Assembly: GCA_945903465.1 (NCBI GenBank)
Contig: CAMDOF010000018.1
Span: 1 to 64,000, forward strand
Length of the DNA: 64,000 nucleotides
Reading direction: 5' to 3'
Origin: Opitutus sp. GAS368
GTDB lineage: Bacteria; Verrucomicrobiota; Verrucomicrobiia; Opitutales; Opitutaceae
Below are positions 1 through 64,000 of the stretch, one piece after another. The notes beneath the pieces were generated by a model, which saw only the letters and a program-made list of their open reading frames with translations, had not been told where the DNA came from and ran no database searches. Position 1 is the first letter of the stretch. Each line of letters begins with the position of its first letter. A program made the translations under genes and the position numbers.

Positions 1-189
1 CTGACTATTTATTTGCGAGGGAGAACCGCCTCGCATGATGAGAGGCTTGATCCAAACACGGCCTCGTCCAGCGAAACTATCCACCCAAGCGCTTGGAGAA
101 ATCGCTGACTGGGGGGGGTCCGAGTATCGCACGCCCGGCGGCGCTAAACCGCTGGGCGCGTGACTGGTTTAGGCCCCCTCAAACCGGCG

Positions 190-1647
190 CTAGGGGGCAG
201 ATGGTGACCGCTGGCCGCGGATGGCCCGATCACCCAGTTCTAACCAGCGAATCAGACTGAAAAGCAGGACAAACCAAGTCGTCTGGACCGCGGGATTGTA
301 GAAATTAAAATCGATGATGGAGTGCAGCAGGGTCATCGAGCATCCCGTGACGACACAGAGCGGCAGGGCTTGGCTCCAAAAAGAGAACGCGATCAGGCGT
401 GACCCCGCGTAGATCGCCCCCGCCAGCAAGATCGCCATACCGGCGAAACCCAGTTCAGCGAGGAGTTCGAGATAGTCGTTGTGGCCGTGATCGTAGTATA
501 AGCGCAGCCCGCGTTCCGTAAAAATCTCGGGGTAGCGCTGCTGATAAATCGGAAAGATAAATCGAAATGATCCGGCGCCCCAGCCCGCATAGGGGTGGTC
601 CTTGGCCATTTCCCAAGTGGCGAGCGCCACGACGGGACGATCGTTGAATCGCTCGTTAGTCATGACTTGGCGCAGATTAACCATCCGCTCCGCAAACACC
701 ACCCGCGGCAGGGAGGCCGCGCCAAGAATAAAGAGCCCCAGCAACAGGGTTGCGAAAACCACGGGCATCACCGGGCGGCCCGCGCCCCCGCCGACGCGCT
801 GAAGAGACTGCCACACAAAAACCCCAAACGCAAAGAGGACAAACAGGGCGACGAGCAACGCCGCGGTACGTGAGTACGAGAAAAAAACGACCGCCGCGAT
901 GACGGCCGCAAAGAACGTGAAAAGCCCCGCCGGGCTAGATTTGTCGAGCCGCCTGACCCCGCGTTCGTAGAGCCAAAACGCCAGCCCGATCGTCAGGGTG
1001 AACAGCAGGCAAAAATAGGCGCCGGCGTGATTCTTGTAAATAAAGCTGGCGACAAAAGACGCTCCGTGAGGGGGCTCCCATAGCCAAAAAATCTTCGTCG
1101 CGCCCGTCGCGCGTTGCGCCAAGCCAAGGCAGGCCAGCAGGACCGCACTCCCGCTGAGCGCCAGAAGGACCGCCTGGATGGAATGCCTTCGCGAAAAGCC
1201 GGTCCAGACGGCACAGACCAGCATCCAAACGGATGCGTAAATCAGCAGCATCCGCCAAGGGCCCCACATCTCAAAAGGCACCTGCACGCCAGCGGGGAGC
1301 CACGCGTTGGCGGCGACTTTCACCATCCACCACGAAGTCCCATCCGTGGCGTACACCCAAGAGGGGTTGAGCGCACCGACGGTGATGTAAGCGAACAAGA
1401 GGAGCCCCAGCCAGAAAATGGGAAAGCGCAGCAGTCGCGGCCAAGTCTGCAGGCGAAAAGCCGGTTGGCCGTCCGAGCGATCGTCGTAGTTTCGCGGGAG
1501 CAACGCAAAGAGCAGAGCGCACCCGCTGAGCGCCAAACTGATGAATTGGCTCCACTCTTTCATACCGCCGAGCGCCCAAGGGAGGAAAATCAAATTTACG
1601 GAAACCAACCCAACGAGGACGGACTCATGGGGATGTGCCGCCCTCAT
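190..1647 (-). CDS. O-antigen ligase / Wzy-type polymerase family membrane protein
   Basis: Integral membrane protein of about 485 residues with some ten to twelve hydrophobic segments, probably a transferase that polymerises or ligates lipid-linked glycans at the periplasmic face. The signature is in the second half: a large hydrophilic loop containing WGAGSFRFIFP and then YDHGHNDYLELLAELG, the HN..L..L.E.G pattern of the WaaL/Wzy (Wzy_C) superfamily. The open frame reaches 1755, but the first 36 codons are Pro/Ser/Arg-rich and unlike a membrane protein. I therefore start at the ATG at 1647, just before the first membrane segment. It is the last gene at the left edge, so operon partners may lie outside the window, and no glycosyltransferase is nearby. 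Family assignment is fairly firm; the polymer handled is unknown. Confidence 0.8.
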   Translation of the reverse strand: MRAAHPHESVLVGLVSVNLIFLPWALGGMKEWSQFISLALSGCALLFALLPRNYDDRSDGQPAFRLQTWPRLLRFPIFWLGLLLFAYITVGALNPSWVYATDGTSWWMVKVAANAWLPAGVQVPFEMWGPWRMLLIYASVWMLVCAVWTGFSRRHSIQAVLLALSGSAVLLACLGLAQRATGATKIFWLWEPPHGASFVASFIYKNHAGAYFCLLFTLTIGLAFWLYERGVRRLDKSSPAGLFTFFAAVIAAVVFFSYSRTAALLVALFVLFAFGVFVWQSLQRVGGGAGRPVMPVVFATLLLGLFILGAASLPRVVFAERMVNLRQVMTNERFNDRPVVALATWEMAKDHPYAGWGAGSFRFIFPIYQQRYPEIFTERGLRLYYDHGHNDYLELLAELGFAGMAILLAGAIYAGSRLIAFSFWSQALPLCVVTGCSMTLLHSIIDFNFYNPAVQTTWFVLLFSLIRWLELGDRAIRGQRSPSAP

Positions 1648-2245
1648 CGCCGGCCTCGCGCGCGAGGCCTCGCCGAAGCTACTTCGGGGGGCAGGCGCGG
1701 GGATCGATGAATCAGTCACAGGGCAATACCGTGCCTCCCCCGAAAAACGGAACAAGCTGAAATTAGAAGAATATGCGGAACCGCCGCGCAGTTTCGGCCC
1801 GGAATCGCCCGCGGCAACTCAGACCTCCAAAGCCAGCAGCGGCGCGGGTTCGCCTCGGAGTCTGCGGCTACCCAGCAAATCCAAATCTGAATTTGTTGAG
1901 GGATGGCTATTCGTAATTGCAGACGTTCGTTCACCCTTTCGGGGACGCTCAAAGAATAAATCCCAGACCTATCCTGATTTTCGCGCTGGTGCCCACCAGC
2001 GGCGAAGTTACCCCTCCCGCCAGGATCGCGACCACCGAGGCCTTGGGCGGGCCCGAAACCAACGCTGGAAATTTGGGCAGGACGATTTTGCTGGCAGGAC
2101 GATTTTTCAAAGGGTGCTGCGAGGCGCCTGAACTTACGCGAGGATTGGTGTCCATTGCATGACGCGCCCGCTGACCAAACACTCGCGCCCGGGAGCCGCT
2201 TAAAAAACCACGGCCGCTTTTAGTGAAGGTCTGTTCGCAGAGTAA

Positions 2246-2273
2246 AAATCCCCGAAGCAAGCTCCGGGGATTT
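2246..2273 (-). terminator. Terminator-like hairpin, orphan
   Basis: Perfect 9-bp stem AAATCCCCG / CGGGGATTT with a 10-nt loop. Read on the minus strand, the stem runs into a short T tract (ATTTTTAC), as in an intrinsic terminator. No convincing gene lies upstream on that strand, so it may end an unrecognised small RNA or be a relic. Confidence 0.4.
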
Positions 2274-2505
2274 GAAAAACAATCGTAACTGCTCAGGATG
2301 GAAAACGCTGACGGTGAACGCGCACGTTACGCGAAGAACGCAGAATTTTAGGCTAAACTCGGACTGCGGAGAGCGGGTAGCCTTCGTCCAAGGAGGAAAG
2401 CAGGGTGATTTAAGGCCGGGAGTTGGGTGGGGCGGGGACCTCGCGTTGATCCGGACTTTGCCGGCCGAGCCTAGCGAGTGGGGCAGTACGCGGCTGTCGG
2501 CGAAA

Positions 2506-2650
2506 GTGGTCCGCACAGTCCCCTGTGCGGAAGCGGCGTCTCCTGAATCAGAGCCGCACTTTGCCCCTACCTTGCGATGCCTCGTGGGGATCGAGTGCGG
2601 AAGGCCTGCGTATGCTGACTCGGACCCGCACAGGGGACTGTGCGGACCAC
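2506..2650. repeat. REP-like element with 25-bp terminal inverted repeats
   Basis: The 25 bases at 2506-2530 are the exact reverse complement of those at 2626-2650. Each arm contains its own small palindrome, CCGCACAG-gggA-CTGTGCGG. About 95 bp of unique sequence separates them. A third copy of the arm lies at 9544-9568 within a longer region of similarity. This looks like a REP/BIME- or MITE-type extragenic element; no transposase is nearby. Confidence 0.65.
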
Positions 2651-2800
2651 TATGTCGGACCCTTTTGGTCACCGCGCCAGAGGGGATCGGTGTTCGTGAT
2701 GGCCGGGAATCGAGCTGAGCAGTTACCGCGCGCGCTCGTTGCTGGGCTATTGCCGTGACTTTCATTTGACGGTCACTCCCTGAACCCCAGACTAAATTTT

Positions 2801-3520
2801 ATGCTGAACCCAGTGATTGCAGCTTTGCTCATTCTTCAAGATCGCGATTTGCGCCGGCTTGGACTGGAGGCTCAGCTAAAAGCCGTCCCCGTCGATATCT
2901 CTCGGGTGGAGCAAAAAATAGCCTCCGAAAAGGCCGCCATTGATCTCGCTCGAACCGAAATGCGCGAACTCGAGGCCAAGAAAAAAGTCTTGGAGACGGA
3001 GATTGGTTCGGCCGCAGATAAAATGGGTCGTTACAAAACTCAGCAGCTTTCCGTGCGAAAAAATGATGAGTACCAAGCTCTTGGTCACGAAATCGCCACC
3101 ATCCAGTCGCAGATCAGTGAAATGGAGGGGCAGGAGTTGGAAATCATGTACTCAATCGACGAGGCCAAGCGGAAGTTTGTCGCCGCCGAGAGTGATCTTA
3201 AGACCAATATATCGGGCCACGAGACGCGCATCCGCACGTTGCGTGAACGCGATGTTAGCCTCGCGGCGGAACTGGGGTCCGTGCAAGCGGCCCTCGCGCT
3301 GGCTCGAGCGCCCGTCGATGTCCTCAAACTTAAGCTCTACGATCGGATCGTGGCCCGGAACGTTCCCGCTGTCGTTTCCCTCAACGGAGACAAGTGTGGT
3401 GGTTGCCACTTGAAGGTCTCGAGCGAGGTCGATTCGGCCGTCCGCGGCAAGGCTAACGATCCCGCCGGCCAGTTGCCCACCTGCGACCAATGCGGTCGAA
3501 TCGTTTACCGAGAGAGCTGA
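2801..3520 (+). CDS. C4-type zinc-ribbon coiled-coil protein (zf-RING_7 / CdsZ-like)
   Basis: 239-residue cytoplasmic protein. Residues about 15-185 form long charged helices typical of a coiled coil. The C-terminus carries two cysteine pairs, CGGC and CDQC followed by GRIVY, which make a four-cysteine zinc ribbon. This arrangement is that of the widespread zf-RING_7 (formerly DUF164) family, which includes chlamydial CdsZ; the molecular role is poorly defined in most bacteria. ATG 2801 is used because the helical region starts almost immediately after it. No Shine-Dalgarno sequence is evident. It appears monocistronic, followed by a minisatellite. Confidence 0.85.
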   Translation: MLNPVIAALLILQDRDLRRLGLEAQLKAVPVDISRVEQKIASEKAAIDLARTEMRELEAKKKVLETEIGSAADKMGRYKTQQLSVRKNDEYQALGHEIATIQSQISEMEGQELEIMYSIDEAKRKFVAAESDLKTNISGHETRIRTLRERDVSLAAELGSVQAALALARAPVDVLKLKLYDRIVARNVPAVVSLNGDKCGGCHLKVSSEVDSAVRGKANDPAGQLPTCDQCGRIVYRES

Positions 3521-3641
3521 GCGCGGCTTGGAAACGGGATGTTCGGTGCGGCCGGTTGGCGTCGATCGCGGGGGTCCGGTTATCTTGACCGAGGATTAAA
3601 GTCCAAGGGGCAACCGCGATCGGTCCAGCCCTGGCTCCGCT

Positions 3642-3899
3642 CCAGCGGATGGCGCCAGCGGATGCGCTCCAGCGGATGCGCGCAAGTGGATGTGCGCAAG
3701 CGGATGGCTCCAGTGGATGCGCTCCAGCGGATGCGCACAAGTGGATGCGCGCAAGCGGATGGCTCCAGCGGATGCGCGCAAGCGGATGGCTCCAGTGGAT
3801 GGCGCCAGCGGATGCGCGCAAGTGGATGTGCGCAAGCGGATGGCTTCAGTGGATGCGCTCCAGCGGATGTGCGCAAGCGGATGGCGCCAGCGGATGGCA
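3642..3899. repeat. Minisatellite, 19 units of 13-14 bp
   Basis: Nineteen head-to-tail units alternate between forms such as CCAGCGGATGCGCT (14 bp) and CAAGCGGATGGCT (13 bp), with a core of CmAGyGGATG. The mixed unit length breaks any single reading frame, and the open frames crossing it are low-complexity artefacts. It fills the gap between the zinc-ribbon gene and the TonB-dependent receptor. Confidence 0.95.
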
Positions 3900-3998
3900 T
3901 TTGCCAAAAAACCGCCTTGATTTCAGCAATGATCGTTTGTCGACTCAGTCGCCGTCCACGCGTCGGCCTGAAATGTCACCGAGCGACCACGCTAGCCA

Positions 3999-6707
3999 AT
4001 GAACCATCCTCGTATCGTCTCCGCCGTCCGTGCCCTTTGTTTTGGCCTCTTGGCCACCCTCTCGCCGAGCATACTCTCCGCGCAGGAGCTGAAAAAACCG
4101 GAGGAGGGTAAAGAGAATCCTCAGTTAAAAAAGTTGGAGGCCTTTGAGGTCACGGGCTCACGCGTCAAACGCCTCGACTACGAGACCACCTCCCCCGTCG
4201 TCACCTTCACCGCCGCCGCCATCGAGGAAAAGGGCTACACCACGCTCGGCGAGTTCATGCAGAGTCTCCCCTACAACAATGGCACGGGAAATTCCGAGTT
4301 TACCGCGGCGAGTTTTGTTACGGGTGCCGTTACCATCAATCCGCGCGGACTGGGGTCTAATCGCGTGCTGAGCCTCGTGAATGGCCGACGAGCCATTCCC
4401 TATGCCTTGACCCAAAGTTCAGGTGGCACCCCAGCGACCGTCTTTAATTTCAACAGTATTCCTCAGTCGGCGATCGACCGCATCGAATTTCTGAAGGACG
4501 GCGGGTCGGCGATTTACGGTTCGGAGGCGATCACCGGCGTTTTTAATATGATTCTGAAGAAAAACTACGAGGGCTCGTCGATCGATATCACGCTCAGTAA
4601 CACTCTCCGGCATGATACGCTGAGGAAGACCGTCAGTATCTTCACCGGCCTTTCTCGCGACGGTTGGGAAATCACGGGGGGCGCCACTCTGCAGAGTCGG
4701 CATGCGAGTTTTATTAGCGACTACGGTGTCACGACCACGGACTACCGCTACCTCGGTCCGAAGGGAACAAATTTTAACAGCACGATCTTTCACCCCTCGT
4801 ATCTCTCGCTGAGTGCGGCGCAGGCGACGGCCGCGGGTCTCGGCACCGCCTCGGGTTTCTACATTATTCCGAATGGCGTCGGTACGGCCAATCCGACCAA
4901 GGCGAATTTCACCAATATCGGCACGGCCAGCGCAGGTATTCCCAATACCAATCGTTACGATTTTGCCAATGTTACCCAAGTCTATCCCTCGAGCGAGAGT
5001 GGTGGTGGCTACGCCAGCATCTTGCGGGTGCTCAACCCGCAAGTGACGGCTTTTACGAATGCGATGTATAGCCGTAGTCTCACCCATTACGAGTTACAGC
5101 CCTACGGTTTCACGACATCCCTCGCGGGCATCACCTTTCCGGCGACCAACCCCTATAATCCGACCGGTTTGTCGCTCACCAATACAACCTCGGCCGCGCC
5201 GTTTACTTTTCGGGGTGACCTCATGCCCAAGCGGGAAGTTATCAGCAACACGCTTTCGGCGGTCGCTGGCCTGCGCGGCACGCTGCGGCAGATCTGGAAC
5301 TGGGAAACTGCGGTGAGTTATGGAAAGAATGAAACGATGCGCGACTCGGATCTGATGCGCGCCGCGGACCTGCAGGCCGCCCTGAATGGAACCACTCGCG
5401 CGACCGCCTACAATCCCTTCGGTCCCTCCGACAATCCAGATCTTGAAAAAACTCTCTACACTCGGTCGCGTGGTCTCGACGGCGAAATCAGTAGCGTAAG
5501 CTATGATGCCTCGGTGACTGGTAGCTTTTATCAGTTGCCCTTCAAGGGCGCGGGGGAGCTGGGGCTCGCGGCGGGTTATGAACATCGCCAGGACAAGCTT
5601 TTCTCCAACCCGGAGCCCAATAACTACATTGGGTTTACCGCCACGACCCCCTACAAGGGCGCCCGGAGGAGTCATTCCGGGTATGTCGAATTGACCGCCC
5701 CGTTGCAAAAATGGCTGGATTTTCAGTTCGCGGCGCGCCACGAGCGTTTTAGCGATTTTGGCAAGACGACTAAACCGAAGGTGGGCGCCAAGCTGCGCGG
5801 GCCCGCCAACAAGTTTGTTAACGTCATCCTGCGCGGCTCCTACTCTGAGTCGTTCAAAGCCCCGGATCTAGGCCAGCTCTACGCGCCCCAGTCCAACGCG
5901 GTGACGAGCGGCAGCCTCCTTGATCCGTTGCGCCCGCAGGATGCGGCCCGCCAGTTACCCACGCGGGTCGGCGGCAACCCGAACCTCAAGCCCGAAGAGG
6001 GTAAGGTGCAGTACACCGGCGCCGTGTTTGAGGTCCCGGCAGTCAAGGGGCTGAGCTTCAGTGCCGATTTCTTTGATGTCCAGATCACCAACGTGATTAC
6101 CTCGCTGGGGGCCACTTATTTGCTTTCGGCCGAGGGCCGGCGGCTGTTTCCTGACGCCATCACCCGCGATAATTCCGTGGCGAATCCCGGTCCGATCACG
6201 GCGATCGCTTCCATCACCAACAATCTTGGTCTGCAGCTTTATCGCGGGGCCGACTACGGGGTGCGCTACGCGCTTCGCAACACGCGCCTGGGCAGTTTCA
6301 CTTTTAGCGCCGAAGTGACGCAGGTGATCAAGAAAGGATCCGATGCTGGCACCGGCCTCGGCTTCTTCGACAACACGGGTCTCGCCTACGACATTCGTTG
6401 GCGTTACAATTACGGCGCGAGTTGGCTCTACAAAAAGTTCAGCGCGCGGGTCACGGCTGACGTCGTTGGAAAATATTTCAACGACAACTGGGCCTCGCCA
6501 GGCTGGGGCGAAAATGTTTACACGATCATCAATCCTTCGATCAGCTATCGGGGATTTAAGAAAATGAGTATCACGGTAGGTTCAACTAATGTCTTGAACA
6601 AACGCCCCCCGGCCCTCGGCTGGCGGGCGATCGGCTTTGAGGATCGCCTCTACGGCGCCGGCGCCCTCGGGGCCGCCGCCTCCGTCCGGGTGCGGCGCGA
6701 ATTCTAG
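3999..6707 (+). CDS. TonB-dependent outer-membrane receptor
   Basis: 902-residue precursor. Residues 1-29 are a signal peptide ending LSAQ. A short linker leads to LEAFEVTGSRVKR at about residues 47-59, the usual start of a plug domain in verrucomicrobial receptors. The plug follows to about residue 190, with DRIEFLKDGGSAIYGSEA, the strand pattern typical of TonB plugs. The rest is a beta-barrel rich in alternating polar and aromatic residues, ending VRVRREF with a terminal Phe as expected for outer-membrane insertion. It should import a scarce nutrient using TonB energy. It is followed about 90 bp later by an exported S9 peptidase, hinting at peptide or glycopeptide uptake. The ligand is unknown. 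Confidence 0.93.
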   Translation: MNHPRIVSAVRALCFGLLATLSPSILSAQELKKPEEGKENPQLKKLEAFEVTGSRVKRLDYETTSPVVTFTAAAIEEKGYTTLGEFMQSLPYNNGTGNSEFTAASFVTGAVTINPRGLGSNRVLSLVNGRRAIPYALTQSSGGTPATVFNFNSIPQSAIDRIEFLKDGGSAIYGSEAITGVFNMILKKNYEGSSIDITLSNTLRHDTLRKTVSIFTGLSRDGWEITGGATLQSRHASFISDYGVTTTDYRYLGPKGTNFNSTIFHPSYLSLSAAQATAAGLGTASGFYIIPNGVGTANPTKANFTNIGTASAGIPNTNRYDFANVTQVYPSSESGGGYASILRVLNPQVTAFTNAMYSRSLTHYELQPYGFTTSLAGITFPATNPYNPTGLSLTNTTSAAPFTFRGDLMPKREVISNTLSAVAGLRGTLRQIWNWETAVSYGKNETMRDSDLMRAADLQAALNGTTRATAYNPFGPSDNPDLEKTLYTRSRGLDGEISSVSYDASVTGSFYQLPFKGAGELGLAAGYEHRQDKLFSNPEPNNYIGFTATTPYKGARRSHSGYVELTAPLQKWLDFQFAARHERFSDFGKTTKPKVGAKLRGPANKFVNVILRGSYSESFKAPDLGQLYAPQSNAVTSGSLLDPLRPQDAARQLPTRVGGNPNLKPEEGKVQYTGAVFEVPAVKGLSFSADFFDVQITNVITSLGATYLLSAEGRRLFPDAITRDNSVANPGPITAIASITNNLGLQLYRGADYGVRYALRNTRLGSFTFSAEVTQVIKKGSDAGTGLGFFDNTGLAYDIRWRYNYGASWLYKKFSARVTADVVGKYFNDNWASPGWGENVYTIINPSISYRGFKKMSITVGSTNVLNKRPPALGWRAIGFEDRLYGAGALGAAASVRVRREF

Positions 6708-6795
6708 TCGCGGCCGCGCGGGGGGCTTGGCTTCGACGGCGCGTTGTCATCCCGGCGGTGCGCGTTTTTTTCCTCCGATGTTATTCCTTGATTCC

Positions 6796-8775
6796 ATGTT
6801 GAAACGATTTCGGATCGGTTTGGGTCTGGGCGGATCTGCGTTCGTCTTGGCGACATTCGCCGTGCCGGCCCCACCGGAGCTGCCGGTAGATGTTTTTTTC
6901 AAAAAACCAAACATCGCGCAGATCACGTTTTCCCCGGACGGTAAACGGATCGCGTGCCTCGTGCCGTTGGCGCGCCGGATGAATCTCGCCGTGATCGACC
7001 TTGAGAAGAAAACGAAAAATCTGCTCACCGATTTCCAGGACAATGATGTCGGGTCGTTGCTCTGGGCGAACGACGAGCGGATTATTTTCACGAAGACCAG
7101 CGACGGTGAGCCCGGCGCCACCGTCTATGCTTTGAATCGCGACGGCACGGAGCGCGTGTTGTTGGTGGGTGGCGCGAGCGAGGCGGGCACGGAGCAAACG
7201 GCCAACGCGCAGTTCCGTGGTTTGCTCGCGCGGCTCCCGAAGGATCCCAAGAATATCCTGGTCTTGGGTAATCTTTCTGGTGCGCAGGGCCCCGATGTTT
7301 GCCTGATGAATCTCAAAACCGGCAAACTCAGCTTGGCCGTTTCCAATCCGGGCTGGGTCCGCCGCTGGATCTTGGATCGTTCGCAAGTGGTGCGCGCCGC
7401 CGTGGCCGTGCAAGGCCTGACGACCACGGTGCTGCTGCGCGATCCGGTCAAGGGCACGTTGACGCCCGTGCACAGTCACCAAGAAGATGCTCCGGGTTGG
7501 CGGCCGATCTCCTTCGACGGCGATGATCGCACGCTGTTTGTCGCCTCCAATCTCGGGCGCGACACGACGGCGGTTTACCGCTTCGACACGGAGACCCGCA
7601 CGCTGGGAGGATTAGTCTACGGCGACCCGATCTATGACGCGGAGAATGTGATTTGGGACGAGGTCATCAAAAAGGTCGTGGCCGTCTCGATCAATGCAGA
7701 CCGCCCCCGCTATCACTGGCTCGCGGCTGAAAGCGAGGCGCTCCAGCAGCGGATCGACCAATCGCTCCGCGGTACGGCCAATCGGCTCCTGCTTGCCTCC
7801 CCCGATGGTTCCCGCCGCCTGATTTCTGCGACTAGCGACCGCGATCCTGGTGTGTATTACCTCTTCGATGCCACTACGAAGAAGATCGAAGAGCTCGCTG
7901 TATTGAAGCCCGGCATCGATCCCGATCAGATGGCGCCGATGCAGCCGATGACGATCAAGGCACGTGATGGCCTCGTGCTGCACGCTTATCTCACGTTGCC
8001 CGTGGGGCGAGAGCCGAAAAAGCTGCCGCTGATCATCCATCCTCATGGCGGGCCCTACGGCGTGCGCGACAGTTGGGGCTTCAACTCAGAGGTGCAATTT
8101 TACGCCAATCGCGGTTTCGCGGTGCTGCAGGTGAACTTCCGTGGTTCCGGTGGATATGGCGATAGGTTCGAGCGGGCCGGCTGGAAAAAATGGGGCCTCG
8201 AAATGCAGGACGACCTGACTGACGCCGTGAAGTGGGCGATCGATGAGGGCCTGGCTGATCCGGCGCGCGTGGTGATTTCTGGCGCCAGCTATGGTGGCTA
8301 CGCGGCGATGGCGGGCCTCACCTTTACGCCGGAGCTCTACTGTGCCGGCATTAACACTCTCGGCCGGGTCAACATCGCTGACAAGATCAGTGACCAGGAA
8401 ACAAAAACGTCACGCCACTGGTTTGCGACCCGCCTTGGTGACCTCGATAACGCAGCGGATCGGCAACGACTCCGCGCTACCTCGCCCGTTTTCTTCGCGG
8501 ATCGCATGATTGCACCGGTGTTAATGGCGTACGGGAAAAACGACACTCAAGTCCGGATCGACCAAGGCTACGGGATGGCGGCCGCCCTCAAGCAGGCCGG
8601 CAAAACCTTTGAAATGGTCGTCGAGGAAAAAGAGGGGCACGGTTTCCGCAAAGAGGAACTGAGCATCGCGTTCTACACCCGGGTGGATGCGTTTCTGAAA
8701 AAATACGTCTTAACGCCGCGCGGATCAGTGAACATCGGGGAAGCCAGAGTGATGGGCCGACCGGCGAACGAGTGA
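6796..8775 (+). CDS. Exported S9-family peptidase (prolyl oligopeptidase / dipeptidyl aminopeptidase type)
   Basis: About 659 residues. The N-terminus is a hydrophobic export signal (MLKRFRIGLGLGGSAF...). Next comes a beta-propeller-like region with repeated strands such as ITFSPDGKRIACL. The C-terminal third is an alpha/beta-hydrolase domain with GASYGGYAAM (nucleophile Ser498), YGKNDTQV (Asp583) and EKEGHGF (His615), a complete triad. FRGSGGYG is the usual oxyanion-region motif. The open frame extends to 6637, but that part overlaps the receptor gene and is low complexity; ATG 6778 is a possible alternative start. It probably cleaves peptides in the periplasm or outside the cell and may work with the receptor just upstream. 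Confidence 0.88.
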   Translation: MLKRFRIGLGLGGSAFVLATFAVPAPPELPVDVFFKKPNIAQITFSPDGKRIACLVPLARRMNLAVIDLEKKTKNLLTDFQDNDVGSLLWANDERIIFTKTSDGEPGATVYALNRDGTERVLLVGGASEAGTEQTANAQFRGLLARLPKDPKNILVLGNLSGAQGPDVCLMNLKTGKLSLAVSNPGWVRRWILDRSQVVRAAVAVQGLTTTVLLRDPVKGTLTPVHSHQEDAPGWRPISFDGDDRTLFVASNLGRDTTAVYRFDTETRTLGGLVYGDPIYDAENVIWDEVIKKVVAVSINADRPRYHWLAAESEALQQRIDQSLRGTANRLLLASPDGSRRLISATSDRDPGVYYLFDATTKKIEELAVLKPGIDPDQMAPMQPMTIKARDGLVLHAYLTLPVGREPKKLPLIIHPHGGPYGVRDSWGFNSEVQFYANRGFAVLQVNFRGSGGYGDRFERAGWKKWGLEMQDDLTDAVKWAIDEGLADPARVVISGASYGGYAAMAGLTFTPELYCAGINTLGRVNIADKISDQETKTSRHWFATRLGDLDNAADRQRLRATSPVFFADRMIAPVLMAYGKNDTQVRIDQGYGMAAALKQAGKTFEMVVEEKEGHGFRKEELSIAFYTRVDAFLKKYVLTPRGSVNIGEARVMGRPANE

Positions 8776-9115
8776 GGTGAGGCGAAGCGGCGGGTCCCCG
8801 TCAGGGGAAGTCGCTCGAAAATGGGATTTTCTGGGGAGCGGTTCAACCGCCTCCCGCCCCATCAGACGGGGCCCTGAGCGCTCGGAAACTGAATTTGCGG
8901 GGAGGGATGGAGGCGGCGTCGAGCGCGACGGAGACCCGGTCCGACGCCGACAGATTGAGCGGGGTCGCTTCCGCCAAGGAGGCCGCTGGCGCCGGCTTGG
9001 TCACAGCCAAGCTGGGTTCCGCACCTTGCGCCGCGGCCAGAATGTGAAGAGTCAAAGTGGCGGTGAAAAGGAGAAGCCTTGGTGGAGCGCGTCACGATAT
9101 TCTCGGAAGATTGAT

Positions 9116-9518
9116 TCATGATAAATGGGAGGAGCGCGCGGTAGGACAGAGGAATGGGGACAGAGGAATAATGCCCCAACCCTCCGGCCTGGTTGGGGCT
9201 TGGGCTTAAACCGCCCATCTTTTTGGCAGAAAGATGGGGTCAGAAAAATTATTCAACCTCTGACCGGGATTTTCTGCCCCCCCCATTTTTTTGCCAAACT
9301 GCCTTGGGTATGCTCGGTGTTTTTGCCGGGTCTCTGCGGTGTCAACGGCTGGGGCGGCTGAACGGAAGGTTGCACCGCAGAGACGGGACACCACGCCGAG
9401 TTCGGAGAAAGCATGAATCTATTTTGCACCACGCTTGGCCCGGAGATTATGGGATCACGGCCGCCATCATTGAGAAAAAAACGGCGTCCGTTTTCAGGGA
9501 ATAGCCCGACGCAGAACA
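9116..9518. repeat. Dispersed ~400-bp repeat, copy 1
   Basis: Begins TCATGATAAATGGGAGGAGC and ends CGACGCAGAACA; nearly identical to 9645-10030. Inside, 9222-9250 and 9269-9298 are imperfect inverted repeats (TTTGGCAGAAAGATGGGG... against ...CCCCATTTTTTTGCCAAA) that would fold into a long hairpin. No coding potential. Confidence 0.9.
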
Positions 9519-9528
9519 GGAAGGGGCG

Positions 9529-9645
9529 TCTCCTGACTCGGAGCCGCACAGGGGACTGTGCGGACCACTATGGGCGGACCCCTTTGGACAACGCGCCAGA
9601 GGTGATCGGTGCTCGTGATGGCCGGGAATCGACCTGAGCCGTTAT
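9529..9645. repeat. Second copy of the REP-like ~110-bp repeat
   Basis: Matches about 2613-2725, sharing CTGACTCGGA, the palindromic 25-base arm (9544-9568), CGCCAGAGG and GTGATGGCCGGGAATCGA. It sits between the two 400-bp copies. Confidence 0.8.
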
Positions 9646-10030
9646 CATGATAAATGGGAGGAGCGCGCGGTATGACAGAGGAATAATGCCCCCATCCTCC
9701 GGCCTGGTTGGGGCTTGGGCTTAAACCGCCCATCTTTTTGGCAGAAAGATGGGGCAGAAAAATTCTGCAACCTCTGACCGGGATTTTCTGCCCCCCATTT
9801 TTTTGCCAAACTGCCTTGGGTATGCTCGGTGTTTTTGCCCAGTCTCTGCGGTGTCAAAGGCTGGGGAGCCTGAACGGAAGGTTGCACCGCAGAGACGGGA
9901 CACCACGCCGAGGTCGGAGCAAGCATGAATCTATTTTGCACCACGCTTGGCCCGGAGATTATGGGATCACGGCCGCCATCATTGAGAAAAAAACGGCATC
10001 CGTTTTCAGGGAATAGCCCGACGCAGAACA
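9645..10030. repeat. Dispersed ~400-bp repeat, copy 2
   Basis: Nearly identical to 9116-9518, with one short internal deletion near the left end (the duplicated GGACAGAGGAAT is single here) and scattered substitutions. The two copies are direct repeats separated by the REP-like unit. Confidence 0.9.
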
Positions 10031-10384
10031 AAAATGCTGAGAAGAGAAGTCCTCATCTTTTACCGCACATTTTTTTGCCGGATAAGAGGTCAGCGAATGG
10101 CTGGAAAGGTAAGATGGGTGTGAAGGTAACCTGGCTGTGAGTGATATTGGCACAATGAATGACGCCGGTGGCCTTTAGGAAATCGGGGAAAGGGCCGGCA
10201 AAAAGATGGGCGGTAAAAAATGCTGAGAAGAGAGGTCCTCATCTTTTACCGCACATTTTTTTGCCGGATAAGAGGTCAGCGAATGGGTGTGAAGGTAACC
10301 TGGCTGTGAGTGATATTGGCCCAATGAATGACGCCGGGGGTCCTCAGGAAATCGGGGGAAGGGCCGGCAAAAAGATGGGCGGTA
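10030..10384. repeat. Tandem pair of ~170-186-bp repeats with inverted ends
   Basis: Unit 1 is 10030-10215 and unit 2 is 10216-10384; unit 1 has an extra 17-bp insertion. Each unit starts with AAAAATGCTG and carries inverted-repeat-like ends: CATCTTTTACCGCACATTTT near the left, and GCCGGCAAAAAGATGGGCGG with GTAAAAAATG at the right. A third unit begins at 10385 and stops after about 11 bases, next to the stop codon of the minus-strand gene. MITE-like in form. Confidence 0.85.
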
Positions 10385-10409
10385 AAAAATGCTGGAGCGC
10401 GGTAGGTGC

Positions 10410-11822
10410 TCAGTCCTTGCTGGGGTTGAGTGTCGTGGGCGGGGGTGGGATCGGAAGCTCCCTTTTGTGGCGGGCGAGATGAGCCTCTTGGGAGGCCTTG
10501 GCGCGCTGGGCAAACTCTGGGTAGGGCAGGCCCGAGAGTTCCTCGATGATTTGGGTGAGCATCGCTTGGCCGTTGATCGCTCGGCGGGCATCTTTCTGGG
10601 CAAGGAGCCGGACTCTGATTTTCTCAATCAAGGGCTCACCCAAGCGCTGATAGGCGTCGATCATGACGTAGCGAAACCCCGCAGGGTTCTCTGCAGAAAT
10701 CAGCGCGGCGGCTTCCGGCTGATTGATCGCTTCACGCTTTTCACCCTTGTTCCAATTCAGGAGGTCCAAGCCCAGACCGAGGACGCGGGGGCTCTCGCTC
10801 AAGCGCTTGCTCAACATGTGGAGAGAATAAATTTCGTCGGCGCCTTGGAGCTTGCTGGTGATGACGTCCGAGAGGAAGCGTGAGAAAACCTGATCGAACC
10901 ATTCGCGGTCGTCGACGTAGATGCGTTGGGCCTTGATGTGATCTCGGCAGTCTTGGCTGAATCCTCCGCGGAAACGGGTGTCGCGGCGTGCCATCCAGCT
11001 GAACGGATCGTAGATGAAATACAGGTTTGCGACCAAGGTCTGTTGCAAGCGCGTGAGTTCTTTTTCCCCGGTTCGGTCGTCAGAATAGAAGATAGGGTAG
11101 GTGAGACTAACCTCCTTGAAGGCATGGGACGGAACCTGCACGGGCAGGCCTCGCTCGATGAAGTGAAAACCTCTGAGGGTGTCGAGATTGAGTCCCTGGG
11201 TCTTGTCGGTCGCGAACGAACCGTTCCGGCTGCTCGGGTTGTTGAAGAAAAACACCTCCCAGCGATCGGTGATGCGCCGCTCCCACGCGGTCGTTTCAGG
11301 ATTAAAGCGAATATCGCTCGCGTATTTGGATTCCGGTTTGTTGGGCGCGATTTTGTTCAGACGGTCCAGGTCCCAAACGACCAGCGATTTGATTTTGAAA
11401 AAAGGTTCTTTGATCAGCCGAGAAATAATGGCCCGTTCGCGTCGCAACCAAGTCGACTCATCCAGCGTGAACGGGCCGAATCCGAACGCGGCGTTGAATT
11501 GCGCCATTTCCCGATCAAAGTCTTTTCCGAGTTTGATTCGGAACTGCAGGTGTTTGCTTTCATCGATGACCAGTTTCCTGTGATAACCGAGCAGCAGTTT
11601 ATTGAAGGATTGGGCGAAACTGAAGACGACCTCGTTGGTACCCTCATAGTCTTTGCCGGTGAAGCCGTCGATGATGGGAATCTTGCCGTGGTAGGCCGTA
11701 ACATTAAAAGCATCGAGCTTGACGACGTCATCACCCGCGGGCGATTGCGCTGAGAGGGTGACGGCGCCGCTCAGAGCCAGTCCGAGCGCGACGAGGGCAG
11801 ATCGATGCGTCGGTCCGGGCAT
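10410..11822 (-). CDS. Secreted protein of unknown function with a TonB-box-like N-terminus
   Basis: 470 residues. Residues 1-26 form a signal peptide ending LSAQ. Just after it comes DDVVKLDAFNVTA, which resembles the LEAFEVTGSR segment at the plug start of this organism's TonB-dependent receptors, yet no plug or barrel follows. The rest is a soluble, mixed alpha/beta protein with many charged helices, ending in a Lys/Pro-rich tail. I recognise no catalytic motif. The stop codon lies 25 bases from the repeat array. The following minus-strand neighbour upstream is the DUF1080 gene, with about 50 bp between them, so the two may be co-transcribed. A real gene is likely because the frame is long, has a good signal peptide and balanced composition. 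Confidence 0.75.
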   Translation of the reverse strand: MPGPTHRSALVALGLALSGAVTLSAQSPAGDDVVKLDAFNVTAYHGKIPIIDGFTGKDYEGTNEVVFSFAQSFNKLLLGYHRKLVIDESKHLQFRIKLGKDFDREMAQFNAAFGFGPFTLDESTWLRRERAIISRLIKEPFFKIKSLVVWDLDRLNKIAPNKPESKYASDIRFNPETTAWERRITDRWEVFFFNNPSSRNGSFATDKTQGLNLDTLRGFHFIERGLPVQVPSHAFKEVSLTYPIFYSDDRTGEKELTRLQQTLVANLYFIYDPFSWMARRDTRFRGGFSQDCRDHIKAQRIYVDDREWFDQVFSRFLSDVITSKLQGADEIYSLHMLSKRLSESPRVLGLGLDLLNWNKGEKREAINQPEAAALISAENPAGFRYVMIDAYQRLGEPLIEKIRVRLLAQKDARRAINGQAMLTQIIEELSGLPYPEFAQRAKASQEAHLARHKRELPIPPPPTTLNPSKD

Positions 11823-11874
11823 GGTTTGCGAGGAAATGAGGCGCGGCGGCTCCCGGCGATGGCCCCCGGGCGGA

Positions 11875-12483
11875 TCACGGCAGTTCTTTCAGCTGGATGC
11901 GCCGATACTCCATTTGGCCGGTATCTCCTTCGAGTCCGATCGGGCCGGTGGCAGGAACTTTCAGGGCGAGCTCGAGCACCTCGCCGTTGCAGGTGCAATG
12001 CGCCACGCCGTCCTTCACGGTGATCTCAATGACGTTCCAGTCTTGGGCCCGGTATTTTTTCAACGTCTTGTATTTGTCGGGGCCGGCGACGAGGTAGTCG
12101 CGGCATTGGAGCTGCGGCTTGCGGATGAATATGCCGCTGTCGGCTCCGACCGCTGCGCGAAATTCGAGCCGCAGCAGAAAGTCCTTTGGAAATTCCTTGG
12201 TCGTCCACAATTTTTGGGCGAGGCGCGGGGTTTTGGGATGCACGATGAGCACACCGTCCTTTGCGGAGAACCGTCCGTCAGTCGCGGCGGCCTTGCCAGC
12301 AAACGCATCCGCAATTTTTTCGTCGGTCTTCGCCCCGTCGCGATAACACCAGCCGGTGAGATCCTTGCCGTTAAAGAGACTCACGAACCCGGGAGCGGGG
12401 GTGAAGGAGTCGGCGCCGCGAACCGCGGTGATGACGGTGGTTGCGAATGCGAACAAAACAAGTGACGTAGAGAGTCGTTTCAT
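11875..12483 (-). CDS. Secreted DUF1080 protein (3-keto-disaccharide hydrolase domain)
   Basis: 202-residue precursor. Residues 1-24 are a signal peptide (MKRLSTSLVLFAFATTVITA). The remainder is a single concanavalin-like DUF1080 domain: GFVSLFNGKDLTGW at its start, DGVLIVHP, then RAAVGADSGIFIR and DWNVIEITVKDG. The family is common in Verrucomicrobia and Planctomycetes; some members hydrolyse 3-keto-glycosides. The frame continues upstream to 12537, but the ATG at 12483 gives a clean signal peptide. It lies directly upstream of the unknown secreted protein on the same strand. Confidence 0.88.
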   Translation of the reverse strand: MKRLSTSLVLFAFATTVITAVRGADSFTPAPGFVSLFNGKDLTGWCYRDGAKTDEKIADAFAGKAAATDGRFSAKDGVLIVHPKTPRLAQKLWTTKEFPKDFLLRLEFRAAVGADSGIFIRKPQLQCRDYLVAGPDKYKTLKKYRAQDWNVIEITVKDGVAHCTCNGEVLELALKVPATGPIGLEGDTGQMEYRRIQLKELP

Positions 12484-13080
12484 GGTTGGGAATAAATGCG
12501 GGGAGGAAATGGCTACCGGTTCTTTGCATGACGACACCTGCCACGCTGATCAATGGGATTAAGTGGATGGTTTTAATCACGGAAAGGGAGAGCCTGAAGC
12601 GATCGGGTGCACAAGGAGTTTTGCGGCGGAGAAACTGGATTTACCCGGGCGCATTGGGGCAGGGGAGGCGCCGGGCGGGGCGGCGGTTAGGCTCGGGCAA
12701 ATGGGCTCGATTCCCCGAGAGCGGCGGGGGCGGTCGGCCACGCCAAGCCCGTCTGATCGACGACCGCCCGCGCGCCTGCTTCGGCGGTCCGGCACCGGAG
12801 CGCTTCGTCATGAATTTTTGGATACGCGCGATTCGCGGAGCCTCGGCGCGGGTCGACGGCCCTTGGCAGCGGCCCGATCTGACGCTCCCGCCCAAACGGC
12901 CGGTCTGGTCGCAGGCCAGCGAGGTGGCGGTTGGCCGATCGCGCCGCCTGGGCGATTTTTTTATTAGCCCGTTGCTGGACCGGAAAGTCGATTTCGTGGT
13001 TTGGCCGCACCAAGCCCGCACCGTGCGCTTCCGCGGTTATCCCTCGTGCCAGGAAGACTGGGCCAGGCCGCCCCTTCTGC

Positions 13081-13260
13081 GCACCGCCGATGGAAGATGC
13101 GGAGCGGCGATGGAAGATGCGCACCGCCGATGGAAGATGCGGAGCGCCGATGGAAGATGCGGAGCGCCGACGAAAGATGCGGAGCGCCGACGAAAGATGC
13201 GCACCGCCGATGAAAGATGCGCACCGCCGATGAAAGATGCGGAGCGCCGATGGAAGATGC
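13081..13260. repeat. Tandem array, nine exact 20-bp units
   Basis: Nine consecutive 20-bp units of the form GsAsCGsCGAyGrAAGATGC. Two alternating starts occur (GCACC and GGAGC), and the middle varies between GATGGAAG, GACGAAAG and GATGAAAG. The strict 20-bp period is not a multiple of three, so it is not a coding repeat. There are no spacers, so it is not a CRISPR. Confidence 0.95.
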
Positions 13261-13690
13261 GGAAATCCTCCTCATGCCCGTCAGCGCGTGAGCCCGTTTG
13301 AGCGCGCCGCCAACGGAGAGCTCCACCGCTGAAATCGGGCAGGTGGCGTCAGGTGGCGCGGTCTTTTGCATTCGCCGCCTGCCAGCCGCGCGCATTTTGC
13401 TCGAGCCAGAGCGGACTTGCCGCGGGGCCGGATTCACGGGGGGGCGGCAGCATCGGGTCCGGGTCGGTTGGTCCGGGGCGGCCGTTGGCACCACGATGCC
13501 AGCAGCGCCCGTTCGGCGTTTCGGTACTCCCGGAATCCGGACGCGGAGCGCAACCGCCTCGGCCTCTGGTCGGCCCGCGGTTCAGTCCCTTGAACCAGCG
13601 TCAGAGGCTGAGGCGAGCGGGGCGATGGTCGGAAAGGCGGTCGGGGAAAGGACGGCACGCGGGTGGGTGGGGCGTTGAAAATGGGGCCGG

Positions 13691-13718
13691 CCAATTGTGC
13701 GTGGCCACGCACAATTGG
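13691..13718. other. 28-bp perfect palindrome
   Basis: The left half CCAATTGTGCGTGG is followed immediately by its exact reverse complement, with no loop. It lies in DNA without genes, more than 500 bp from the nearest coding region. It could be a protein-binding site for a dimer, or a cruciform-forming relic of a mobile element. Confidence 0.75.
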
Positions 13719-14054
13719 GTTTTGCGCCGCGCGAGGGCTCGAAGCTGGCGGCCGCTTTTCGTGTCGTGAGGGTGGCCGTGATCGCCTCAGCTCCGGCCTT
13801 GGGGCGGCGGTGCTGGCGGCTCCGGCGGAGGCGTCGTCGGCCAGGGCAAACGACGCGCGTGATGATGGGAAAAAATAAAAATTTATCACCCTCGATCCGC
13901 GAGGCTTGGTCGTGCGGTGGGCGGGCTTGGCAACGCATGCTGGCTTTGGCCTGCTGCTCAGCTGGGTTGGCGATCACGCCACGATGGGGCGGCGCTACCG
14001 CGCTCTCGGGCAGGCCCGAAAAGACCAGGGCAAATTGAGGTCGGAAGATTTTTC

Positions 14055-14175
14055 AATCGAGCCAAGGCCGGCAGGAGGACTGGGGTGTTATTCCCTGGAC
14101 CCGCTGCCTTGGTCGGGACGCGCGCTGCGCTCATTTATTATGAGATCATCTTTCGGGAATATCGTGATGCGTGAG
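14055..14175. repeat. Diverged inverted copy of the dispersed repeat
   Basis: Read in reverse complement, this stretch matches the left end of the 400-bp repeat together with its flank (about 9085-9205). Shared features are AGGCCGG near one end, TTGGGGCATTATTCC-like bases, AATAAATG followed by GCGCGCG, and ATCACGATATTC. Identity is visibly lower than between the two direct copies. It lies just downstream of the GntR-type regulator gene. Confidence 0.5.
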
Positions 14176-14274
14176 CATGGCGGTTGGGTCCGCGATCGCC
14201 GGCGAGAAGCGCGAATTGAGACCAAGACTCCTCCGCTAAAAGAGAGGCAGCGTCGCGATGTTTGGCCGTGCGTT

Positions 14275-15369
14275 TCAAGGCGAGAGCGGTTTGACGGTAC
14301 GGCCGGCCATGTACCTCGGAAAAATGAAGTTGGGCGCGGGCGGTAACTTTCCGTTGCTGACCAAGTGTAAAATGAGGCGAGTGAGCCGTTGGGCGAAGAT
14401 TTTTTCGGTGAAGTGATAGTGTGAGATTGCGTCCCCGAAGATGCGGTCATGATCGCGAGCAATGAGTGAAAGCGAGTGCGGTACGCGGAGGCCGCGAGCC
14501 AAGAGATGGGTGATAACGGAAAGGGTATGGGCGGGTTTGGCGACGAGCAGAGCGGTTGGTGGTTGTGAGGAATTGAGCAGGGTCTCGAGCTTGGCGAGGA
14601 GATGATCGGACCGGCCGTTGTGGCGGATGATCAGGTGGGCTGAATCGCTCGTCTTGCTTTTAGGGGGCTGGCCCTCGAGAAATCCCGCTTCGCTGGCGAG
14701 ATCGCCGGCCATCTCGGAATGGGGTACGAGAAAGGCGATGCGCCGATGACCCCGGCTGCGGAGAATTCCCGCGGCGTGCCGGCAAACTGAGCGATAGTCG
14801 ACATCGAGGGAAGGCAAAGCGATCTCAGGGTGGCAAGAGCCGACGACGAGGCTGGAAATCGCCTGTTGGGAAAACCAAGCCTGCAGTTCTCGACTCACGG
14901 AGATCAGGACGCAGCAAAGCACCCGGGTCTGTCGGAGGAATCGCTGAATTTTTTTTCGTTGGGTCGAGCCACCGGGAGGCGGGCGGATGACCTCGGTGGC
15001 GAAGCCATGCAGCGCGAGATCGCCCCGCATTTCACTGAGCCCTTGCCAGGTGGTCGCCGTGATTTCCGAGATGTTTTGAGGCGAAATGATGAGTATAAGG
15101 CGGCTGGAGGAGGCCTCTTTCCGGCGACGGGACGCGAGGATCCGGTGGTTCCGACCGTGGCGAATTTCAAGAAGGCCCTCTTTGGCCAGCAGCTGCGTTG
15201 CCGTGCGAATGGTGGGTCGGCTGACTTGGAGCAGTTCGCACAAGCGTCGTTCGCTTGGAAGAACCTCGCGCCACTTGTTTTGATCGATGGCTTTGCGGAT
15301 CGCGGCGGCCGCCTGGACAGAAAGCGAAGATCGCCGTGGCAGGTCGAACGTGCCAGAAGGACTGTTCAT
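14275..15369 (-). CDS. GntR-type transcriptional regulator with LacI-like ligand-binding domain
   Basis: 364 residues. Residues about 14-85 are a winged helix-turn-helix of the GntR class (LPSERRLCELLQVSRPTIR, then LLAKEGLLEIRHGR). Residues about 90-355 resemble a periplasmic-binding-protein fold as in LacI/AraR regulators, for example SLDVDYRSVCRHAAGILRSR and RRIAFLVPHSEM. Such regulators sense a sugar or sugar derivative and control adjacent catabolic genes. The gene is divergent from the small paralogue pair and the utilisation locus that follows, and the 144-bp space between them should hold shared promoters and operators. The effector is unknown. Confidence 0.88.
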   Translation of the reverse strand: MNSPSGTFDLPRRSSLSVQAAAAIRKAIDQNKWREVLPSERRLCELLQVSRPTIRTATQLLAKEGLLEIRHGRNHRILASRRRKEASSSRLILIISPQNISEITATTWQGLSEMRGDLALHGFATEVIRPPPGGSTQRKKIQRFLRQTRVLCCVLISVSRELQAWFSQQAISSLVVGSCHPEIALPSLDVDYRSVCRHAAGILRSRGHRRIAFLVPHSEMAGDLASEAGFLEGQPPKSKTSDSAHLIIRHNGRSDHLLAKLETLLNSSQPPTALLVAKPAHTLSVITHLLARGLRVPHSLSLIARDHDRIFGDAISHYHFTEKIFAQRLTRLILHLVSNGKLPPAPNFIFPRYMAGRTVKPLSP

Positions 15370-15513
15370 AGTTAGTTACCAGTGGAGTGAACTTGTTTTT
15401 ACGTCGAAGCGAAGTTTGATTTGAGACTATGAGATTAAATGAGGCGGGTCGCGCTCACCCGGCGGCAAATCTGAGCTCGGCATCGCGATTAACCGTGCCT
15501 TCCTAAGCGACGT

Positions 15514-16026
15514 ATGAGTTCAAACGACCCCTCTGCATTGCCCTATCGGGATACCAAGCCGCAAGGCTCGGCGGATTTCTATTTTGCGACGAATGCGACC
15601 TTCCGTTTTCTCATCGCGCGGTTCGGGTTGGCTGGGTGGCGGCGTTATCTGGAGGAGTTAGGCCGGGGATATTTTGCGCCGGTTAACCAGCAGTGGCGCC
15701 GCGGTGGGCTGGGGGCCGTCGCGCGTTATTGGCGGGATTTTTTTGCAGCGGAGCCGGGCGGGGTTGTGACGGTGGAGGAGTTGCCCGATCGGGTCGAAGT
15801 CGTGGTGCACGCGTGCCCGGCCATCAAGCACCTCCGGGCGGGTGGACGCGAGATAGTGAGGGAGTATTGTCAGCATTGTTTTTTTCTCGGGGTGGCTCGG
15901 GCGGAGGCCGCTGGATTGACGATGCGACTCGCGGGTGGGAATGGCAGCTGCCGCCACACTTATGTGCGGCCGAGCGCGGAGTTGCCCGTGCAGGATATGC
16001 AGAGTATCGCGGAGGCTCGTTTATGA
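15514..16026 (+). CDS. Small Cys/His-rich protein, paralogue A (ATC-hydrolase-like)
   Basis: 170 residues with no signal peptide. The C-terminal half shows CPAIKHL, YCQHCFFLG, then EAAG and SCRHTY. This cysteine/histidine pattern recalls the L-2-amino-thiazoline-4-carboxylic acid hydrolase-like family, but only weakly. The next gene is a paralogue, sharing ARYW/AKYW, CP, Y-x2-YC-x-HC and EAG at matching spacing. Its stop codon overlaps the next start (ATGA at 16023-16026), indicating translational coupling and perhaps a two-subunit enzyme. It is the first gene of the locus divergent from the regulator. Enzymatic activity is an inference. Confidence 0.7.
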   Translation: MSSNDPSALPYRDTKPQGSADFYFATNATFRFLIARFGLAGWRRYLEELGRGYFAPVNQQWRRGGLGAVARYWRDFFAAEPGGVVTVEELPDRVEVVVHACPAIKHLRAGGREIVREYCQHCFFLGVARAEAAGLTMRLAGGNGSCRHTYVRPSAELPVQDMQSIAEARL

Positions 16027-16616
16027 TCGGTTGTTACGATTTCTGCGGGCATTACGAGTGGACGTTTGACTGGTTGGAACGTGAAGGTGGGCCCGGCCTA
16101 GTGCGGGCCTATTGGGATGAGGCGATTAATCACGACAGCCAGCGGCACGCGCGTGAGCTGATTTTGCGCGAAGGTTTTGCGGGTATGGCGAAATATTGGG
16201 GCCACACGTTGGTGGAGGAATCGCCCGAGCTGGGTTTCGCCATCACGGCAAAACCGGAGGTGTTTCGCGTCGATATGCACGACTGCCCCTCGAAGGGTTT
16301 TTTACTGCGGAACGGCCTCGAAAGCTATCACGACTATTGTGATCATTGTATCGGCTGGATTGGGCCCATGATGAAAGAGGCGGGCTTTGTGATCGACCAT
16401 GAGCACGACCACTTAGGTCGATGTTGGTGGGAGATGCGCCCAGTGGGAGCGGCGGCGGGGCACTCGGCCGTCGGGGCGGTGGCGGGTGACCAAGACGTCC
16501 GCACGCGCGCGGACTGGAACCCGCCCGGCGGGCGGTGCGATCGCTACGAAAAAGCGACGGATCCCGCGGAGAAGTTGCCACCACCCTCGCCGCCATCATC
16601 GCCCCCGATGGCGTGA
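16023..16616 (+). CDS. Small Cys/His-rich protein, paralogue B (ATC-hydrolase-like)
   Basis: 197 residues, starting at the ATG that overlaps the stop of paralogue A. Motifs are GMAKYWGHTLVEES, DCPSKGFLL, YHDYCDHCIGW, KEAGFVIDHEHDH and RCWWEM, lining up with those in paralogue A. The last 50 or so residues are low-complexity Pro/Ala-rich and may be poorly ordered. The longer open frame that begins at 15693 overlaps paralogue A and is not used. Several Cys and His residues could form a metal or catalytic site. Function unknown; the position suggests a step in catabolism of the substrate handled by the surrounding genes. Confidence 0.68.
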   Translation: MIGCYDFCGHYEWTFDWLEREGGPGLVRAYWDEAINHDSQRHARELILREGFAGMAKYWGHTLVEESPELGFAITAKPEVFRVDMHDCPSKGFLLRNGLESYHDYCDHCIGWIGPMMKEAGFVIDHEHDHLGRCWWEMRPVGAAAGHSAVGAVAGDQDVRTRADWNPPGGRCDRYEKATDPAEKLPPPSPPSSPPMA

Positions 16617-16860
16617 GGTCGGCTTTGGGCGGGCGGGAGCCCCGGCCGTTTCAGGGTGCTCGGCATCGGTCTCGTTGGCCGGCCTGGTCGGCCGATGATC
16701 GTCGGTGGCTCTGGGGTGGCCTACCCGCAGGAAGTCGCGCGGTAGGCTTGGCCCGAGATCCCGCGCCGTTGGCCGGTAGCGGGCACGGGCACCCGTGTGC
16801 GCGAGCGCGCGCGGTGCCGATCGGTGCGGGCGGGTGGCGCCGTCGCCCCGCAGGAGCGGA

Positions 16861-17640
16861 TTAGCGCTCGCCGAGGCCGTCGCTCAGGGTTTTGGCGAAG
16901 GCGGGCAGCATCTTCATGATCGCACCGAAATCGCTGCCGTGGGCGATGAGTTGGGCTCCCTGTTGAGCCAGCTCGGCGATATCCTCACTGGTGCCGGAAG
17001 GTCGGCCCCAGGCGACCCCGTGTCGCTTGGCGGCAGCCGCCACCGTCGCTTGCGCCGCGATCATCTTGGGGTTTTTCCAATCTAACGGGCAGCCGAGTCG
17101 CAGCGAGAGATCTCCGGGGCCGATGAAGAGACCGTCGAGGCCGGGCGTGCTGGCGATGGCGTCGATATTAGCGAGCGCCTCGGGCGTCTCGATTTGCACC
17201 ATGAGAAAGGTCTCGGCGTTGGCGGCGGCGGGATAGGTGAGGGTGCCGTCGAGATAGAACTGATTATCGAGGCCGGCGCCGTCGAGGCCGCGTTGTCCGA
17301 GCGGTGGAAATTTGACCGCTTGGGCGAGGGCGGCCGCTTGGGCGCCGGTGTTGACAAGGGGGCACATCAGGGCGGTCGCGCCGTCCTCGAGCAAATGGTA
17401 CAAATCCGTGGCCTCACGGCTGCCGGTGCGGACGATGCAGTCGATGTTGGCGAGGTGGTGCATCGCGATCATGCGCTGCAGCTCGTGGCGCTCCCAAGTG
17501 CTATGTTCACTATCGAGCCAAATGGCGTCGAAGCCGGCTCGCGCGGCGTGGGCCGGCATGAGGGTGCTCGGATAGTACATGCAGGCGATACGAGCGGTCT
17601 TGCCTTGGCGGATACGCGAGCGGATGAGGGAAGGGCGCAT
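16861..17640 (-). CDS. HpcH/HpaI family aldolase
   Basis: About 259 residues, a single TIM-barrel aldolase domain. Recognisable parts are FDAIWLDSEHSTWE near the front, ALMCPLVNTGAQAAALAQAV, KFPPLGQRG, MVQIETPEALANID with the metal-ligand Glu, and GLFIGPGDLSLRLG with the metal-ligand Asp. Members cleave 2-keto-3-deoxy acids such as 2-keto-3-deoxy sugar acids to pyruvate plus an aldehyde, using a divalent metal. ATG 17640 gives the usual start MRPSLIRSRIRQGK; the upstream extension to 17697 is rejected. It is transcribed against the small paralogues and away from the sialidase-esterase gene. It may take the place of NanA in this locus, which is inference. Confidence 0.9.
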   Translation of the reverse strand: MRPSLIRSRIRQGKTARIACMYYPSTLMPAHAARAGFDAIWLDSEHSTWERHELQRMIAMHHLANIDCIVRTGSREATDLYHLLEDGATALMCPLVNTGAQAAALAQAVKFPPLGQRGLDGAGLDNQFYLDGTLTYPAAANAETFLMVQIETPEALANIDAIASTPGLDGLFIGPGDLSLRLGCPLDWKNPKMIAAQATVAAAAKRHGVAWGRPSGTSEDIAELAQQGAQLIAHGSDFGAIMKMLPAFAKTLSDGLGER

Positions 17641-17760
17641 GAGAAATTTAATTAAGATTGAGAGGGGTGAGTGAGCCGGCCGACGGGGCGAACTCAATGG
17701 GGAATTAGTGGCAGATGGAATGACCAGTTGGGTGAGATTGCCTCGGGGCTGAAAGGGCGG

Positions 17761-19503
17761 ATGGTCCTGCTTTATAACTTCATGATGCGGTTATTACTCT
17801 TTTTCGCGCTGCTGGGCCCGGTCGCCCGTGCAGAGTTGGTACGAGCCGACCAAGTGGAGACCCTGCGGGGGGCGCCGCTCGGGCCGTTTGTCAGGGTGGG
17901 CGACGGGGCGATTTGGGGAATGGAAGAGCGCGGGGCACTCATCTCGCACGATGAAGGCAAGGGGTGGGCGTTTCGGGAAATTTTTGATCAGGTTCGTTTT
18001 CAATCGAGAAAAGAGCGGGCGTTGTTGCGAACGCGCGAGGGCGTTTTGCTCTACGCGTTTCTGAATGAGCGGGAGCGGGTGTTTAAATGGGATGATCAGA
18101 AAGGTGGCCCGCAAGAGGGTTGTCGTCTCCCCGTTTACGTCGCCCGTAGCGCGGACGACGGGAAGACTTGGTCGCCACCGGTGCTCCTGCAAGACGGGTG
18201 GTGTGGTGCGGTGCGGCAGATGATTCAGCTGCGGACGGGACGGGTGGTGCTCGTCTCCCAGCAAGCGCGGGCGAATCCGGGGCGGCATATCACGCTCATC
18301 TATGTATCTGACGATTTAGGAAAAACCTGGCAGGTGGGGGCGCCGATTGATCTTGGCTCGACGGGTGCGTACGGTGCTGAGCTCAAAGGGATCAACGGTG
18401 GGACGCACGGCGGTGGACTTGAAGGCACCGTGTTTGAAAAAAAGAGTGGAGAGTTGGAGCTGCTACTGCGCGTGCCCCGTGGCCATTTTGAGAAAATGAC
18501 CTCGAAGGATGGGCTGGTTTGGGGAAGCAGTTCGCCTTCGATGATCGCGGCCAGTGATTCCCCGGGAATGGTGGTACGCTTGGCGAGCGGGCGATTGGCG
18601 CTGCTTTGGAACCGCTTTGTTGACCCCGTAAAACAAATGGGCCGGCGGGAGGAGCTCTCGCTCGCCTTCTCAAATAACGACGGTCTCACCTGGACCTCGC
18701 CGCAAGTCATCGCGATAAATCGCGCGCCGGTCGGGGCGCGGGAAGGGGCCTTCTGGATCGCTTATCCGTACGTTTTTGAAGCGGCGCCGGGCCGGCTTTG
18801 GATTTCCACGATGCAGGGCGATCTGCGGGTGGCGTTGCGGGAAGCTGATTTTATCGGCCCGGTGGCCAAGCCGCTCGATGGCCCGGCGGCGCGCATTATA
18901 ACGCTAGGAGATTCCATCACCAAAGGGGCCCGGCCAGGGGTTTCGCCGGCGGAGACGTTTGGTGCCCATTTACAGGGCGCCCTGCGCAGCCGCGGGTTGC
19001 GTGCGCACGTGCATAACATTGGGATCGGCGGGGAGCGGACGGACCAGGCGCGGACGCGGCTGGAGTCCGAGGTGGTAGCGGCCCGGCCGCAACTTGTGAC
19101 GGTGATGTATGGCACCAATGACAGCTGGGTCGACGAAGGCAAAACGGCGTCGAGGCTCTCGGTCGCTCAATTTGAGGAAAACCTCCGCGCGATAGTGGAG
19201 CGTTTGCAGGCCGAGAAAATCGCGGTGGTGCTGATGACGGCACCCAAGTTTGGTGAAGAAAATCGCCGGAACGGCCTAGGCGAAGACCCCAATATTCGCT
19301 TGGCTCGTTATATGGAAATTACCCGGCAAGTCGCCCGGCAATCGGGGCTCCCGCTGGTGGATCATTTCGCCGGCTGGGCGGACGCCCAAGAACGGGGCCA
19401 GCGCCTGCAAGCGTGGACGACAGACGGATGTCACCCGAATCGCGATGGTCACCGCGAAATGGCCGGGCGCATGGCCGAGTGTGTGGCCGGGATTATCCGA
19501 TGA
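17761..19503 (+). CDS. Sialidase-like BNR protein fused to SGNH esterase
   Basis: About 580 residues in three parts. Residues 1-24 are a signal peptide. Residues about 25-370 form a sialidase-like propeller with Asp boxes SHDEGKGW, SADDGKTW, SDDLGKTW and SNNDGLTW. Residues about 375-580 are an SGNH/GDSL hydrolase: TLGDSITKG (nucleophile Ser385), GIGGER, YGTNDSW and DGCHPN (Asp555, His558). The combination suggests glycan trimming together with removal of an O-acyl group, as for sialic acids or other acylated sugars. The open frame extends to 17671; ATG 17761 is chosen for its signal peptide and a preceding AAAGGG; ATG 17782 is also possible. The fusion is continuous in one frame. Confidence 0.85.
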   Translation: MVLLYNFMMRLLLFFALLGPVARAELVRADQVETLRGAPLGPFVRVGDGAIWGMEERGALISHDEGKGWAFREIFDQVRFQSRKERALLRTREGVLLYAFLNERERVFKWDDQKGGPQEGCRLPVYVARSADDGKTWSPPVLLQDGWCGAVRQMIQLRTGRVVLVSQQARANPGRHITLIYVSDDLGKTWQVGAPIDLGSTGAYGAELKGINGGTHGGGLEGTVFEKKSGELELLLRVPRGHFEKMTSKDGLVWGSSSPSMIAASDSPGMVVRLASGRLALLWNRFVDPVKQMGRREELSLAFSNNDGLTWTSPQVIAINRAPVGAREGAFWIAYPYVFEAAPGRLWISTMQGDLRVALREADFIGPVAKPLDGPAARIITLGDSITKGARPGVSPAETFGAHLQGALRSRGLRAHVHNIGIGGERTDQARTRLESEVVAARPQLVTVMYGTNDSWVDEGKTASRLSVAQFEENLRAIVERLQAEKIAVVLMTAPKFGEENRRNGLGEDPNIRLARYMEITRQVARQSGLPLVDHFAGWADAQERGQRLQAWTTDGCHPNRDGHREMAGRMAECVAGIIR

Positions 19504-19600
19504 AAGCCTCGTGGCCGAGGCCCGCTCTGGTGATGATCGCGCGGAGCCCGGCTGCGCTCATTTTATCATGGGTAAGTGAATCGCTTAAAATCAGGTGAAT

Positions 19601-20773
19601 ATGAAATCTTTCCGCCCGCTTCTTCAGTCTACCCGGCGGCCGCGCGGGGCCGTGCGGGCAGCGGTGGCTTCCGCGGTAATCTTCGCCAGCGTGATCATGA
19701 CACCTCGTCTCGGGTGGGCGGCGGAGGAGATTTACGAATCTTTCATCGCCGCCGCCACCAATGATAATTTGCGCAATACCGAGGCGGATATTTTGGTTTT
19801 GCGGGATGGCACGTTGCTCGCGGCTTGGGCGGATTTTTATGGCGGTTCGACCGATGATGCGCCCGCGCGCATTTCCGCGGCGAAGTCGACCGATGGGGGC
19901 CGTACGTGGGCGGCCCGTTTCACGCTTCAGGAAAACATCGGCCGAGCGAACGTGATGAGTGTCTCGTGGCAACGTCTTCGCAACGGCGATGTCCTGTTTT
20001 TTTTCCTCCAGAAAAATTCCCTGACGGATCTGAAGCTCTTGGTGCGCCGCTCGACGGATGACACGAAAACCTGGGGCGCGCCGTTAGTGGTGACGCCGGA
20101 AACGGGTTATCATGTCATGAACAATGCGCGGGTGGTGCAGTTAAAATCGGGCCGGCTACTGGCGCCGATCGCCACGAGCGCGCAAGTGTGGACGAAGAAT
20201 GATAATTTTCGCACCGTTGTTTATCGTTCCGACGATGATGGGCTCACGTGGACGCGCGGGGCGACGCTGCTTTCGGCACCCAAGCGCGGCGCGATGGAGC
20301 CAGGGTTGATCGAATTAAAAGATGGCCGGGTGATGCAGATTATCCGCACGCAGACCGGCTATATCTGGCGCGCATTTTCGAGTGATGGTGGTGACACTTG
20401 GTCGGAGGCGAAGCCTTGGAATATTGAGTCCCCCGAGTCTCCAGCGACACTCGTGGGTGCGCCCGACGGGGGTGGCTGGCTCTTGGTCTGGAACCCGGTG
20501 GTCACCTGGGGCGATCCGGAGAAGACCGTGCTCGGCGCGAATCATGGCGGCTTGCGGACCCCGTTGGTGGCGACCGTCTCCCGAGATGAAGGCGAGACTT
20601 GGAGTGCGCCTAAATCGATCGAGGCCAACGCGGGTTCGACCCACGCCTACACCAGCGTGACTTTTCATGGGCAACGGGTGCTTTTGACCTACTACGATTG
20701 TCCGGTGGGTGGAAAAAAGCTTTCGTTAAAATTTAGAAGCCTGCCGCGGACGTGGCTCGGCCTCGGGCGATGA
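19601..20773 (+). CDS. Secreted sialidase family protein
   Basis: About 390 residues. The signal peptide runs to about residue 42 (IMTPRLGWA). The mature part is one six-bladed propeller-like domain with Asp-box repeats STDGGRTW, STDDTKTW, SDDDGLTW, SSDGGDTW and SRDEGETW. RNTEADILVL near the start, MEPGLIEL and the later AYTSVTFHG are typical of bacterial BNR sialidases. The classical RIP motif of GH33 enzymes is not evident, so sialic acid specificity is not proven. The ATG at 19601 is used; a GTG two codons upstream is possible. It follows the sialidase-esterase gene by about 100 bp in the same direction. Confidence 0.88.
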   Translation: MKSFRPLLQSTRRPRGAVRAAVASAVIFASVIMTPRLGWAAEEIYESFIAAATNDNLRNTEADILVLRDGTLLAAWADFYGGSTDDAPARISAAKSTDGGRTWAARFTLQENIGRANVMSVSWQRLRNGDVLFFFLQKNSLTDLKLLVRRSTDDTKTWGAPLVVTPETGYHVMNNARVVQLKSGRLLAPIATSAQVWTKNDNFRTVVYRSDDDGLTWTRGATLLSAPKRGAMEPGLIELKDGRVMQIIRTQTGYIWRAFSSDGGDTWSEAKPWNIESPESPATLVGAPDGGGWLLVWNPVVTWGDPEKTVLGANHGGLRTPLVATVSRDEGETWSAPKSIEANAGSTHAYTSVTFHGQRVLLTYYDCPVGGKKLSLKFRSLPRTWLGLGR

Positions 20774-20859
20774 GGGCCGACTGGCGCGATCACTGTCTTG
20801 GGACCGTCCCGCACCAGTCTTTAAAGGGGTCGCGGCCCATTCACTCAGCGCAGGATTCC

Positions 20860-20901
20860 GCTCGCGACGGGCTCGGGGTGCCTCGCTGCAGGGTCGCGAG
20901 C
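20860..20901. other. Hairpin in the leader of the large TonB receptor
   Basis: Perfect 9-bp inverted repeat GCTCGCGAC / GTCGCGAGC with a 24-nt loop, 45 bp upstream of the receptor start. No T tract follows, so it is not a standard terminator. It could be an operator or an mRNA leader structure. Confidence 0.35.
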
Positions 20902-20945
20902 CCGCTGCGCCGCCGCTCGCCGACGCTGCTCATTCTCTAGAACCT

Positions 20946-23900
20946 ATGAACCGATCAACCCATCCGCTCCTCTTTAACTCACTCATCCCGTTCTGCGGGT
21001 TTGCTGATATTGCGACCATCACCCGACGGGCTGGGGTGATCCTAATTGTTGGCATGGGTCTATTACTCGGCGAGACCGGTTGGGCTCAGACGCTCGGGAG
21101 TACCGTCGAAGGACGGGTTAAAAGTGCCGAGAGCGGCAACTACCTGAATAATGCGCGCATCACCATCGAGGGGACGACGCTGGAGGCCTTCACCAATGGG
21201 GATGGCGAATTTCGGCTGAGCAGGGTCCCCGCGGGCGCCCAACGTCTGAAGATCTCTTACGCGGGGATGGAAACCCAGACGGCGGTGGTCACGGCCGAGG
21301 CCTCGGGTGGGGTCGGCCGTGAATTTGCCCTCCGCTTCGCCACCGGGTCGGCGCTCCCCGCCAGTGAGAAAGGCGTCGTGGCGCTCGAGCGGTTCGTGGT
21401 GGCGGCGACGGCCTTGAGCGCGGCGGCGGCGGCGGTCAATGAGCAGAAAATGGCGCCGAATATAAAAAATGTGATTGTCCTCGACGAGATTGGCGATCTG
21501 GGGGACGGGAATATCGGCGAGTACTTAAAGTATACGCCGGGAATCTCGATTGTCGGCGCTCCGCAGACGGCTGGCAGCGCGTCCATTCGCGGCCTGCCGG
21601 CGAGCGGGATTATTTTTATGGTGGATGGGGTCGAAGTTTCTTCGCCGGCCGCTGATCGTTCTTTCGATCTGGCCGCGAGTTCATCCGGTAGTGTCGATCG
21701 CATTGAAATTACCAAAGTCCCGACGCCGGATCGGCCGGCCAACGCCGTCGGCGGCACAGTGAACGTGATCGGCAAGAGTGGTTTCAGCACTCCGCGCCGC
21801 AGTTTGAAAATTAACACGTATGGAGCCTATAATTCTGACCACCGGTTACGGGCCCCTGGTTTGAGTGATTGGTTGGGGAGTGATCGTACTTCGCGCGCGC
21901 GGGCGATCCAGCCCGGCATCGATTTGAGTTATGCGCAGCCGGTGAGCAAGGCCTTTGCGTTCACCCTCAACCTCAGTGAAATGACGCGAGTCTACGATAT
22001 GGATTACGATTCGCCCGGCTGGGACTTGATTCGCGGAATCCAGACGACGAACTCCAAGCAGAATGTGCTGCAGACGACTGAGCGCCAGTTGGCGGCCACC
22101 ACCTTTGATTGGAAAATCAACCGCCAAAATTCCCTCCGCGTGAATCTCGAACATGTGCAAATTAATACGCCGACCCGCCAGAATATTTTTACAGCAACGT
22201 GGGGCGCAGGAGCGACGGGCGGGGCGACGGCTACTGAGGGCGCCGCGGCGGGTAATGATAACGTTCGTCAATCGGCCACGTATGGCGATCGCACCCGCGG
22301 TACCTCGTCGGCGGTCGCGCGTTATGTTCATGACGGCTCGATCTACAAAATTGATGTGTATGCGAATTTCTCACGCAGCTGGGACGAGCGTCAGGATGTG
22401 GCGCATGGATTCTTCCGCACGACCGGTAGTTTGCAGTTGAGCTCGCTGATTCTTAAGGCGTCGGGCTGGGATGGAATTTATTCGCGCCGTGCGCCTACTT
22501 TGACCGCGACGACGCGCGCGGGCCAGGGCGTGGATCCCTACGACAACGCCTCCTTGGTCATGGCGGCCCCGACCAGTCAGCCCAATGAAATCATTTCAGA
22601 CATGAGAAGTCTTGCGGCGAATATTTCGCGAGAACTCAAGCTGGGCGCGCCGATGATTCTTAAGGGCGGTTTTTCGGTTAATCGTCAGCAGAAAGACAAC
22701 ACCTCGGTGGCGAAGGGTTGGACGTTTTCCCCGCCAGCGACTGCCAGCCGCTTGGTCGGGGATTATGACCTCACGGATCCAGCGCTCTCCGCTCAGACGT
22801 TTTTCAGTGATACACTCAAAGTGAAATGGGTTAGCCCGACAAAATATTACGACCTCTACAAGGCGCACCCCGAGTGGTTCGTGCTGAACGAGGCCGGAGC
22901 GTACCAGTCGGGCGTACTCAACTCGAAGTTTTTTGAAGAAACGATTTCCGCAGCGTATGTGCGCGCCGATATAAAGTTTCTCGATAATAAACTCTGGCTG
23001 GTCAGCGGGGTCCGTTTTGAGAAGACGGCAGATTTCGGCGAAGGGCCGAAGGATGACGTCCGTATGATTTATCAGCAGGACGCGAGTGGTAATCTGCTGC
23101 GTGACGCCAGCGGCCGGCTCATGGCGGTGACGAGTGATGCGATGGCGACGGCGAAGCTGCGTTATAAAGAGCGGGGCGCCCGGGCGGAGCGAAGTTACTC
23201 TGGATATTATCCGAGTTTAAACACGACCTATTACCTCACGGATTCGCTGGTGGCGCGGGCGGCCTTTGCGCAGACGCTGGGTCGGCCCAACCTGACAGAG
23301 CTGATCCCTGGTATTACGGTTTCCGACCCCTCCTCCTCGGTCCGCACCGCGACGATCGTGAACGCGGGATTACAGCCGTGGTCGGCGGATAATTATGATC
23401 TCTCGGTTGAGGCTTATGGTTTGCGTGGCGCCGTCGTCTCTTTTGGTCTTTTCAGAAAGGATATTAAAAACTTTTTTGTACAGACGCGGAGTGCGGCGAC
23501 TTTGACGCAGCTCGAAAGCTTCGGTCTTTCTGACGATTACCTTGATTATGAAGTCATCACCAAGACCAACGGCGGCGAGGCGGTGATCGAAGGATACGAG
23601 GTCAGCTGGCGCCAATCTTTTTACTTTTTACCTGCGTGGGCGCGGGGTTTTTCGACGTTTACGAATGCGACCATTTCACGCGTCAGCGGGCCCAACGCCC
23701 GGGATTTTACGCCCTTTGCCCACAAGAATATCAATTGGGGGATGACTTACATCCGGGGTGCGTGGTCCGTACGTTGGAATGTCGCCTACGCTTACAAGGT
23801 CACCGGCGCCGCGGGGGCGGCGAGCGCGACCATCCCGGCGGGAACGTACTCTTACGTCGCGCCGCAAATCACGCAGGACGGGTCCTTCGATTATCGTTTG

Positions 23901-24056
23901 ACGCGAAGGCTCACCCTTTACGGTAGCGCGCGGAACTGGAATGGCGCCAACAAGCGGACGGAGCGCGCGGGCCCAGGCACGCCGGAGTGGACTCGGCCCC
24001 AAGTGTTTCAGAACTTCGGGACTTTGGTGACTTTTGGTGCGCGTTCTGAGTTTTGA
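20946..24056 (+). CDS. TonB-dependent receptor with carboxypeptidase-like N-domain
   Basis: 1036 residues. A signal/anchor segment ends near residue 48 (GETGWAQ). Residues about 52-135 are a CarboxypepD_reg-like domain (VEGRVKSAESGNYLNNARI, then GEFRLSRVPAG), the N-terminal extension seen in SusC-like and related glycan receptors. The plug lies at about 165-280, with IGEYLKYTPGISIVG, ASIRGLPASGIIFMVDGVEV and VDRIEITKVPTPDRPANAVG. The barrel follows, ending TFGARSEF. It sits within the sialidase cluster and is probably the importer of the released saccharide. No SusD partner is seen, as is common for verrucomicrobial receptors. Confidence 0.93.
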   Translation: MNRSTHPLLFNSLIPFCGFADIATITRRAGVILIVGMGLLLGETGWAQTLGSTVEGRVKSAESGNYLNNARITIEGTTLEAFTNGDGEFRLSRVPAGAQRLKISYAGMETQTAVVTAEASGGVGREFALRFATGSALPASEKGVVALERFVVAATALSAAAAAVNEQKMAPNIKNVIVLDEIGDLGDGNIGEYLKYTPGISIVGAPQTAGSASIRGLPASGIIFMVDGVEVSSPAADRSFDLAASSSGSVDRIEITKVPTPDRPANAVGGTVNVIGKSGFSTPRRSLKINTYGAYNSDHRLRAPGLSDWLGSDRTSRARAIQPGIDLSYAQPVSKAFAFTLNLSEMTRVYDMDYDSPGWDLIRGIQTTNSKQNVLQTTERQLAATTFDWKINRQNSLRVNLEHVQINTPTRQNIFTATWGAGATGGATATEGAAAGNDNVRQSATYGDRTRGTSSAVARYVHDGSIYKIDVYANFSRSWDERQDVAHGFFRTTGSLQLSSLILKASGWDGIYSRRAPTLTATTRAGQGVDPYDNASLVMAAPTSQPNEIISDMRSLAANISRELKLGAPMILKGGFSVNRQQKDNTSVAKGWTFSPPATASRLVGDYDLTDPALSAQTFFSDTLKVKWVSPTKYYDLYKAHPEWFVLNEAGAYQSGVLNSKFFEETISAAYVRADIKFLDNKLWLVSGVRFEKTADFGEGPKDDVRMIYQQDASGNLLRDASGRLMAVTSDAMATAKLRYKERGARAERSYSGYYPSLNTTYYLTDSLVARAAFAQTLGRPNLTELIPGITVSDPSSSVRTATIVNAGLQPWSADNYDLSVEAYGLRGAVVSFGLFRKDIKNFFVQTRSAATLTQLESFGLSDDYLDYEVITKTNGGEAVIEGYEVSWRQSFYFLPAWARGFSTFTNATISRVSGPNARDFTPFAHKNINWGMTYIRGAWSVRWNVAYAYKVTGAAGAASATIPAGTYSYVAPQITQDGSFDYRLTRRLTLYGSARNWNGANKRTERAGPGTPEWTRPQVFQNFGTLVTFGARSEF

Positions 24057-24096
24057 AAATGCTGGCCCGTTGACCTGGTCATTCCTTCACGAACCG

Positions 24097-25764
24097 ATGC
24101 GCGCGTATTGTCTCATGCTTGCCTTCAGCCAGTGGCTCCCGGTCGGAGCCGCTGAGTCTGCGCTACCGGTCGGTATGAGATGGCGAGCCCCGCCCGCGAG
24201 CGCGTCGGCCGGGTGGGCGCCCGCGGTCATTCGGGAGGCGCCGACGAACGAGACCTGTCTGCTCTCGCGGACGGATGGTACGCTGGAAATTTATGCGATT
24301 GGCAAACCCGCGAGCGACGTGGTGACGGTGATTCGCTCTCACGATGGTGGACTGACGTGGTCCGAGGGCCAGACCGCGTTTGTGCTGCCGGGGAAAGCTT
24401 ATTACGCGATTCAGGTATTAGCGGCGACCGATGGCGTGCTCCATGCGGTGATGCATATTTTAGGCGAAGGGCCGGGCGGCTATCGCGGGCGACTCTACGA
24501 GGTCTATCATGCGACCTTGGTTTCTGGGGCAAGCGCATGGTCGTCGCCTCGGCGGATTGTGCCGGGCTACGTCGGCTCGATCCGCGGATTCATCCAATTG
24601 CGGCAGAGTGGGCGGCTCGTCCTGGCCGTCGCCCGGGCCGTGCCTGAGCGTGAGAAAGCGCCCGCGAGCGGGCCTGACTTGGGGTGGAACGACACGTTTG
24701 TTTATATTTCGGATGATGCCGGCCGAAGTTGGCAGGAGTCCCCGGATCGGCTCTCGCTGGAGTTAAAGACGACGAACGTGACCCGCTATGGGGCGATTGA
24801 GCCGGTGCTATTGGAGTTGCGCGACCAACGGGTCTGGATGCTGGTGCGCGATCGGGGCGGGCGACTGTGGCAGAGTTGGTCGGATGACCGCGCGGCGCAC
24901 TGGCCGGCGCTCGCTCGATCGGGGTTTATCTCATCGGATTCTCCGGCGGCGTTACTGCGCCTGAAAAACGGGAAAATCGTTCTCTTCACAAATATGTGTC
25001 AGAATGGAAGTGATCCGCGGAGTTACGCGATGGGTGGCCGGGAAATCCTGCACGCGGCCATCAGCGCCGATGACGGAGAGACGTGGAGGGGGTTCCGCGA
25101 AGTCCTCCACGAGCCACTGGGCGCCTCCCGGGGCGACCGCGGAACCGCCTATGCCTCGGCCGCTGAAAATGCGATCGGCAAGGTCGTTTTCGTGAGTGGT
25201 CAAGGCGAAGGCAAGCGGGCGATCGTGACTTTTGATCCGGCTTGGTTGGAGGAGAGCGTGGTGCGGGATGAACTGGCCGCTGGCCCGAGCGGCTGGACGC
25301 ACTACGGCGCCCCGGGTTTGCGCGTGGAGACCCTGGGGAGCGGCCCGCGGGCCGTCGCGATGCCGCTGCCTGCCGCCGGATTGGGCGGTGCGCTCTGGAA
25401 TTTTCCGCTCGGGGCTGCCGGGGAAGTGAGTTTCCGGATACAGGTTCCGGCGGAAGCTCGTTCGGTGCGGCTTGCTCTTAACGATCACTTCAACCGGATC
25501 GACGACGTCGCTGCAGCCGAGCGGGCGGTCTTTGCTTTGACGGTCGATCAGCTCGCTGATGCTGGTTGGCACGACGTGCACCTCACGTGGCGCGACGCGA
25601 CGGCGAACGGGGCATGGCAGGTCGCGATCGACGGGCAGCCGCCCAGAGAGCTGCCCGCCCAGCGGCCGGCGCAGTTTGGGGTAAATTATCTCCGGATCGA
25701 ATTCCGCGCGACCTCGGCTCAAGGGTGGGTCCGCCTCTCCGCGCTGGTCGCCCGCGTACCATGA
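24097..25764 (+). CDS. Secreted sialidase-like protein with C-terminal beta domain
   Basis: About 555 residues. The signal peptide is near MRAYCLMLAFSQWLPVGAA. Residues about 30-390 form a sialidase-type propeller with Asp boxes SHDGGLTW, SDDAGRSW, SADDGETW and a degenerate SDDRAAHW. Residues about 400-555 look like a beta-sandwich (VSFRIQVPAEARSVRLALND), perhaps carbohydrate-binding. An open frame from TTG 24034 overlaps the receptor's last codons; ATG 24097, 40 bp after the receptor stop, gives the signal peptide. The stop overlaps the next gene's start (ATGA at 25761-25764). It is the third sialidase-like protein of the locus, differing from the others in length and C-terminus. Confidence 0.85.
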   Translation: MRAYCLMLAFSQWLPVGAAESALPVGMRWRAPPASASAGWAPAVIREAPTNETCLLSRTDGTLEIYAIGKPASDVVTVIRSHDGGLTWSEGQTAFVLPGKAYYAIQVLAATDGVLHAVMHILGEGPGGYRGRLYEVYHATLVSGASAWSSPRRIVPGYVGSIRGFIQLRQSGRLVLAVARAVPEREKAPASGPDLGWNDTFVYISDDAGRSWQESPDRLSLELKTTNVTRYGAIEPVLLELRDQRVWMLVRDRGGRLWQSWSDDRAAHWPALARSGFISSDSPAALLRLKNGKIVLFTNMCQNGSDPRSYAMGGREILHAAISADDGETWRGFREVLHEPLGASRGDRGTAYASAAENAIGKVVFVSGQGEGKRAIVTFDPAWLEESVVRDELAAGPSGWTHYGAPGLRVETLGSGPRAVAMPLPAAGLGGALWNFPLGAAGEVSFRIQVPAEARSVRLALNDHFNRIDDVAAAERAVFALTVDQLADAGWHDVHLTWRDATANGAWQVAIDGQPPRELPAQRPAQFGVNYLRIEFRATSAQGWVRLSALVARVP

Positions 25765-27476
25765 TCAAGCGGTGCGGCTTTATTTTAATGGTAACCCTGG
25801 CCGTGGCCGGCGCCAGGGCGCGGCCGTTGCCGGATTTTGGCGTGGTCTTCAACGACGACGCTGATCTCGCGTTTGTGGTACCCGACCGGGCACAGTCGGA
25901 GGCTCTGCTCGATGCCAACGTAACCGCTCTCGCGGACACCCCAGTCAAGACCCTGGTTTACTGCGTGGGGATGGGTGGCGATCTCCTTTACTATAATACG
26001 GCCGTGGCAAGCCGGGTCGGTTGGCGAAAATCCCCTGATGAAAAGCCTGGTTCGCTGATGGAAAAGCGGATTGAGAGCGCGCGGGCCTGTCTCGCCCAAG
26101 GTGCTGACGCCGTGCGCACGGCCGGGGAGACGGCGAAGCGGCGCGGGCTCCGCTTTATTCCGAGTCTGCGCATGAATGACGCGCACTTTATGGTCGACCC
26201 GGATGCTCACGCCATGACGGGTGAGTTTTGGTTCAAGCATCGCCACGAGTACACGATCAAGGAGTCGCCCCTCGCGTTTCAGCCCGCCTATGGAAACTTG
26301 CTCGATTTTACGCACGACGCCGTGAGGCAGTTGCGCTTGGCCACGGTCGAAGAGGTGCTCGCGCGGTACCATGATCTTGTCGATGGCTTTGAACTCGATT
26401 TCAATCGCTTCCAGGTTTTTTTCCCGAAGGGCCGGGCGATCGCGGGTGCGCCCCTGATGACCGACCTCGTGCGAAAAGTGCGTGCGCGGCTCGAGGCGCT
26501 CGCGCTCGCCGAGGGGCGCCCGCTGTATCTTTTTGTGAGAATACCCCCATCGCTCACTGATGCCACGACCGCTGGCCTGGAAGTGGCCCGCTGGATGAGC
26601 GAAGGCTTGGTTGATGTGGTTTCGCCCGCGCAAATCATGACACTGGCAGGGGACATGCCGATCGACGATCTGGTCGCGCTGGCGAAACGGCACGACGTAA
26701 AAGTCTATCCTTCGCTCTATCCGCGGACGAGTTGGCGGTTGCCCTTTCCGGCGAATCTACCTGACCGGTACGCGGGAGCGCTGCTCTCGCGGGATGCGAC
26801 GCTCGAGGAGATTCGCGGCGCCGCTGCCAACTATCGCGCGACCGGCGTGGATGGTTTCTATCTTTTTAATTTTTATAATGCATTTGGCTCGTCGCGCCCT
26901 CACGACGACAGACTGCACCGGGTATTTCGTGATCTCGCCCGGCCGGAAAATCTCCGGGGACAGTCCGTAGTTTATGCGGTGACCAAGAGCTATTATAATG
27001 ATGGCCGAGATTCTTATGCCTACGGCAAGCAGTTGCCGGCGCGGTTTTCTCCCGAGGGTAGATTGTCCTTGGTGCTGGCCGTCGCCGAGCGTCCGCGCGC
27101 GGTCCCGTTTCCGCTGCAGACTTGTGAATTGCGGCTGGGCTTTCGGGCGTTGCCGGCGGCGATGGTGATGGAAGTAAAGCTGAACGGGCAGGTTGTTTTA
27201 GCTGGGCGGCCAGCGGACTCCGCCCGGATCTCGACGAGGCAAGTGACGAAGTCCGCGCCCAAAGCGAAAGATGCGGCGGAAGATTATCTGCACGTTCCGC
27301 TGGCTTGGCCGGGCCCGTTGGTGATTGGGCCCAACTCAATCGCGATTGAGTTGGCGGGCGCTGGCGCGGCGGTGGAGCTCACGGACCTCGAGATTCGTTT
27401 CGATTATCAAAACGACTATGAAAAAATCTGGCGGCGTGAAGGGGTGGAATTAAATGCGCCGCCGGCTAGAAAATGA
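25761..27476 (+). CDS. Secreted TIM-barrel glycoside-hydrolase-like protein
   Basis: 571 residues with a short signal peptide (MIKRCGFILMVTLAVAGARA). Residues about 25-420 have the look of a TIM barrel related to glycosyl-hydrolase-like families: RRGLRFIPSLRMND, LLDFTHDAVRQL, and GFELDFNRF with acidic residues Glu211 and Asp213 at the end of a strand. LYLFVRIPPSL and DGFYLFNFYN are further strands. About 140 residues of beta-rich sequence follow. The start overlaps the stop of the upstream sialidase-like gene, so the two are translationally coupled. It probably acts on the same glycan. Exact family and substrate are not established. Confidence 0.75.
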   Translation: MIKRCGFILMVTLAVAGARARPLPDFGVVFNDDADLAFVVPDRAQSEALLDANVTALADTPVKTLVYCVGMGGDLLYYNTAVASRVGWRKSPDEKPGSLMEKRIESARACLAQGADAVRTAGETAKRRGLRFIPSLRMNDAHFMVDPDAHAMTGEFWFKHRHEYTIKESPLAFQPAYGNLLDFTHDAVRQLRLATVEEVLARYHDLVDGFELDFNRFQVFFPKGRAIAGAPLMTDLVRKVRARLEALALAEGRPLYLFVRIPPSLTDATTAGLEVARWMSEGLVDVVSPAQIMTLAGDMPIDDLVALAKRHDVKVYPSLYPRTSWRLPFPANLPDRYAGALLSRDATLEEIRGAAANYRATGVDGFYLFNFYNAFGSSRPHDDRLHRVFRDLARPENLRGQSVVYAVTKSYYNDGRDSYAYGKQLPARFSPEGRLSLVLAVAERPRAVPFPLQTCELRLGFRALPAAMVMEVKLNGQVVLAGRPADSARISTRQVTKSAPKAKDAAEDYLHVPLAWPGPLVIGPNSIAIELAGAGAAVELTDLEIRFDYQNDYEKIWRREGVELNAPPARK

Positions 27477-27569
27477 GCGCGCGGTTCGCCCGGCTGTTCG
27501 GGTGATCACTTAAAAAGTAAACGAGCGCGCCCTGATGTGATCGCCGGGCGTCGGCGCGAGTGATGGCAA

Positions 27570-28679
27570 CTAAAAGTTCAGCTGCCGCGCCCGCGCCGTG
27601 ACTGGCCACTGCTCGGCGACGAGCCCGTGGCGCACGATCTGCACCTTGTCGTGCAAGGCGGTGGTCGGGCAGATGTGCCAAGGTATTCCATAGATGACTG
27701 AGCCGACGGGAAACTCGCTGGCGCGAGGAGTTTCGAGCACGAGATGCTCCTCGCTGTGGACGACCGGTTTGGCCTCGGGCAAGGCGGGGAAAATCACGCG
27801 TGGATGCGGCATCTCGCTGGCAACCGCCTTGTGGCCGAGATCGAGGCAAATTCGGTTCACGCCGGGGCGGCTGATGACGCGGGTGAGCAGGACCGCGGCA
27901 TTAAGAAAATCGAGATCGGGAATTTTGGTGTGATAGCCGGCATCCCAGAGCACGCAGGTCCCGGGGCTGCATTCCACGTCTGGGCGCAAGGCGTGGATTG
28001 GAAAAGTGGGGGTGCCGCCGCAGACCAACCGCGGGACGGGTAGGCCCTCGCGCAGTAACTCGGCGTGGAGGGCGCGGACTGGGGCAAACCCAGCATCAGC
28101 GGCCTGGGCTCGTTCGGCGCGGTCCGGCTGCTGGAGATGACCGTCATAGGCGTGGAGACCGCCCGCGCGGAGCCCGGGTGCGCTGGCGAGTGCGCGGTAA
28201 AGTGCGCGCGCCTGGGCCCCGGGGGCGATGCCGGAGCGTTGAAACCCCACGTCAAGATCAACGAGCAGTTCGAGGGTGATGCCAGCGGCGACGGCGGCCT
28301 CCTGGTAGAGGGCAAGGGCGCGGGGATCATCGACGAGCGTGGAGAATACGACGCTGGGGAACGCGCGGTTGAGGGCGACCCAGCGCGGCACGTTTGGGCC
28401 GACGAGTTGCATCGCGAGAAGCACATCGGTGGCGCCGGCCTGCGCGGCCAATTCTGCTTCCGCAATGGTCGCGCATTTGCACTTGGTTATGCCGAGCCGG
28501 ACTTGCAGGGCGACAATGGGTCCGAGCTTGTGCGTTTTAATGTGCGGCCGCAGCCGTCCCGGTGACCCCGCGATGGCGATCATTCGGCGAAGATTTTCCT
28601 CCACGCGATCCGCGTAGACCAATAAAGCGGGCGAAGCGACGGCCGCCTCATTCTCTAGTTGCATCCAGTCGATATTCAT
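27570..28679 (-). CDS. D-threonine aldolase / DSD1-type PLP enzyme (alanine racemase fold)
   Basis: 369 residues. The N-terminal two-thirds is an alanine-racemase-type barrel: SPALLVYADRVEENLRRM, RLRPHIKTHK carrying the PLP lysine, CATIAEAELAAQAGATDVLL, LLVDLDVGFQRSGI and GLHAYDGHLQ. The C-terminal domain ends with YGIPWHICPT, matching the His and Cys that bind a divalent metal in D-threonine aldolase and eukaryotic-type D-serine dehydratase. It should cleave or dehydrate a D-3-hydroxy-amino acid. It starts 3 bp after the RidA stop on the same strand, so the two form an operon. Substrate may be related to the sugar locus to the left, but this is inference. Confidence 0.88.
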   Translation of the reverse strand: MNIDWMQLENEAAVASPALLVYADRVEENLRRMIAIAGSPGRLRPHIKTHKLGPIVALQVRLGITKCKCATIAEAELAAQAGATDVLLAMQLVGPNVPRWVALNRAFPSVVFSTLVDDPRALALYQEAAVAAGITLELLVDLDVGFQRSGIAPGAQARALYRALASAPGLRAGGLHAYDGHLQQPDRAERAQAADAGFAPVRALHAELLREGLPVPRLVCGGTPTFPIHALRPDVECSPGTCVLWDAGYHTKIPDLDFLNAAVLLTRVISRPGVNRICLDLGHKAVASEMPHPRVIFPALPEAKPVVHSEEHLVLETPRASEFPVGSVIYGIPWHICPTTALHDKVQIVRHGLVAEQWPVTARARQLNF

Positions 28680-28682
28680 AAG

Positions 28683-29144
28683 TTAGGCGAGTTCGAAGAT
28701 GACCTCAATCTCAACGGCGATGTTGCCGGGCAGCGGCCCCATGCCCACCGCACTGCGGGCCCCGATCCCATCGGTCTCTCCGAAGACGGCGGCGAATAAT
28801 TCGCTGCAACCGTTGATGACCTTGGGGTGCTCGTAGAAGTCGGGCGCGGAGTTCACCATGCCGAGGACCTTGACGACGCGTTTCACTGCATTGAGTGAGC
28901 CAAAGTGGTCGCGCAGCGTGGCGAGAATAGTGAGGCCGACCTGGCGAGCGGCGGCGTGGCCCTGCTCAAGATTCAGATCGGCGCCGACGCGGCCCACGAT
29001 CCGCGATCCATCGAGGCAATTCGGTCCATGGCCGGAGACGTAGGCCATCCCTTGGACGACCACAACGGGGCGATAAACGGCGACGGGGCGGGGGGCGGGG
29101 GGCAGCTGAAGGTTGAGCAGCGCGAAACGATCTTCGTGGGTCAT
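28683..29144 (-). CDS. ridA: RidA family protein (YjgF/YER057c/UK114)
   Basis: 153 residues, one RidA domain: PVVVVQGMAYVSGHGPN, QGHAAARQVGLTILATLRDH, VKRVVKVLGMVNSAPDF, GARSAVGMGPLPGNIAVEIEVIF. The family hydrolyses reactive enamine/imine intermediates made by PLP enzymes to ketoacids; the catalytic Arg would be in IGARSAVG. This member is slightly longer than classical RidA and closer to the YjgF-like branch often paired with catabolic genes. ATG 29144 is used because the upstream part of the frame to 29315 is basic and unstructured. Operon with the PLP enzyme downstream, a sensible pairing since such enzymes release enamines. Confidence 0.9.
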   Translation of the reverse strand: MTHEDRFALLNLQLPPAPRPVAVYRPVVVVQGMAYVSGHGPNCLDGSRIVGRVGADLNLEQGHAAARQVGLTILATLRDHFGSLNAVKRVVKVLGMVNSAPDFYEHPKVINGCSELFAAVFGETDGIGARSAVGMGPLPGNIAVEIEVIFELA

Positions 29145-29293
29145 GTCAAAAAAATGACGGACAAGTGGCCGGAGCGCACGCGATTTTTTTGGGCGACGCC
29201 CAACTCGGCTGGAAGGTTTTTTGAGCAGGTGGTGATGGACGTGGGGTGTAACCTTGGCTTGCGGGGCGGAGCGGGACCGTTTGAGTGAGCCGC

Positions 29294-30985
29294 ATGGCCC
29301 GACCTGACGAAGCACCTAAAATTATTTTTTCCATGCTGGGCGTTTCGAAGAAAATCGAGCGCAAGGAAATCCTCCGCGATATTTCACTTTCCTTTTATTA
29401 CGGCGCGAAGATTGGCGTGCTCGGCCTGAATGGTTCTGGCAAGTCGTCGCTGTTGCGCATTCTGGCCGGTCGCGACACGGAGATTGATGGCCGTTTGCAT
29501 TTCGAACCGGGGTACAGCGTTGGTTTGCTCGAGCAGGAACCCCACCTGACGCCAGGGTCGACGGTGCGCGCGAGCGTGGAAGAAGGCGTGAAGCACTTGA
29601 CGGATCTCACGGCGGCCTACGATGCGACGTGGGATGAGCTTAACGAAGCGGCCGATGATGCCGCCAAAGATGTCATCATGGAGAAGCAGGGAAAGCTGCA
29701 GGAAAAAATTGATACGATGGGGGCGTGGGATGTGACGCCGCAAGTCGAGATGGCCATGGACGCGTTGCGGTGTCCACCGGGGGAGGCGTTGGTCGATAAA
29801 CTTTCCGGTGGTGAGCGCCGCCGGGTGGCGCTCGCCCGCTTGTTATTAAAAAAACCGGCGATTCTCCTGCTGGATGAACCGACCAACCATTTGGATACCG
29901 AGAGTGTTCACTGGCTGGAGCAGCATCTTGCGCGGTATGAGGGCACGGTGATCGCGGTGACGCATGACCGGTATTTTTTGGACAACGTGGCCGAGTGGAT
30001 CCTCGAGCTGTCCTACGGCCACGGGATTCCCTGGAAGGGGAATTATTCCTCTTGGCTCGAGCAGAAGGCGGCCCGGTCCGCGGTGGAGCAACGCACGGAA
30101 GATCGCCGGCAGAAGGCGATGGCACGCGAGTTGGCTTGGATCCGCCAGTCGGCCAAGGCACGCGTAGCGAAGTCTCAGGCGCGCATCAACGCCTACGAGA
30201 CGATGCTCAAGCAGAACGTGACCGAAAAGGAGCGGGAGTTTGAAATTATGATTCCTCCGGGACCCCGGCTTGGCTCGCTCGTGGTCGAGGCGAAGGGCCT
30301 GGCAAAAAGTTACGGCGACAACGTCCTTTTTGAGGACGTCAATTTCTCGCTGCCGCCCGGTGGGATTGTTGGCGTGATTGGTCCGAACGGCGCGGGTAAG
30401 ACGACGATGTTCCGCCTGATCATCGGTGCGGAGCAGGCCAGCCGCGGCACGTTGCGGGTGGGCGAGACCGTGCAGATTGCGCACGTGGACCAATCGAGGG
30501 ACACCTTGCCGGACGGCGAGACCATCTGGCAGGCGATCAGTGGGGGTGAGGAGATCATGCGCCTGTCCAACCGCGAGATGAACAGCCGTGCGTACTGCGC
30601 TCAGTTTGGTTTTACGGGGGCGGATCAGTCGAAAAAAGTGGGGGTGCTTTCGGGGGGTGAGCGCAATCGGGTCCACCTCGCGCGGCTGCTGAAGAGCGGC
30701 GCGAACCTCATTCTGCTCGACGAACCCACGAATGATCTCGACGTAAATTCCATCCGTGCGCTGGAGGAAGGATTGGAGAACTTTGCCGGCTGCGCCGTGG
30801 TCGTCTCGCACGATCGCTGGTTCCTTGACCGGGTGGCGACGCACATCCTCGCCTTTGAGGGCGACAGCACGGTGCAGTGGTTCAACGGTAATTATTCGAG
30901 TTACCTGGAAGATTTCCGCCGGCGTAAAGGTAAAGACGCGGATCAGCCGCGCCGGATTAAGTATCGGAAACTTGGACACGGATAA
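29294..30985 (+). CDS. ettA: Energy-dependent translational throttle protein EttA (ABC-F)
   Basis: 563 residues, two ABC ATPase domains in tandem with no membrane segment. The first has GLNGSGKSS, LSGGERRRVALARLLL and LLLDEPTNHLD. The second has GPNGAGKTT, LSGGERNRVHLARLL and ILLDEPTNDLD. The start MARPDEAPKIIFSMLGVSK and the first-domain insert match EttA, which binds the ribosomal E site and gates the first peptide bond according to ATP/ADP ratio. The central arm/linker (residues about 240-310) is rich in Arg/Lys/Ala, as in the family. GTG 29285 lies in frame, but ATG 29294 aligns with the usual EttA start. Divergent from ridA. Confidence 0.93.
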   Translation: MARPDEAPKIIFSMLGVSKKIERKEILRDISLSFYYGAKIGVLGLNGSGKSSLLRILAGRDTEIDGRLHFEPGYSVGLLEQEPHLTPGSTVRASVEEGVKHLTDLTAAYDATWDELNEAADDAAKDVIMEKQGKLQEKIDTMGAWDVTPQVEMAMDALRCPPGEALVDKLSGGERRRVALARLLLKKPAILLLDEPTNHLDTESVHWLEQHLARYEGTVIAVTHDRYFLDNVAEWILELSYGHGIPWKGNYSSWLEQKAARSAVEQRTEDRRQKAMARELAWIRQSAKARVAKSQARINAYETMLKQNVTEKEREFEIMIPPGPRLGSLVVEAKGLAKSYGDNVLFEDVNFSLPPGGIVGVIGPNGAGKTTMFRLIIGAEQASRGTLRVGETVQIAHVDQSRDTLPDGETIWQAISGGEEIMRLSNREMNSRAYCAQFGFTGADQSKKVGVLSGGERNRVHLARLLKSGANLILLDEPTNDLDVNSIRALEEGLENFAGCAVVVSHDRWFLDRVATHILAFEGDSTVQWFNGNYSSYLEDFRRRKGKDADQPRRIKYRKLGHG

Positions 30986-31000
30986 GGCGGTTGCCTTGGG

Positions 31001-31026
31001 CCGTTTGGCGGGCGGTCAAACGGTTT
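31001..31026 (+). terminator. Possible terminator after ettA
   Basis: Inverted repeat CCGTTTG / CAAACGG with a 9-nt GC-rich loop, 15 bp after the ettA stop, followed by only TTTC. The T tract is too short for a strong intrinsic terminator. Confidence 0.35.
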
Positions 31027-31227
31027 CATCGCACGTGGGTCCGCGATCGTGACCGCGCGTAAGGTGCGAGCGGGCCGCCCCTCGAAGCTGGCGCCCGCGG
31101 TGTCGTCGGGCCGGTGGTCGGACAACGTCAGCTTGGTGAAAGCGCGGGCCGGCCGCCCTCAGAAAATCCCTTGGGCACGCCCCGTCCGCGCCGGCCGTGC
31201 TCTCACGAGGAACTCAAAATCGCCCCA

Positions 31228-33408
31228 TCATTTACTGAGCTGGGATGGGGTGAGCGACTTCAGTGCGTCGAGCACGATGCCGGGCGTGAGTAATTCGGGC
31301 AAGAGCAGGGGCGTTTCTTTACCGGGAAACCAGATGACGTTGAAGGGGACCGCGCTGCGTTGATAGGCGGCCAGTTCAGCGGTGATTCGCGGATCTTGAT
31401 TGGTCCAGTCGGCCCGCAAAGTGGCGATTTTATTTTCAGCGAACGTGCGCAAGACGCCATCGTGGTGAAAGAGGAGTTTTTTATTGGCCTGGCACGTTGC
31501 GCACCAGCGCGCGGTGAAATCGACGTAGATGATGCGGCCGGCGGCCCGAAGTTTGGCGACGGCTTCCGGGCTCCACGGTTCCCAAATGACCTCGGGCGTA
31601 CCAGCGGCGGTGGCGGCCGCGCTGCGGGCGGAGGTGTTGTGAGGCCAGCCCAGCCAAAGGCCAGCGGTCCCGACGATCAGGAGCCCGCTCAGGCCAAAGC
31701 GAGCGCGGCCGGCGGAAGCGCCCGGCGCCGTCCAGTGGCCGTAGATCCAGACGGCGAGCGCGATCAGCACGAGGCCGAAGAGGACGCTTTGCAGGCCTTC
31801 CTCGGTGGTCTGCCCCGCGAGGACCCACACCAGATAGCCGACGGTGGCGTAAAGCGGGAACGCCATAAATTGCTTAAAGGTCTCCATCCATCTGCCCGGG
31901 CGGGGCAGGAGTTTGACGGCTTGTGGGAAAATTGAGAGGAGCAGGTATGGTCCGGCTAGACCGATGGCGATCGCGGTAAAAATCGCGAACGATTCAATCG
32001 TCGAGAGGGCGAGCGCGGCCCCGAGGGCGGGGGCGAGGAAGGGAGCGCTGCACGGCGTGGCCACGACGGTCGCGAGTACGCCGGTGAAGAACGAACCGGC
32101 GTAGCCGGATTTTGTCTGAAGATCCGAGCCCACGCTGGTGGCGTGGAGCCCGAACTCAAACACGCCACTCATATTGAGCGCAAAGACGAGCATGACGCCG
32201 GCGAGGGCGAAGACGAAGGCGGGCGATTGCAGTTGGAAGCCCCAGCCGATTTTATCTCCCCCCGCCCGCAGGATCGCGAGAACCGCGGCGAGCGTCCAAA
32301 AGGAGAGGAGCACGCCGAGGGCGAAGACGAGACCGTGCATCACGACTTTTCTCTTATCATGGCCCGATTGGTTGACGAATCCGAGTATCTTAATTCCCAA
32401 TACGGGAAAGACGCAGGGCATCAGGTTGAGGATGAGGCCGCCGACGAGTGCGAGGAGCAGTGTGCCCATGAGGCTGGCGGGTGCGGCGTTCGGCGCGCCC
32501 GCTCCGGCGTTCGGGCCGGGTGAAGGGGCCGGGGCCGTGGCCGCGCTGGCGGTGAGCCCGGCGTCGACGCTCAGGCCGCGCCGCGGATCGCCGGCGCTCC
32601 AGCCATTTTCGGAAGTGAGCACACCGCGGAGGGTCGCGGTGGTGGCGGGTCCTGTGAGATCGAGCCCAAGCGTGAGCACGAAGCCGCCACGGGGGTCGGG
32701 CTGCACGGTTTGAGGCAATTCGTAGGCGGTCAGACCGTCTTCGGAGAAGAAATGAACGTCTTGGGGAATGTGCCCGCCCGGTTGGGCGGGTACGGCCTTC
32801 AGAAGTACGGTGGTGGGTGTGCGCGTGGCCGTGATTTTCCATGCGGGTGCGGGTCGCGGAAGATCGCCGAGAGTGGCGCGGATTTTTGCACCGGAGATCG
32901 GGTCGGCGGCGGGAGGCTCGGCGGATAGGGGTATGGTGAGGGTGAGTTTCGCCGTGCCGGGAATACAGATGTCCGCGCACATTAACCAGTCGACGGTGGC
33001 CTGCACTTCGCTCCGCGTACCGCTCGGCGCATCGGCTGGCGGCGTGAGTGTGATCGGGAGAAACAGTTCCCCTTCGTACCCGTTGCCGACGATGTTCTGT
33101 TTGCTATCGCGCAGCACCCGAGGTGCCGGCCATTGGATCTCACCCGCTTTCCAGCCAGCGGGCAACGTCCACTTGATCGTGGTTGGCAACCCGGTGCCGG
33201 GGAAAAGCCAATAGGTGTGCCAGTGAGGCGCGTGGACCAGACGCAGCGCGACGGTGATGGGGCGCCCGGGTTGGGCGGTCGTGTCGGCGGCGACAAGCGA
33301 GGGGCTGACCTGGACCGCGGCAGCGTGGCTGCTCGCACCGAAGAGGAGGGTAAGTGCGAGGGTGAAAAGCGCGGGTGTAAACGCGGAAGACAGACGGCGA
33401 AGCGGCAT
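31228..33408 (-). CDS. dsbD: DsbD-type protein-disulfide reductase
   Basis: About 726 residues. After a signal peptide, residues about 27-330 form the periplasmic domain, with MCADICIPG, the cysteine motif of DsbD/ScsB-type N-domains. About eight membrane segments follow (LVGGLILNLMPCVFPVLGIK, then TPCSAPFLAPALG), with the two membrane cysteines that relay electrons. The C-terminal thioredoxin domain carries ARWCATCQANKK (Cys636 and Cys639). The protein passes electrons from cytoplasmic thioredoxin to periplasmic thiols. The open frame goes back to 33582, but ATG 33408 gives the signal peptide. Monocistronic as seen; both flanking gaps are repeat-rich. Confidence 0.92.
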   Translation of the reverse strand: MPLRRLSSAFTPALFTLALTLLFGASSHAAAVQVSPSLVAADTTAQPGRPITVALRLVHAPHWHTYWLFPGTGLPTTIKWTLPAGWKAGEIQWPAPRVLRDSKQNIVGNGYEGELFLPITLTPPADAPSGTRSEVQATVDWLMCADICIPGTAKLTLTIPLSAEPPAADPISGAKIRATLGDLPRPAPAWKITATRTPTTVLLKAVPAQPGGHIPQDVHFFSEDGLTAYELPQTVQPDPRGGFVLTLGLDLTGPATTATLRGVLTSENGWSAGDPRRGLSVDAGLTASAATAPAPSPGPNAGAGAPNAAPASLMGTLLLALVGGLILNLMPCVFPVLGIKILGFVNQSGHDKRKVVMHGLVFALGVLLSFWTLAAVLAILRAGGDKIGWGFQLQSPAFVFALAGVMLVFALNMSGVFEFGLHATSVGSDLQTKSGYAGSFFTGVLATVVATPCSAPFLAPALGAALALSTIESFAIFTAIAIGLAGPYLLLSIFPQAVKLLPRPGRWMETFKQFMAFPLYATVGYLVWVLAGQTTEEGLQSVLFGLVLIALAVWIYGHWTAPGASAGRARFGLSGLLIVGTAGLWLGWPHNTSARSAAATAAGTPEVIWEPWSPEAVAKLRAAGRIIYVDFTARWCATCQANKKLLFHHDGVLRTFAENKIATLRADWTNQDPRITAELAAYQRSAVPFNVIWFPGKETPLLLPELLTPGIVLDALKSLTPSQLSK

Positions 33409-33895
33409 ATTAGGGGAGAGTTCACCGTTAAAAGCCGAGGAGGCAAACTCAGAGGTTTTTTTCCACCCGGAGGGGGGGGCGCGTGAACGAGCCGGTGGCG
33501 TGGGTTCAAGTAATCGGCCTCGGGGTGTGGTGGGCGGGTGGCGAGTGGCGGCGGTTCCGGTGGCGCGCGGGGTCGCGCGCACCGCGGCTAAGGAACGGCG
33601 CGCGCCGCGGATAAGGGTCGGCGCGCGCCGCGGCTAAGGGTCGCGCGCGCCGCGGATAAGGAACGGCGTGCACCGCGGCTAAGGGTCGGCGGGCACCGCG
33701 GCTAAGGGTCGGCGCGCACCTGAAGCGTCGCGAGGCCGCCGAGCGTCACGTCCGCGAGCACGGCGACCTTGATCAGGAACGGCGCGCACCTGAAGCGTCG
33801 CGAGCGGGCGTTACCCTCGAGCCTAATGGGGGCTTGAGCTGAGCAGATTATTTTCCGGTTGGCACGGCAGCGCTCGCGAGCGATAGCAAGGTAAC
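33409..33895. other. Intergenic region with tandem repeats
   Basis: About 490 bp between the divergent dsbD and caspase-like genes. Apart from the 23-bp array and a repeated GGCGCGCACCTGAAGCGTCG (at about 33711 and 33779) nothing is recognisable. Promoters for both genes must lie here or within the repeats. Confidence 0.55.
33575..33711. repeat. Tandem array, six 22-23-bp units
   Basis: Six consecutive units of the type GCGCGCaCCGCGGCTAAGGGTCG (one of 22 bp), with variation between GGCTAAG and GGATAAG and between GGGTCG and GGAACG. The unit is itself rich in GCGC/CCGCGG dyads. It lies upstream of the caspase-like lipoprotein gene. Confidence 0.9.
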
Positions 33896-35776
33896 GTGTT
33901 GAGCCATTTTTCCGTCCGGATTTTTTTCCTCTGGGGTCTTTGCGTGATCGTCAGCGGCTGCACATCGACGCCGGTGGGCGAGGCGCTGGCGGTGAAGCCC
34001 GCGGTGGTGGCGGCCGCGACGAAGCCCCAGGACGCCTATGTATTGCTCTCGGGTGGCGGCACGCCGCTGAGTAATAATTATTCGCAATATCTGCAGGCGC
34101 GCGAGTTGGCGGCATTTTTTGGGCGAACGGTACCCGCGGGGTCGTCTTGGGTTTTTTTTGGGATAGGGAACCGCGAGGGAGTGGCGCCGGTTTTGGCGGA
34201 TACGCGGAAGGAGTTTAAGGAGGCGGGCCACTTGTTGCAGTCGTGGCTGCCTGGCTCGTTGCCTCAAAATCGCCCGGCGACGAAGGAGAGTTTTCTACGG
34301 GCGTTGCGTGATGAGATCCTGCCGACGGTGAGCGGGGGTGGCACGCTTTACCTCTTTGTCGGAGACCACGGTGAATGGTTGGGCAAGGACGAGAAACGGG
34401 AAAGTGGGATCACGATGTGGCAACTAAAAGCGGGCGGGCGCCGGTCGGGCGGGTGGTCGACCGATGAGAAGGAAGTGCTCGGGGTGCGCGAGTTGCGTGA
34501 GGTGCTGGTGAGTGGGCTGGGCCGCGGGAGCGTCGTGTTTTGTATGACGCAATGCCACTCGGGCGGTTTTCATGAACTGGGCTTGGCTCGGGAAATGACG
34601 CCGCCGCGCGCGTGGTTTTCGATCGTGCCGAGTTGGGCGGGGGCGGTGGCAGGTGGCATGCGGTTGCGGGTGGCGGGTTTTACGGCGACGGATGAGGCCT
34701 CTTTGGCGGCGGGTTGTGATGCGGATCCAGACCCGGAAAAGTGGGCGGGGTACGAACGGTTTTTCCCGGAGAGCCTTCTTGGGGTTGATTTAATGTCAGG
34801 GCAGTCGAAGGGCCGTGGCGCTTCGTCGCTGGCGGCGGCCCACGAGGTGGCGACGCTGGTCGACCAGACGATTGATAAGCCGCGGTCGACCTCGGAGCAT
34901 TATTTGGAGAGCTGGGCTCGGTTGATTGAAACGCGTTTGGCGACGACGTTAAGTGTGACGGCGAAGACTCAGCAAGCGGTGGTGGCATTTCAGCGTGCCG
35001 TGGATACGGGTGTGGTGCGGGGAGTGCCCGCGGCGACGGCGACGGCGACCGCGACGTGGCGGGAGCGCCAAGCGCAATTTGCGCGGTTCACGGTGCGCTT
35101 GGTGGAGCAAATTCCAGCGGCGAAAGATTTGTTGCAGGCGGGAACGCGGGCGCAACTGGAGGCGGCGGTGAGTGGTCGCGGAGAACGGGGTGGCGGAGTT
35201 TCTGGCCGCGGGAATCGGCGAGCCGCGATGGCGGAAATGCGGAAGACCTGGAGCGAGACACTCCGGCCGGCGTGGAAGGTCGCGGTCGCGGGAGGAATGG
35301 TGAGTGGGGTTAGCGGCGCGGTGCTCGAGTTTGAGCGGCACCTGCTCAAGCTGGAGGATGACGGGCGGGATTTTATGTTTCCGCGGGGTAATAACGACAC
35401 GCCGTTGCTCAACGAAATTTATTGGAATTCGGGTTATGCGAAACCGGCCAAACTGGATCCGGTGAAAGCGGCGGACGTGGCGCGTTGGGGGGCGGAACGT
35501 CGCGCTCGCGTGGTGGCTTGGGGAGCGACTTCGAGCGAGGCGGCGGTGCGTGCCGCCGCCGAAAAGATGGGCCCGGGCCTCGTTTCGCTAGCGGACGACG
35601 TGCGGCCGATCAGTCGAAAAACGGCGGCCGAGCGGGTGTTGTTTTATCGGCGGGTGCTCGCGGCATGGGCATTCTTAATCGAGATGGACGCGCAGCCCGC
35701 GCTGGCTGAGTTGCGTACCTTGATTGAGTTAGAGCGCACGCCGTTGCCGGCGGCGGTCGGTCGGCCGACCGGCTAG
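33896..35776 (+). CDS. Caspase/legumain-like (clan CD) peptidase lipoprotein
   Basis: 626 residues. A lipoprotein signal ends VIVSGC, with Cys22 as the lipid site. Residues about 45-290 resemble a clan CD cysteine peptidase: YVLLSGGGTPLSNNYSQYLQ at the first strand, LYLFVGDHGEW with the candidate catalytic His158, and VVFCMTQCHSGGF with the candidate nucleophile Cys220. The DHG and QC-x-SGG motifs after consecutive hydrophobic strands are what caspase, legumain and gingipain families show. Residues about 290-626 are helical and unrecognised. The start is GTG 33896, preceded by AAGGT. The stop overlaps the convergent kinase stop. Substrate unknown; an envelope role is implied by the lipid anchor. 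Confidence 0.7.
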   Translation: MLSHFSVRIFFLWGLCVIVSGCTSTPVGEALAVKPAVVAAATKPQDAYVLLSGGGTPLSNNYSQYLQARELAAFFGRTVPAGSSWVFFGIGNREGVAPVLADTRKEFKEAGHLLQSWLPGSLPQNRPATKESFLRALRDEILPTVSGGGTLYLFVGDHGEWLGKDEKRESGITMWQLKAGGRRSGGWSTDEKEVLGVRELREVLVSGLGRGSVVFCMTQCHSGGFHELGLAREMTPPRAWFSIVPSWAGAVAGGMRLRVAGFTATDEASLAAGCDADPDPEKWAGYERFFPESLLGVDLMSGQSKGRGASSLAAAHEVATLVDQTIDKPRSTSEHYLESWARLIETRLATTLSVTAKTQQAVVAFQRAVDTGVVRGVPAATATATATWRERQAQFARFTVRLVEQIPAAKDLLQAGTRAQLEAAVSGRGERGGGVSGRGNRRAAMAEMRKTWSETLRPAWKVAVAGGMVSGVSGAVLEFERHLLKLEDDGRDFMFPRGNNDTPLLNEIYWNSGYAKPAKLDPVKAADVARWGAERRARVVAWGATSSEAAVRAAAEKMGPGLVSLADDVRPISRKTAAERVLFYRRVLAAWAFLIEMDAQPALAELRTLIELERTPLPAAVGRPTG

Positions 35777-38700
35777 CTCGTTCGACGGTGCCGTTCCTTC
35801 TGCGCGCCCGCGGCGGTCGGCTGAGGCAGCGCCCCGCGCACCGTGCTCGCCAGTGCCTCAAATCCAAATGGTTTTGTTAACAGAGTGATTCGCTCCGAGA
35901 TCAGTTGCTCGGCTTTAACGATTTCATCGTTGTACCCGCTGATCACGATCACGCGCAGATCTGGACGAGTTTGGCGCAGCTCAGTAACGAGTTCGTGCCC
36001 GCTCATCCCCTCGGGCATAACGACGTCGGTGATGAGCAGATCGACCTCATCGCGGTGCTCCTTCCAGAGTTCGAGGGCTCGCGGGGCGCAGTCGGCTTCG
36101 AGTACGTGATAGCCAATTTCCCGCAGGAGCATCGAGCAGACCATCCGTACCGCGGGTTCATCCTCGACTATCAGAATGGTGGCACTGGCGGGGGCTTGGC
36201 TCGCGCTCACCGGCGCAGCCACCGTCTCGACGGAGACTGCGGTCGGGAGGTAGATGGTGAAAGTCGTGCCTTCCCCCATAATGCTCGCGACAGAGATCCA
36301 GCCGTTGTGCTGCACCACGATCCCGTGCACGGTCGCAAGCCCCAGCCCGGTCCCTTGGCCGAGCTCTTTTGTCGTGAAGAATGGTTCGAAAATACGGGCG
36401 AGCAACGCGGGCGGTATGCCGGTCCCTGTGTCGATCACCCGTAGAAATGCGAAGCGGCCGGCGCGGGCGCCGGGGAATTGATTTTTATCCGCCTCGGCTG
36501 GGGTCGCGCTCGCCACGCCCGTCTCAATCGTCACCGTGCCGCCCGCGGGCATCGCATCGCGTGAGTTAAGACAGAGGTTCATGACGATCTGATCGATCAT
36601 CCCCGAGTCGCCCTCGACCCAGACGCCCGCCGGATCGAGGCGGTGATTGAGCACAGCTTTTTCTCCAAGGGAGGGACGCAGTATTTTCGCCAATGACTGA
36701 ACATTGGCGTTCAGCTCCATCGGCTTCATCTGGACGATGCGGCGTCGAGCGAAGAGTAGCAACTGCTCCGTCAGGCCAGAGGCCCGCTTGGTCATACCTT
36801 TAATATCATCGATGATAGGGCGCTCCGACTTAGGAAATTGGGGCGCACGTTCCAGGATCTCAAGATTGAGCAACATCGCCGTAAGGATGTTGTTAAAATC
36901 ATGCGCGATGCCTCCGGCGAGCTGGCCGATCACTTCCATTTTTTGGGAATGCCGCAACTGGTTATTAAGGGAGCGTTCGGCGGTGATGTCGGAGAAGCTG
37001 CTCACGACCATGGTCACCTTTCCGCTCGCATTGAGCAGAGGCTCGGTGCTGATGGAGAACCACTGGGTGGTGCCGTCTGCTTTGACGAGACCCCGGATGG
37101 CCCCGCGCATGGGCCGCCCGGTGCTCACGCTGAAAAAAGAGGGATCGTCCTCGGGCAGACTGGGTCGTTGCTCCTCTTGAATCAACTGCCAACCGGGTTT
37201 CGCCGCGGTGCGTGGGAGCGCTTCGTCGCGGGCAATTCCGAACATCCGGGCGGCGGCGGGGTTGGCATCGATCAATTGCCCGTTGCCATCGTGCACGATA
37301 ATCCCCTCCGCGACCGCTTCGAAGATCAGGGATAAGCGTGCTTGGCTGCGGCGGAGAATTTCCTCGGCGCGCTTTTGCTCGGTGACATCGCGAATGAAGG
37401 TGCACACGAGTTCGCGATCGGTGCTTCCTTGATTAAGACGAAGGTAATGGGTGCGCACTTCGACTTGGAGGGTCTCCCCCTGTTTCCGTTGCATCGTGGT
37501 CGCGGCGGTGGTTGCGAGCCGATCCAGCCCGCTCTGCAAAGGTGACCATGACTTCTCGGCGGAGTCATCCGCCGGCGTGAGATCGGCCAAGCGGCGCTGC
37601 CTCAGCTCCTCTGCGGAGTAACCGAGGAGTTGGCGGGCGGCTTGGTTCGTGTCGACAATCAGGCCTTCCTGGAGAGACCAAATCATCGGTACAGTCGCGT
37701 GGTCGACGGTGAAGCGCGCGACTTCCAAGTCGGCCTCGATGCGCCGCGCCTCCGTGATGTCGCGCCAAAGATGGAGCACACCGTAAATCTGGTTATGCTC
37801 GTTCCACAGAGGGACCGACTTGCCTTCGATGGTGCGGATATTCCCTTGCCCGCGTTGTAACTCGAACACCAGCGACTCGTCGGTCCCTTCCGCCACACGA
37901 CGGAGGAGGGTGAGGTATTTCTGGCGGTACGCGGGTTGGATGCACGCCGGAATACTGCGGGTGCGGACTTCGTTCAGGTCGGCCGCTTCCAATAGATTCA
38001 GTCCGGAGCGATTGATCTGGAGCGGATCGCCTTCCAGGCCGACCACGAGCACGCCCACGGGCGCGTGGTCGAGGGTGGCTTGGGAAAAATTTCGTTCCTC
38101 GCGGAGCGCTTGCTCGGCTCGCCGCTGCGCCTGAACGATGATGGCGGGGATCAAGCCGAAGAACGCCATCGAGGCCAGTGTGATTTGGAGATCGAGATTG
38201 CGCGCCGCGATGGCGCGTACGGTCGAGGCGCTCGCGCTCAGGTCGCTGAGACCGTAGCCCTTGAGCGCGAGCCAACCGAGCGATAGGCTGGTGATGAGGC
38301 TGATCGCGGTGATGCCACGGGTCCCGAAGCGTAGGCCAGCCCACAGGACGAAGGGAATGACGGCGCTGCGGATTAATAAGCCGTGGCTTTCTCCAGCAAC
38401 TAAGGTGGATACGAGCACTGTGATCAGGCCCAAGAGCAGCAGACTCGCTTCAAGCTGGCGCCGTCGATCCCACGCTCGGTCTTGTAGTCCGATCGGTTGT
38501 AACCATGCCAGAACTATGGGTGTGATTAATAAAACGCCGAGCAAGTCACGGAGATACCAAGCCGTTGCGATCGTGAAGAAGTCACGTTTTGATCCCATTA
38601 GCTGGACAATGAACGCGCCCACAGCGGAAGTCGGTGCGAGGGCCACCCCGCTGCCGAGGCACAAAATTCCCAATAGGCGGGGGACGGAATTCAACAGGCC

Positions 38701-39066
38701 GCTCCGTGGTACGACCCGCTGGACCATCCAAGCGCCCGCCAGCGCTGCAGCCACGTTCGAGGTGGAAAGCACCGCATTGGCCCACCAAGGCCAGACGGAG
38801 GAGAAGCCGAAGTAGTTGTAGGCCCCCTCCCCGGTGGCGATGGCGATCGTCACCATCGGCCAGGTGCGGCGCTCCATCAGTAAAAATGCACCCAGCGCCC
38901 AGCCGCAGGGCAGCCAGAACGTTCGCATCGAGGCGATCGAAAAAATGAAATAGATCGCGGCAAACCCGATCACCCAGAGGGCCTTCGTCGCTGGGTGGCG
39001 GGGATCCGAAATCGCCGTGGCGAGTGAGTGAGTCTCCTCGGGCGATTGTGAATCAGACGCAATCAC
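35773..39066 (-). CDS. MASE1-PAS hybrid histidine kinase with receiver domain
   Basis: 1097 residues. Residues about 25-310 form a MASE1-type membrane sensor with eight or so helices (AIYFIFSIASMRTFWLPCGW). Three PAS-like domains follow: about 325-440 (DHAPVGVLVVG), 450-570 (LIVDTNQAARQLLGYSAEEL) and 580-700 (GQLIDANPAAARMFGIARDE). The kinase core has GGIAHDFNNILTA with phospho-acceptor His722, then NLCLNSRDAMPAGG (ATP N-box). The C-terminal receiver has ILIVEDEPAVRMV, LLITDVVMPEGMSG with phospho-acceptor Asp1014, and LLTKPF. No DNA-binding output is in the protein and no separate response regulator is adjacent. It may sense envelope or redox state. Confidence 0.92.
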   Translation of the reverse strand: MIASDSQSPEETHSLATAISDPRHPATKALWVIGFAAIYFIFSIASMRTFWLPCGWALGAFLLMERRTWPMVTIAIATGEGAYNYFGFSSVWPWWANAVLSTSNVAAALAGAWMVQRVVPRSGLLNSVPRLLGILCLGSGVALAPTSAVGAFIVQLMGSKRDFFTIATAWYLRDLLGVLLITPIVLAWLQPIGLQDRAWDRRRQLEASLLLLGLITVLVSTLVAGESHGLLIRSAVIPFVLWAGLRFGTRGITAISLITSLSLGWLALKGYGLSDLSASASTVRAIAARNLDLQITLASMAFFGLIPAIIVQAQRRAEQALREERNFSQATLDHAPVGVLVVGLEGDPLQINRSGLNLLEAADLNEVRTRSIPACIQPAYRQKYLTLLRRVAEGTDESLVFELQRGQGNIRTIEGKSVPLWNEHNQIYGVLHLWRDITEARRIEADLEVARFTVDHATVPMIWSLQEGLIVDTNQAARQLLGYSAEELRQRRLADLTPADDSAEKSWSPLQSGLDRLATTAATTMQRKQGETLQVEVRTHYLRLNQGSTDRELVCTFIRDVTEQKRAEEILRRSQARLSLIFEAVAEGIIVHDGNGQLIDANPAAARMFGIARDEALPRTAAKPGWQLIQEEQRPSLPEDDPSFFSVSTGRPMRGAIRGLVKADGTTQWFSISTEPLLNASGKVTMVVSSFSDITAERSLNNQLRHSQKMEVIGQLAGGIAHDFNNILTAMLLNLEILERAPQFPKSERPIIDDIKGMTKRASGLTEQLLLFARRRIVQMKPMELNANVQSLAKILRPSLGEKAVLNHRLDPAGVWVEGDSGMIDQIVMNLCLNSRDAMPAGGTVTIETGVASATPAEADKNQFPGARAGRFAFLRVIDTGTGIPPALLARIFEPFFTTKELGQGTGLGLATVHGIVVQHNGWISVASIMGEGTTFTIYLPTAVSVETVAAPVSASQAPASATILIVEDEPAVRMVCSMLLREIGYHVLEADCAPRALELWKEHRDEVDLLITDVVMPEGMSGHELVTELRQTRPDLRVIVISGYNDEIVKAEQLISERITLLTKPFGFEALASTVRGALPQPTAAGAQKERHRRTS

Positions 39067-39267
39067 GAGGGGCCCCCTTTTTTCTGTGGTCGGCGGCTTT
39101 GGCTCTTATCGACTGCGGTCAGGCCGCCCGCTCGTTGACCGGGCGCCGGATGATCCCATGCGGATGACTGCTTGTTGCGAGTGAGTTGCAATTTCAAATG
39201 ATTCGGTCGCCGGATAAAGAGCGGGATAGAATCATACCTGCAAGTGTTGACCGCGCAACGGGTGCAA

Positions 39268-40224
39268 CTAATTTTCAGGCAAGATTAACTCCATGCCGAT
39301 CCGGAGCGCCTGACCGTCTTTCAGCAGTTCCTGGTTGGCGTCGTAGACCGCGCGCCAGCGTTCGGCAGAACCGTAATAGTATCGGGCGATTTTCTCGAGG
39401 CTATCGCCACTTTTGACCAGGTGACGGCGGGGCGTTTTCGCGGAGATATCGGGGGCCCCGGTCGTGTGCAGCTGATCGGTGACAACTCGTAATTCGGCGG
39501 TCGCACCGGCGTTCTCGGAGCGCGTTTTGGCGATTGGCAGAGCGGGGGGATTTTGGGGCGCTGCGGGGGGCGCTTGAGCCATGATAGTCGTGAGTTGGGC
39601 CCGCACCGCACCGGTGGCTTGCTCCGCTCGGCGGCGGGCTTCTTTTTCGGCGACGAACTCGGTGTTTAATTGCGCCAAGTCGGACTGGGCGGCTTCCGCG
39701 TTGACCAGAGCCACTTTGAGTTGCGCGGCGAGGCGGTCGTTTTCTGTACGCGTCTGGCTGACCTCGTTACTGAGGCGGATGTTCTCTTCCTTCAGCTCGG
39801 TGTAGCTGCGGAGAGAGCGAGCCAGTTTTTCTTGGAGCTCAGTCTGGGTTTGGCTGAGCGCGGCTGCTTCGACGGCGGATTTCGCCGTGGATCCCTCGGT
39901 CTGCAGCTGGGTATAACGCGCTCGGAGGCTCATCAACTCTTGGGTGGTTTCGGCGAGCTGGCGTTGGGCCTCGGCCCCGCCGCGGCTGGTGGGATTGCCT
40001 CCGGCGTGATCAAGGGCGGCGCGCATGGCGTCCCCTTCTTTACGCACCAAGGCGAGCTCCTGTTTTAATATCTTATGATCGGTGGCGAGTTGGCTGTATG
40101 CGGTGGCCATGGCCGCATCGCCGTGGTTGGGGTCACGGTTGGGAGCGCGGCCAAAGTGGACATAGCCGCACCCCGTGAGCGTGGCCGAAAGGATCAGGCC
40201 GGTAAGAATTTTGGCAAAAGGCAT
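39268..40224 (-). CDS. LysM coiled-coil lipoprotein, paralogue 1
   Basis: 318 residues. The lipoprotein signal ends ATLTGC, giving a lipidated Cys followed by GYVHFG. Residues about 45-215 are a long Ala/Glu/Gln-rich coiled coil. The last 55 residues are a LysM domain (RHLVKSGDSLEKIARYYYG, then ELLKDGQALRIGMELILPEN), which binds peptidoglycan or GlcNAc polymers. The design, a lipid anchor plus coiled-coil spacer plus wall-binding domain, suggests tethering of a membrane to the cell wall. The gene just upstream on the same strand is a longer paralogue with the same GCGYVH start, so this is a tandem duplication. Confidence 0.85.
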   Translation of the reverse strand: MPFAKILTGLILSATLTGCGYVHFGRAPNRDPNHGDAAMATAYSQLATDHKILKQELALVRKEGDAMRAALDHAGGNPTSRGGAEAQRQLAETTQELMSLRARYTQLQTEGSTAKSAVEAAALSQTQTELQEKLARSLRSYTELKEENIRLSNEVSQTRTENDRLAAQLKVALVNAEAAQSDLAQLNTEFVAEKEARRRAEQATGAVRAQLTTIMAQAPPAAPQNPPALPIAKTRSENAGATAELRVVTDQLHTTGAPDISAKTPRRHLVKSGDSLEKIARYYYGSAERWRAVYDANQELLKDGQALRIGMELILPEN

Positions 40225-40341
40225 GGCGCGGCGGTGGGCTAGAAAGTGAGCGTAGTCGCGAAGACCAGACTCCTCTGGTCAGTGGTGTGGTTGCCTGAGC
40301 ATCGTATCATCATGGCCGAAGGGCCGCGCACGAGATCTCGG

Positions 40342-41724
40342 CTAAGGGATCCGTAGGGTCCGGCCGACAATTAAATTATTATTTTCACCGAGCACTTCGC
40401 GGTTCGCGTTCAGAATTTCGGTCCAGCGACTCGGGGTGCCGTAGTATTGGTTGGAGATTCTTGCCAGCGTATCGCCAGCCCCCACAATGTGGGTCAGATC
40501 GGCGTTTGGGTCCGATTCGGCGGGAAGGGGTGGTTTGTTGCTGGGCGCGCTGGTGACGAAGCTCGCGTTTACGCCACTCACTTTGGGCGTCAGCGTCAGA
40601 CTTCCGGAAACGACGGTGACGGGTGGCACCATGACTTCAGTCAACGCGGTCGGCTTGGCGAGCCGGGTGGTCAGCCGCGAGTTTTCCGATGTGAGGGCCG
40701 TCACTTGGGCTTGGGCCTCCTGCAGTTGGCTCTCGATCGTTTCTCCGCCGGCCGCGCCCGCTGCGCGGTTTCTCATCAGGGTGAGCTGTCCAAGCAGGAG
40801 CTCATTTTCGTTGCGCAGTTTCCGTTCGCTGTTTGCGGCCGAGGCTAGTTTAGCCTCGAGCTGCGCGCTCGCCTCAGGCGCGGGGCTTTCGTTATCCGCC
40901 GAGGCGATTTTTTGCTGCAACGCCGTGCGCTCCGCGCTGAGGGTGTCAACTTTGCCGCGAAGATCGAAGAGCTGTTGCTTGAGCCCTTTCGTCTCAAGGG
41001 CGTGCTCGGCCACGAGCGAACGCGCGTCAGCGGCCGTGCCGGTCCGTTGTTGCGCGAGGACGGTTGAGTCTGGCGCGGCTGTTTTCAACTCGGTGCGCAG
41101 CGTCTCGGCGTCTTGCTCAGCGCGGAGGCGGGCGTCTTTCTGCGTCAGGAGATCGGTATTTAACTGGGCGAGGGCCGCCTGCGCCTCTTCATTTTGCGCC
41201 GTCATGGTTTTAACTTTCTCGCCGAGAGCGAGATTTTCCGCGCGGGTGTGATCGACGTCGGTCCTCAGCCGGGTGACTTCCTCCTGAAGCTCGGTGTAAA
41301 TCCGGAGGGACGCGGCGAGTCGTTCTTCGGTCGCGCCAAGTCGTTCCTTGATTGCGCTGGCGTCTGCCGCCGTGGCCACGGCTTGGTTTTTAGCGGCCTG
41401 GAGTTGGGCGTAACCCTCACGCAAGGAGATGAGCTCGCGCGTCGTCTCGTTCAGCTTATCGACGAGCCGCTTCGATGTATCGCCATCGGCCGCGCGATTT
41501 TCGAGCGCCGAGCGGAGCGCGGTGCCTTGCGCTCGCGTCAACGCCAACTCCTGCTGCAACATTTTCTTTTCCGTTTTTAGCTCGGTGTTTTCCCTCATTA
41601 GTTTCTCGTCACCAATAATCGTCGTCCGCGGGGCGGGTCGCGCTCCCACGTGCACGTAGCCGCACCCGCTGGAAAACAGCAAAAGTGAGAGGACGAGAAA
41701 AAAAGTCAGCCAGTGAGAGAGCAT
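40342..41724 (-). CDS. LysM coiled-coil lipoprotein, paralogue 2
   Basis: 460 residues. The lipoprotein signal ends LFSSGC, followed by GYVHVG. Residues about 40-350 are an uninterrupted coiled coil (ENTELKTEKKMLQQELALTR and similar), nearly twice as long as in its neighbour. A linker with Pro/Ser leads to a C-terminal LysM domain (HIVGAGDTLARISNQYYG, then LGENNNLIVGRTLRIP). Homology with the 318-residue neighbour is clear at both ends and in the QELAL/LISLR segments. The differing spacer lengths suggest two reach distances from the same anchor. It precedes its paralogue by 117 bp and the two are probably co-transcribed. Confidence 0.85.
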   Translation of the reverse strand: MLSHWLTFFLVLSLLLFSSGCGYVHVGARPAPRTTIIGDEKLMRENTELKTEKKMLQQELALTRAQGTALRSALENRAADGDTSKRLVDKLNETTRELISLREGYAQLQAAKNQAVATAADASAIKERLGATEERLAASLRIYTELQEEVTRLRTDVDHTRAENLALGEKVKTMTAQNEEAQAALAQLNTDLLTQKDARLRAEQDAETLRTELKTAAPDSTVLAQQRTGTAADARSLVAEHALETKGLKQQLFDLRGKVDTLSAERTALQQKIASADNESPAPEASAQLEAKLASAANSERKLRNENELLLGQLTLMRNRAAGAAGGETIESQLQEAQAQVTALTSENSRLTTRLAKPTALTEVMVPPVTVVSGSLTLTPKVSGVNASFVTSAPSNKPPLPAESDPNADLTHIVGAGDTLARISNQYYGTPSRWTEILNANREVLGENNNLIVGRTLRIP

Positions 41725-42032
41725 CCAGATGTGTACTTTATTTTAATGATTGGGCCGAAACTTTTGGCGAGCTAATGTAGTTTCTACGTATCTCTAACTT
41801 GTACGTGGGCGTCCAGCCCGCAAATGTTCTTTGATGGTCGGTGGGTCATCGGCTCCTGAGCGGCCCTCGCGTTCTTTACCGATGGCCACCCGAGGTCGCC
41901 CGACGGCGGCCAGGGGCGGGCGCCAGCTTGGGTTGACGCGCCCTCGAGTCCCTGGGAGCGGGGAGCGCTCGCACCGCCGCGCCCTTTAGCCGCTCTTGAC
42001 CATAAGGGCTGTCTCGCCGAAATACCCCGCGC
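41725..42032. other. Divergent intergenic region
   Basis: 308 bp between the LysM pair and the DUF2167 gene, presumably with promoters in both directions. An AT-rich stretch at about 41728-41795 is the likeliest place for them. I see no clear operator, RNA or repeat. Confidence 0.5.
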
Positions 42033-42947
42033 ATGCACTCTTCGCGTCTCTTGATGGCCCTCGCGCTCCTCCTCGCCCGACTCGCTGGTGCGGCCGAGCC
42101 TACGACCGCGGCTCCTCCGCCGAAGAGCCAGGAGGAGGCCTTGCAGCGCGCGGGAGTTAAGCTCGTGTCTGGACCGGCGACGGTTCCGCTCGGCCAAGTC
42201 GCGGAGTTGCGGCTGCCGGAGGGTCACCACGTTGTCGCGAAAGAGTCGCTGGATCGTTTTTACGAGCTCACGCAGAATGTTCGCAGCGGCCACGAGTTGG
42301 GGGTGGTGCTCGCTCCGGGTTATATGCTTTTCTTTGATTACGACGAGTCGGGTTACGTCAAGGACGATGACCAGGACAAGCTCGATGCGGATAAGTTGAT
42401 GCAGGCGATGACGGCGAATCAAGAAGCCTCGAATGACGATCGCAAGCAGCGCGGTTGGGCTGAGATGAGATTGAAGGGGTGGGCGACGCCGCCCCACTAC
42501 GATGCCAAGACGCACCATCTTAAATGGGCGATTAACCTGACGTCCGCTCAGGACGGGTTTAAGCAAGTCTGGATCAACGAGAGCATTCGTTTACTGGGCC
42601 GCGGTGGAGTGATGAACGTGACCTTGGCCAGCAGCACCGAGAATTTTAAAGGTGCGGAGGCGGCGGCAGATAAAATCCTCTCGGAGCAATTTGAATATGT
42701 GACGGGTCAAAAATATGCTGAATTTAAAACCGGCGATAAAGTGGCCGCTTACGGGCTTTCCGCGTTGGTGCTCGGGGGCGGTGCCGTGCTGGCGGCGAAA
42801 ATGGGGCTCTTCGCCAAGCTCGGCGTTTTTTTGGGCAAGGCGTGGAAAGTGATCGTGTTTGTGCTGATCGCCGCCGGCGCCGGACTAAAGAAAGTATGGA
42901 ATAAAGTAACGGGAGCGCGTCCGGATCGGTCTCCGCCGCGGTCGTAA
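42033..42947 (+). CDS. DUF2167 family membrane-anchored protein
   Basis: 304 residues. A signal peptide (MHSSRLLMALALLLARLAGA) precedes a periplasmic DUF2167 domain: LRLPEGHHVVAKESLDRFYE, DESGYVKDDDQDKLDADKLM, and WATPPHYDAKTHHLKWA, the most typical motif. Two C-terminal membrane segments follow (ALVLGGGAVLAAKMGLFAKL, then VIVFVLIAAGAGLKKVW) with a basic tail. The family is widespread but uncharacterised; members are often found near envelope genes. It is 12 bp upstream of the next membrane protein gene and they probably share a transcript. Confidence 0.85.
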   Translation: MHSSRLLMALALLLARLAGAAEPTTAAPPPKSQEEALQRAGVKLVSGPATVPLGQVAELRLPEGHHVVAKESLDRFYELTQNVRSGHELGVVLAPGYMLFFDYDESGYVKDDDQDKLDADKLMQAMTANQEASNDDRKQRGWAEMRLKGWATPPHYDAKTHHLKWAINLTSAQDGFKQVWINESIRLLGRGGVMNVTLASSTENFKGAEAAADKILSEQFEYVTGQKYAEFKTGDKVAAYGLSALVLGGGAVLAAKMGLFAKLGVFLGKAWKVIVFVLIAAGAGLKKVWNKVTGARPDRSPPRS

Positions 42948-42959
42948 GGTTCGTTGCCC

Positions 42960-44102
42960 ATGTCGGAGTGGACGTCCCTTCTCGCGGTGTTTTGGGTGCT
43001 CTGGTTACTGGACGGGGCTCGTTGGGAGCATCGTCGTGCCTTTACGTTTCTGGTCGGGGCGAGCGGTCGCCTCGTGCGCGCGGGGTTTTCCCGCGCCCGT
43101 CTCCCGAGTACTTGGCCGGGGCAGTGGTGGGTGACGGCCGATGATCTGCCGCTGGCGGTCTCGCCGTTCGGCTTGTGCAACCGCTCCGTCGGGGCGGTCG
43201 GTCGGCCCAGTGAGCGGGGGTGGGTGGCTCAAGGCTGGCGGTGGGAGGAGGTGCGGGAGGTCGGTCGCGCTGGAGGATGGATCTTTATTAACGGGGTGCG
43301 TTTTTGTCCAGATTCAGGGCACGTCACCGCGCCGCAAATCCTCGCTTGGGCCCAGCTCACTCCAGAGGCGCGGGAGGCGCGGATTCGCCTGCAGATGTCC
43401 CGGTGGTTTCAAATTGGCGAACTACGCCGGCGCGCGCGGGTGCTGGCGGGCCGGACTCAAATTCCCGCGCTGCTCAATGCCATCGCCCTCTGCGGCGGGC
43501 TCGTGATCACAATTTATGTGGTGGGAGGTGGGGCGGCTTACGTACCGACGGGTGCAAGTGAGCGCTGGGCGAAGGCGCTGCCGGCGATTTTAGGGTTGCT
43601 GCTGGTGGTCCACCTGGCCGCGATCGGATCTGCGTGGCGAGCGGTCCAGCAGTTGTCGCCGGTGCGACCGGAGAAGCGTCGCGCCACCTTGCTGAGTGCG
43701 CTTTTGTTGCCGCCTCAAGCTTGGCGGCTGCGCGGCTTGGTCGGCGACGGGTATTTTCCAGTGCAGCATCCTCTCGCGTTTTTTCTGGCCTTCGGTGGGG
43801 CGAGCGCTCGTGGGCGGGCGGGATTCAATGTGCTCGCGGATTTGCGTTGGCCAATTGAAGTGGCGTCGGATTCCCCCGTTGCCCGGAAGGTTACGGGTTG
43901 GTTTAGGGCGGCCTTGGCTGAGAAGGTGAGCGCGCTGCTGGCCGCTCAGGGCGTCGGGGTCGAGGAGTTGTTCGCGGCGCCGTGCCCGGATTCACCAGCC
44001 AGCTGCCTTTTCTGTCCAAGGTGCCGGGATCAGTTTGTCGCCCGCGTGTCGGCTTGCCCTCATGGTGTCCCCTTGGCGGTGTTATCGGCGGACCGAAAAT
44101 AG
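42960..44102 (+). CDS. Membrane protein of unknown function with C-terminal Cys cluster
   Basis: About 380 residues; I do not recognise the family. It has an N-terminal hydrophobic segment (SLLAVFWVLWLL), a Trp-rich soluble part, two central membrane helices (LLNAIALCGGLVITIYVVGG and ILGLLLVVHLAAIGSAW), and a C-terminal soluble domain ending with CLFCPRC and ACPHG, which could bind zinc. ATG 42960 is used; a TTG two codons upstream is possible. It directly follows the DUF2167 gene, so a joint envelope role is likely but unproven. The Cys pattern recalls zinc ribbons but is incomplete. Confidence 0.65.
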   Translation: MSEWTSLLAVFWVLWLLDGARWEHRRAFTFLVGASGRLVRAGFSRARLPSTWPGQWWVTADDLPLAVSPFGLCNRSVGAVGRPSERGWVAQGWRWEEVREVGRAGGWIFINGVRFCPDSGHVTAPQILAWAQLTPEAREARIRLQMSRWFQIGELRRRARVLAGRTQIPALLNAIALCGGLVITIYVVGGGAAYVPTGASERWAKALPAILGLLLVVHLAAIGSAWRAVQQLSPVRPEKRRATLLSALLLPPQAWRLRGLVGDGYFPVQHPLAFFLAFGGASARGRAGFNVLADLRWPIEVASDSPVARKVTGWFRAALAEKVSALLAAQGVGVEELFAAPCPDSPASCLFCPRCRDQFVARVSACPHGVPLAVLSADRK

Positions 44103-45161
44103 CGCAGGCCTAGCCGGGTGGGTTGAATAGGCCGATGCTCGCGGGGCGATGCTGGCGGGGGCTCTTCCCGCTGGGCAGGGTGGGCTGGACTTTCCGGCGG
44201 AACGTTGGCGCAGGCCTAGCGGGTGCGGTGTCAGGGGCGCTTGCCGCGGCCGTTCTTATGCGGCCGTTCTTATCGGGTGCGCCTCTAGTTTGACGCGCCC
44301 TGCTTCGCGCCGATCAACGGTAAATCAGAGTTTAAAAAAAGAGGGCGGATTTCCGAGAACGTGAAACCTTGCGGACGCGGTGGGGTCGGATACGTTCCTT
44401 TTCCGATGTCGACTGCTCTGACCTGCGCTTTTTTCCGCCTGATTTCAGGGGTGGCGCGCGGGCAGATGTTCCGGCCTGAAACGAGGCCTCGCGCGCGGCC
44501 GCGTGGTTCAGTAGCGGTGGTGCCGGAAAACCTGAGCGGGGGTGGGCGGTACGTTGGCGGGCTCGGTGCCGCCCTCGGTTTCGGCGCCGGGCAGATGGTG
44601 GGGCCTGAGCTCGGTTACGCGAGTGGCGCCACGCCCGAGGCACGCTTGGGGGCGTGGTCGTATGAAGCGGATTTTCCGCGTCAAAATGGCGCGTGGCGCG
44701 TGAAAGTGGGCTCCCGTCGCGGGGGGGGCTCCAGATTTGGCGAAAGCCAGCGTGGGTTTGCTTGCGGGCAGAGTGGCCCCACTGACGTGCGCCGTGGTGA
44801 TGGTGGAGGCTTTTACCACGGGCCGAGCTTTGGGTATTTCAGTGGGTATGAAAGTACGCACGGTCACGATGGGAGCGCGCTCCCTCCTGGCGGATCCAAC
44901 GGTGACCACGGCCCAGGGCGCGGTCCCTTTCTTCGGGTGGGCGCGAGCGCCCGCGCGGCTCGGCTCCCGGCGGCAGGGGCGCCGGCCGCGGAGGGCGAAG
45001 GCGCGAGTCCTGTGCACCAGCCAGAGCCAGCGATCGCGCCCATTTCCTCCGTTAATTTTGCGATCAAAACCGCGTCACCCATGAGTGAGGCCAATCGTCG
45101 GTTTGGTCGTTGCCGAGCTTTTTCATCCGACTTATCTCCGTTTAAATTCCCTCATTTTCCT
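44103..45161. other. Gene-poor region before the LpoB operon
   Basis: About 1.06 kb. The forward frame of lpoB stays open through 44361-45161, but its translation is low-complexity Gly/Arg/Pro with no domain, and frames on both strands are equally open, as expected of GC-rich noncoding DNA. Small direct repeats occur (GCGCAGGCCTAGC at about 44102 and 44209; GCGGCCGTTCTTAT twice near 44250). The operon promoter is probably in the T-rich stretch 45110-45160. Confidence 0.5.
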
Positions 45162-45794
45162 ATGACCATCCATTCCAGTTTATGGCTTGCCGGCTTAGCC
45201 GCGGGCTCGGTTTTATTTTCGGGCTGCGCGACCAATGCGGGCGTGCCGAACCCTGCGGGGGTCGCGGTGACGGAATTGCGGCCGGATGAACGGGGCTTTG
45301 TGGCCGGCACCGGCGTCGAGTCGCAAGACTTGGTGGCGGTGACGGACAAGATGGCGCGGAGTATTCTGGGGATTCCACAGATTGCGCGCGCGCCCGTGCC
45401 GCCGAGTATCGTGCTGGATCCCGTCGTCAACAACACGCGGTTTCCGATCAACAAAGACATCTTTCTCACCCGCATTCGTACCCAGCTTAATACCAAGGCG
45501 GCCGGTCAGGTCAGTTTTCTGGATCGTGAAATGATGAAAACGCTCGAGCGCGAGCGTGAGTTGAAGCGCAGCGGCCAAGTGACGGCGAGTGCCGATCCGC
45601 GGGTGGTGGAGTTTGCCGGCGCGGATTATTTTCTCACGGGGAAACTGGAGGGTATGACGACTCGGACTGCGGCGGGTACGAGCGATTATATTTTATACAG
45701 TTTTCGGCTGACGGATGCGCGGACCAGCCGGATTGTGTGGGAGGATGTGGCGGAGATTAAAAAACAAGGCCTTGAGGACGCCGCCTATCGGTAA
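45162..45794 (+). CDS. lpoB: LpoB-type penicillin-binding protein activator lipoprotein
   Basis: 210 residues. The lipoprotein signal ends SVLFSGC. The mature domain reads VTDKMARSIL, VLDPVVNNTRFPINKDIFLT, RTQLNTKAAGQVSFLDRE, VEFAGADYFLTGKLEGMT and SDYILYSFRLTDARTSRIVW, the pattern of the LpoB/CsgG-like fold. In Enterobacteria LpoB spans the periplasm and activates the PBP1B synthase. The open frame extends to 44361, but ATG 45162 is the only start giving a lipoprotein signal. It is followed by a COG3014-like and a YcfL-like gene, the same company LpoB keeps in gammaproteobacteria, which supports the call. Its PBP partner is not in this window. Confidence 0.88.
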   Translation: MTIHSSLWLAGLAAGSVLFSGCATNAGVPNPAGVAVTELRPDERGFVAGTGVESQDLVAVTDKMARSILGIPQIARAPVPPSIVLDPVVNNTRFPINKDIFLTRIRTQLNTKAAGQVSFLDREMMKTLERERELKRSGQVTASADPRVVEFAGADYFLTGKLEGMTTRTAAGTSDYILYSFRLTDARTSRIVWEDVAEIKKQGLEDAAYR

Positions 45795-45915
45795 GCGGGA
45801 GATGATCGTGGGTTTCCGGCGTGGCTGGCGGAATGGGGGCGGCGGGCCGTCTCTGATTTTTCGAGCGGTCGCGCGGGCAGGCTCAATTTTATATGCAGTC
45901 GACGCCTCATTTCCA

Positions 45916-47133
45916 ATGATCCGCAGCGCGCAACTCGGGCTGGCTGGTTTCGCCCTCATTTTGCTGGCGGGATGTGCCACGGGGCCAGATCGGCCGCGAT
46001 CCGCCACGCCGCGTTTGGACGCGGGCGCGCGAGCCGCGGAAGGGGATCGGCCGGGCGGGAACGTTCCAGAGAAGGATCGCGTTTTATTCGATTATCGGGC
46101 GGCGGCGACCGCGCTCCGCGTGGGCGATTTTGCAGAAGCGAAGAGCAAGCTCGATGATGCGATTGCGCGGATCGGCGGTGTGATAACGAATGACGCCGAG
46201 GCGGCGCGGGCGCGGACGTTATTTGCGGCGGAGAGTACGAAGCCTTTCATTGGTGAGCCGTACGAGCGCGTGATGGCGTACTATTATCGGGGGATTCTTT
46301 ATTGGCTCGATGGTGAGCCCGATAACGCGCGGGCGTGTTTTCGTTCGGGGCAGGTGATTGACAGCGATCCGGAGCAGAAAATTTACGACGCCGATTACGT
46401 CTTGCTGGATTATCTCTCTGGCCTCGCCTCCGCCAAACTGCAGGGGGACGGGTCGGAGTCGTGGGCTCGCGCGCAAGCGCACGCGGGCGAAACCCGGGCT
46501 TTACCTCCGTACAACGAGACCGCGAATGTCCTCGTGTTTGCGGAGTTTGGCTACGGTCCGAGGAAGTACGCGGGCGGGCGTTACGGCGAGCAGCTCCGTT
46601 TTCACACGGAGGATTCGCCGACGCAGTCCGCGCGCTTGCTGCTGGACAGCGGCCGCCGGGTGGTGCCGCTGCCGATGTATGATGATCTTGGTTACCAAGC
46701 GACCACGCGTGGTGGTCGGGTGATGGATCATATTTTGGGCAACAAGGCCTACTTTAAGTCCGGGGCCAACGCGGTCGGTGATCTCGCCCTGGTCGGCGCC
46801 GTGATTGCCAGCGACCAAGCGCGCCGCCGCGACCGGCGGGGGCAGGACGCTGATGGCAGCGGGGCGGCCGCGTTGGGGCTGGGGATACTCGGAGTTTTGG
46901 GCAAGGTTGCGGCGGCGGCGACGCGGACGGAAGCGGACGTTCGCCAATGGAATAATTTGCCGCAGCGGTTGAGTTTTGCCGCGATTAAATTGCCCCCGGG
47001 CGAACACGTCGGGCGAATCGAATTTATCGGCCGGGACGGCCGGGTGCTCGCCCAGCGCACCCAGTCGGTGGCGATTTCGGTCAAAGCTGAAGATCGCGAT
47101 ACGGTTGTTTTTTTGAGCGAACTTAAACGTTAA
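45916..47133 (+). CDS. COG3014-like lipoprotein of the LpoB cluster
   Basis: 405 residues. The lipoprotein signal ends ILLAGC. Residues about 45-190 are helical with TPR-like character (AATALRVGDFAEAKSKLDDA, VMAYYYRGILYWLDGEPDNA). The second half is beta-rich, with FAEFGYGPRKYAGGRYG and, after a hydrophobic stretch, LPQRLSFAAIKLPPGEH. The order TPR-like region then a lipoprotein C-domain, and the position between LpoB and YcfL homologues, match the uncharacterised COG3014 family. The frame is open upstream to 45715; ATG 45916 gives the lipobox. A hydrophobic glycine-rich segment (ALGLGILGVLGKVAAAA) may insert into or contact a membrane. Confidence 0.8.
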   Translation: MIRSAQLGLAGFALILLAGCATGPDRPRSATPRLDAGARAAEGDRPGGNVPEKDRVLFDYRAAATALRVGDFAEAKSKLDDAIARIGGVITNDAEAARARTLFAAESTKPFIGEPYERVMAYYYRGILYWLDGEPDNARACFRSGQVIDSDPEQKIYDADYVLLDYLSGLASAKLQGDGSESWARAQAHAGETRALPPYNETANVLVFAEFGYGPRKYAGGRYGEQLRFHTEDSPTQSARLLLDSGRRVVPLPMYDDLGYQATTRGGRVMDHILGNKAYFKSGANAVGDLALVGAVIASDQARRRDRRGQDADGSGAAALGLGILGVLGKVAAAATRTEADVRQWNNLPQRLSFAAIKLPPGEHVGRIEFIGRDGRVLAQRTQSVAISVKAEDRDTVVFLSELKR

Positions 47134-47171
47134 TAGCCAGTCTCACAGGACCACTGCCGTCGAATCCGCCT

Positions 47172-47615
47172 ATGAACACCCTCATTACCCAAAGCCGTTT
47201 GCGGGGCCTCTGCGCCCATTTTTTCACCGTCCTCGTCGTTTTTTTAATGGCTGGTTGTATGACTAAGCCAGGCCCGTTTGCCCCGTTGGATACGACGAAA
47301 TTCACGCTCGAGAACACGGATCGTTTTGTGTTGCTCGATCAGCCGGTGCAATCCTCGGTCACGTGTACGGGGTTGCAAGAGAGGCCCTTGGCGGACGGAC
47401 GCCTGGAGGTCGTGGCCAACGTAAAAAATCGCGAGAGTCGTCGAATTGAAGTCCAGATCAATTGTGTCTTTAAGGATGACCAAGGTTTCAGCACGGGAGA
47501 TGAGACGCCGTGGCAGACGCTGATTCTTTCGGAGAATTCCAGCGAGGCGGTGCGATTTACCGCAATGAACACTCAGGCCAAGAAATACACCGTCCGAGTA
47601 CGCCAAGCGCGCTGA
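47172..47615 (+). CDS. ycfL: YcfL-like (DUF1425) lipoprotein
   Basis: 147 residues. The lipoprotein signal ends FLMAGC. The mature part is a small beta-sandwich: VTCTGLQERPLADGRLEV, NVKNRESRRIEVQINCVFKD, TPWQTLILSENSSEAVRFTA and AKKYTVRVRQAR, matching the DUF1425/YcfL family. YcfL is encoded next to lpoB in E. coli, so this pairing is a strong context match. It follows the COG3014-like gene by 38 bp. Function is unknown but is expected to be linked to peptidoglycan synthase control. Confidence 0.85.
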   Translation: MNTLITQSRLRGLCAHFFTVLVVFLMAGCMTKPGPFAPLDTTKFTLENTDRFVLLDQPVQSSVTCTGLQERPLADGRLEVVANVKNRESRRIEVQINCVFKDDQGFSTGDETPWQTLILSENSSEAVRFTAMNTQAKKYTVRVRQAR

Positions 47616-47631
47616 ACGCGGCGCCTCTTTG

Positions 47632-48543
47632 ATGAAATACCCATGGCGGTTTTTCGTGTTGGCGTTCGCTGGTTGGCCGCTGTCGAGTGCGCTGTCGGCC
47701 GCCTTACCGCCCACGCCGCCGGTGACGCCAGCGCTGGGGCGGCGCGGGCCCGTGAGTGCCGGGATCGGGCGAAGCGATGCCGCGCGGCGGGTTTACACCG
47801 AGACGCTGGCACGTTGGTCTCCCCAAGCGCGCCTCGCTGGGATTGTCGCGGGCTTTCGCCGGATCTAGGCACTTGAGGGCGGGCCCCGCACCGTGGCTTA
47901 TGTCAATCGGGTGCTGATCGACACGGCGTCGGGGCTGAAGTTGACGGCCCCCTGGGGCCGCTTGCGCAGGCGGTGCTGAAGACGGCGGGGACTGGGCACC
48001 GACAAGGAGGCAGGGGCGGTGGGGCCGCGGCTCGACGACCTGCAGACGGTGCGAGGAGTGGAGCGTTTTTTTGGCCGGGTCTCTCGGAATGCGGGCGCCC
48101 TTGTTGGGCCGATCAAAAAGTTGCGGTGGTGCGGCGCACGGGAGCATCGGGGGCGCGCCTGCTGAGTGACCCCGCGGACCGAGCTGAGCGGGCGCTGGCG
48201 CCAATAACAAAAGACGCATCGCGCGTTTGGAGTTGGAGCGTGACCCCGCGGACCGAGCTGAGCGGGCGCTGGCGCCAATAACGGCTCTCGCGATTAAAGT
48301 CTCCTGACTAGCCGGACCCAGACGGTCGTTGCGGTGGCGGGCGGTGTGGCGGTGCGTGGCCCCGACCTTTAGGCGACCTCGATCCGTCGGCAGGACGGGG
48401 CCATTGTCGGGCAAGCCGCGGCGAGTGATCTCGTGGGCCAAGATTGTCAGGCCGGCCGCGGATTTCGCCAGTTTAGTGTGCAGGAAATTACGGAGGCGAC
48501 GGCGATTGCGCTGCTGGCGGATAGGGTCTCGGGCAAGCGTTGA
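47632..48543 (+). pseudogene. Decayed exported protein gene, last in the LpoB operon
   Basis: Starts with an intact signal peptide (MKYPWRFFVLAFAGWPLSSA). In the same frame there are stops at 47866, 47977 and 48370, yet coherent protein continues past them: GPRTVAYVNRVLIDTASGLK, GTDKEAGAVGPRLDDLQTV then ERFFGRVSRNAGALV, and at the end DGAIVGQAAASDLVGQD and QFSVQEITEATAIALLADR, closing at a stop at 48541-48543. A frameshift lies near 48100-48108, and a 74-bp duplication with a 43-bp exact repeat (48166-48208 and 48240-48282) adds another. The original product was perhaps 300 residues and exported. Family not recognised; the position suggests a fourth component of the LpoB cluster. Confidence 0.75.
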
Positions 48544-48579
48544 GCTCTGGCGGAGTCCGTCCGCGGGAGCGTGGGGCGT

Positions 48580-49002
48580 TTATTTTTGGCGGCCTGGAAA
48601 AGAAGTATTTTGGGTGGCCTCGCGCATTTCTTTGGCCGCGAGATCGAGCGCGGCCTGTTCTTTGCTGCCGGAGCGGACGACGGGTGCGCCCGTTGAAAAA
48701 TCGATTGCGGAGTTATCTTGGATGGGGAGTTCGAGCCGTCCGCCCGCCGTGGGTTCGCGGTTGGTTTTAGGGGCGGGGATTTTAATTGGAGCGCTCGTGA
48801 TGGGCGGTGGCAAAAGCGTGGGTGGAGCGAAGTTGGGCGAGGGGAGGGGTGGCGGGGGAATTTCCGGGGGAGCCAAATCCTTAAGAGGGGGCCGACGTCG
48901 CGAAAAGCCCGGAGAGGTGTTGTTGGCTGGCCGGATGGTCGTGTAATAAAATCCGGTGATGGCGGCGAGCATGATGATCGCCCAGATAATTCGAGATTTC
49001 AT
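48580..49002 (-). CDS. Proline-rich single-span membrane protein
   Basis: 140 residues. The N-terminus MKSRIIWAIIMLAAITGFYY is an uncleaved membrane anchor. A proline-rich stretch follows (PPLKDLAPPEIPPPPLPSP and similar, residues about 36-85), then a short acidic C-terminal part. The layout resembles TonB or other periplasm-spanning linkers, but no TonB C-terminal domain is present. Convergent with the decayed gene. It may be a small envelope linker; function is unknown and its reality rests on the signal anchor and non-random composition. Confidence 0.55.
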   Translation of the reverse strand: MKSRIIWAIIMLAAITGFYYTTIRPANNTSPGFSRRRPPLKDLAPPEIPPPPLPSPNFAPPTLLPPPITSAPIKIPAPKTNREPTAGGRLELPIQDNSAIDFSTGAPVVRSGSKEQAALDLAAKEMREATQNTSFPGRQK

Positions 49003-49279
49003 GCGGATGCTGTTTCCGCCAATCGATGGCGGGGTCTTGAGCCGAGCGCGAGAGCCTTTCCTGAGTGCGTCTTGCGATTGGATATTACGATGGGGCGAGG
49101 CTTGCGGCCGGTCCGTGGGCGTAGTTGGGGCGGAGCCCCGGGATTAGTCGCGGGCGAGCGGGGGTGAGCGGAGTCGGCGGGTGAGTGGGTGGTCAGGCCG
49201 TCGGGTGGGGGGGGAAAGCGGATCGCGGGTGTTTTTTCGTGTTCAATGGGAGGGGGGTCTGCCGGACTCGCGCACGCCG

Positions 49280-50611
49280 ATGTTTTTTCCTGACCGCTAT
49301 CTTCGTGAGATTCGCCCGACGCTGACGTTGGCGGCGCCGATTGTGGTGGGGCAAGTGAGCCAGATGTTGATGGGGGTGACGGACAGCGCGATGATTGGTC
49401 ACGCGGGGACGGTGCCGTTGGCGGCCTCGGCCTTTGCGGGCAATGTGTTCAACCTTTTTTTTGTGACGGGGATAGGGCTGATGTTGCCGGTGGCGATTTT
49501 GGTGGCGCGTTCGCGCGGGGCGCAGCGACCGGCGGAGGTGGCGGAGTATCTGCGCCACGGCGTGGCGCTGGCGGTGGTCTTGGGGATCTTGGAGGTTGGT
49601 TTGATGTTTTTGGTGGGCCCGCAGCTGGTCCGCTTGGGGCAACCGCCCGAAGTCTTGGCCGCGGTCGGGCCGTTCTATGCGCTGCTGGCACTCTCGCTGC
49701 CGGCGGTCTTGGTTTACCTGGCTCTGCGGCAGTTCGCGGAGGCGATGGGGCATCCGTGGGCGCCGATGTTTATTATGCTCGGCGGAGTGGGGCTCAATGC
49801 GTTGCTGAACTGGGTATTCATTTTCGGCCATGCCGGGATGCCGCCGCTTGGGCTTACGGGTGCGGGGATCTCGACGCTCCTCTCGCGGGTGCTCGGGGTG
49901 GGGGTTATTTTTCTCTGGTTGCGCCGGGATGCGCGCCTGCGGGCGGCCTGGCCTAAGTATTGGCTAGGTGGATACTCGATGATCCGCTTCAAGGAAATGC
50001 TTGGCGTCGGGCTGCCGGCCGCGGGGATGTTGCTCTTTGAGACGACGGCCTTCGCCTTTTCCGGAATTATGATGGGCTGGTTGGGGACGGTCCCCCTCGC
50101 GGCGCATCAGATTGCGATCAGTTGCGCTTCGTTGGCTTTTATGTTCCCGCTGGGCATCTCGATGGCGGCGGGCATGCGGGTCAGTCATGCGGGTGGTGCG
50201 GGGGAGCGCGCGCGGGCGCGGCCGATTACGTTTGGCGCCCTCGGGGCGGGGTTGGCGCTGACGGCGGCGTTCGCGGTTTTCTTCGGGCTGGGTGGTGAGA
50301 TGATTGCGGGCTGGTTTGCGCCCGACAAGGCCGTCGTCCTACTGGCCGGCCAATTGTTGTTAGTGGCGGCGCTCTTCCAATTAGTCGACGGGGTCCAAGT
50401 GATCGCAGCGGCCGCGCTGCGGGCGGTGGCGGATGTGGTGGTACCGGCGGTGGTGACCCTGATCGCCTACTGGGGCGTGGCGTTGCCCCTCGGTTATTGG
50501 CTGGGCATTCGGGGCCCCTGGGGCGCGATCGGCTTGTGGGTGGGAATCGCCGGTGGGTTGGCGGTATCCGCGGGACTGCTCACGAGTCGTTTCTACCGTC
50601 TGACGCGATGA
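49280..50611 (+). CDS. MATE family multidrug/cation exporter
   Basis: About 443 residues with twelve hydrophobic segments in two pseudo-symmetric halves. MATE features are LAAPIVVGQVSQMLMGVTDS at the first helix, AMIGHAGTVPLAASAFAGNV, and in the second half LGVGLPAAGMLLFETTAFAF and TVPLAAHQIAISCASLAFMF. Such proteins export organic cations or drugs in exchange for sodium or protons. The open frame begins at 49181, but ATG 49280 gives the usual short cytoplasmic start MFFPDRYLREIRPTL. It appears monocistronic. Substrate unknown. Confidence 0.92.
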   Translation: MFFPDRYLREIRPTLTLAAPIVVGQVSQMLMGVTDSAMIGHAGTVPLAASAFAGNVFNLFFVTGIGLMLPVAILVARSRGAQRPAEVAEYLRHGVALAVVLGILEVGLMFLVGPQLVRLGQPPEVLAAVGPFYALLALSLPAVLVYLALRQFAEAMGHPWAPMFIMLGGVGLNALLNWVFIFGHAGMPPLGLTGAGISTLLSRVLGVGVIFLWLRRDARLRAAWPKYWLGGYSMIRFKEMLGVGLPAAGMLLFETTAFAFSGIMMGWLGTVPLAAHQIAISCASLAFMFPLGISMAAGMRVSHAGGAGERARARPITFGALGAGLALTAAFAVFFGLGGEMIAGWFAPDKAVVLLAGQLLLVAALFQLVDGVQVIAAAALRAVADVVVPAVVTLIAYWGVALPLGYWLGIRGPWGAIGLWVGIAGGLAVSAGLLTSRFYRLTR

Positions 50612-50672
50612 AGGCCGCGGCCGGTTGGCGGGAGAGCGCCGCGGTCCTGCGGGGTCGAGGCCGGCCTTGCGG

Positions 50673-51599
50673 TTAAAATTTCCAGACCAGCTCGAGGCTG
50701 GCGAAAGCGGTGGTCCCGGTGGATTTAAGTTTGTAGTTGCGTTTCCGATACTCAGCGTTGAGCAGGGGAACGGCGCCGGCCGCCCAGCGGGTTTCCAGCG
50801 AGGGGGAGAGGGTCCAAGTCGCGCCCGGGCCGAAGCGGATGGCCCGATATTCCAGGCGGGTGCGATTGAGGGCGGGTGGAGCGAGGGCGGCGGGGATCGT
50901 GGCGCGAGTCAGCGGGTCGTCTGCCACGTAAAATGATCCGAAATCGGCTTCGGCGCTCACTTCGAATTTCAGGTTTTGGCGCCACTGCCAGAAGACGCCG
51001 GTGCGGGGAAAGCCGAGTGAGTAGCGCCAGGCGGGTGTGGGTTTCCACTCAAAGGTGGCGACGGGCATCATGCGGCCGGTGCCGCGGGAGAGCGAGTCGT
51101 AGACGAGGCCGAAGCCGGCGCTGAAGTCGGGATTGAATTTTCGGCTGGCGAGGGCGAGCGCCCCGTAGCCGAGGCCGTGTTGAGAAAAGCCGTGGCCGGA
51201 GTTGGCGACCCGCGGGCTGAGGCTGCCGATGAAGGTCCAGTCCGGAGGCAGCAGGGCGATGAGGGTGAAGGCAGCGCCGAGGCTCTTGAGTTGGTCGGGG
51301 AGGGGCGTGTTGGCGGCGCGGTTGAGTTCGTAGTGGCGGTAGCTCAGGCCGACGAAGGGGTACCAGCCGTCGCGCAAGGGGGGCAAAGGCGCGGAAAGTT
51401 TGAAGCCGCCTTGGGCGACGCTGATGCCGCCGGCGGGGCGGTCGCTGCCGGTGAGGTCGGTCTGGCTGGTGGTGGCGGCGTCGACGGTGAGGGTAATGCC
51501 GATCCCGGGGGGGCGACTGGAAGGAACTTGCGCCTGCGCGGGTGGGAGCGCGCAGAACGTAGCGAGGCAGGCGGAGGAGAGGGCGGAGAAGCGGAGCAT
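50673..51599 (-). CDS. DUF6268-like outer-membrane beta-barrel protein
   Basis: 308 residues. The signal peptide ends PPAQAQ. The remainder consists of alternating amphipathic strands with aromatic belts, for example WYPFVGLSYRHYELNR, WTFIGSLSPRVANSGHG and FSAGFGLVYDSLSRGTG, and ends TTAFASLELVWKF with a terminal Phe typical of outer-membrane proteins. This matches DUF6268-type barrels, common in Bacteroidetes and Verrucomicrobia and of unknown role. It is probably transcribed after the DUF167 gene, whose stop is 13 bp upstream. Confidence 0.75.
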   Translation of the reverse strand: MLRFSALSSACLATFCALPPAQAQVPSSRPPGIGITLTVDAATTSQTDLTGSDRPAGGISVAQGGFKLSAPLPPLRDGWYPFVGLSYRHYELNRAANTPLPDQLKSLGAAFTLIALLPPDWTFIGSLSPRVANSGHGFSQHGLGYGALALASRKFNPDFSAGFGLVYDSLSRGTGRMMPVATFEWKPTPAWRYSLGFPRTGVFWQWRQNLKFEVSAEADFGSFYVADDPLTRATIPAALAPPALNRTRLEYRAIRFGPGATWTLSPSLETRWAAGAVPLLNAEYRKRNYKLKSTGTTAFASLELVWKF

Positions 51600-51612
51600 A
51601 GTGTCGTTACGT

Positions 51613-51993
51613 TCAAGGGCGGTTGGCGGATGCCGAGGGCGTTAAAGTGAGCGCGGGGGTGTCTCTAAAAGGGGCGGTCAGGGCCGCGAGTTTCGTCTTT
51701 ACCTCGAGGAGAGAAGCTCCGGTGATGCGGACGATTTTTTGGCGGGAGGTATCGCCGCGGAGGATGGTGACGGCGCGGCGCGGGAGGTGAAGGGCCGCGG
51801 CTAGAAACGCGCAGAGGGCGTCGTTGGCGCGACCCTCGAGGGCAGGGGCGTGGATTTTAACCTTGAGGGCATCCCCCAGCCAGCCGGTGATTTCGTGGCG
51901 GGGTGCGTTGGGGGTCGCTTTGATCGCGAGGGTGCACGCGTTGGGGGTGTTGGTCGTCGAGCGGCGGTGAGCGGCGGTGTCACGGGCCTCCAT
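51613..51993 (-). CDS. DUF167 (YggU) family protein
   Basis: About 126 residues with the small DUF167 domain: LAIKATPNAPRHEITGW, ALKVKIHAPALEGRANDALC, LHLPRRAVTILRGDTSRQK and IVRITG. The family is widely conserved and of unknown function. The frame is open up to a TTG at 52059 that overlaps the stop of the upstream PLP enzyme; that start would couple the two genes, while ATG 51993 gives a product nearer the usual length. The C-terminal Thr/Ala tail is unusual. Confidence 0.8.
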   Translation of the reverse strand: MEARDTAAHRRSTTNTPNACTLAIKATPNAPRHEITGWLGDALKVKIHAPALEGRANDALCAFLAAALHLPRRAVTILRGDTSRQKIVRITGASLLEVKTKLAALTAPFRDTPALTLTPSASANRP

Positions 51994-52055
51994 CTTGGTA
52001 CGGTTATAACTGGCGGCGGATTGGGCGCTGGATGAAAAGGCCGTGATCGTTGGGC

Positions 52056-53564
52056 TCAAGCGAGCGCCTCGGCGAGAGCGGCGATGATGTCTTCGGCGGG
52101 TTCGGTCCCGCAGCTGAGGCGGAGCAGATCAGGGTCGAGGTGGCTGGCCGCCAGTTCGGCGAGGCCGCGGGGTGTGGTCACAAGATCGTAATGGGCGAGG
52201 TACATGAACGGGCAGATCAAGGTCGTCTTCATACCGAAGCTCGGGCCCTTGGGCAGTCTCAGGCGATCGTAAATGGGTGCCATGGGTGAGCGCAGGGTGA
52301 ACGTGATCAGCCCGCCGACGGCTTCTGGAGTCCGTGCGATGCGCAGGTAAGCGTCACGGGAGGCTGGGTGCAGCGCCCAGAAAACGTCGCGCACCCGCGG
52401 GTGTTTTTGCAGAAACGCGACGACGGCCGCGGTCGTGGGGTGGATCTGACGCAGGACAGCGGCGGTTTCAACAATTTGCTCGGCGAGACGGTCGAGGTCG
52501 CGCGGGTAGAGCGGCTCAACTTCAGCGGCGGCGCTGAGGCGTAAGTGGCCGGCGTCGGGTCCGGCGGGATTGATGGCGATGACCCCCGCGGTCAGATCAC
52601 CGTCGCTAGCGGAGTATTTCGTGAGGCTGGAGACGACGATGTCGCTGTGGCGGAGGACATCTAGATTGAAAAGCGAAGTGACCGAGGGATCGATGAGCAA
52701 GTGGGCGCCGTGTTGGCGGCACAGGCTGGCGAGGAGGGTGATGTCCGGAGTCTGGATGAGCGGGTTGGTGGGAAGTTCGGCGAAGACACCGGCGAGGCGC
52801 GGCCCGTACTGGGTGAAGACGCGTTTGATCTCGTCGACGTCGAGTGGATCGCGGATATAAACGTAGTCGGCGGTCGAGGCGGTGAATCGCTGGAGAATCG
52901 CGCTGGTATCGAGGTAGAGCCAACCGAGTTGAATCCAGACGGTGCGACCGCGGGAGGCCTGTAACTCGGCGGAGGCCCGGAAGGCGGTGTAAATGGCGTT
53001 CATCCCGCAGCTGGCGAGGAGTCGGTCGGGCGTGGTGGTTTCGGGCAAAGCCTGACCGAGCACGCGTTGGACTTCGGTGATGGCTTGAACGGAGCGCGTA
53101 CTTTGGTTGCGGGGTGGGGTGATTAAGCCGAGCCGAACGAGGTGATCTTCAGCCTCTCGAGTGGAGAGAAAGCCGCCGATGTTTTGTAGAAAATTTTTGG
53201 CTCGGGCGGCGGCGGCGGGGTCGGGGTTGTGCGCGACGCCGTGAATCCCCTCGTGGTTAAATGGGTCGGCTGGCCCCGCCTCGGCCTTGAGGTGAGCGGC
53301 GAGGGCCGCCGAGATTCGCGCGGAGGAGGTGAGCCAGAGGGTGCGGCCTTTAACGGAGACCACGTGGGTTTCAAGGTGACTGGCGAGTTGGTGATTGAAC
53401 GGATGAATGACGAAACGCGGGTAACCGGAAGTAAGGTGCGCCCACGTTGCCGGCTGTTTTTCCTCGTAACCGCGGACGTCGGCCATGCGCGGGAGGCTGC
53501 ACGAGACGGCGTGAGGGCGGTTGGGGATGGGTTGACCGAGAGGAAGAGGCCGAAAGGCGGGCAT
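52056..53564 (-). CDS. Cys/Met metabolism PLP-dependent enzyme (cystathionine gamma-synthase-like)
   Basis: About 502 residues. The N-terminal 110 residues precede the catalytic core and contain HAVSCSLPRMADVRGYEE and SGYPRFVIHPFNHQLA, which recall the fungal-type long cystathionine gamma-synthases. The PLP core has LASCGMNAIYTAFRA, HGAHLLIDPSVTSLFN, and SSLTKYSASDGD with the PLP lysine. The C-terminus ends LRLSCGTEPAEDIIAALAEAL, the standard family ending with the substrate-carboxylate Arg. The enzyme probably joins an activated homoserine with cysteine or sulfide in methionine synthesis. ATG 53564 is used; the frame extends to 53663. The N-terminal extension is notable for a bacterium. Confidence 0.82.
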   Translation of the reverse strand: MPAFRPLPLGQPIPNRPHAVSCSLPRMADVRGYEEKQPATWAHLTSGYPRFVIHPFNHQLASHLETHVVSVKGRTLWLTSSARISAALAAHLKAEAGPADPFNHEGIHGVAHNPDPAAAARAKNFLQNIGGFLSTREAEDHLVRLGLITPPRNQSTRSVQAITEVQRVLGQALPETTTPDRLLASCGMNAIYTAFRASAELQASRGRTVWIQLGWLYLDTSAILQRFTASTADYVYIRDPLDVDEIKRVFTQYGPRLAGVFAELPTNPLIQTPDITLLASLCRQHGAHLLIDPSVTSLFNLDVLRHSDIVVSSLTKYSASDGDLTAGVIAINPAGPDAGHLRLSAAAEVEPLYPRDLDRLAEQIVETAAVLRQIHPTTAAVVAFLQKHPRVRDVFWALHPASRDAYLRIARTPEAVGGLITFTLRSPMAPIYDRLRLPKGPSFGMKTTLICPFMYLAHYDLVTTPRGLAELAASHLDPDLLRLSCGTEPAEDIIAALAEALA

Positions 53565-53904
53565 GGACGATCGGTGAAAGTGCAGGTTTTCGATTAGGTT
53601 TAAAGCTTCACAGTTGGATGAAAAGATCGGGTGGCAACAGCGAGGAGGCGCGCGCGGTGTCATAATCTGGCAGCGGCGGTGATTTTAAAAACGGCGGTGG
53701 GCGCGTCCGGCGGCGGCGAGGAGGCTTTTTTGGGGTTGCCTCAAACGGAAGGCGCCGGGCCGCCGCGTGCGCCGGTCGACGGAGCGTTGACGATCGCAGC
53801 GGGATGGCGGCGGCGCATCCTATTTTCGAAATCAAAGTCTTAGGATGAAAGCGGGCGAGCGTTTCAATTTGCGCCGAGGCGTTGGTCTGGTTTGAACGAC
53901 CGCG

Positions 53905-54660
53905 ATGAAATTGGTATCTTGGAATGTGAACGGGGTGCGTGCGGCGATCGGTAAGGGCCTGCTCGGCTGGATGGAGGCGGGCCAGCCCGATGTGTTGTGC
54001 CTTCAGGAGGTGAAGGCGACGCTGGGGGATGTGCAGCATGTGGTGTGGCCCAAGGGGTATGAGATCATCTGGAACGCGGCAGAAAAAAAAGGGTACAGTG
54101 GCACGGCGTTGTTGACGAAGCGGCGGCCGCTGGCGGTGACGCTGGGTATCGGTTCGCCGGCGCACGATGCGGAGGGGCGGGCGGTGACGGCGGAGTTTGC
54201 TGATTGCTTTGTCGTCGGGGTTTACGTGCCTAACGCCCAAAACGAGCTGGCGCGAATTGATTTTAGGCAAGCGTGGGATCGGGCTCTTTTGGCTCACTTG
54301 AAAAAGCTGGAAACGAAAAAGCCTGTTTTATTCTGCGGTGATTTGAACGTGGCTCATGAGGAGATTGACCTGGCGCGGCCGAAGGAAAATGGGGGCAACC
54401 CGGGCTTTTCTGATGAAGAGCGCGCCGGGTTCCGTGAATTTATCAGTGCTGGTTTTGTGGATACGTTTCGAGAATTTGAGCGCGGGGCGGGGCATTACAG
54501 CTGGTGGACCTATCGCGCGGGGGCGCGGGAGCGCAATATCGGGTGGCGGATTGATTATGTGATGGCGAGCGCGGTGCTGCGCCCGCGTTTGCGGCGTGCC
54601 TGGATTGAGCCGCAGGTGCTCGGCAGCGATCACTGCCCGGTGGGCTTGGAAATCGCATGA
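53905..54660 (+). CDS. xth: Exodeoxyribonuclease III
   Basis: 251 residues of the EEP nuclease fold: MKLVSWNVNGVRA at the start, CLQEVKA with the metal-binding Glu, YSGTALLTKRRP, FCGDLNVAHEEIDL with the catalytic Asp and Asn, GWRIDYVMAS, and GSDHCPVGLEIA with the catalytic Asp-His. It acts as an AP endonuclease and 3'-exonuclease in base-excision repair. Length fits XthA/ExoA. Its last four bases overlap the start of the CinA-like gene (ATGA), so the two are translationally coupled. Confidence 0.95.
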   Translation: MKLVSWNVNGVRAAIGKGLLGWMEAGQPDVLCLQEVKATLGDVQHVVWPKGYEIIWNAAEKKGYSGTALLTKRRPLAVTLGIGSPAHDAEGRAVTAEFADCFVVGVYVPNAQNELARIDFRQAWDRALLAHLKKLETKKPVLFCGDLNVAHEEIDLARPKENGGNPGFSDEERAGFREFISAGFVDTFREFERGAGHYSWWTYRAGARERNIGWRIDYVMASAVLRPRLRRAWIEPQVLGSDHCPVGLEIA

Positions 54661-55157
54661 GCACCTCTGCGGCCGAGCTCAAGGCGTTAATGGTGGCAAG
54701 ACCGGGGCGCACGCTGGCGGTGGCGGAAAGTCTTACCTGTGGCCGGCTCCAAGCTCGGATCGGCGAGATTTCGGGGGCATCGGCGTATTTTCTCGGGGGA
54801 ATGACGGCCTACAGTGTGGCGCAAAAAGTCCGGCACCTTGGGGTGGACGGAGTCGGGGCGAGTCGCGTCAACGGTGTTTCGGTTGAGGTGGCGTCGGCCA
54901 TGGCGCAGGGTGTTTGCCGGCTTTTCGAGAGTGATCTTGGCGTGGCCACGACGGGCTATGCCGAGCGCTCCCGAGCGGATGGAGTCATCGAACCGTACGC
55001 GTGGTGGGCGCTCGCGGTCCGTCGAGGTGGGCGGATTGCGACGGTGCGAACAGGGCGAATTGAGTGCCCCGGTTCGACGCGAGTCGAAGCGCAGGATTTT
55101 GTCGCGGCGGGAGCGTTGGCGGAGCTGGTCGCTTATCTGCGCACGGAAAACCTCTAA
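54657..55157 (+). CDS. CinA C-terminal domain protein (NMN amidohydrolase type)
   Basis: 166 residues consisting of the CinA C-terminal domain only, without the N-terminal molybdopterin-binding-like domain: RTLAVAESLTCGRLQARIGE, GASAYFLGGMTAYSVAQKV, and LGVATTGYAER. PncC-type proteins with this domain deamidate nicotinamide mononucleotide to nicotinate mononucleotide in NAD recycling. The VATTGYAE segment is where the family has G-x-AGP; here it is altered, as in a subgroup of short CinA proteins. Coupled to xth by a 4-bp overlap. Confidence 0.85.
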   Translation: MSTSAAELKALMVARPGRTLAVAESLTCGRLQARIGEISGASAYFLGGMTAYSVAQKVRHLGVDGVGASRVNGVSVEVASAMAQGVCRLFESDLGVATTGYAERSRADGVIEPYAWWALAVRRGGRIATVRTGRIECPGSTRVEAQDFVAAGALAELVAYLRTENL

Positions 55158-55302
55158 GGCAAACGGCGCGGCGATTCTGATTTGATCGGGGCGGTGGGTG
55201 TGCGCATGGCGTCATCGGCCGGGTGCGCCGCGCGGGTCGCGGGCCGATGAGCTTGGGAGGCCCCGAGCGGTTGCGGGGAGGGGCGGCGGGAGCGCCGCGG
55301 GC

Positions 55303-55722
55303 TTAGGTGAGCGTGTTTTGGAAAAACTCGAGTATCTCGCCACTCGGGCCCTCACAGAAAAAAACGCGGATCGGGACGGGGCCCGCACCGTTGGTCGTGG
55401 CGAGGGTGACGTCTTTAGGCTCCACGGTGATTTTGGCGCCGGTTTGGCGGACGCGGTCGGCGACCGCATCGAGGCGGGTTGTCCGAAACGCGACGTGGAT
55501 CAAGGTCCCGTTGGCGGCGGGCACATAGGCGAGATCTTCGAAAATTTCGACGTAGTTGCCATCGCCGGTATCCAGCATAGCCGCACGTTGCGGCGCGGCC
55601 CGCCAAGCGATTTTCTCGGTGCAGCCGAGGACGTCCCGGTAAAACGCGAGGGTGCGTTCCCAGTCGCGCGTTTTCAGGCAGATATGGTGGAGACCGCCGT
55701 CGCCAAGAACAGGATTGGGCAT
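55303..55722 (-). CDS. VOC family protein (glyoxalase-like)
   Basis: 139 residues forming one vicinal-oxygen-chelate module: GGLHHICLKTRDWERTLAFY with the first metal His, MLDTGDGNYVEIFED with a metal Glu, LIHVAFRTTRLDAVADRV and IRVFFCEGPSGEILEFFQN with the last Glu. Such proteins include glyoxalase I, dioxygenases and epimerases; the metal positions appear intact. Substrate cannot be told. It stands alone, convergent with the CinA-like gene. Confidence 0.88.
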   Translation of the reverse strand: MPNPVLGDGGLHHICLKTRDWERTLAFYRDVLGCTEKIAWRAAPQRAAMLDTGDGNYVEIFEDLAYVPAANGTLIHVAFRTTRLDAVADRVRQTGAKITVEPKDVTLATTNGAGPVPIRVFFCEGPSGEILEFFQNTLT

Positions 55723-55820
55723 GAAAGCTTTCGGAGTGGGGGCTGCGGTGGGGCGACCGCGACCCTCGCCGGGGTCGGTCGCGCTCTCTCCGGGGGGGCG
55801 GTCCTCGCGATCGGTTCGCC

Positions 55821-56498
55821 TTACGGGGCCAGTTTTTGAACGAGCGCCATCAAGCTCTGGACCTCAGCGGGGGCTTGGACCCAATCGCTGTAAAGTAATT
55901 CGGGCAGAGTGTACTTGGTCTGGTAGAGCTCGAAATTGGCCTTGTCGTTGCGTGAGATGTGCCCGGCTTTGACGGTGGCGCCAGCGTAGAGCCCGACGCT
56001 TTTGGTGTAGGCGAGCAAGGGGGTGGCGAGAATTTCCTGTTGGTTACGTTCGGTTTCCGCGGCCTTGGGTCCGGCGACAGCCTTGGCATCGACGCCAATG
56101 TTGAAGCGGTTGCTGAAGAGCATCCGCGGGGTGTTGACGTCGGTGATGATGAACAGACTTTCGACGGATTTGGCGCCAAGTTGAAAGCCGAGGCTCGCCT
56201 CGCCAGCGTTGATGAGGACCGGCAGACTCCAGCGGCCGTCAGCTTTTTTTACCATGATGACGCCGTAGCCGTCTTGGACTCCGATGAGCAGGCCGGCCTT
56301 GAATTGATTGAGAATCAGGATGGCCTTGGCGTTTTTCCAAGCTTCGGGGGCGGGGCGAAGATGGGTGCGCGTTTGAAATTCCTGGAGGATCGACTCGCAG
56401 GTTTCTATGCGCGCGACGAGATTGGTGCGGGAGGGTTCGGCGCGCAGAAGGGCGGCGCTAAAAAGGGCGACGAACGCCAGCAATAAGAGTTTATTCAT
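55821..56498 (-). CDS. Exported SYLF/Ysc84 domain protein
   Basis: 225 residues. The signal peptide is MNKLLLLAFVALFSAALLRA. The rest is a SYLF (Ysc84-like) lipid-binding domain: WKNAKAILILNQFKAGLLIG, GYGVIMVKKADGRWSLPVLI, GEASLGFQLGAKSVESLFII and KAGHISRNDKANFELYQTK. The conserved phosphoinositide-binding type glycine-rich segments are present. In bacteria the role is unclear, probably envelope lipid binding. Transcribed alone or with the upstream zincin gene. Confidence 0.88.
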   Translation of the reverse strand: MNKLLLLAFVALFSAALLRAEPSRTNLVARIETCESILQEFQTRTHLRPAPEAWKNAKAILILNQFKAGLLIGVQDGYGVIMVKKADGRWSLPVLINAGEASLGFQLGAKSVESLFIITDVNTPRMLFSNRFNIGVDAKAVAGPKAAETERNQQEILATPLLAYTKSVGLYAGATVKAGHISRNDKANFELYQTKYTLPELLYSDWVQAPAEVQSLMALVQKLAP

Positions 56499-56615
56499 AA
56501 CGTGCGAGAGGGCTGATTTGGGTGTCAGTATAGGCAGGGCGGGATGCGGTTGGAAAGCGTGGATTCTTGCTCGGCGCAGAAAGGGGCGGCGGCGCGTGGC
56601 GGCGGCGGGGCGGGT

Positions 56616-56987
56616 TTAGTCGAGGCCCCGGGCGGTTAGCTCGTCTTCGTCCCACCCGAGGAAATGGCCAAATTCGTGCAGGTAAGTCAGGCGAACTTCT
56701 TCTTTAAAAGCTGCGGGGTCCGCTTCGCTGAACGCCCAGAGGTTATCGATATAAAGGAAAATTTGTGCTGGGGCGGGGCTGTCGTGGGTGAATTCGCCAC
56801 CGTGGGGATTCCCCGTGAAGAGCCCGAGGATATCGCTGGGGAACCCTTCGGCAATTACGTCGTCTCCCGGGAGTTTCTCATAATGGACAGCGACGCCGCG
56901 GGCAAGTGACCGGATTTCGGGCGGGAATTGTCGCTGGGCGGCGCCGACGGCATCGGCGGCGATCTGGGTGAGCTGGGCGTTATTCAT
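56616..56987 (-). CDS. Small zincin-like metallopeptidase
   Basis: 123 residues of the minimal zincin family (PF06262): an N-terminal helix, GGEFTHDSPAPAQIFLYIDN, and LTYLHEFGHFLGWDEDEL with the HEFGH zinc motif (His104, Glu105, His108) and a downstream Glu/Asp ligand. The family protein of Acidothermus has this compact fold, and activity is unproven in most members. It starts 9 bp after the stop of the ABC permease and probably shares its operon. Confidence 0.85.
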   Translation of the reverse strand: MNNAQLTQIAADAVGAAQRQFPPEIRSLARGVAVHYEKLPGDDVIAEGFPSDILGLFTGNPHGGEFTHDSPAPAQIFLYIDNLWAFSEADPAAFKEEVRLTYLHEFGHFLGWDEDELTARGLD

Positions 56988-56996
56988 GGGGGTGGA

Positions 56997-58766
56997 TCAG
57001 GTGCGGATTTCGAGGGAGAGATCGACTCGCTCGAATTGGGCGCCGAGCAGCCAGATGCCGCCGGCGACTTCGCCAATGAGGATGGCGAGCACGAAAACGC
57101 TGGCGATGGCGACGGCGGCGGTGAGACCGAGGAGACCTTGCCAAATGAAAATCAACAAGGCCCCGCCGCCCAAGGGTGGCAGGAGGGCGCAGGTCATGGT
57201 GAGTAATTGGGCGAAGAAGAAAATCAGACGTTGGCCGATTACTTCCGGCCCTCCGCCGCGGGTACGACTGGTGTGGAACCAGCTTGGAAAAACGAGAGCG
57301 GCGGCGTTGGGCACGAGGAGCTGGAGGGCGACGAGGGCGGGCGTGATGAGACCGATGGCGATGATGCCGGTGATGCGGAGCGAGAGGGAAATTTCGAGCT
57401 GAGGATGGGCGGTGTTGGGGAGGCTGCAGGCGGCGGTGAGCAGGGCGAGCCAGACGAGGCTGGTGAGTAGAATAATCGGGGTGAGGAGCTCGCCGAGGAT
57501 GATTTGCCAGCCCGAGAGCGGGTATGTCTTCAAGATGTCAGCGTGGGCGAAGTCTTGGCGGATATCTTGGCGGGCGAATTGAGGTCCGATGATCAAGGTG
57601 TAGCCCGCGAAAATCAGCGCGCCAACGCCGATCACGGAGAGCTGTTCTGGGGCGCCGTCCGCGCGGCTGAGCCAAAGACAACCCGCTAAAATGAGGGCCG
57701 CGCTGGCGCCGAAGACGCGGGGTGTAAAGTAGCGCCAAGTGGAGAGGAGGTTTTTCCACAAGAACGCGAATTCGGGTCGGCCGGAGCCTGCCAGGGTGAA
57801 TGGATCGGGCCGGGCTGCGCGGGTGGGGTCGGAGAGAAGAGGTGCTCCGGCCCGCCACGCGGCGTGGCGGGTACCCTGTTTTTGGGCTTGCTCGATGGCG
57901 GTATCGGCGAAGGCCACGGCACTGTTTACGACCCACAGGTAGTGGAGGGTGAGCAGCGCGAGGGCCGCGGGGAGCGACGCGAAAAAGCTGGGGGCATTCT
58001 CGGCGAAAAAGGGGCCCATCAGGCGCTGGACCGGCCATAGTAGCCAGCGGAGGGGCGCGGTCTCGGTGAGGATCAGGGCATTTTGGATGATAGTCGGCCA
58101 GGTGTTTGCTGGAGCGAGGGCGGTGGCGGCCTCGGTGGCGGGCAGGTGGGCGCAGGTGAGGCCGAGGCAGGTGCCGACGGTGATCAGAATCCCGAGACGG
58201 CGCCGCCAGAGACCGAGACCGAGCGCGGCACAGCGGGAGAGAGTGAAGGCCGCACCGCTGAAGTGAAGGTTCAGGGCGGAGAAAATAAACCACCACCCGA
58301 TCGTGTGGGTGAGCGCGTTTCCTCCAATGAATGTCCAGCGCTGGGAAAAGAGCATCATGATACCTGCGCCCAGCAGGCTGCGTAACTGCGCGCTCAGGAG
58401 ACGAAAATGGATGAGGGCCCGCCGTGAGATCGGCGCGGGAAAGAGGAAGGCGATTTCTGCTTCGGTGAAGCCGAGCGTGGCGGGCTCGGTGGGGACGAGC
58501 CAGAGCAAGGCGACGATGGCCAGCAGGGCGAGGCTGCCGATGGCGGCGATCATAGGAACTACGTCAAGCGGTAGGCTGGAGTGGACGGCTTCGAGGAGGG
58601 GCGGCGGGGTCGCGACACCTTGAAAACTCCGGATGAAGAAAAAATAAAAATAGGCACCGCCGACGATGGCTCCAGCGAGGTATTTTGGTTGGCGGAGCCG
58701 TTGCCAGCGAACAGTGAGCCAGTTTTTACCCGACATGAAGCGAAGGTAAAGGAGCGCGCGGAGCAT
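56997..58766 (-). CDS. ABC exporter membrane subunit
   Basis: 589 residues with about twelve to fourteen hydrophobic segments and no ATPase domain. The start MLRALLYLRFMSGKNWLTVR, LGFTEAEIAFLFPAPISRRA and QDIRQDFAHADILKTYPLSG fit the large putative-ABC-exporter permeases (PF16962 type) that partner a separate ATPase. The ATPase gene is just upstream on the same strand (113 bp away), and the zincin is just downstream. Substrate unknown; related systems export peptides or lipids. Confidence 0.85.
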   Translation of the reverse strand: MLRALLYLRFMSGKNWLTVRWQRLRQPKYLAGAIVGGAYFYFFFIRSFQGVATPPPLLEAVHSSLPLDVVPMIAAIGSLALLAIVALLWLVPTEPATLGFTEAEIAFLFPAPISRRALIHFRLLSAQLRSLLGAGIMMLFSQRWTFIGGNALTHTIGWWFIFSALNLHFSGAAFTLSRCAALGLGLWRRRLGILITVGTCLGLTCAHLPATEAATALAPANTWPTIIQNALILTETAPLRWLLWPVQRLMGPFFAENAPSFFASLPAALALLTLHYLWVVNSAVAFADTAIEQAQKQGTRHAAWRAGAPLLSDPTRAARPDPFTLAGSGRPEFAFLWKNLLSTWRYFTPRVFGASAALILAGCLWLSRADGAPEQLSVIGVGALIFAGYTLIIGPQFARQDIRQDFAHADILKTYPLSGWQIILGELLTPIILLTSLVWLALLTAACSLPNTAHPQLEISLSLRITGIIAIGLITPALVALQLLVPNAAALVFPSWFHTSRTRGGGPEVIGQRLIFFFAQLLTMTCALLPPLGGGALLIFIWQGLLGLTAAVAIASVFVLAILIGEVAGGIWLLGAQFERVDLSLEIRT

Positions 58767-58879
58767 AAGGGCGGTGAAGTACGCGGGAAAGGAGCGGTGC
58801 GGGTGCGATCGCGCCTTGAGCGGGAGGCGGGCGGTCGGGGTGAGGGGAAGCGGGCGGTCGGGGTCGCGGGGGCGGCTCC

Positions 58880-59611
58880 TTATTGGGGCGTTTCCTCCGT
58901 GGCGCGGAGGAAGATTTCCTCGAGGTTGACGTGCCGCTCGCCGTGGCTGAAGCGGGCGGCCACGGCGGCGAGGGTGCCGTCGGCGATTTTCTCGCCACGC
59001 TTTAGGATGAGGACGTGGGTGCAGACTTCTTCGAGCAGGTGGAGCAAGTGGGAGCTGAGCACGATGCTGGCGCCCGCTTGGGCACGGCTGATGATCGACT
59101 TTTTCATCCGGCGGATGCCGAGTGGGTCCAAGCCAGTGAGGGGTTCGTCAAAAAACAAGACGCGCGGGCCGTGGAGCAGGCCGCAGGCGATCGCGAGTTT
59201 TTGTTTCATTCCGCGCGAGAGTTCACCCGGTAGGCGGTCGGCGTGGGTGGCGATTTCGAATTCCTCGAGCAGGGGCTGGGCGATGGCCTCGTGGTGGCGC
59301 ACGCCGTAAACTCGGGCGACAAAACTGAGGTGTTGGCGGACGGTGAGGTAGTCGAAGAGCCGGGGCTCGTCGGGGAAGAAGGCGAGGGTACGTTTGGCGG
59401 CGATCGCCTCCGTGGCGAGGTCGTAGCCAGCGATGCGGAGGGTGCCGCTGCTGGGGGGAATGATCCCGGCGAGGCAACGCAAGGTCGTGGTCTTACCCGC
59501 GCCATTGGGCCCGACGAGGCCGAGGACTTCCCCCGGACCGACCTGAAACGATAACGTGCGGACAGCCGTGAATGTTCCGTAGTGTTTAGACAGGGCGTTG
59601 ACCTCGATCAT
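58880..59611 (-). CDS. ABC transporter ATP-binding protein
   Basis: 243 residues: MIEVNALSKHYGTFTAVRTL, Walker A GLVGPNGAGKTT, signature LSRGMKQKLAIACGLL, Walker B RVLFFDEPLTGLDPLG, and H-loop LSSHLLHLLEEV. It resembles the CcmA-type ATPases of export systems. It is the first gene of the presumed operon with the permease and zincin. All catalytic motifs are intact. Confidence 0.93.
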   Translation of the reverse strand: MIEVNALSKHYGTFTAVRTLSFQVGPGEVLGLVGPNGAGKTTTLRCLAGIIPPSSGTLRIAGYDLATEAIAAKRTLAFFPDEPRLFDYLTVRQHLSFVARVYGVRHHEAIAQPLLEEFEIATHADRLPGELSRGMKQKLAIACGLLHGPRVLFFDEPLTGLDPLGIRRMKKSIISRAQAGASIVLSSHLLHLLEEVCTHVLILKRGEKIADGTLAAVAARFSHGERHVNLEEIFLRATEETPQ

Positions 59612-59759
59612 TGGGTGCCGACGCTGCGCAGCGCGGCGCGGCGCGGCAAGCCTCTGTGATTATCCAGTAACCGGAGCGTGCTCGCGCCGTCTTGCAGGTT
59701 GTTCTGTTAATCTCAATCACTGGCCTCCCTTGGTCGGTTAATCCGTAAATCTGATTATT

Positions 59760-60125
59760 ATGAAGTCATTCAAAGTTCTCGCGGCAGTTCTCGCGCTCGG
59801 CCTCGTGGCCGCCGCTCCGATGCTCAACGCCCAGCAAAAAAAAGGCGGCCAACCCACCCCTGAACAACGTATCGAGCGCATTGAGCAAGCTGTCGGCAGC
59901 TTGACGGCTGACCAGAAGAGCAAAATCACGGCGATCTATGCCAAGTCGGCCGAAAAGATGCAGGGTGTGGCGAAGGAGGATCGCAAAGAAAAGATGGGCG
60001 CCATGATGCAGGAAACCAACAAAGAGGTTCGTGCGGTCCTGACCCCTGACCAGCAGAAGAAATTCGACGCGATGCCTGCTGCTGGCGCCGGTGGCGGTGG
60101 CGGTAAGCGGAAGAAAGACCAGTAA
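59760..60125 (+). CDS. Small periplasmic Spy/CpxP-like LTXXQ protein
   Basis: 121 residues. Signal peptide MKSFKVLAAVLALGLVAAAP ending NAQ. The mature part is helical, with repeated LT-x2-Q motifs (SLTADQKSKITAIY and VLTPDQQKKFDAM), as in Spy/CpxP periplasmic chaperones. The tail is Gly/Lys-rich. Probable role: binding unfolded periplasmic protein or sensing stress. Followed by a strong intrinsic terminator. Confidence 0.75.
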   Translation: MKSFKVLAAVLALGLVAAAPMLNAQQKKGGQPTPEQRIERIEQAVGSLTADQKSKITAIYAKSAEKMQGVAKEDRKEKMGAMMQETNKEVRAVLTPDQQKKFDAMPAAGAGGGGGKRKKDQ

Positions 60126-60159
60126 GCTTCGGGAATTCCGAGCCCGTTAAAGTTTTCCG

Positions 60160-60190
60160 GCGCCGAGGGGTCTCCCTCGGCGCTTTTTTT
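60160..60190 (+). terminator. Intrinsic terminator of the Spy-like gene
   Basis: Perfect 10-bp stem GCGCCGAGGG / CCCTCGGCGC with a 4-nt loop (GTCT), followed by seven T residues. It lies 34 bp after the stop codon. Confidence 0.95.
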
Positions 60191-60348
60191 GTCTAAAATT
60201 GGGTTTGGAGCGCGCTCCGGCTGCCTGGCCGGCCGCCCCGTCGACCGCCTCGTACCCCCACGGTGGGCTCGTGCGGTGGGGCTCGTGCAAAGTGCGCGGC
60301 TGATTGGTTTGGTTTCGACTCGCGGCGGCGTCGGGGCACTTTCCGCGT

Positions 60349-61662
60349 ATGGTTGAGAAAAAACGTGTTATCGTCGTGGGAGGCGGCGCCGCCGGTATTT
60401 TTGCGGCGATTGCTTGTGCAGAAAAACTGGGCGCAGGCGGTGAGGTAACGGTCTACGAGGCGACGGCCCATCCTTTGGCGAAGGTGCGGGTCTCGGGGGG
60501 CGGGCGCTGCAATGTCACGCATGCGTGTTTCGAACCCCGCGAGTTGGTGAAGCGTTATCCGCGGGGCGGGCGGGAATTGCTCGGAGCGCTGTATCGTTGG
60601 GGTCCGCGGGAGACGGTGGCGTGGTTCGCCGAACGGGGTGTCGAGACCAAGGTAGAGGCGGATGGCCGGATGTTTCCGGTGACGGATGATTCTGCGACGA
60701 TTGTTGATTGTTTGGTGCGAGCGGCGGAGGCGGCTGGCGTAAAAATCGTCACCTGCATGGGTGTGCGCAAGGTCGAGGAATTGCCCCAGGCGGCTGGGCT
60801 CGACCGCCTGGAAACACGGGCGGAGGGCACCGGATCATCTGCCCGCCGCGAGAGCGCGACCAAGTCCGGCACCACGTTTTGGGTGACGCTGACGGATGGC
60901 ACCGGGGTGCGTTGTGAGCGGATTTTATTCGCGACGGGAGGCAATCGCTCGTCGGTGGGTTTTACGATCGCCGAGTCTTTGGGGCATACGATTGAGCCGC
61001 TGGTGCCGTCTTTGTTTACCTTTCATATTGATGACGCCCGCTTGGTGGGTTTGTCGGGGGTCTCGATGGAGAATGCGGGGGTGAGTGTCGCCGGCACGAA
61101 GCTGCGCGAGAGCGGGCCGTTGCTTGTTACCCACTGGGGGCTCAGCGGGCCAGCGGTTTTAAAACTCTCGGCATGGGGTGCGCGGGAGCTCTCCGCCAGA
61201 AACTACGAGTTTCCCTTGGTGGTCAATTTTGCGCTGCCGCACACGCGGGAATCTCTCGGCCGCGAGCTCATGACGGTGCGGGAAAAAAATCTGCGCAAAC
61301 AGATTGGGACCTGGAGCCCGCTGGCGATGCCGCAGCGTCTCTGGGAACGCCTCGTCGGCTCGGCGGGGATCTTGCCGACGACCCCGTGGGCGCAGGTGAG
61401 CAACGCGGCGCTTGTTCCGCTCGCGGCGCAGTTGACCGGAGCGGAGCTCGCGGTGGTGGGTAAGAGTCTCTTTAAGGAAGAGTTTGTTACCTGCGGCGGG
61501 GTGAGGCTCAGCGAGGTCGATTTTCGCACGATGGAAAGTCGGTCGACCCCCGGTCTCTACTTTGCAGGCGAAGTCCTGGACATCGACGGCGTGACCGGTG
61601 GATTTAATTTTCAATCGGCTTGGACGACCGGCTGGCTGGCAGGCCAGGCGATGGCGGAGTGA
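60349..61662 (+). CDS. HI0933/YhiN family FAD-dependent oxidoreductase
   Basis: 437 residues. Dinucleotide-binding fold at the start (VIVVGGGAAGIFAAIACAEK), then RVSGGGRCNVTHACF and AERGVETKVEADGRMFPVTD, the signature segments of the HI0933 family. LFATGGNRSSVG and, at the end, LYFAGEVLDIDGVTGGFNFQ complete the FAD site. The function of this widespread flavoprotein is unclear. ATG 60349 is chosen; the open frame begins at 60304, but those 15 codons do not fit the family start. Confidence 0.9.
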   Translation: MVEKKRVIVVGGGAAGIFAAIACAEKLGAGGEVTVYEATAHPLAKVRVSGGGRCNVTHACFEPRELVKRYPRGGRELLGALYRWGPRETVAWFAERGVETKVEADGRMFPVTDDSATIVDCLVRAAEAAGVKIVTCMGVRKVEELPQAAGLDRLETRAEGTGSSARRESATKSGTTFWVTLTDGTGVRCERILFATGGNRSSVGFTIAESLGHTIEPLVPSLFTFHIDDARLVGLSGVSMENAGVSVAGTKLRESGPLLVTHWGLSGPAVLKLSAWGARELSARNYEFPLVVNFALPHTRESLGRELMTVREKNLRKQIGTWSPLAMPQRLWERLVGSAGILPTTPWAQVSNAALVPLAAQLTGAELAVVGKSLFKEEFVTCGGVRLSEVDFRTMESRSTPGLYFAGEVLDIDGVTGGFNFQSAWTTGWLAGQAMAE

Positions 61663-61714
61663 GCCCTGCGAGGGGTGGCGGCGCCGAAAAAGGAGCGGCT
61701 GGCGAGGGCAGGGG

Positions 61715-63772
61715 TTAATCCAGATGATTGCGGCGACGATCGAGGCGGTAGAGGGGGGCCTCCTCCATCAGTTTAGCCGTGCGCAGATTGCCCAGGAATT
61801 CGAAGCTGACGGCCGAGAGATCTTCCGCGCTGCAGAGTGCGGCGAATTCCTGCGTGGCGTAGACTTGGCCAGGTGGAGTGATGGGCTCGATTCGGGCGGC
61901 TCGGCTGAGATGCAGACCGGTGCAGGCGGTGCGCTGGAGTACGGGGTCGATGTAGGCGTAGACGGGCCCGGCGTGAAGCACGATGCGGATACCGAGGTCG
62001 GCCGGCAGTCCGCGTTCCGCCCAAGGCGTCTGGCTAATTTCATCGCGTAATTCGAGGGCGAAAAGAGCGGCGTCTTGCAGGCGCTCGTAAATAAACGATT
62101 GGGATTTGCCCCAGCTCTCTGCGACGATGGGTGGTAGATTCTTTTGCGTGAGAATTCGCGCGACGGAGCCTTTAAATTCGCGAATAAAGGCGGGCATCTG
62201 GCGTTCGCCGATTTTCCGGTGATTAATAATTTCGGCGAAGACGAGCGCCTTGATCGTGTGCTCGATCTCAAGTGGGACGGGCACCGCGTTCGGGCCGGCG
62301 GGCGGGGGCGCCGCGGCTGGGGGCTGAGCGGCGAGTGGCGCCGTCAGCGAAGGGGTGGTTCGAAGGATGCTGGGTGTTTGGACGGACGACGGCCCACCGA
62401 GAGGGGCGAGGGGGATCGGTACGATGATGCGGGGATTGAGCTGCCGTTCCTGCCACTCGCCGACGACGCCGCCGGTGCCGCCGTTGTTTTCAATGGGCGC
62501 GCCGTCCCAGACTGCGAGGGCTTTGAGCTCGAAGTCGAGGGCCTGAGCTTGCAGTACGGCGAGCCCGGTGATGATGCGGTTTGCGTAAATAAATTCCATG
62601 GTGGGGGAGGGATCATGGTCTGAGCCCGAGTAGTCGGCCGGGCTCGCGATCAGCGTCGTGTGCGCCTGGGAGAGGACCTTGAGGAAACGTTGCTCCCAAG
62701 CGGGACCGGCCCAGCTGACGCTTTGGCGTTTGAACGCGTTGATGGGGCAGGGGAGCACGAGGTTCACCTTGGCGTCCATTTCGAGCAGACACTCACAGAA
62801 AATGAGATCGGCCCCACAGGCCGCCGAGCCGTAGCCGAAACCGGCGCGAACCTCGTGCAGATACGCTTTAATCTCAGCGCGCACTCGCGCCTCTGCGGCC
62901 GCGGGGAAACGCCGGGTCGGGCGGTCGGCGCGATCCATCATGTGGCCGGAAAATACGACGACACTGGGGAACTCAAAGCAGGCGTCGAGCCAGGCCTGCC
63001 CCCGCTCGGCGCGCCCCGTGATTTCTCGGGCGCGTTGTTTAATGGAAGCGAGATCGTACCAGTGGTCGCGCGTCGTTTCCTGCCGCTTGGTGGCAAAGCC
63101 GATGATCTCACGGGCTTGCTTGCGCATGGAGGCGAGATCTCGCCAACGGCCGGCAAACTGCGTGGCCGCCCGCCGGTAGTATTTCGCCGCCGCGGTCGTG
63201 GCCCCCAAGTGCGTGTGCGCTTCCGCCATCGTCGCGAGCACCCACCCATCGGCTTGGTCCCCCGCCTGTTCGATCTCGCGACGACAGGTCTTTTCCACTT
63301 GTCCGGCGATATCCTGAGCTTCTTTTAACTGGCCCGAGGCGGCGAGCGTGAAGGCCAGGTTGATTCCGGGATAGTAGGCGGAATTAATCGTAAAAGCCTC
63401 GCGGTAAAACCGGCATGATTGCTCGATCGCGGCCGCGCCGCTCGCCGCGCACGTGCTGCGCCGCCACATCTCTTTAAAGACGCGTCCCTTCAGGCAAAGC
63501 GTCTCTTCGTCGCGGTCTGACTCTTCGAGGAGCTCGCGCAAGATCTCCCGCGCTCCGTCCAGTGCCCCCGTCTGTGCCAGCGCGAGCGCGAGCTGCTGCT
63601 GCAAAATACGATTTTTCCCGTAGCGCTTGATGCCGTCGCGCGCCACCTCGATGGCGGTAAGAAGTTGACCGGCAGACGCTGACTTCCGCGCGGTCTGCTC
63701 ATATTCGCGGATATCGTGCGACAGGGGCGACTGCGTTTTGCCGGCTTCTTCAGAGTTTTCGTAAAAAATCAC
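61715..63772 (-). CDS. TPR / SLOG-like / degenerate class III cyclase protein
   Basis: 685 residues in three parts. Residues about 20-265 are helical TPR-like repeats of the TRAFs-binding type (AFTINSAYYPGINLAFTLAA). Residues about 270-440 look like a SLOG/Rossmann nucleotide-sensing domain: VVVFSGHMMDRAD, GFGYGSAACGADLIFCECLL, VNLVLPCPINAFKRQSV and YANRIITGLAVLQAQALDFE. A Pro/Ala linker leads to residues about 505-680, a class III nucleotide-cyclase homology domain: IRIVLHAGPVYAYIDPVL, SRAARIEPITPPGQVYAT. Where active cyclases have two metal-binding Asp, this protein has VFAEIINH (Glu514) and SWGKSQSF (Lys556), so catalysis is doubtful. No membrane segment. Probably a cytoplasmic nucleotide-signal receptor or regulator; partners unknown. 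Confidence 0.78.
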   Translation of the reverse strand: MIFYENSEEAGKTQSPLSHDIREYEQTARKSASAGQLLTAIEVARDGIKRYGKNRILQQQLALALAQTGALDGAREILRELLEESDRDEETLCLKGRVFKEMWRRSTCAASGAAAIEQSCRFYREAFTINSAYYPGINLAFTLAASGQLKEAQDIAGQVEKTCRREIEQAGDQADGWVLATMAEAHTHLGATTAAAKYYRRAATQFAGRWRDLASMRKQAREIIGFATKRQETTRDHWYDLASIKQRAREITGRAERGQAWLDACFEFPSVVVFSGHMMDRADRPTRRFPAAAEARVRAEIKAYLHEVRAGFGYGSAACGADLIFCECLLEMDAKVNLVLPCPINAFKRQSVSWAGPAWEQRFLKVLSQAHTTLIASPADYSGSDHDPSPTMEFIYANRIITGLAVLQAQALDFELKALAVWDGAPIENNGGTGGVVGEWQERQLNPRIIVPIPLAPLGGPSSVQTPSILRTTPSLTAPLAAQPPAAAPPPAGPNAVPVPLEIEHTIKALVFAEIINHRKIGERQMPAFIREFKGSVARILTQKNLPPIVAESWGKSQSFIYERLQDAALFALELRDEISQTPWAERGLPADLGIRIVLHAGPVYAYIDPVLQRTACTGLHLSRAARIEPITPPGQVYATQEFAALCSAEDLSAVSFEFLGNLRTAKLMEEAPLYRLDRRRNHLD

Positions 63773-64000
63773 GAGATGGCGAAGATGGGCCGCGGTCGCT
63801 GTGTTTCAACTTTGTCCTAAAGAAAGATGGGAGGTAAACGGGTGCCCCGTGCAAGCCGAGCGCCGGCGGCAGCTGACCACCGCCTAGAATGGGGCGGGCG
63901 CGGTTTCGGTTACCGCGCTGTTTTTCGATCTTAGGCGGGCGGATCGCCTTCGTCGTTAGCCAAGCCAGGTTGACGGGCCGGTGCGCAGCAGGACGGGCCG

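Follow-up and report, generated by a model that had tools for sequence, protein, structure and literature searches.

A catalytically degenerate cyclase domain retained in a TPR-S and SLOG protein of Opitutus sp. GAS368, from a Verrucomicrobiota clade of an often TIR-linked family

The window, i.e., the whole stretch of 64,000 nucleotides of Opitutus sp. GAS368 that was analysed, harbors a gene encoding a 685-residue protein in which TPR-S repeats, a SLOG domain and a class III cyclase-like domain are joined. The comparison with its relatives suggests, with a probability that we place on the favorable side of even, that the protein belongs to a catalytically dead but selectively kept offshoot of a TIR-linked family, and that it is likely a ligand-binding receptor or regulator acting through its SLOG domain, with the pseudocyclase as a scaffold. 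The gene, the parts of its product and the nearest genes are as follows.

61715..63772, minus strand: TPR-S/SLOG/pseudocyclase gene, 685 amino acids, GTG start, stop codon included
63020..63712, minus strand: alpha-helical TPR region, residues 21-251 (Pfam; helices in the AlphaFold2 model)
63347-63628, minus strand: Pfam TPR-S match, residues 49-142
62405..63001, minus strand: SLOG domain, residues 258-456 (AlphaFold2, Foldseek matches to YpsA and DprA, alignments)
62264..62404, minus strand: Pro/Ala-rich linker, residues 457-503, fast evolving, with pLDDT below 50 at residues 461-483
61730..62263, minus strand: class III cyclase-like domain, residues 504-681, apparently catalytically degenerate (AlphaFold2, Foldseek, alignments)
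62231..62233, minus strand: Glu514, at the position of the first metal Asp (Asp1; alignment)
62117..62119, minus strand: Glu552, at the base-recognition position (alignment)
62105..62107, minus strand: Lys556, at the position of the second metal Asp (Asp2; alignment)
61892..61906, minus strand: SRAAR, residues 623-627, with Arg627 at the transition-state Arg position and Ser623 at the Asn position
60304-61662: HI0933-like flavoprotein gene, convergent with the 685-residue gene and 52 bp from it
56997-59611: ABC exporter pair, further on, beyond the flavoprotein gene

Two homologs (L005 and L006) align from the identical first residue of the protein, and inspection by eye of the region upstream of the gene disclosed no clear Shine-Dalgarno sequence. 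The repeat region is matched by the Pfam families TPR-S (PF20308; 73 bits, gathering cut-off 27.6) and MAP3K_TRAF_bd (46.3 bits, cut-off 24.1), so that the TRAFs-binding-type repeats proposed by the first-pass annotation are confirmed; TPR-S is also found at E ≤ 0.01 in all 12 members of alignment A1. No Pfam SIR2 match exists in the protein.

The middle domain is predicted to have a Rossmannoid SLOG fold. Its AlphaFold2 model (residues 258-456, built on a 65-row alignment) reached a pLDDT of 92.4 and a pTM of 0.90, and the best Foldseek match in the PDB was Bacillus subtilis YpsA (2nx2; E 1e-7, TMq 0.60, 17% identity), followed by DprA structures; identities to these best matches are 14-17%, and DprA-like and YpsA-related entries were also matched in the BFVD viral set. 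The SLOG-like nature ascribed to this region from the sequence is thus upheld, and no match to a non-SLOG fold turned up. At E ≤ 1 Pfam gave no family for residues 258-456, nor for the middle domains of the homologs L069 and L107. In the 65-row alignment A4, G276, A318, G320, D322, P341, W359, G403 and W440 are invariant. The LOG motif, PGGxGTxxE, is incomplete in the window protein, where the alignment places GGT at 431-433 without the following Glu.

Residues 504-681 are predicted to fold as a class III cyclase homology domain. The full-length AlphaFold2 model (pLDDT 87.9, pTM 0.86) retrieved 1642 PDB matches at E ≤ 10, the best 50 of which are all class III cyclases, including 3r5g, 5oyh and 1wc0; among these 50 there is also Ma1120 with KDA changed to EGY, "in complex with GT...". 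Guanylate_cyc is absent among the Pfam families listed at E ≤ 10 for the window protein, and a scan of the genome with PF00211 matched three other places, all of them on other contigs, the window gene not being among them.

The alignment to intact relatives places Glu514 at the first metal Asp and Lys556 at the second: the intact relatives read FADVVNF and NTWGD where the window protein reads FAEIINH and ESWGK, and outside the clade described below FADVVGFS...NTWGD, or a near variant, corresponds to FAEIINHR...ESWGK in the window. At both sites, the three residues on either side are free of Asp. Hence, the loss of both metal Asp residues, already proposed from the sequence, holds, as does the retention of SRAAR (623-627) and PPGQVYA (634-640). 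The transition-state Asn position is occupied by Ser623, as it is by Ser in 17 of the 59 intact rows. Taken at the level of sequence, the replacements of the two metal Asp residues suggest that the cyclase domain of the window protein is probably catalytically dead.

The protein is not a chance find: relatives were found in 14 of 57 genomes at E ≤ 0.001 (the own genome included; two matches are partial and near the limit). A scan of a genome collection confirmed 133 relatives, the best 80 of which were retained as loci. The three-domain architecture recurs in 73 of these 80 loci, across 13 phyla, in agreement with the earlier suggestion that it is conserved as a family. The intact relatives from Tolypothrix (L069), Nostoc (L090) and a marine member of Opitutia (L060) align end to end with the window protein at 33-34% identity, with the three domains in the same order; unlike the window protein, they keep both metal Asp residues, have Asn at the position of residue 552 and adjoin a TIR gene.

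The distribution of the two Asp residues was followed in a 74-row alignment comprising the 73 near full-length loci and the window. Outside one Verrucomicrobiota clade, both are retained in 50 of 52 rows; the two exceptions, L095 and L102, seem to represent additional, independent degenerations. Within the clade (22 rows, the window included) Asp2 is lost in all 22 and Asp1 in 21, L042 retaining it. Since 59 of the 81 rows compared retain both Asp, the dead cyclase is a mark of the clade of the window and not of the family as a whole. A quick IQ-TREE phylogeny, built with SH-aLRT support only on the TPR-S and SLOG columns of 71 rows (L095, L101 and L102 left out), joins the 22 rows lacking one or both Asp in a single clade with an SH-aLRT value of 100, and one change is enough to explain the intact/lost label; the exact sister group of the clade is unsure because of its long stem (1.21) and a long-branch warning elsewhere in the tree.

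The same picture is disclosed within the bacterial family of the window, where 149 of 252 genomes contain some match and at least 31 matches are near full-length, although many of these genomes coincide with the L032-L052 records and the counts overlap. Among the 31 listed near full-length matches, 22 (the window included) score at least 727 bits, all of them lacking one or both Asp, and the remaining nine are intact. No genome harbors both a dead and an intact member among these 31, with up to five candidates scored per genome.

The replacements in the clade are not equally variable. Glu occupies position 514 in 21 of 22 rows (Asp in 59 of 59 intact rows, which were selected by that Asp) and position 552 in equally many (the intact rows have Asn here in 55 of 59). 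Guanylyl cyclases carry Glu at the position equivalent to 552, for guanine recognition, and in three other cyclases of the same genome (L001-L003; DKFIGD, DKYIGD) this position is Lys. Position 556 is occupied by Lys in eight rows, Gly in eight, Arg in three, Pro in two and Ala in one. Arg627 is kept in 13 of 22 rows (59 of 59 in the intact ones). Of the 24 SLOG columns chosen for their conservation, 23 do not vary at all among the 22 clade members, and position 432 differs in a single one.

The dead domain is under purifying selection in the subclade of the window. Nei-Gojobori dN/dS values of the cyclase domain are 0.10 against L048 and 0.09 against L045, those of TPR-S being 0.14 and 0.12, of SLOG 0.22 and 0.14, and of the linker 0.84 and 0.43; the ratios are rough, as synonymous change is high (pS 0.51-0.69 across the three domains) and dS approaches saturation in several pairs. 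The identity to L048 is likewise highest in the cyclase domain (78%, versus 75% in SLOG and 72% in TPR-S). These data bear on the possibility that the cyclase domain is a decaying, functionless remnant, i.e., an appendix for folding or solubility, and that only TPR-S and SLOG matter. Such a fate would account for the variability of the former active-site columns 512, 556, 627 and 629 within the clade, with Arg627 gone in L050-L052, L041 and L047, and for the fact that at larger distances (the 0.5-0.6 bin) the identity of the cyclase domain lags behind that of SLOG in the clade (0.485 vs. 0.554), unlike in intact members (0.569 vs. 0.532). Within the window's subclade, however, neither TPR-S nor SLOG is as well conserved as the cyclase domain, the family model is matched through its C-terminal end in all 21 clade loci, and the two Glu residues are each fixed as described above; mere decay is thus an unlikely explanation, in our view. 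A receptor in which the scaffold is kept is preferred.

In order to survey the gene neighborhoods, local HMMs for TIR, DUF4062, STAND and NACHT, seeded from neighbors in the same loci, were run on all the open frames of the loci, leaving seven partial-match loci (L087, L094, L097, L104, L108, L109 and L111) out of the linkage counts. A TIR, DUF4062 or STAND match lies within 500 bp of 38 of the 59 intact members (TIR alone in 34), 21 being without one, and a same-strand match within 150 bp is present in 27 of 59. In the dead clade, the corresponding number within 500 bp is 1 of 22 (L048), and among all members without both Asp it is 2 of 24 (L048 and L095). Extending the distance to 5 kb gives 44 of 59 intact members versus 3 of 24 without both Asp. 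The linkage is therefore concentrated at short distance, only six more intact members being added out to 5 kb, which points to operons. This linkage, which could not be read from the sequence by the first-pass annotation, is the main evidence for a putative role of the family in signalling or conflict.

Counting by lineage tempers the contrast. When identity clusters were scored as linked if at least half of their members were, the 60% clusters gave 13 of 28 intact versus 1 of 3 others, with the clade cluster unlinked (Fisher p = 1.0), and p was again 1.0 with 50% clusters; with 70% clusters the numbers were 16 of 33 versus 1 of 13 (p = 0.016). The tie between the death of the cyclase and the loss of a TIR-type neighbor thus rests on one clade and is weak by lineage. 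Moreover, the dead clade is not entirely devoid of adjoining TIR genes: in L048, the closest relative of the window protein, a TIR-TPR gene lies 117 bp downstream, and in L045 another lies 1.6 kb upstream of the dead-clade gene. L045 (3194-8445) contains two tandem TIR proteins, the first combining matches to TIR, Guanylate_cyc and TPR in a single polypeptide. In L095 (9923-13939), a separate degenerate cyclase without Asp at either site is located 10 bp from a DUF4062 gene, so that here catalysis would have been lost without loss of the effector neighbor.

As for the neighbors themselves, Pfam found TIR_2 in 16 of the 51 hand-picked for loci outside the dead clade, and confirmed it singly in those of L060, L062, L103, L048 and L045; for the neighbors of L069 and L093, WD40 models fill the Pfam matches listed and the TIR call rests on the local HMM. 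The partner architectures include TIR-FGE (L060), TIR with WD40 (L069 and L093) and DUF4062-NACHT-TPR (L057). Of the nine intact loci from the window's bacterial family, five carry a TIR gene in divergent orientation at 500 bp or less; one more, L159, has both TIR and STAND at no more than 2 kb. For 65 neighbors of dead-clade members, no TIR appears among the 25 of 73 Pfam families listed, but the set includes the L045 TIR protein, so that at least one lies outside those 25. In L101 (2794-3453), a Crp-type regulator (Pfam cNMP_binding) faces an intact member of the family convergently at a distance of about 29 bp, and would fit a cyclic mononucleotide product.

The surroundings of the window gene are different. 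Next to the flavoprotein and exporter genes listed above, a Mem_trans (AEC-type) transporter gene is divergent from the gene, just outside the window. In 8 of 22 clade loci, HI0933 or AEC lies no more than 2 kb away; neither was found next to an intact member. The flavoprotein together with the exporter pair occurs within 6 kb in 7 of 22 clade loci, the window counted. The gene thus keeps a constant chromosomal location in that part of the clade to which the window belongs, the other clade members having other neighbors. Near the window gene (locus L115; 5 kb scanned to one side and 4.7 kb to the other) there is no TIR, DUF4062 or STAND match, and a local defence island was rejected, the neighbors being a flavoprotein and transporters.

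A TIR partner acting in trans was sought in the same genome, which contains 10 TIR matches, all of them on contigs other than that of the window. Eight of the ten were compared, and they are similar, in whole or in part, to the TIR-TPR genes of L045 and L048; with the TIR-FGE partner of the L060 type as query, only a 60-residue TIR match was obtained. Outside the window, the same genome encodes a 519-residue SLOG-SLATT protein (L116, 2185-3741), which is matched in its N-terminal part by the SLOG segment of the family model and whose Pfam SLATT_1 and SLATT_3 matches are barely above the cut-offs. Two related TIR proteins of about 485 residues (L123, 457-3354, and L124, 472-1920) have an N-terminal half that appears SIR2-like by eye, and in L123 a STAND-like gene follows the TIR gene; both are possible defence modules of this genome. 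A mobile or phage origin was also considered and rejected: in a tblastn search with the intact Tolypothrix homolog, phage records gave no match at E 1e-10, and the one plasmid record obtained at an E limit of 1e-20 covered 18% of the query.

With PADLOC, the best match of the window protein had an E value of 0.012 and no family was matched at 1e-5; at the latter threshold, 1 of 65 family members was matched, by the PycC model (2.4e-8). The neighbors gave mostly single kinase-type matches in both groups, to which are added HEAT-ARM_XIII for 4 of the 51 neighbors from outside the clade and mad3 for 4 of the 65 dead-clade neighbors; among the matches listed, nothing is distinctive in either group.

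Some known systems share part of this organization. In Thoeris, the SLOG domain of ThsA senses a cADPR isomer made by a TIR protein (PMC10022894, PMC9503650), and the SLOG domain of the present family is likewise often encoded with TIR. Unlike ThsA (SIR2-SLOG), the window protein lacks SIR2 and has TPR-S and a cyclase domain in addition; its SLOG has YpsA and DprA as the closest of the PDB matches listed, from which it differs in being embedded in a three-domain protein; and no TIR gene lies near it, where ThsA has ThsB (TIR). The intact family resembles Pycsar (PycC and PycTIR) in having a class III cyclase beside a TIR gene. PycTIR has a cyclic-nucleotide-binding domain (PMC11224242), and no such domain is present among the Pfam matches listed for seven TIR neighbors scanned singly; compared with Pycsar, the window cyclase lacks the catalytic Asp residues, an adjoining effector gene and a PADLOC PycC match. 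Dead class III cyclases in a conflict-type setting are known from the vWA-MoxR ternary systems, in which, according to PMC7159879, they are contained in vWA effectors; that of the window is fused to TPR-S and SLOG instead.

By their TIR, DUF4062 and STAND neighbors, the intact proteins would commonly belong to conflict-type (immune or cell-death) modules. We infer the order of events, the ligand, the dimerisation, the loss of activity and any phage-defence role in the following scheme. In intact members, TPR-S would receive a protein or stress input; SLOG might then, by analogy with ThsA, bind a nucleotide-derived ligand, for which a TIR product made from NAD+, as in Thoeris, would be the natural candidate; and the dimeric cyclase would then make a cyclic nucleotide. 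In the dead clade, cyclase turnover would be gone, with SLOG and the cyclase scaffold retained, and the protein would most likely pass on the occupancy of SLOG as a receptor or regulator, the pseudocyclase serving as a dimerisation module that possibly binds a nucleotide. The binding of a nucleotide signal by the window protein is consistent with the conservation of SLOG and with the TIR linkage of the intact family.

An extension of this scheme supposes that in the dead clade a TIR-linked maker of second messengers became a receptor with two pockets. SLOG would read an NAD+ derivative produced by TIR, and the cyclase site, now with Glu514 in place of Asp1 and Glu552 in place of Asn, would read a purine nucleotide although the two-metal site is gone. 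If true, one dimeric protein would integrate two nucleotide signals away from the TIR operon of origin; a kept nucleotide pocket is weakened by the variation of columns 512, 627 and 629 in the clade, and we regard this as an unlikely, speculative elaboration.

Class III cyclases function as dimers whose sites are shared between the subunits, and the window protein might therefore be a dominant-negative or decoy subunit, switching off an active class III cyclase of its own cell by forming a heterodimer with it. The three PF00211 matches in the genome would offer partners of this kind, and Kaur et al. name nucleotide binding and dominant-negative action as the two options for inactive cyclases in conflict systems (PMC7159879). 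Nevertheless, the natural partner is missing, since dead and intact members were not found together in any genome among the 31 matches listed, and the genome's other cyclases differ markedly in architecture from the window protein; a decoy role is accordingly doubtful, and quite improbable. That the domain has remained an enzyme but with a changed chemistry, in which Glu514 and Glu552 hold a metal or act as general base on another substrate, would suit the fixation of these two acidic residues and the partial retention of Arg627, but it is very improbable, because Asp2 is replaced by Lys or Arg in 11 of 22 rows and by Gly, Pro or Ala in the other 11, leaving no common second metal ligand, and the Asn position varies as well.

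In the literature searched, no description was found of the three-domain family or of the module formed by TIR, SLOG and cyclase, nor anything on TPR-S with SLOG, on the TRAFs-binding domain with a cyclase, or on TPR-S with tetratricopeptide and TIR, and an earlier description in comparative surveys is possible. What is new is the family context and the dead clade, dead cyclases in conflict systems being already precedented.

Together, the proteins of the family form a natural series, with intact, often TIR-coupled proteins in 13 phyla and one clade in which catalytic residues have been lost and SLOG and the scaffold retained, so that the division of labour between SLOG and cyclase becomes testable by comparing intact and dead members. 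The module of TIR, SLOG and cyclase is barely touched by the present PADLOC models. Finally, components of the animal ASK signalosome are held, according to PMC8195603, to derive from bacterial conflict systems; given this proposed origin and the MAP3K TRAF-binding match in the repeat region, the function of these bacterial proteins would bear on the origin of the ASK signalosome.
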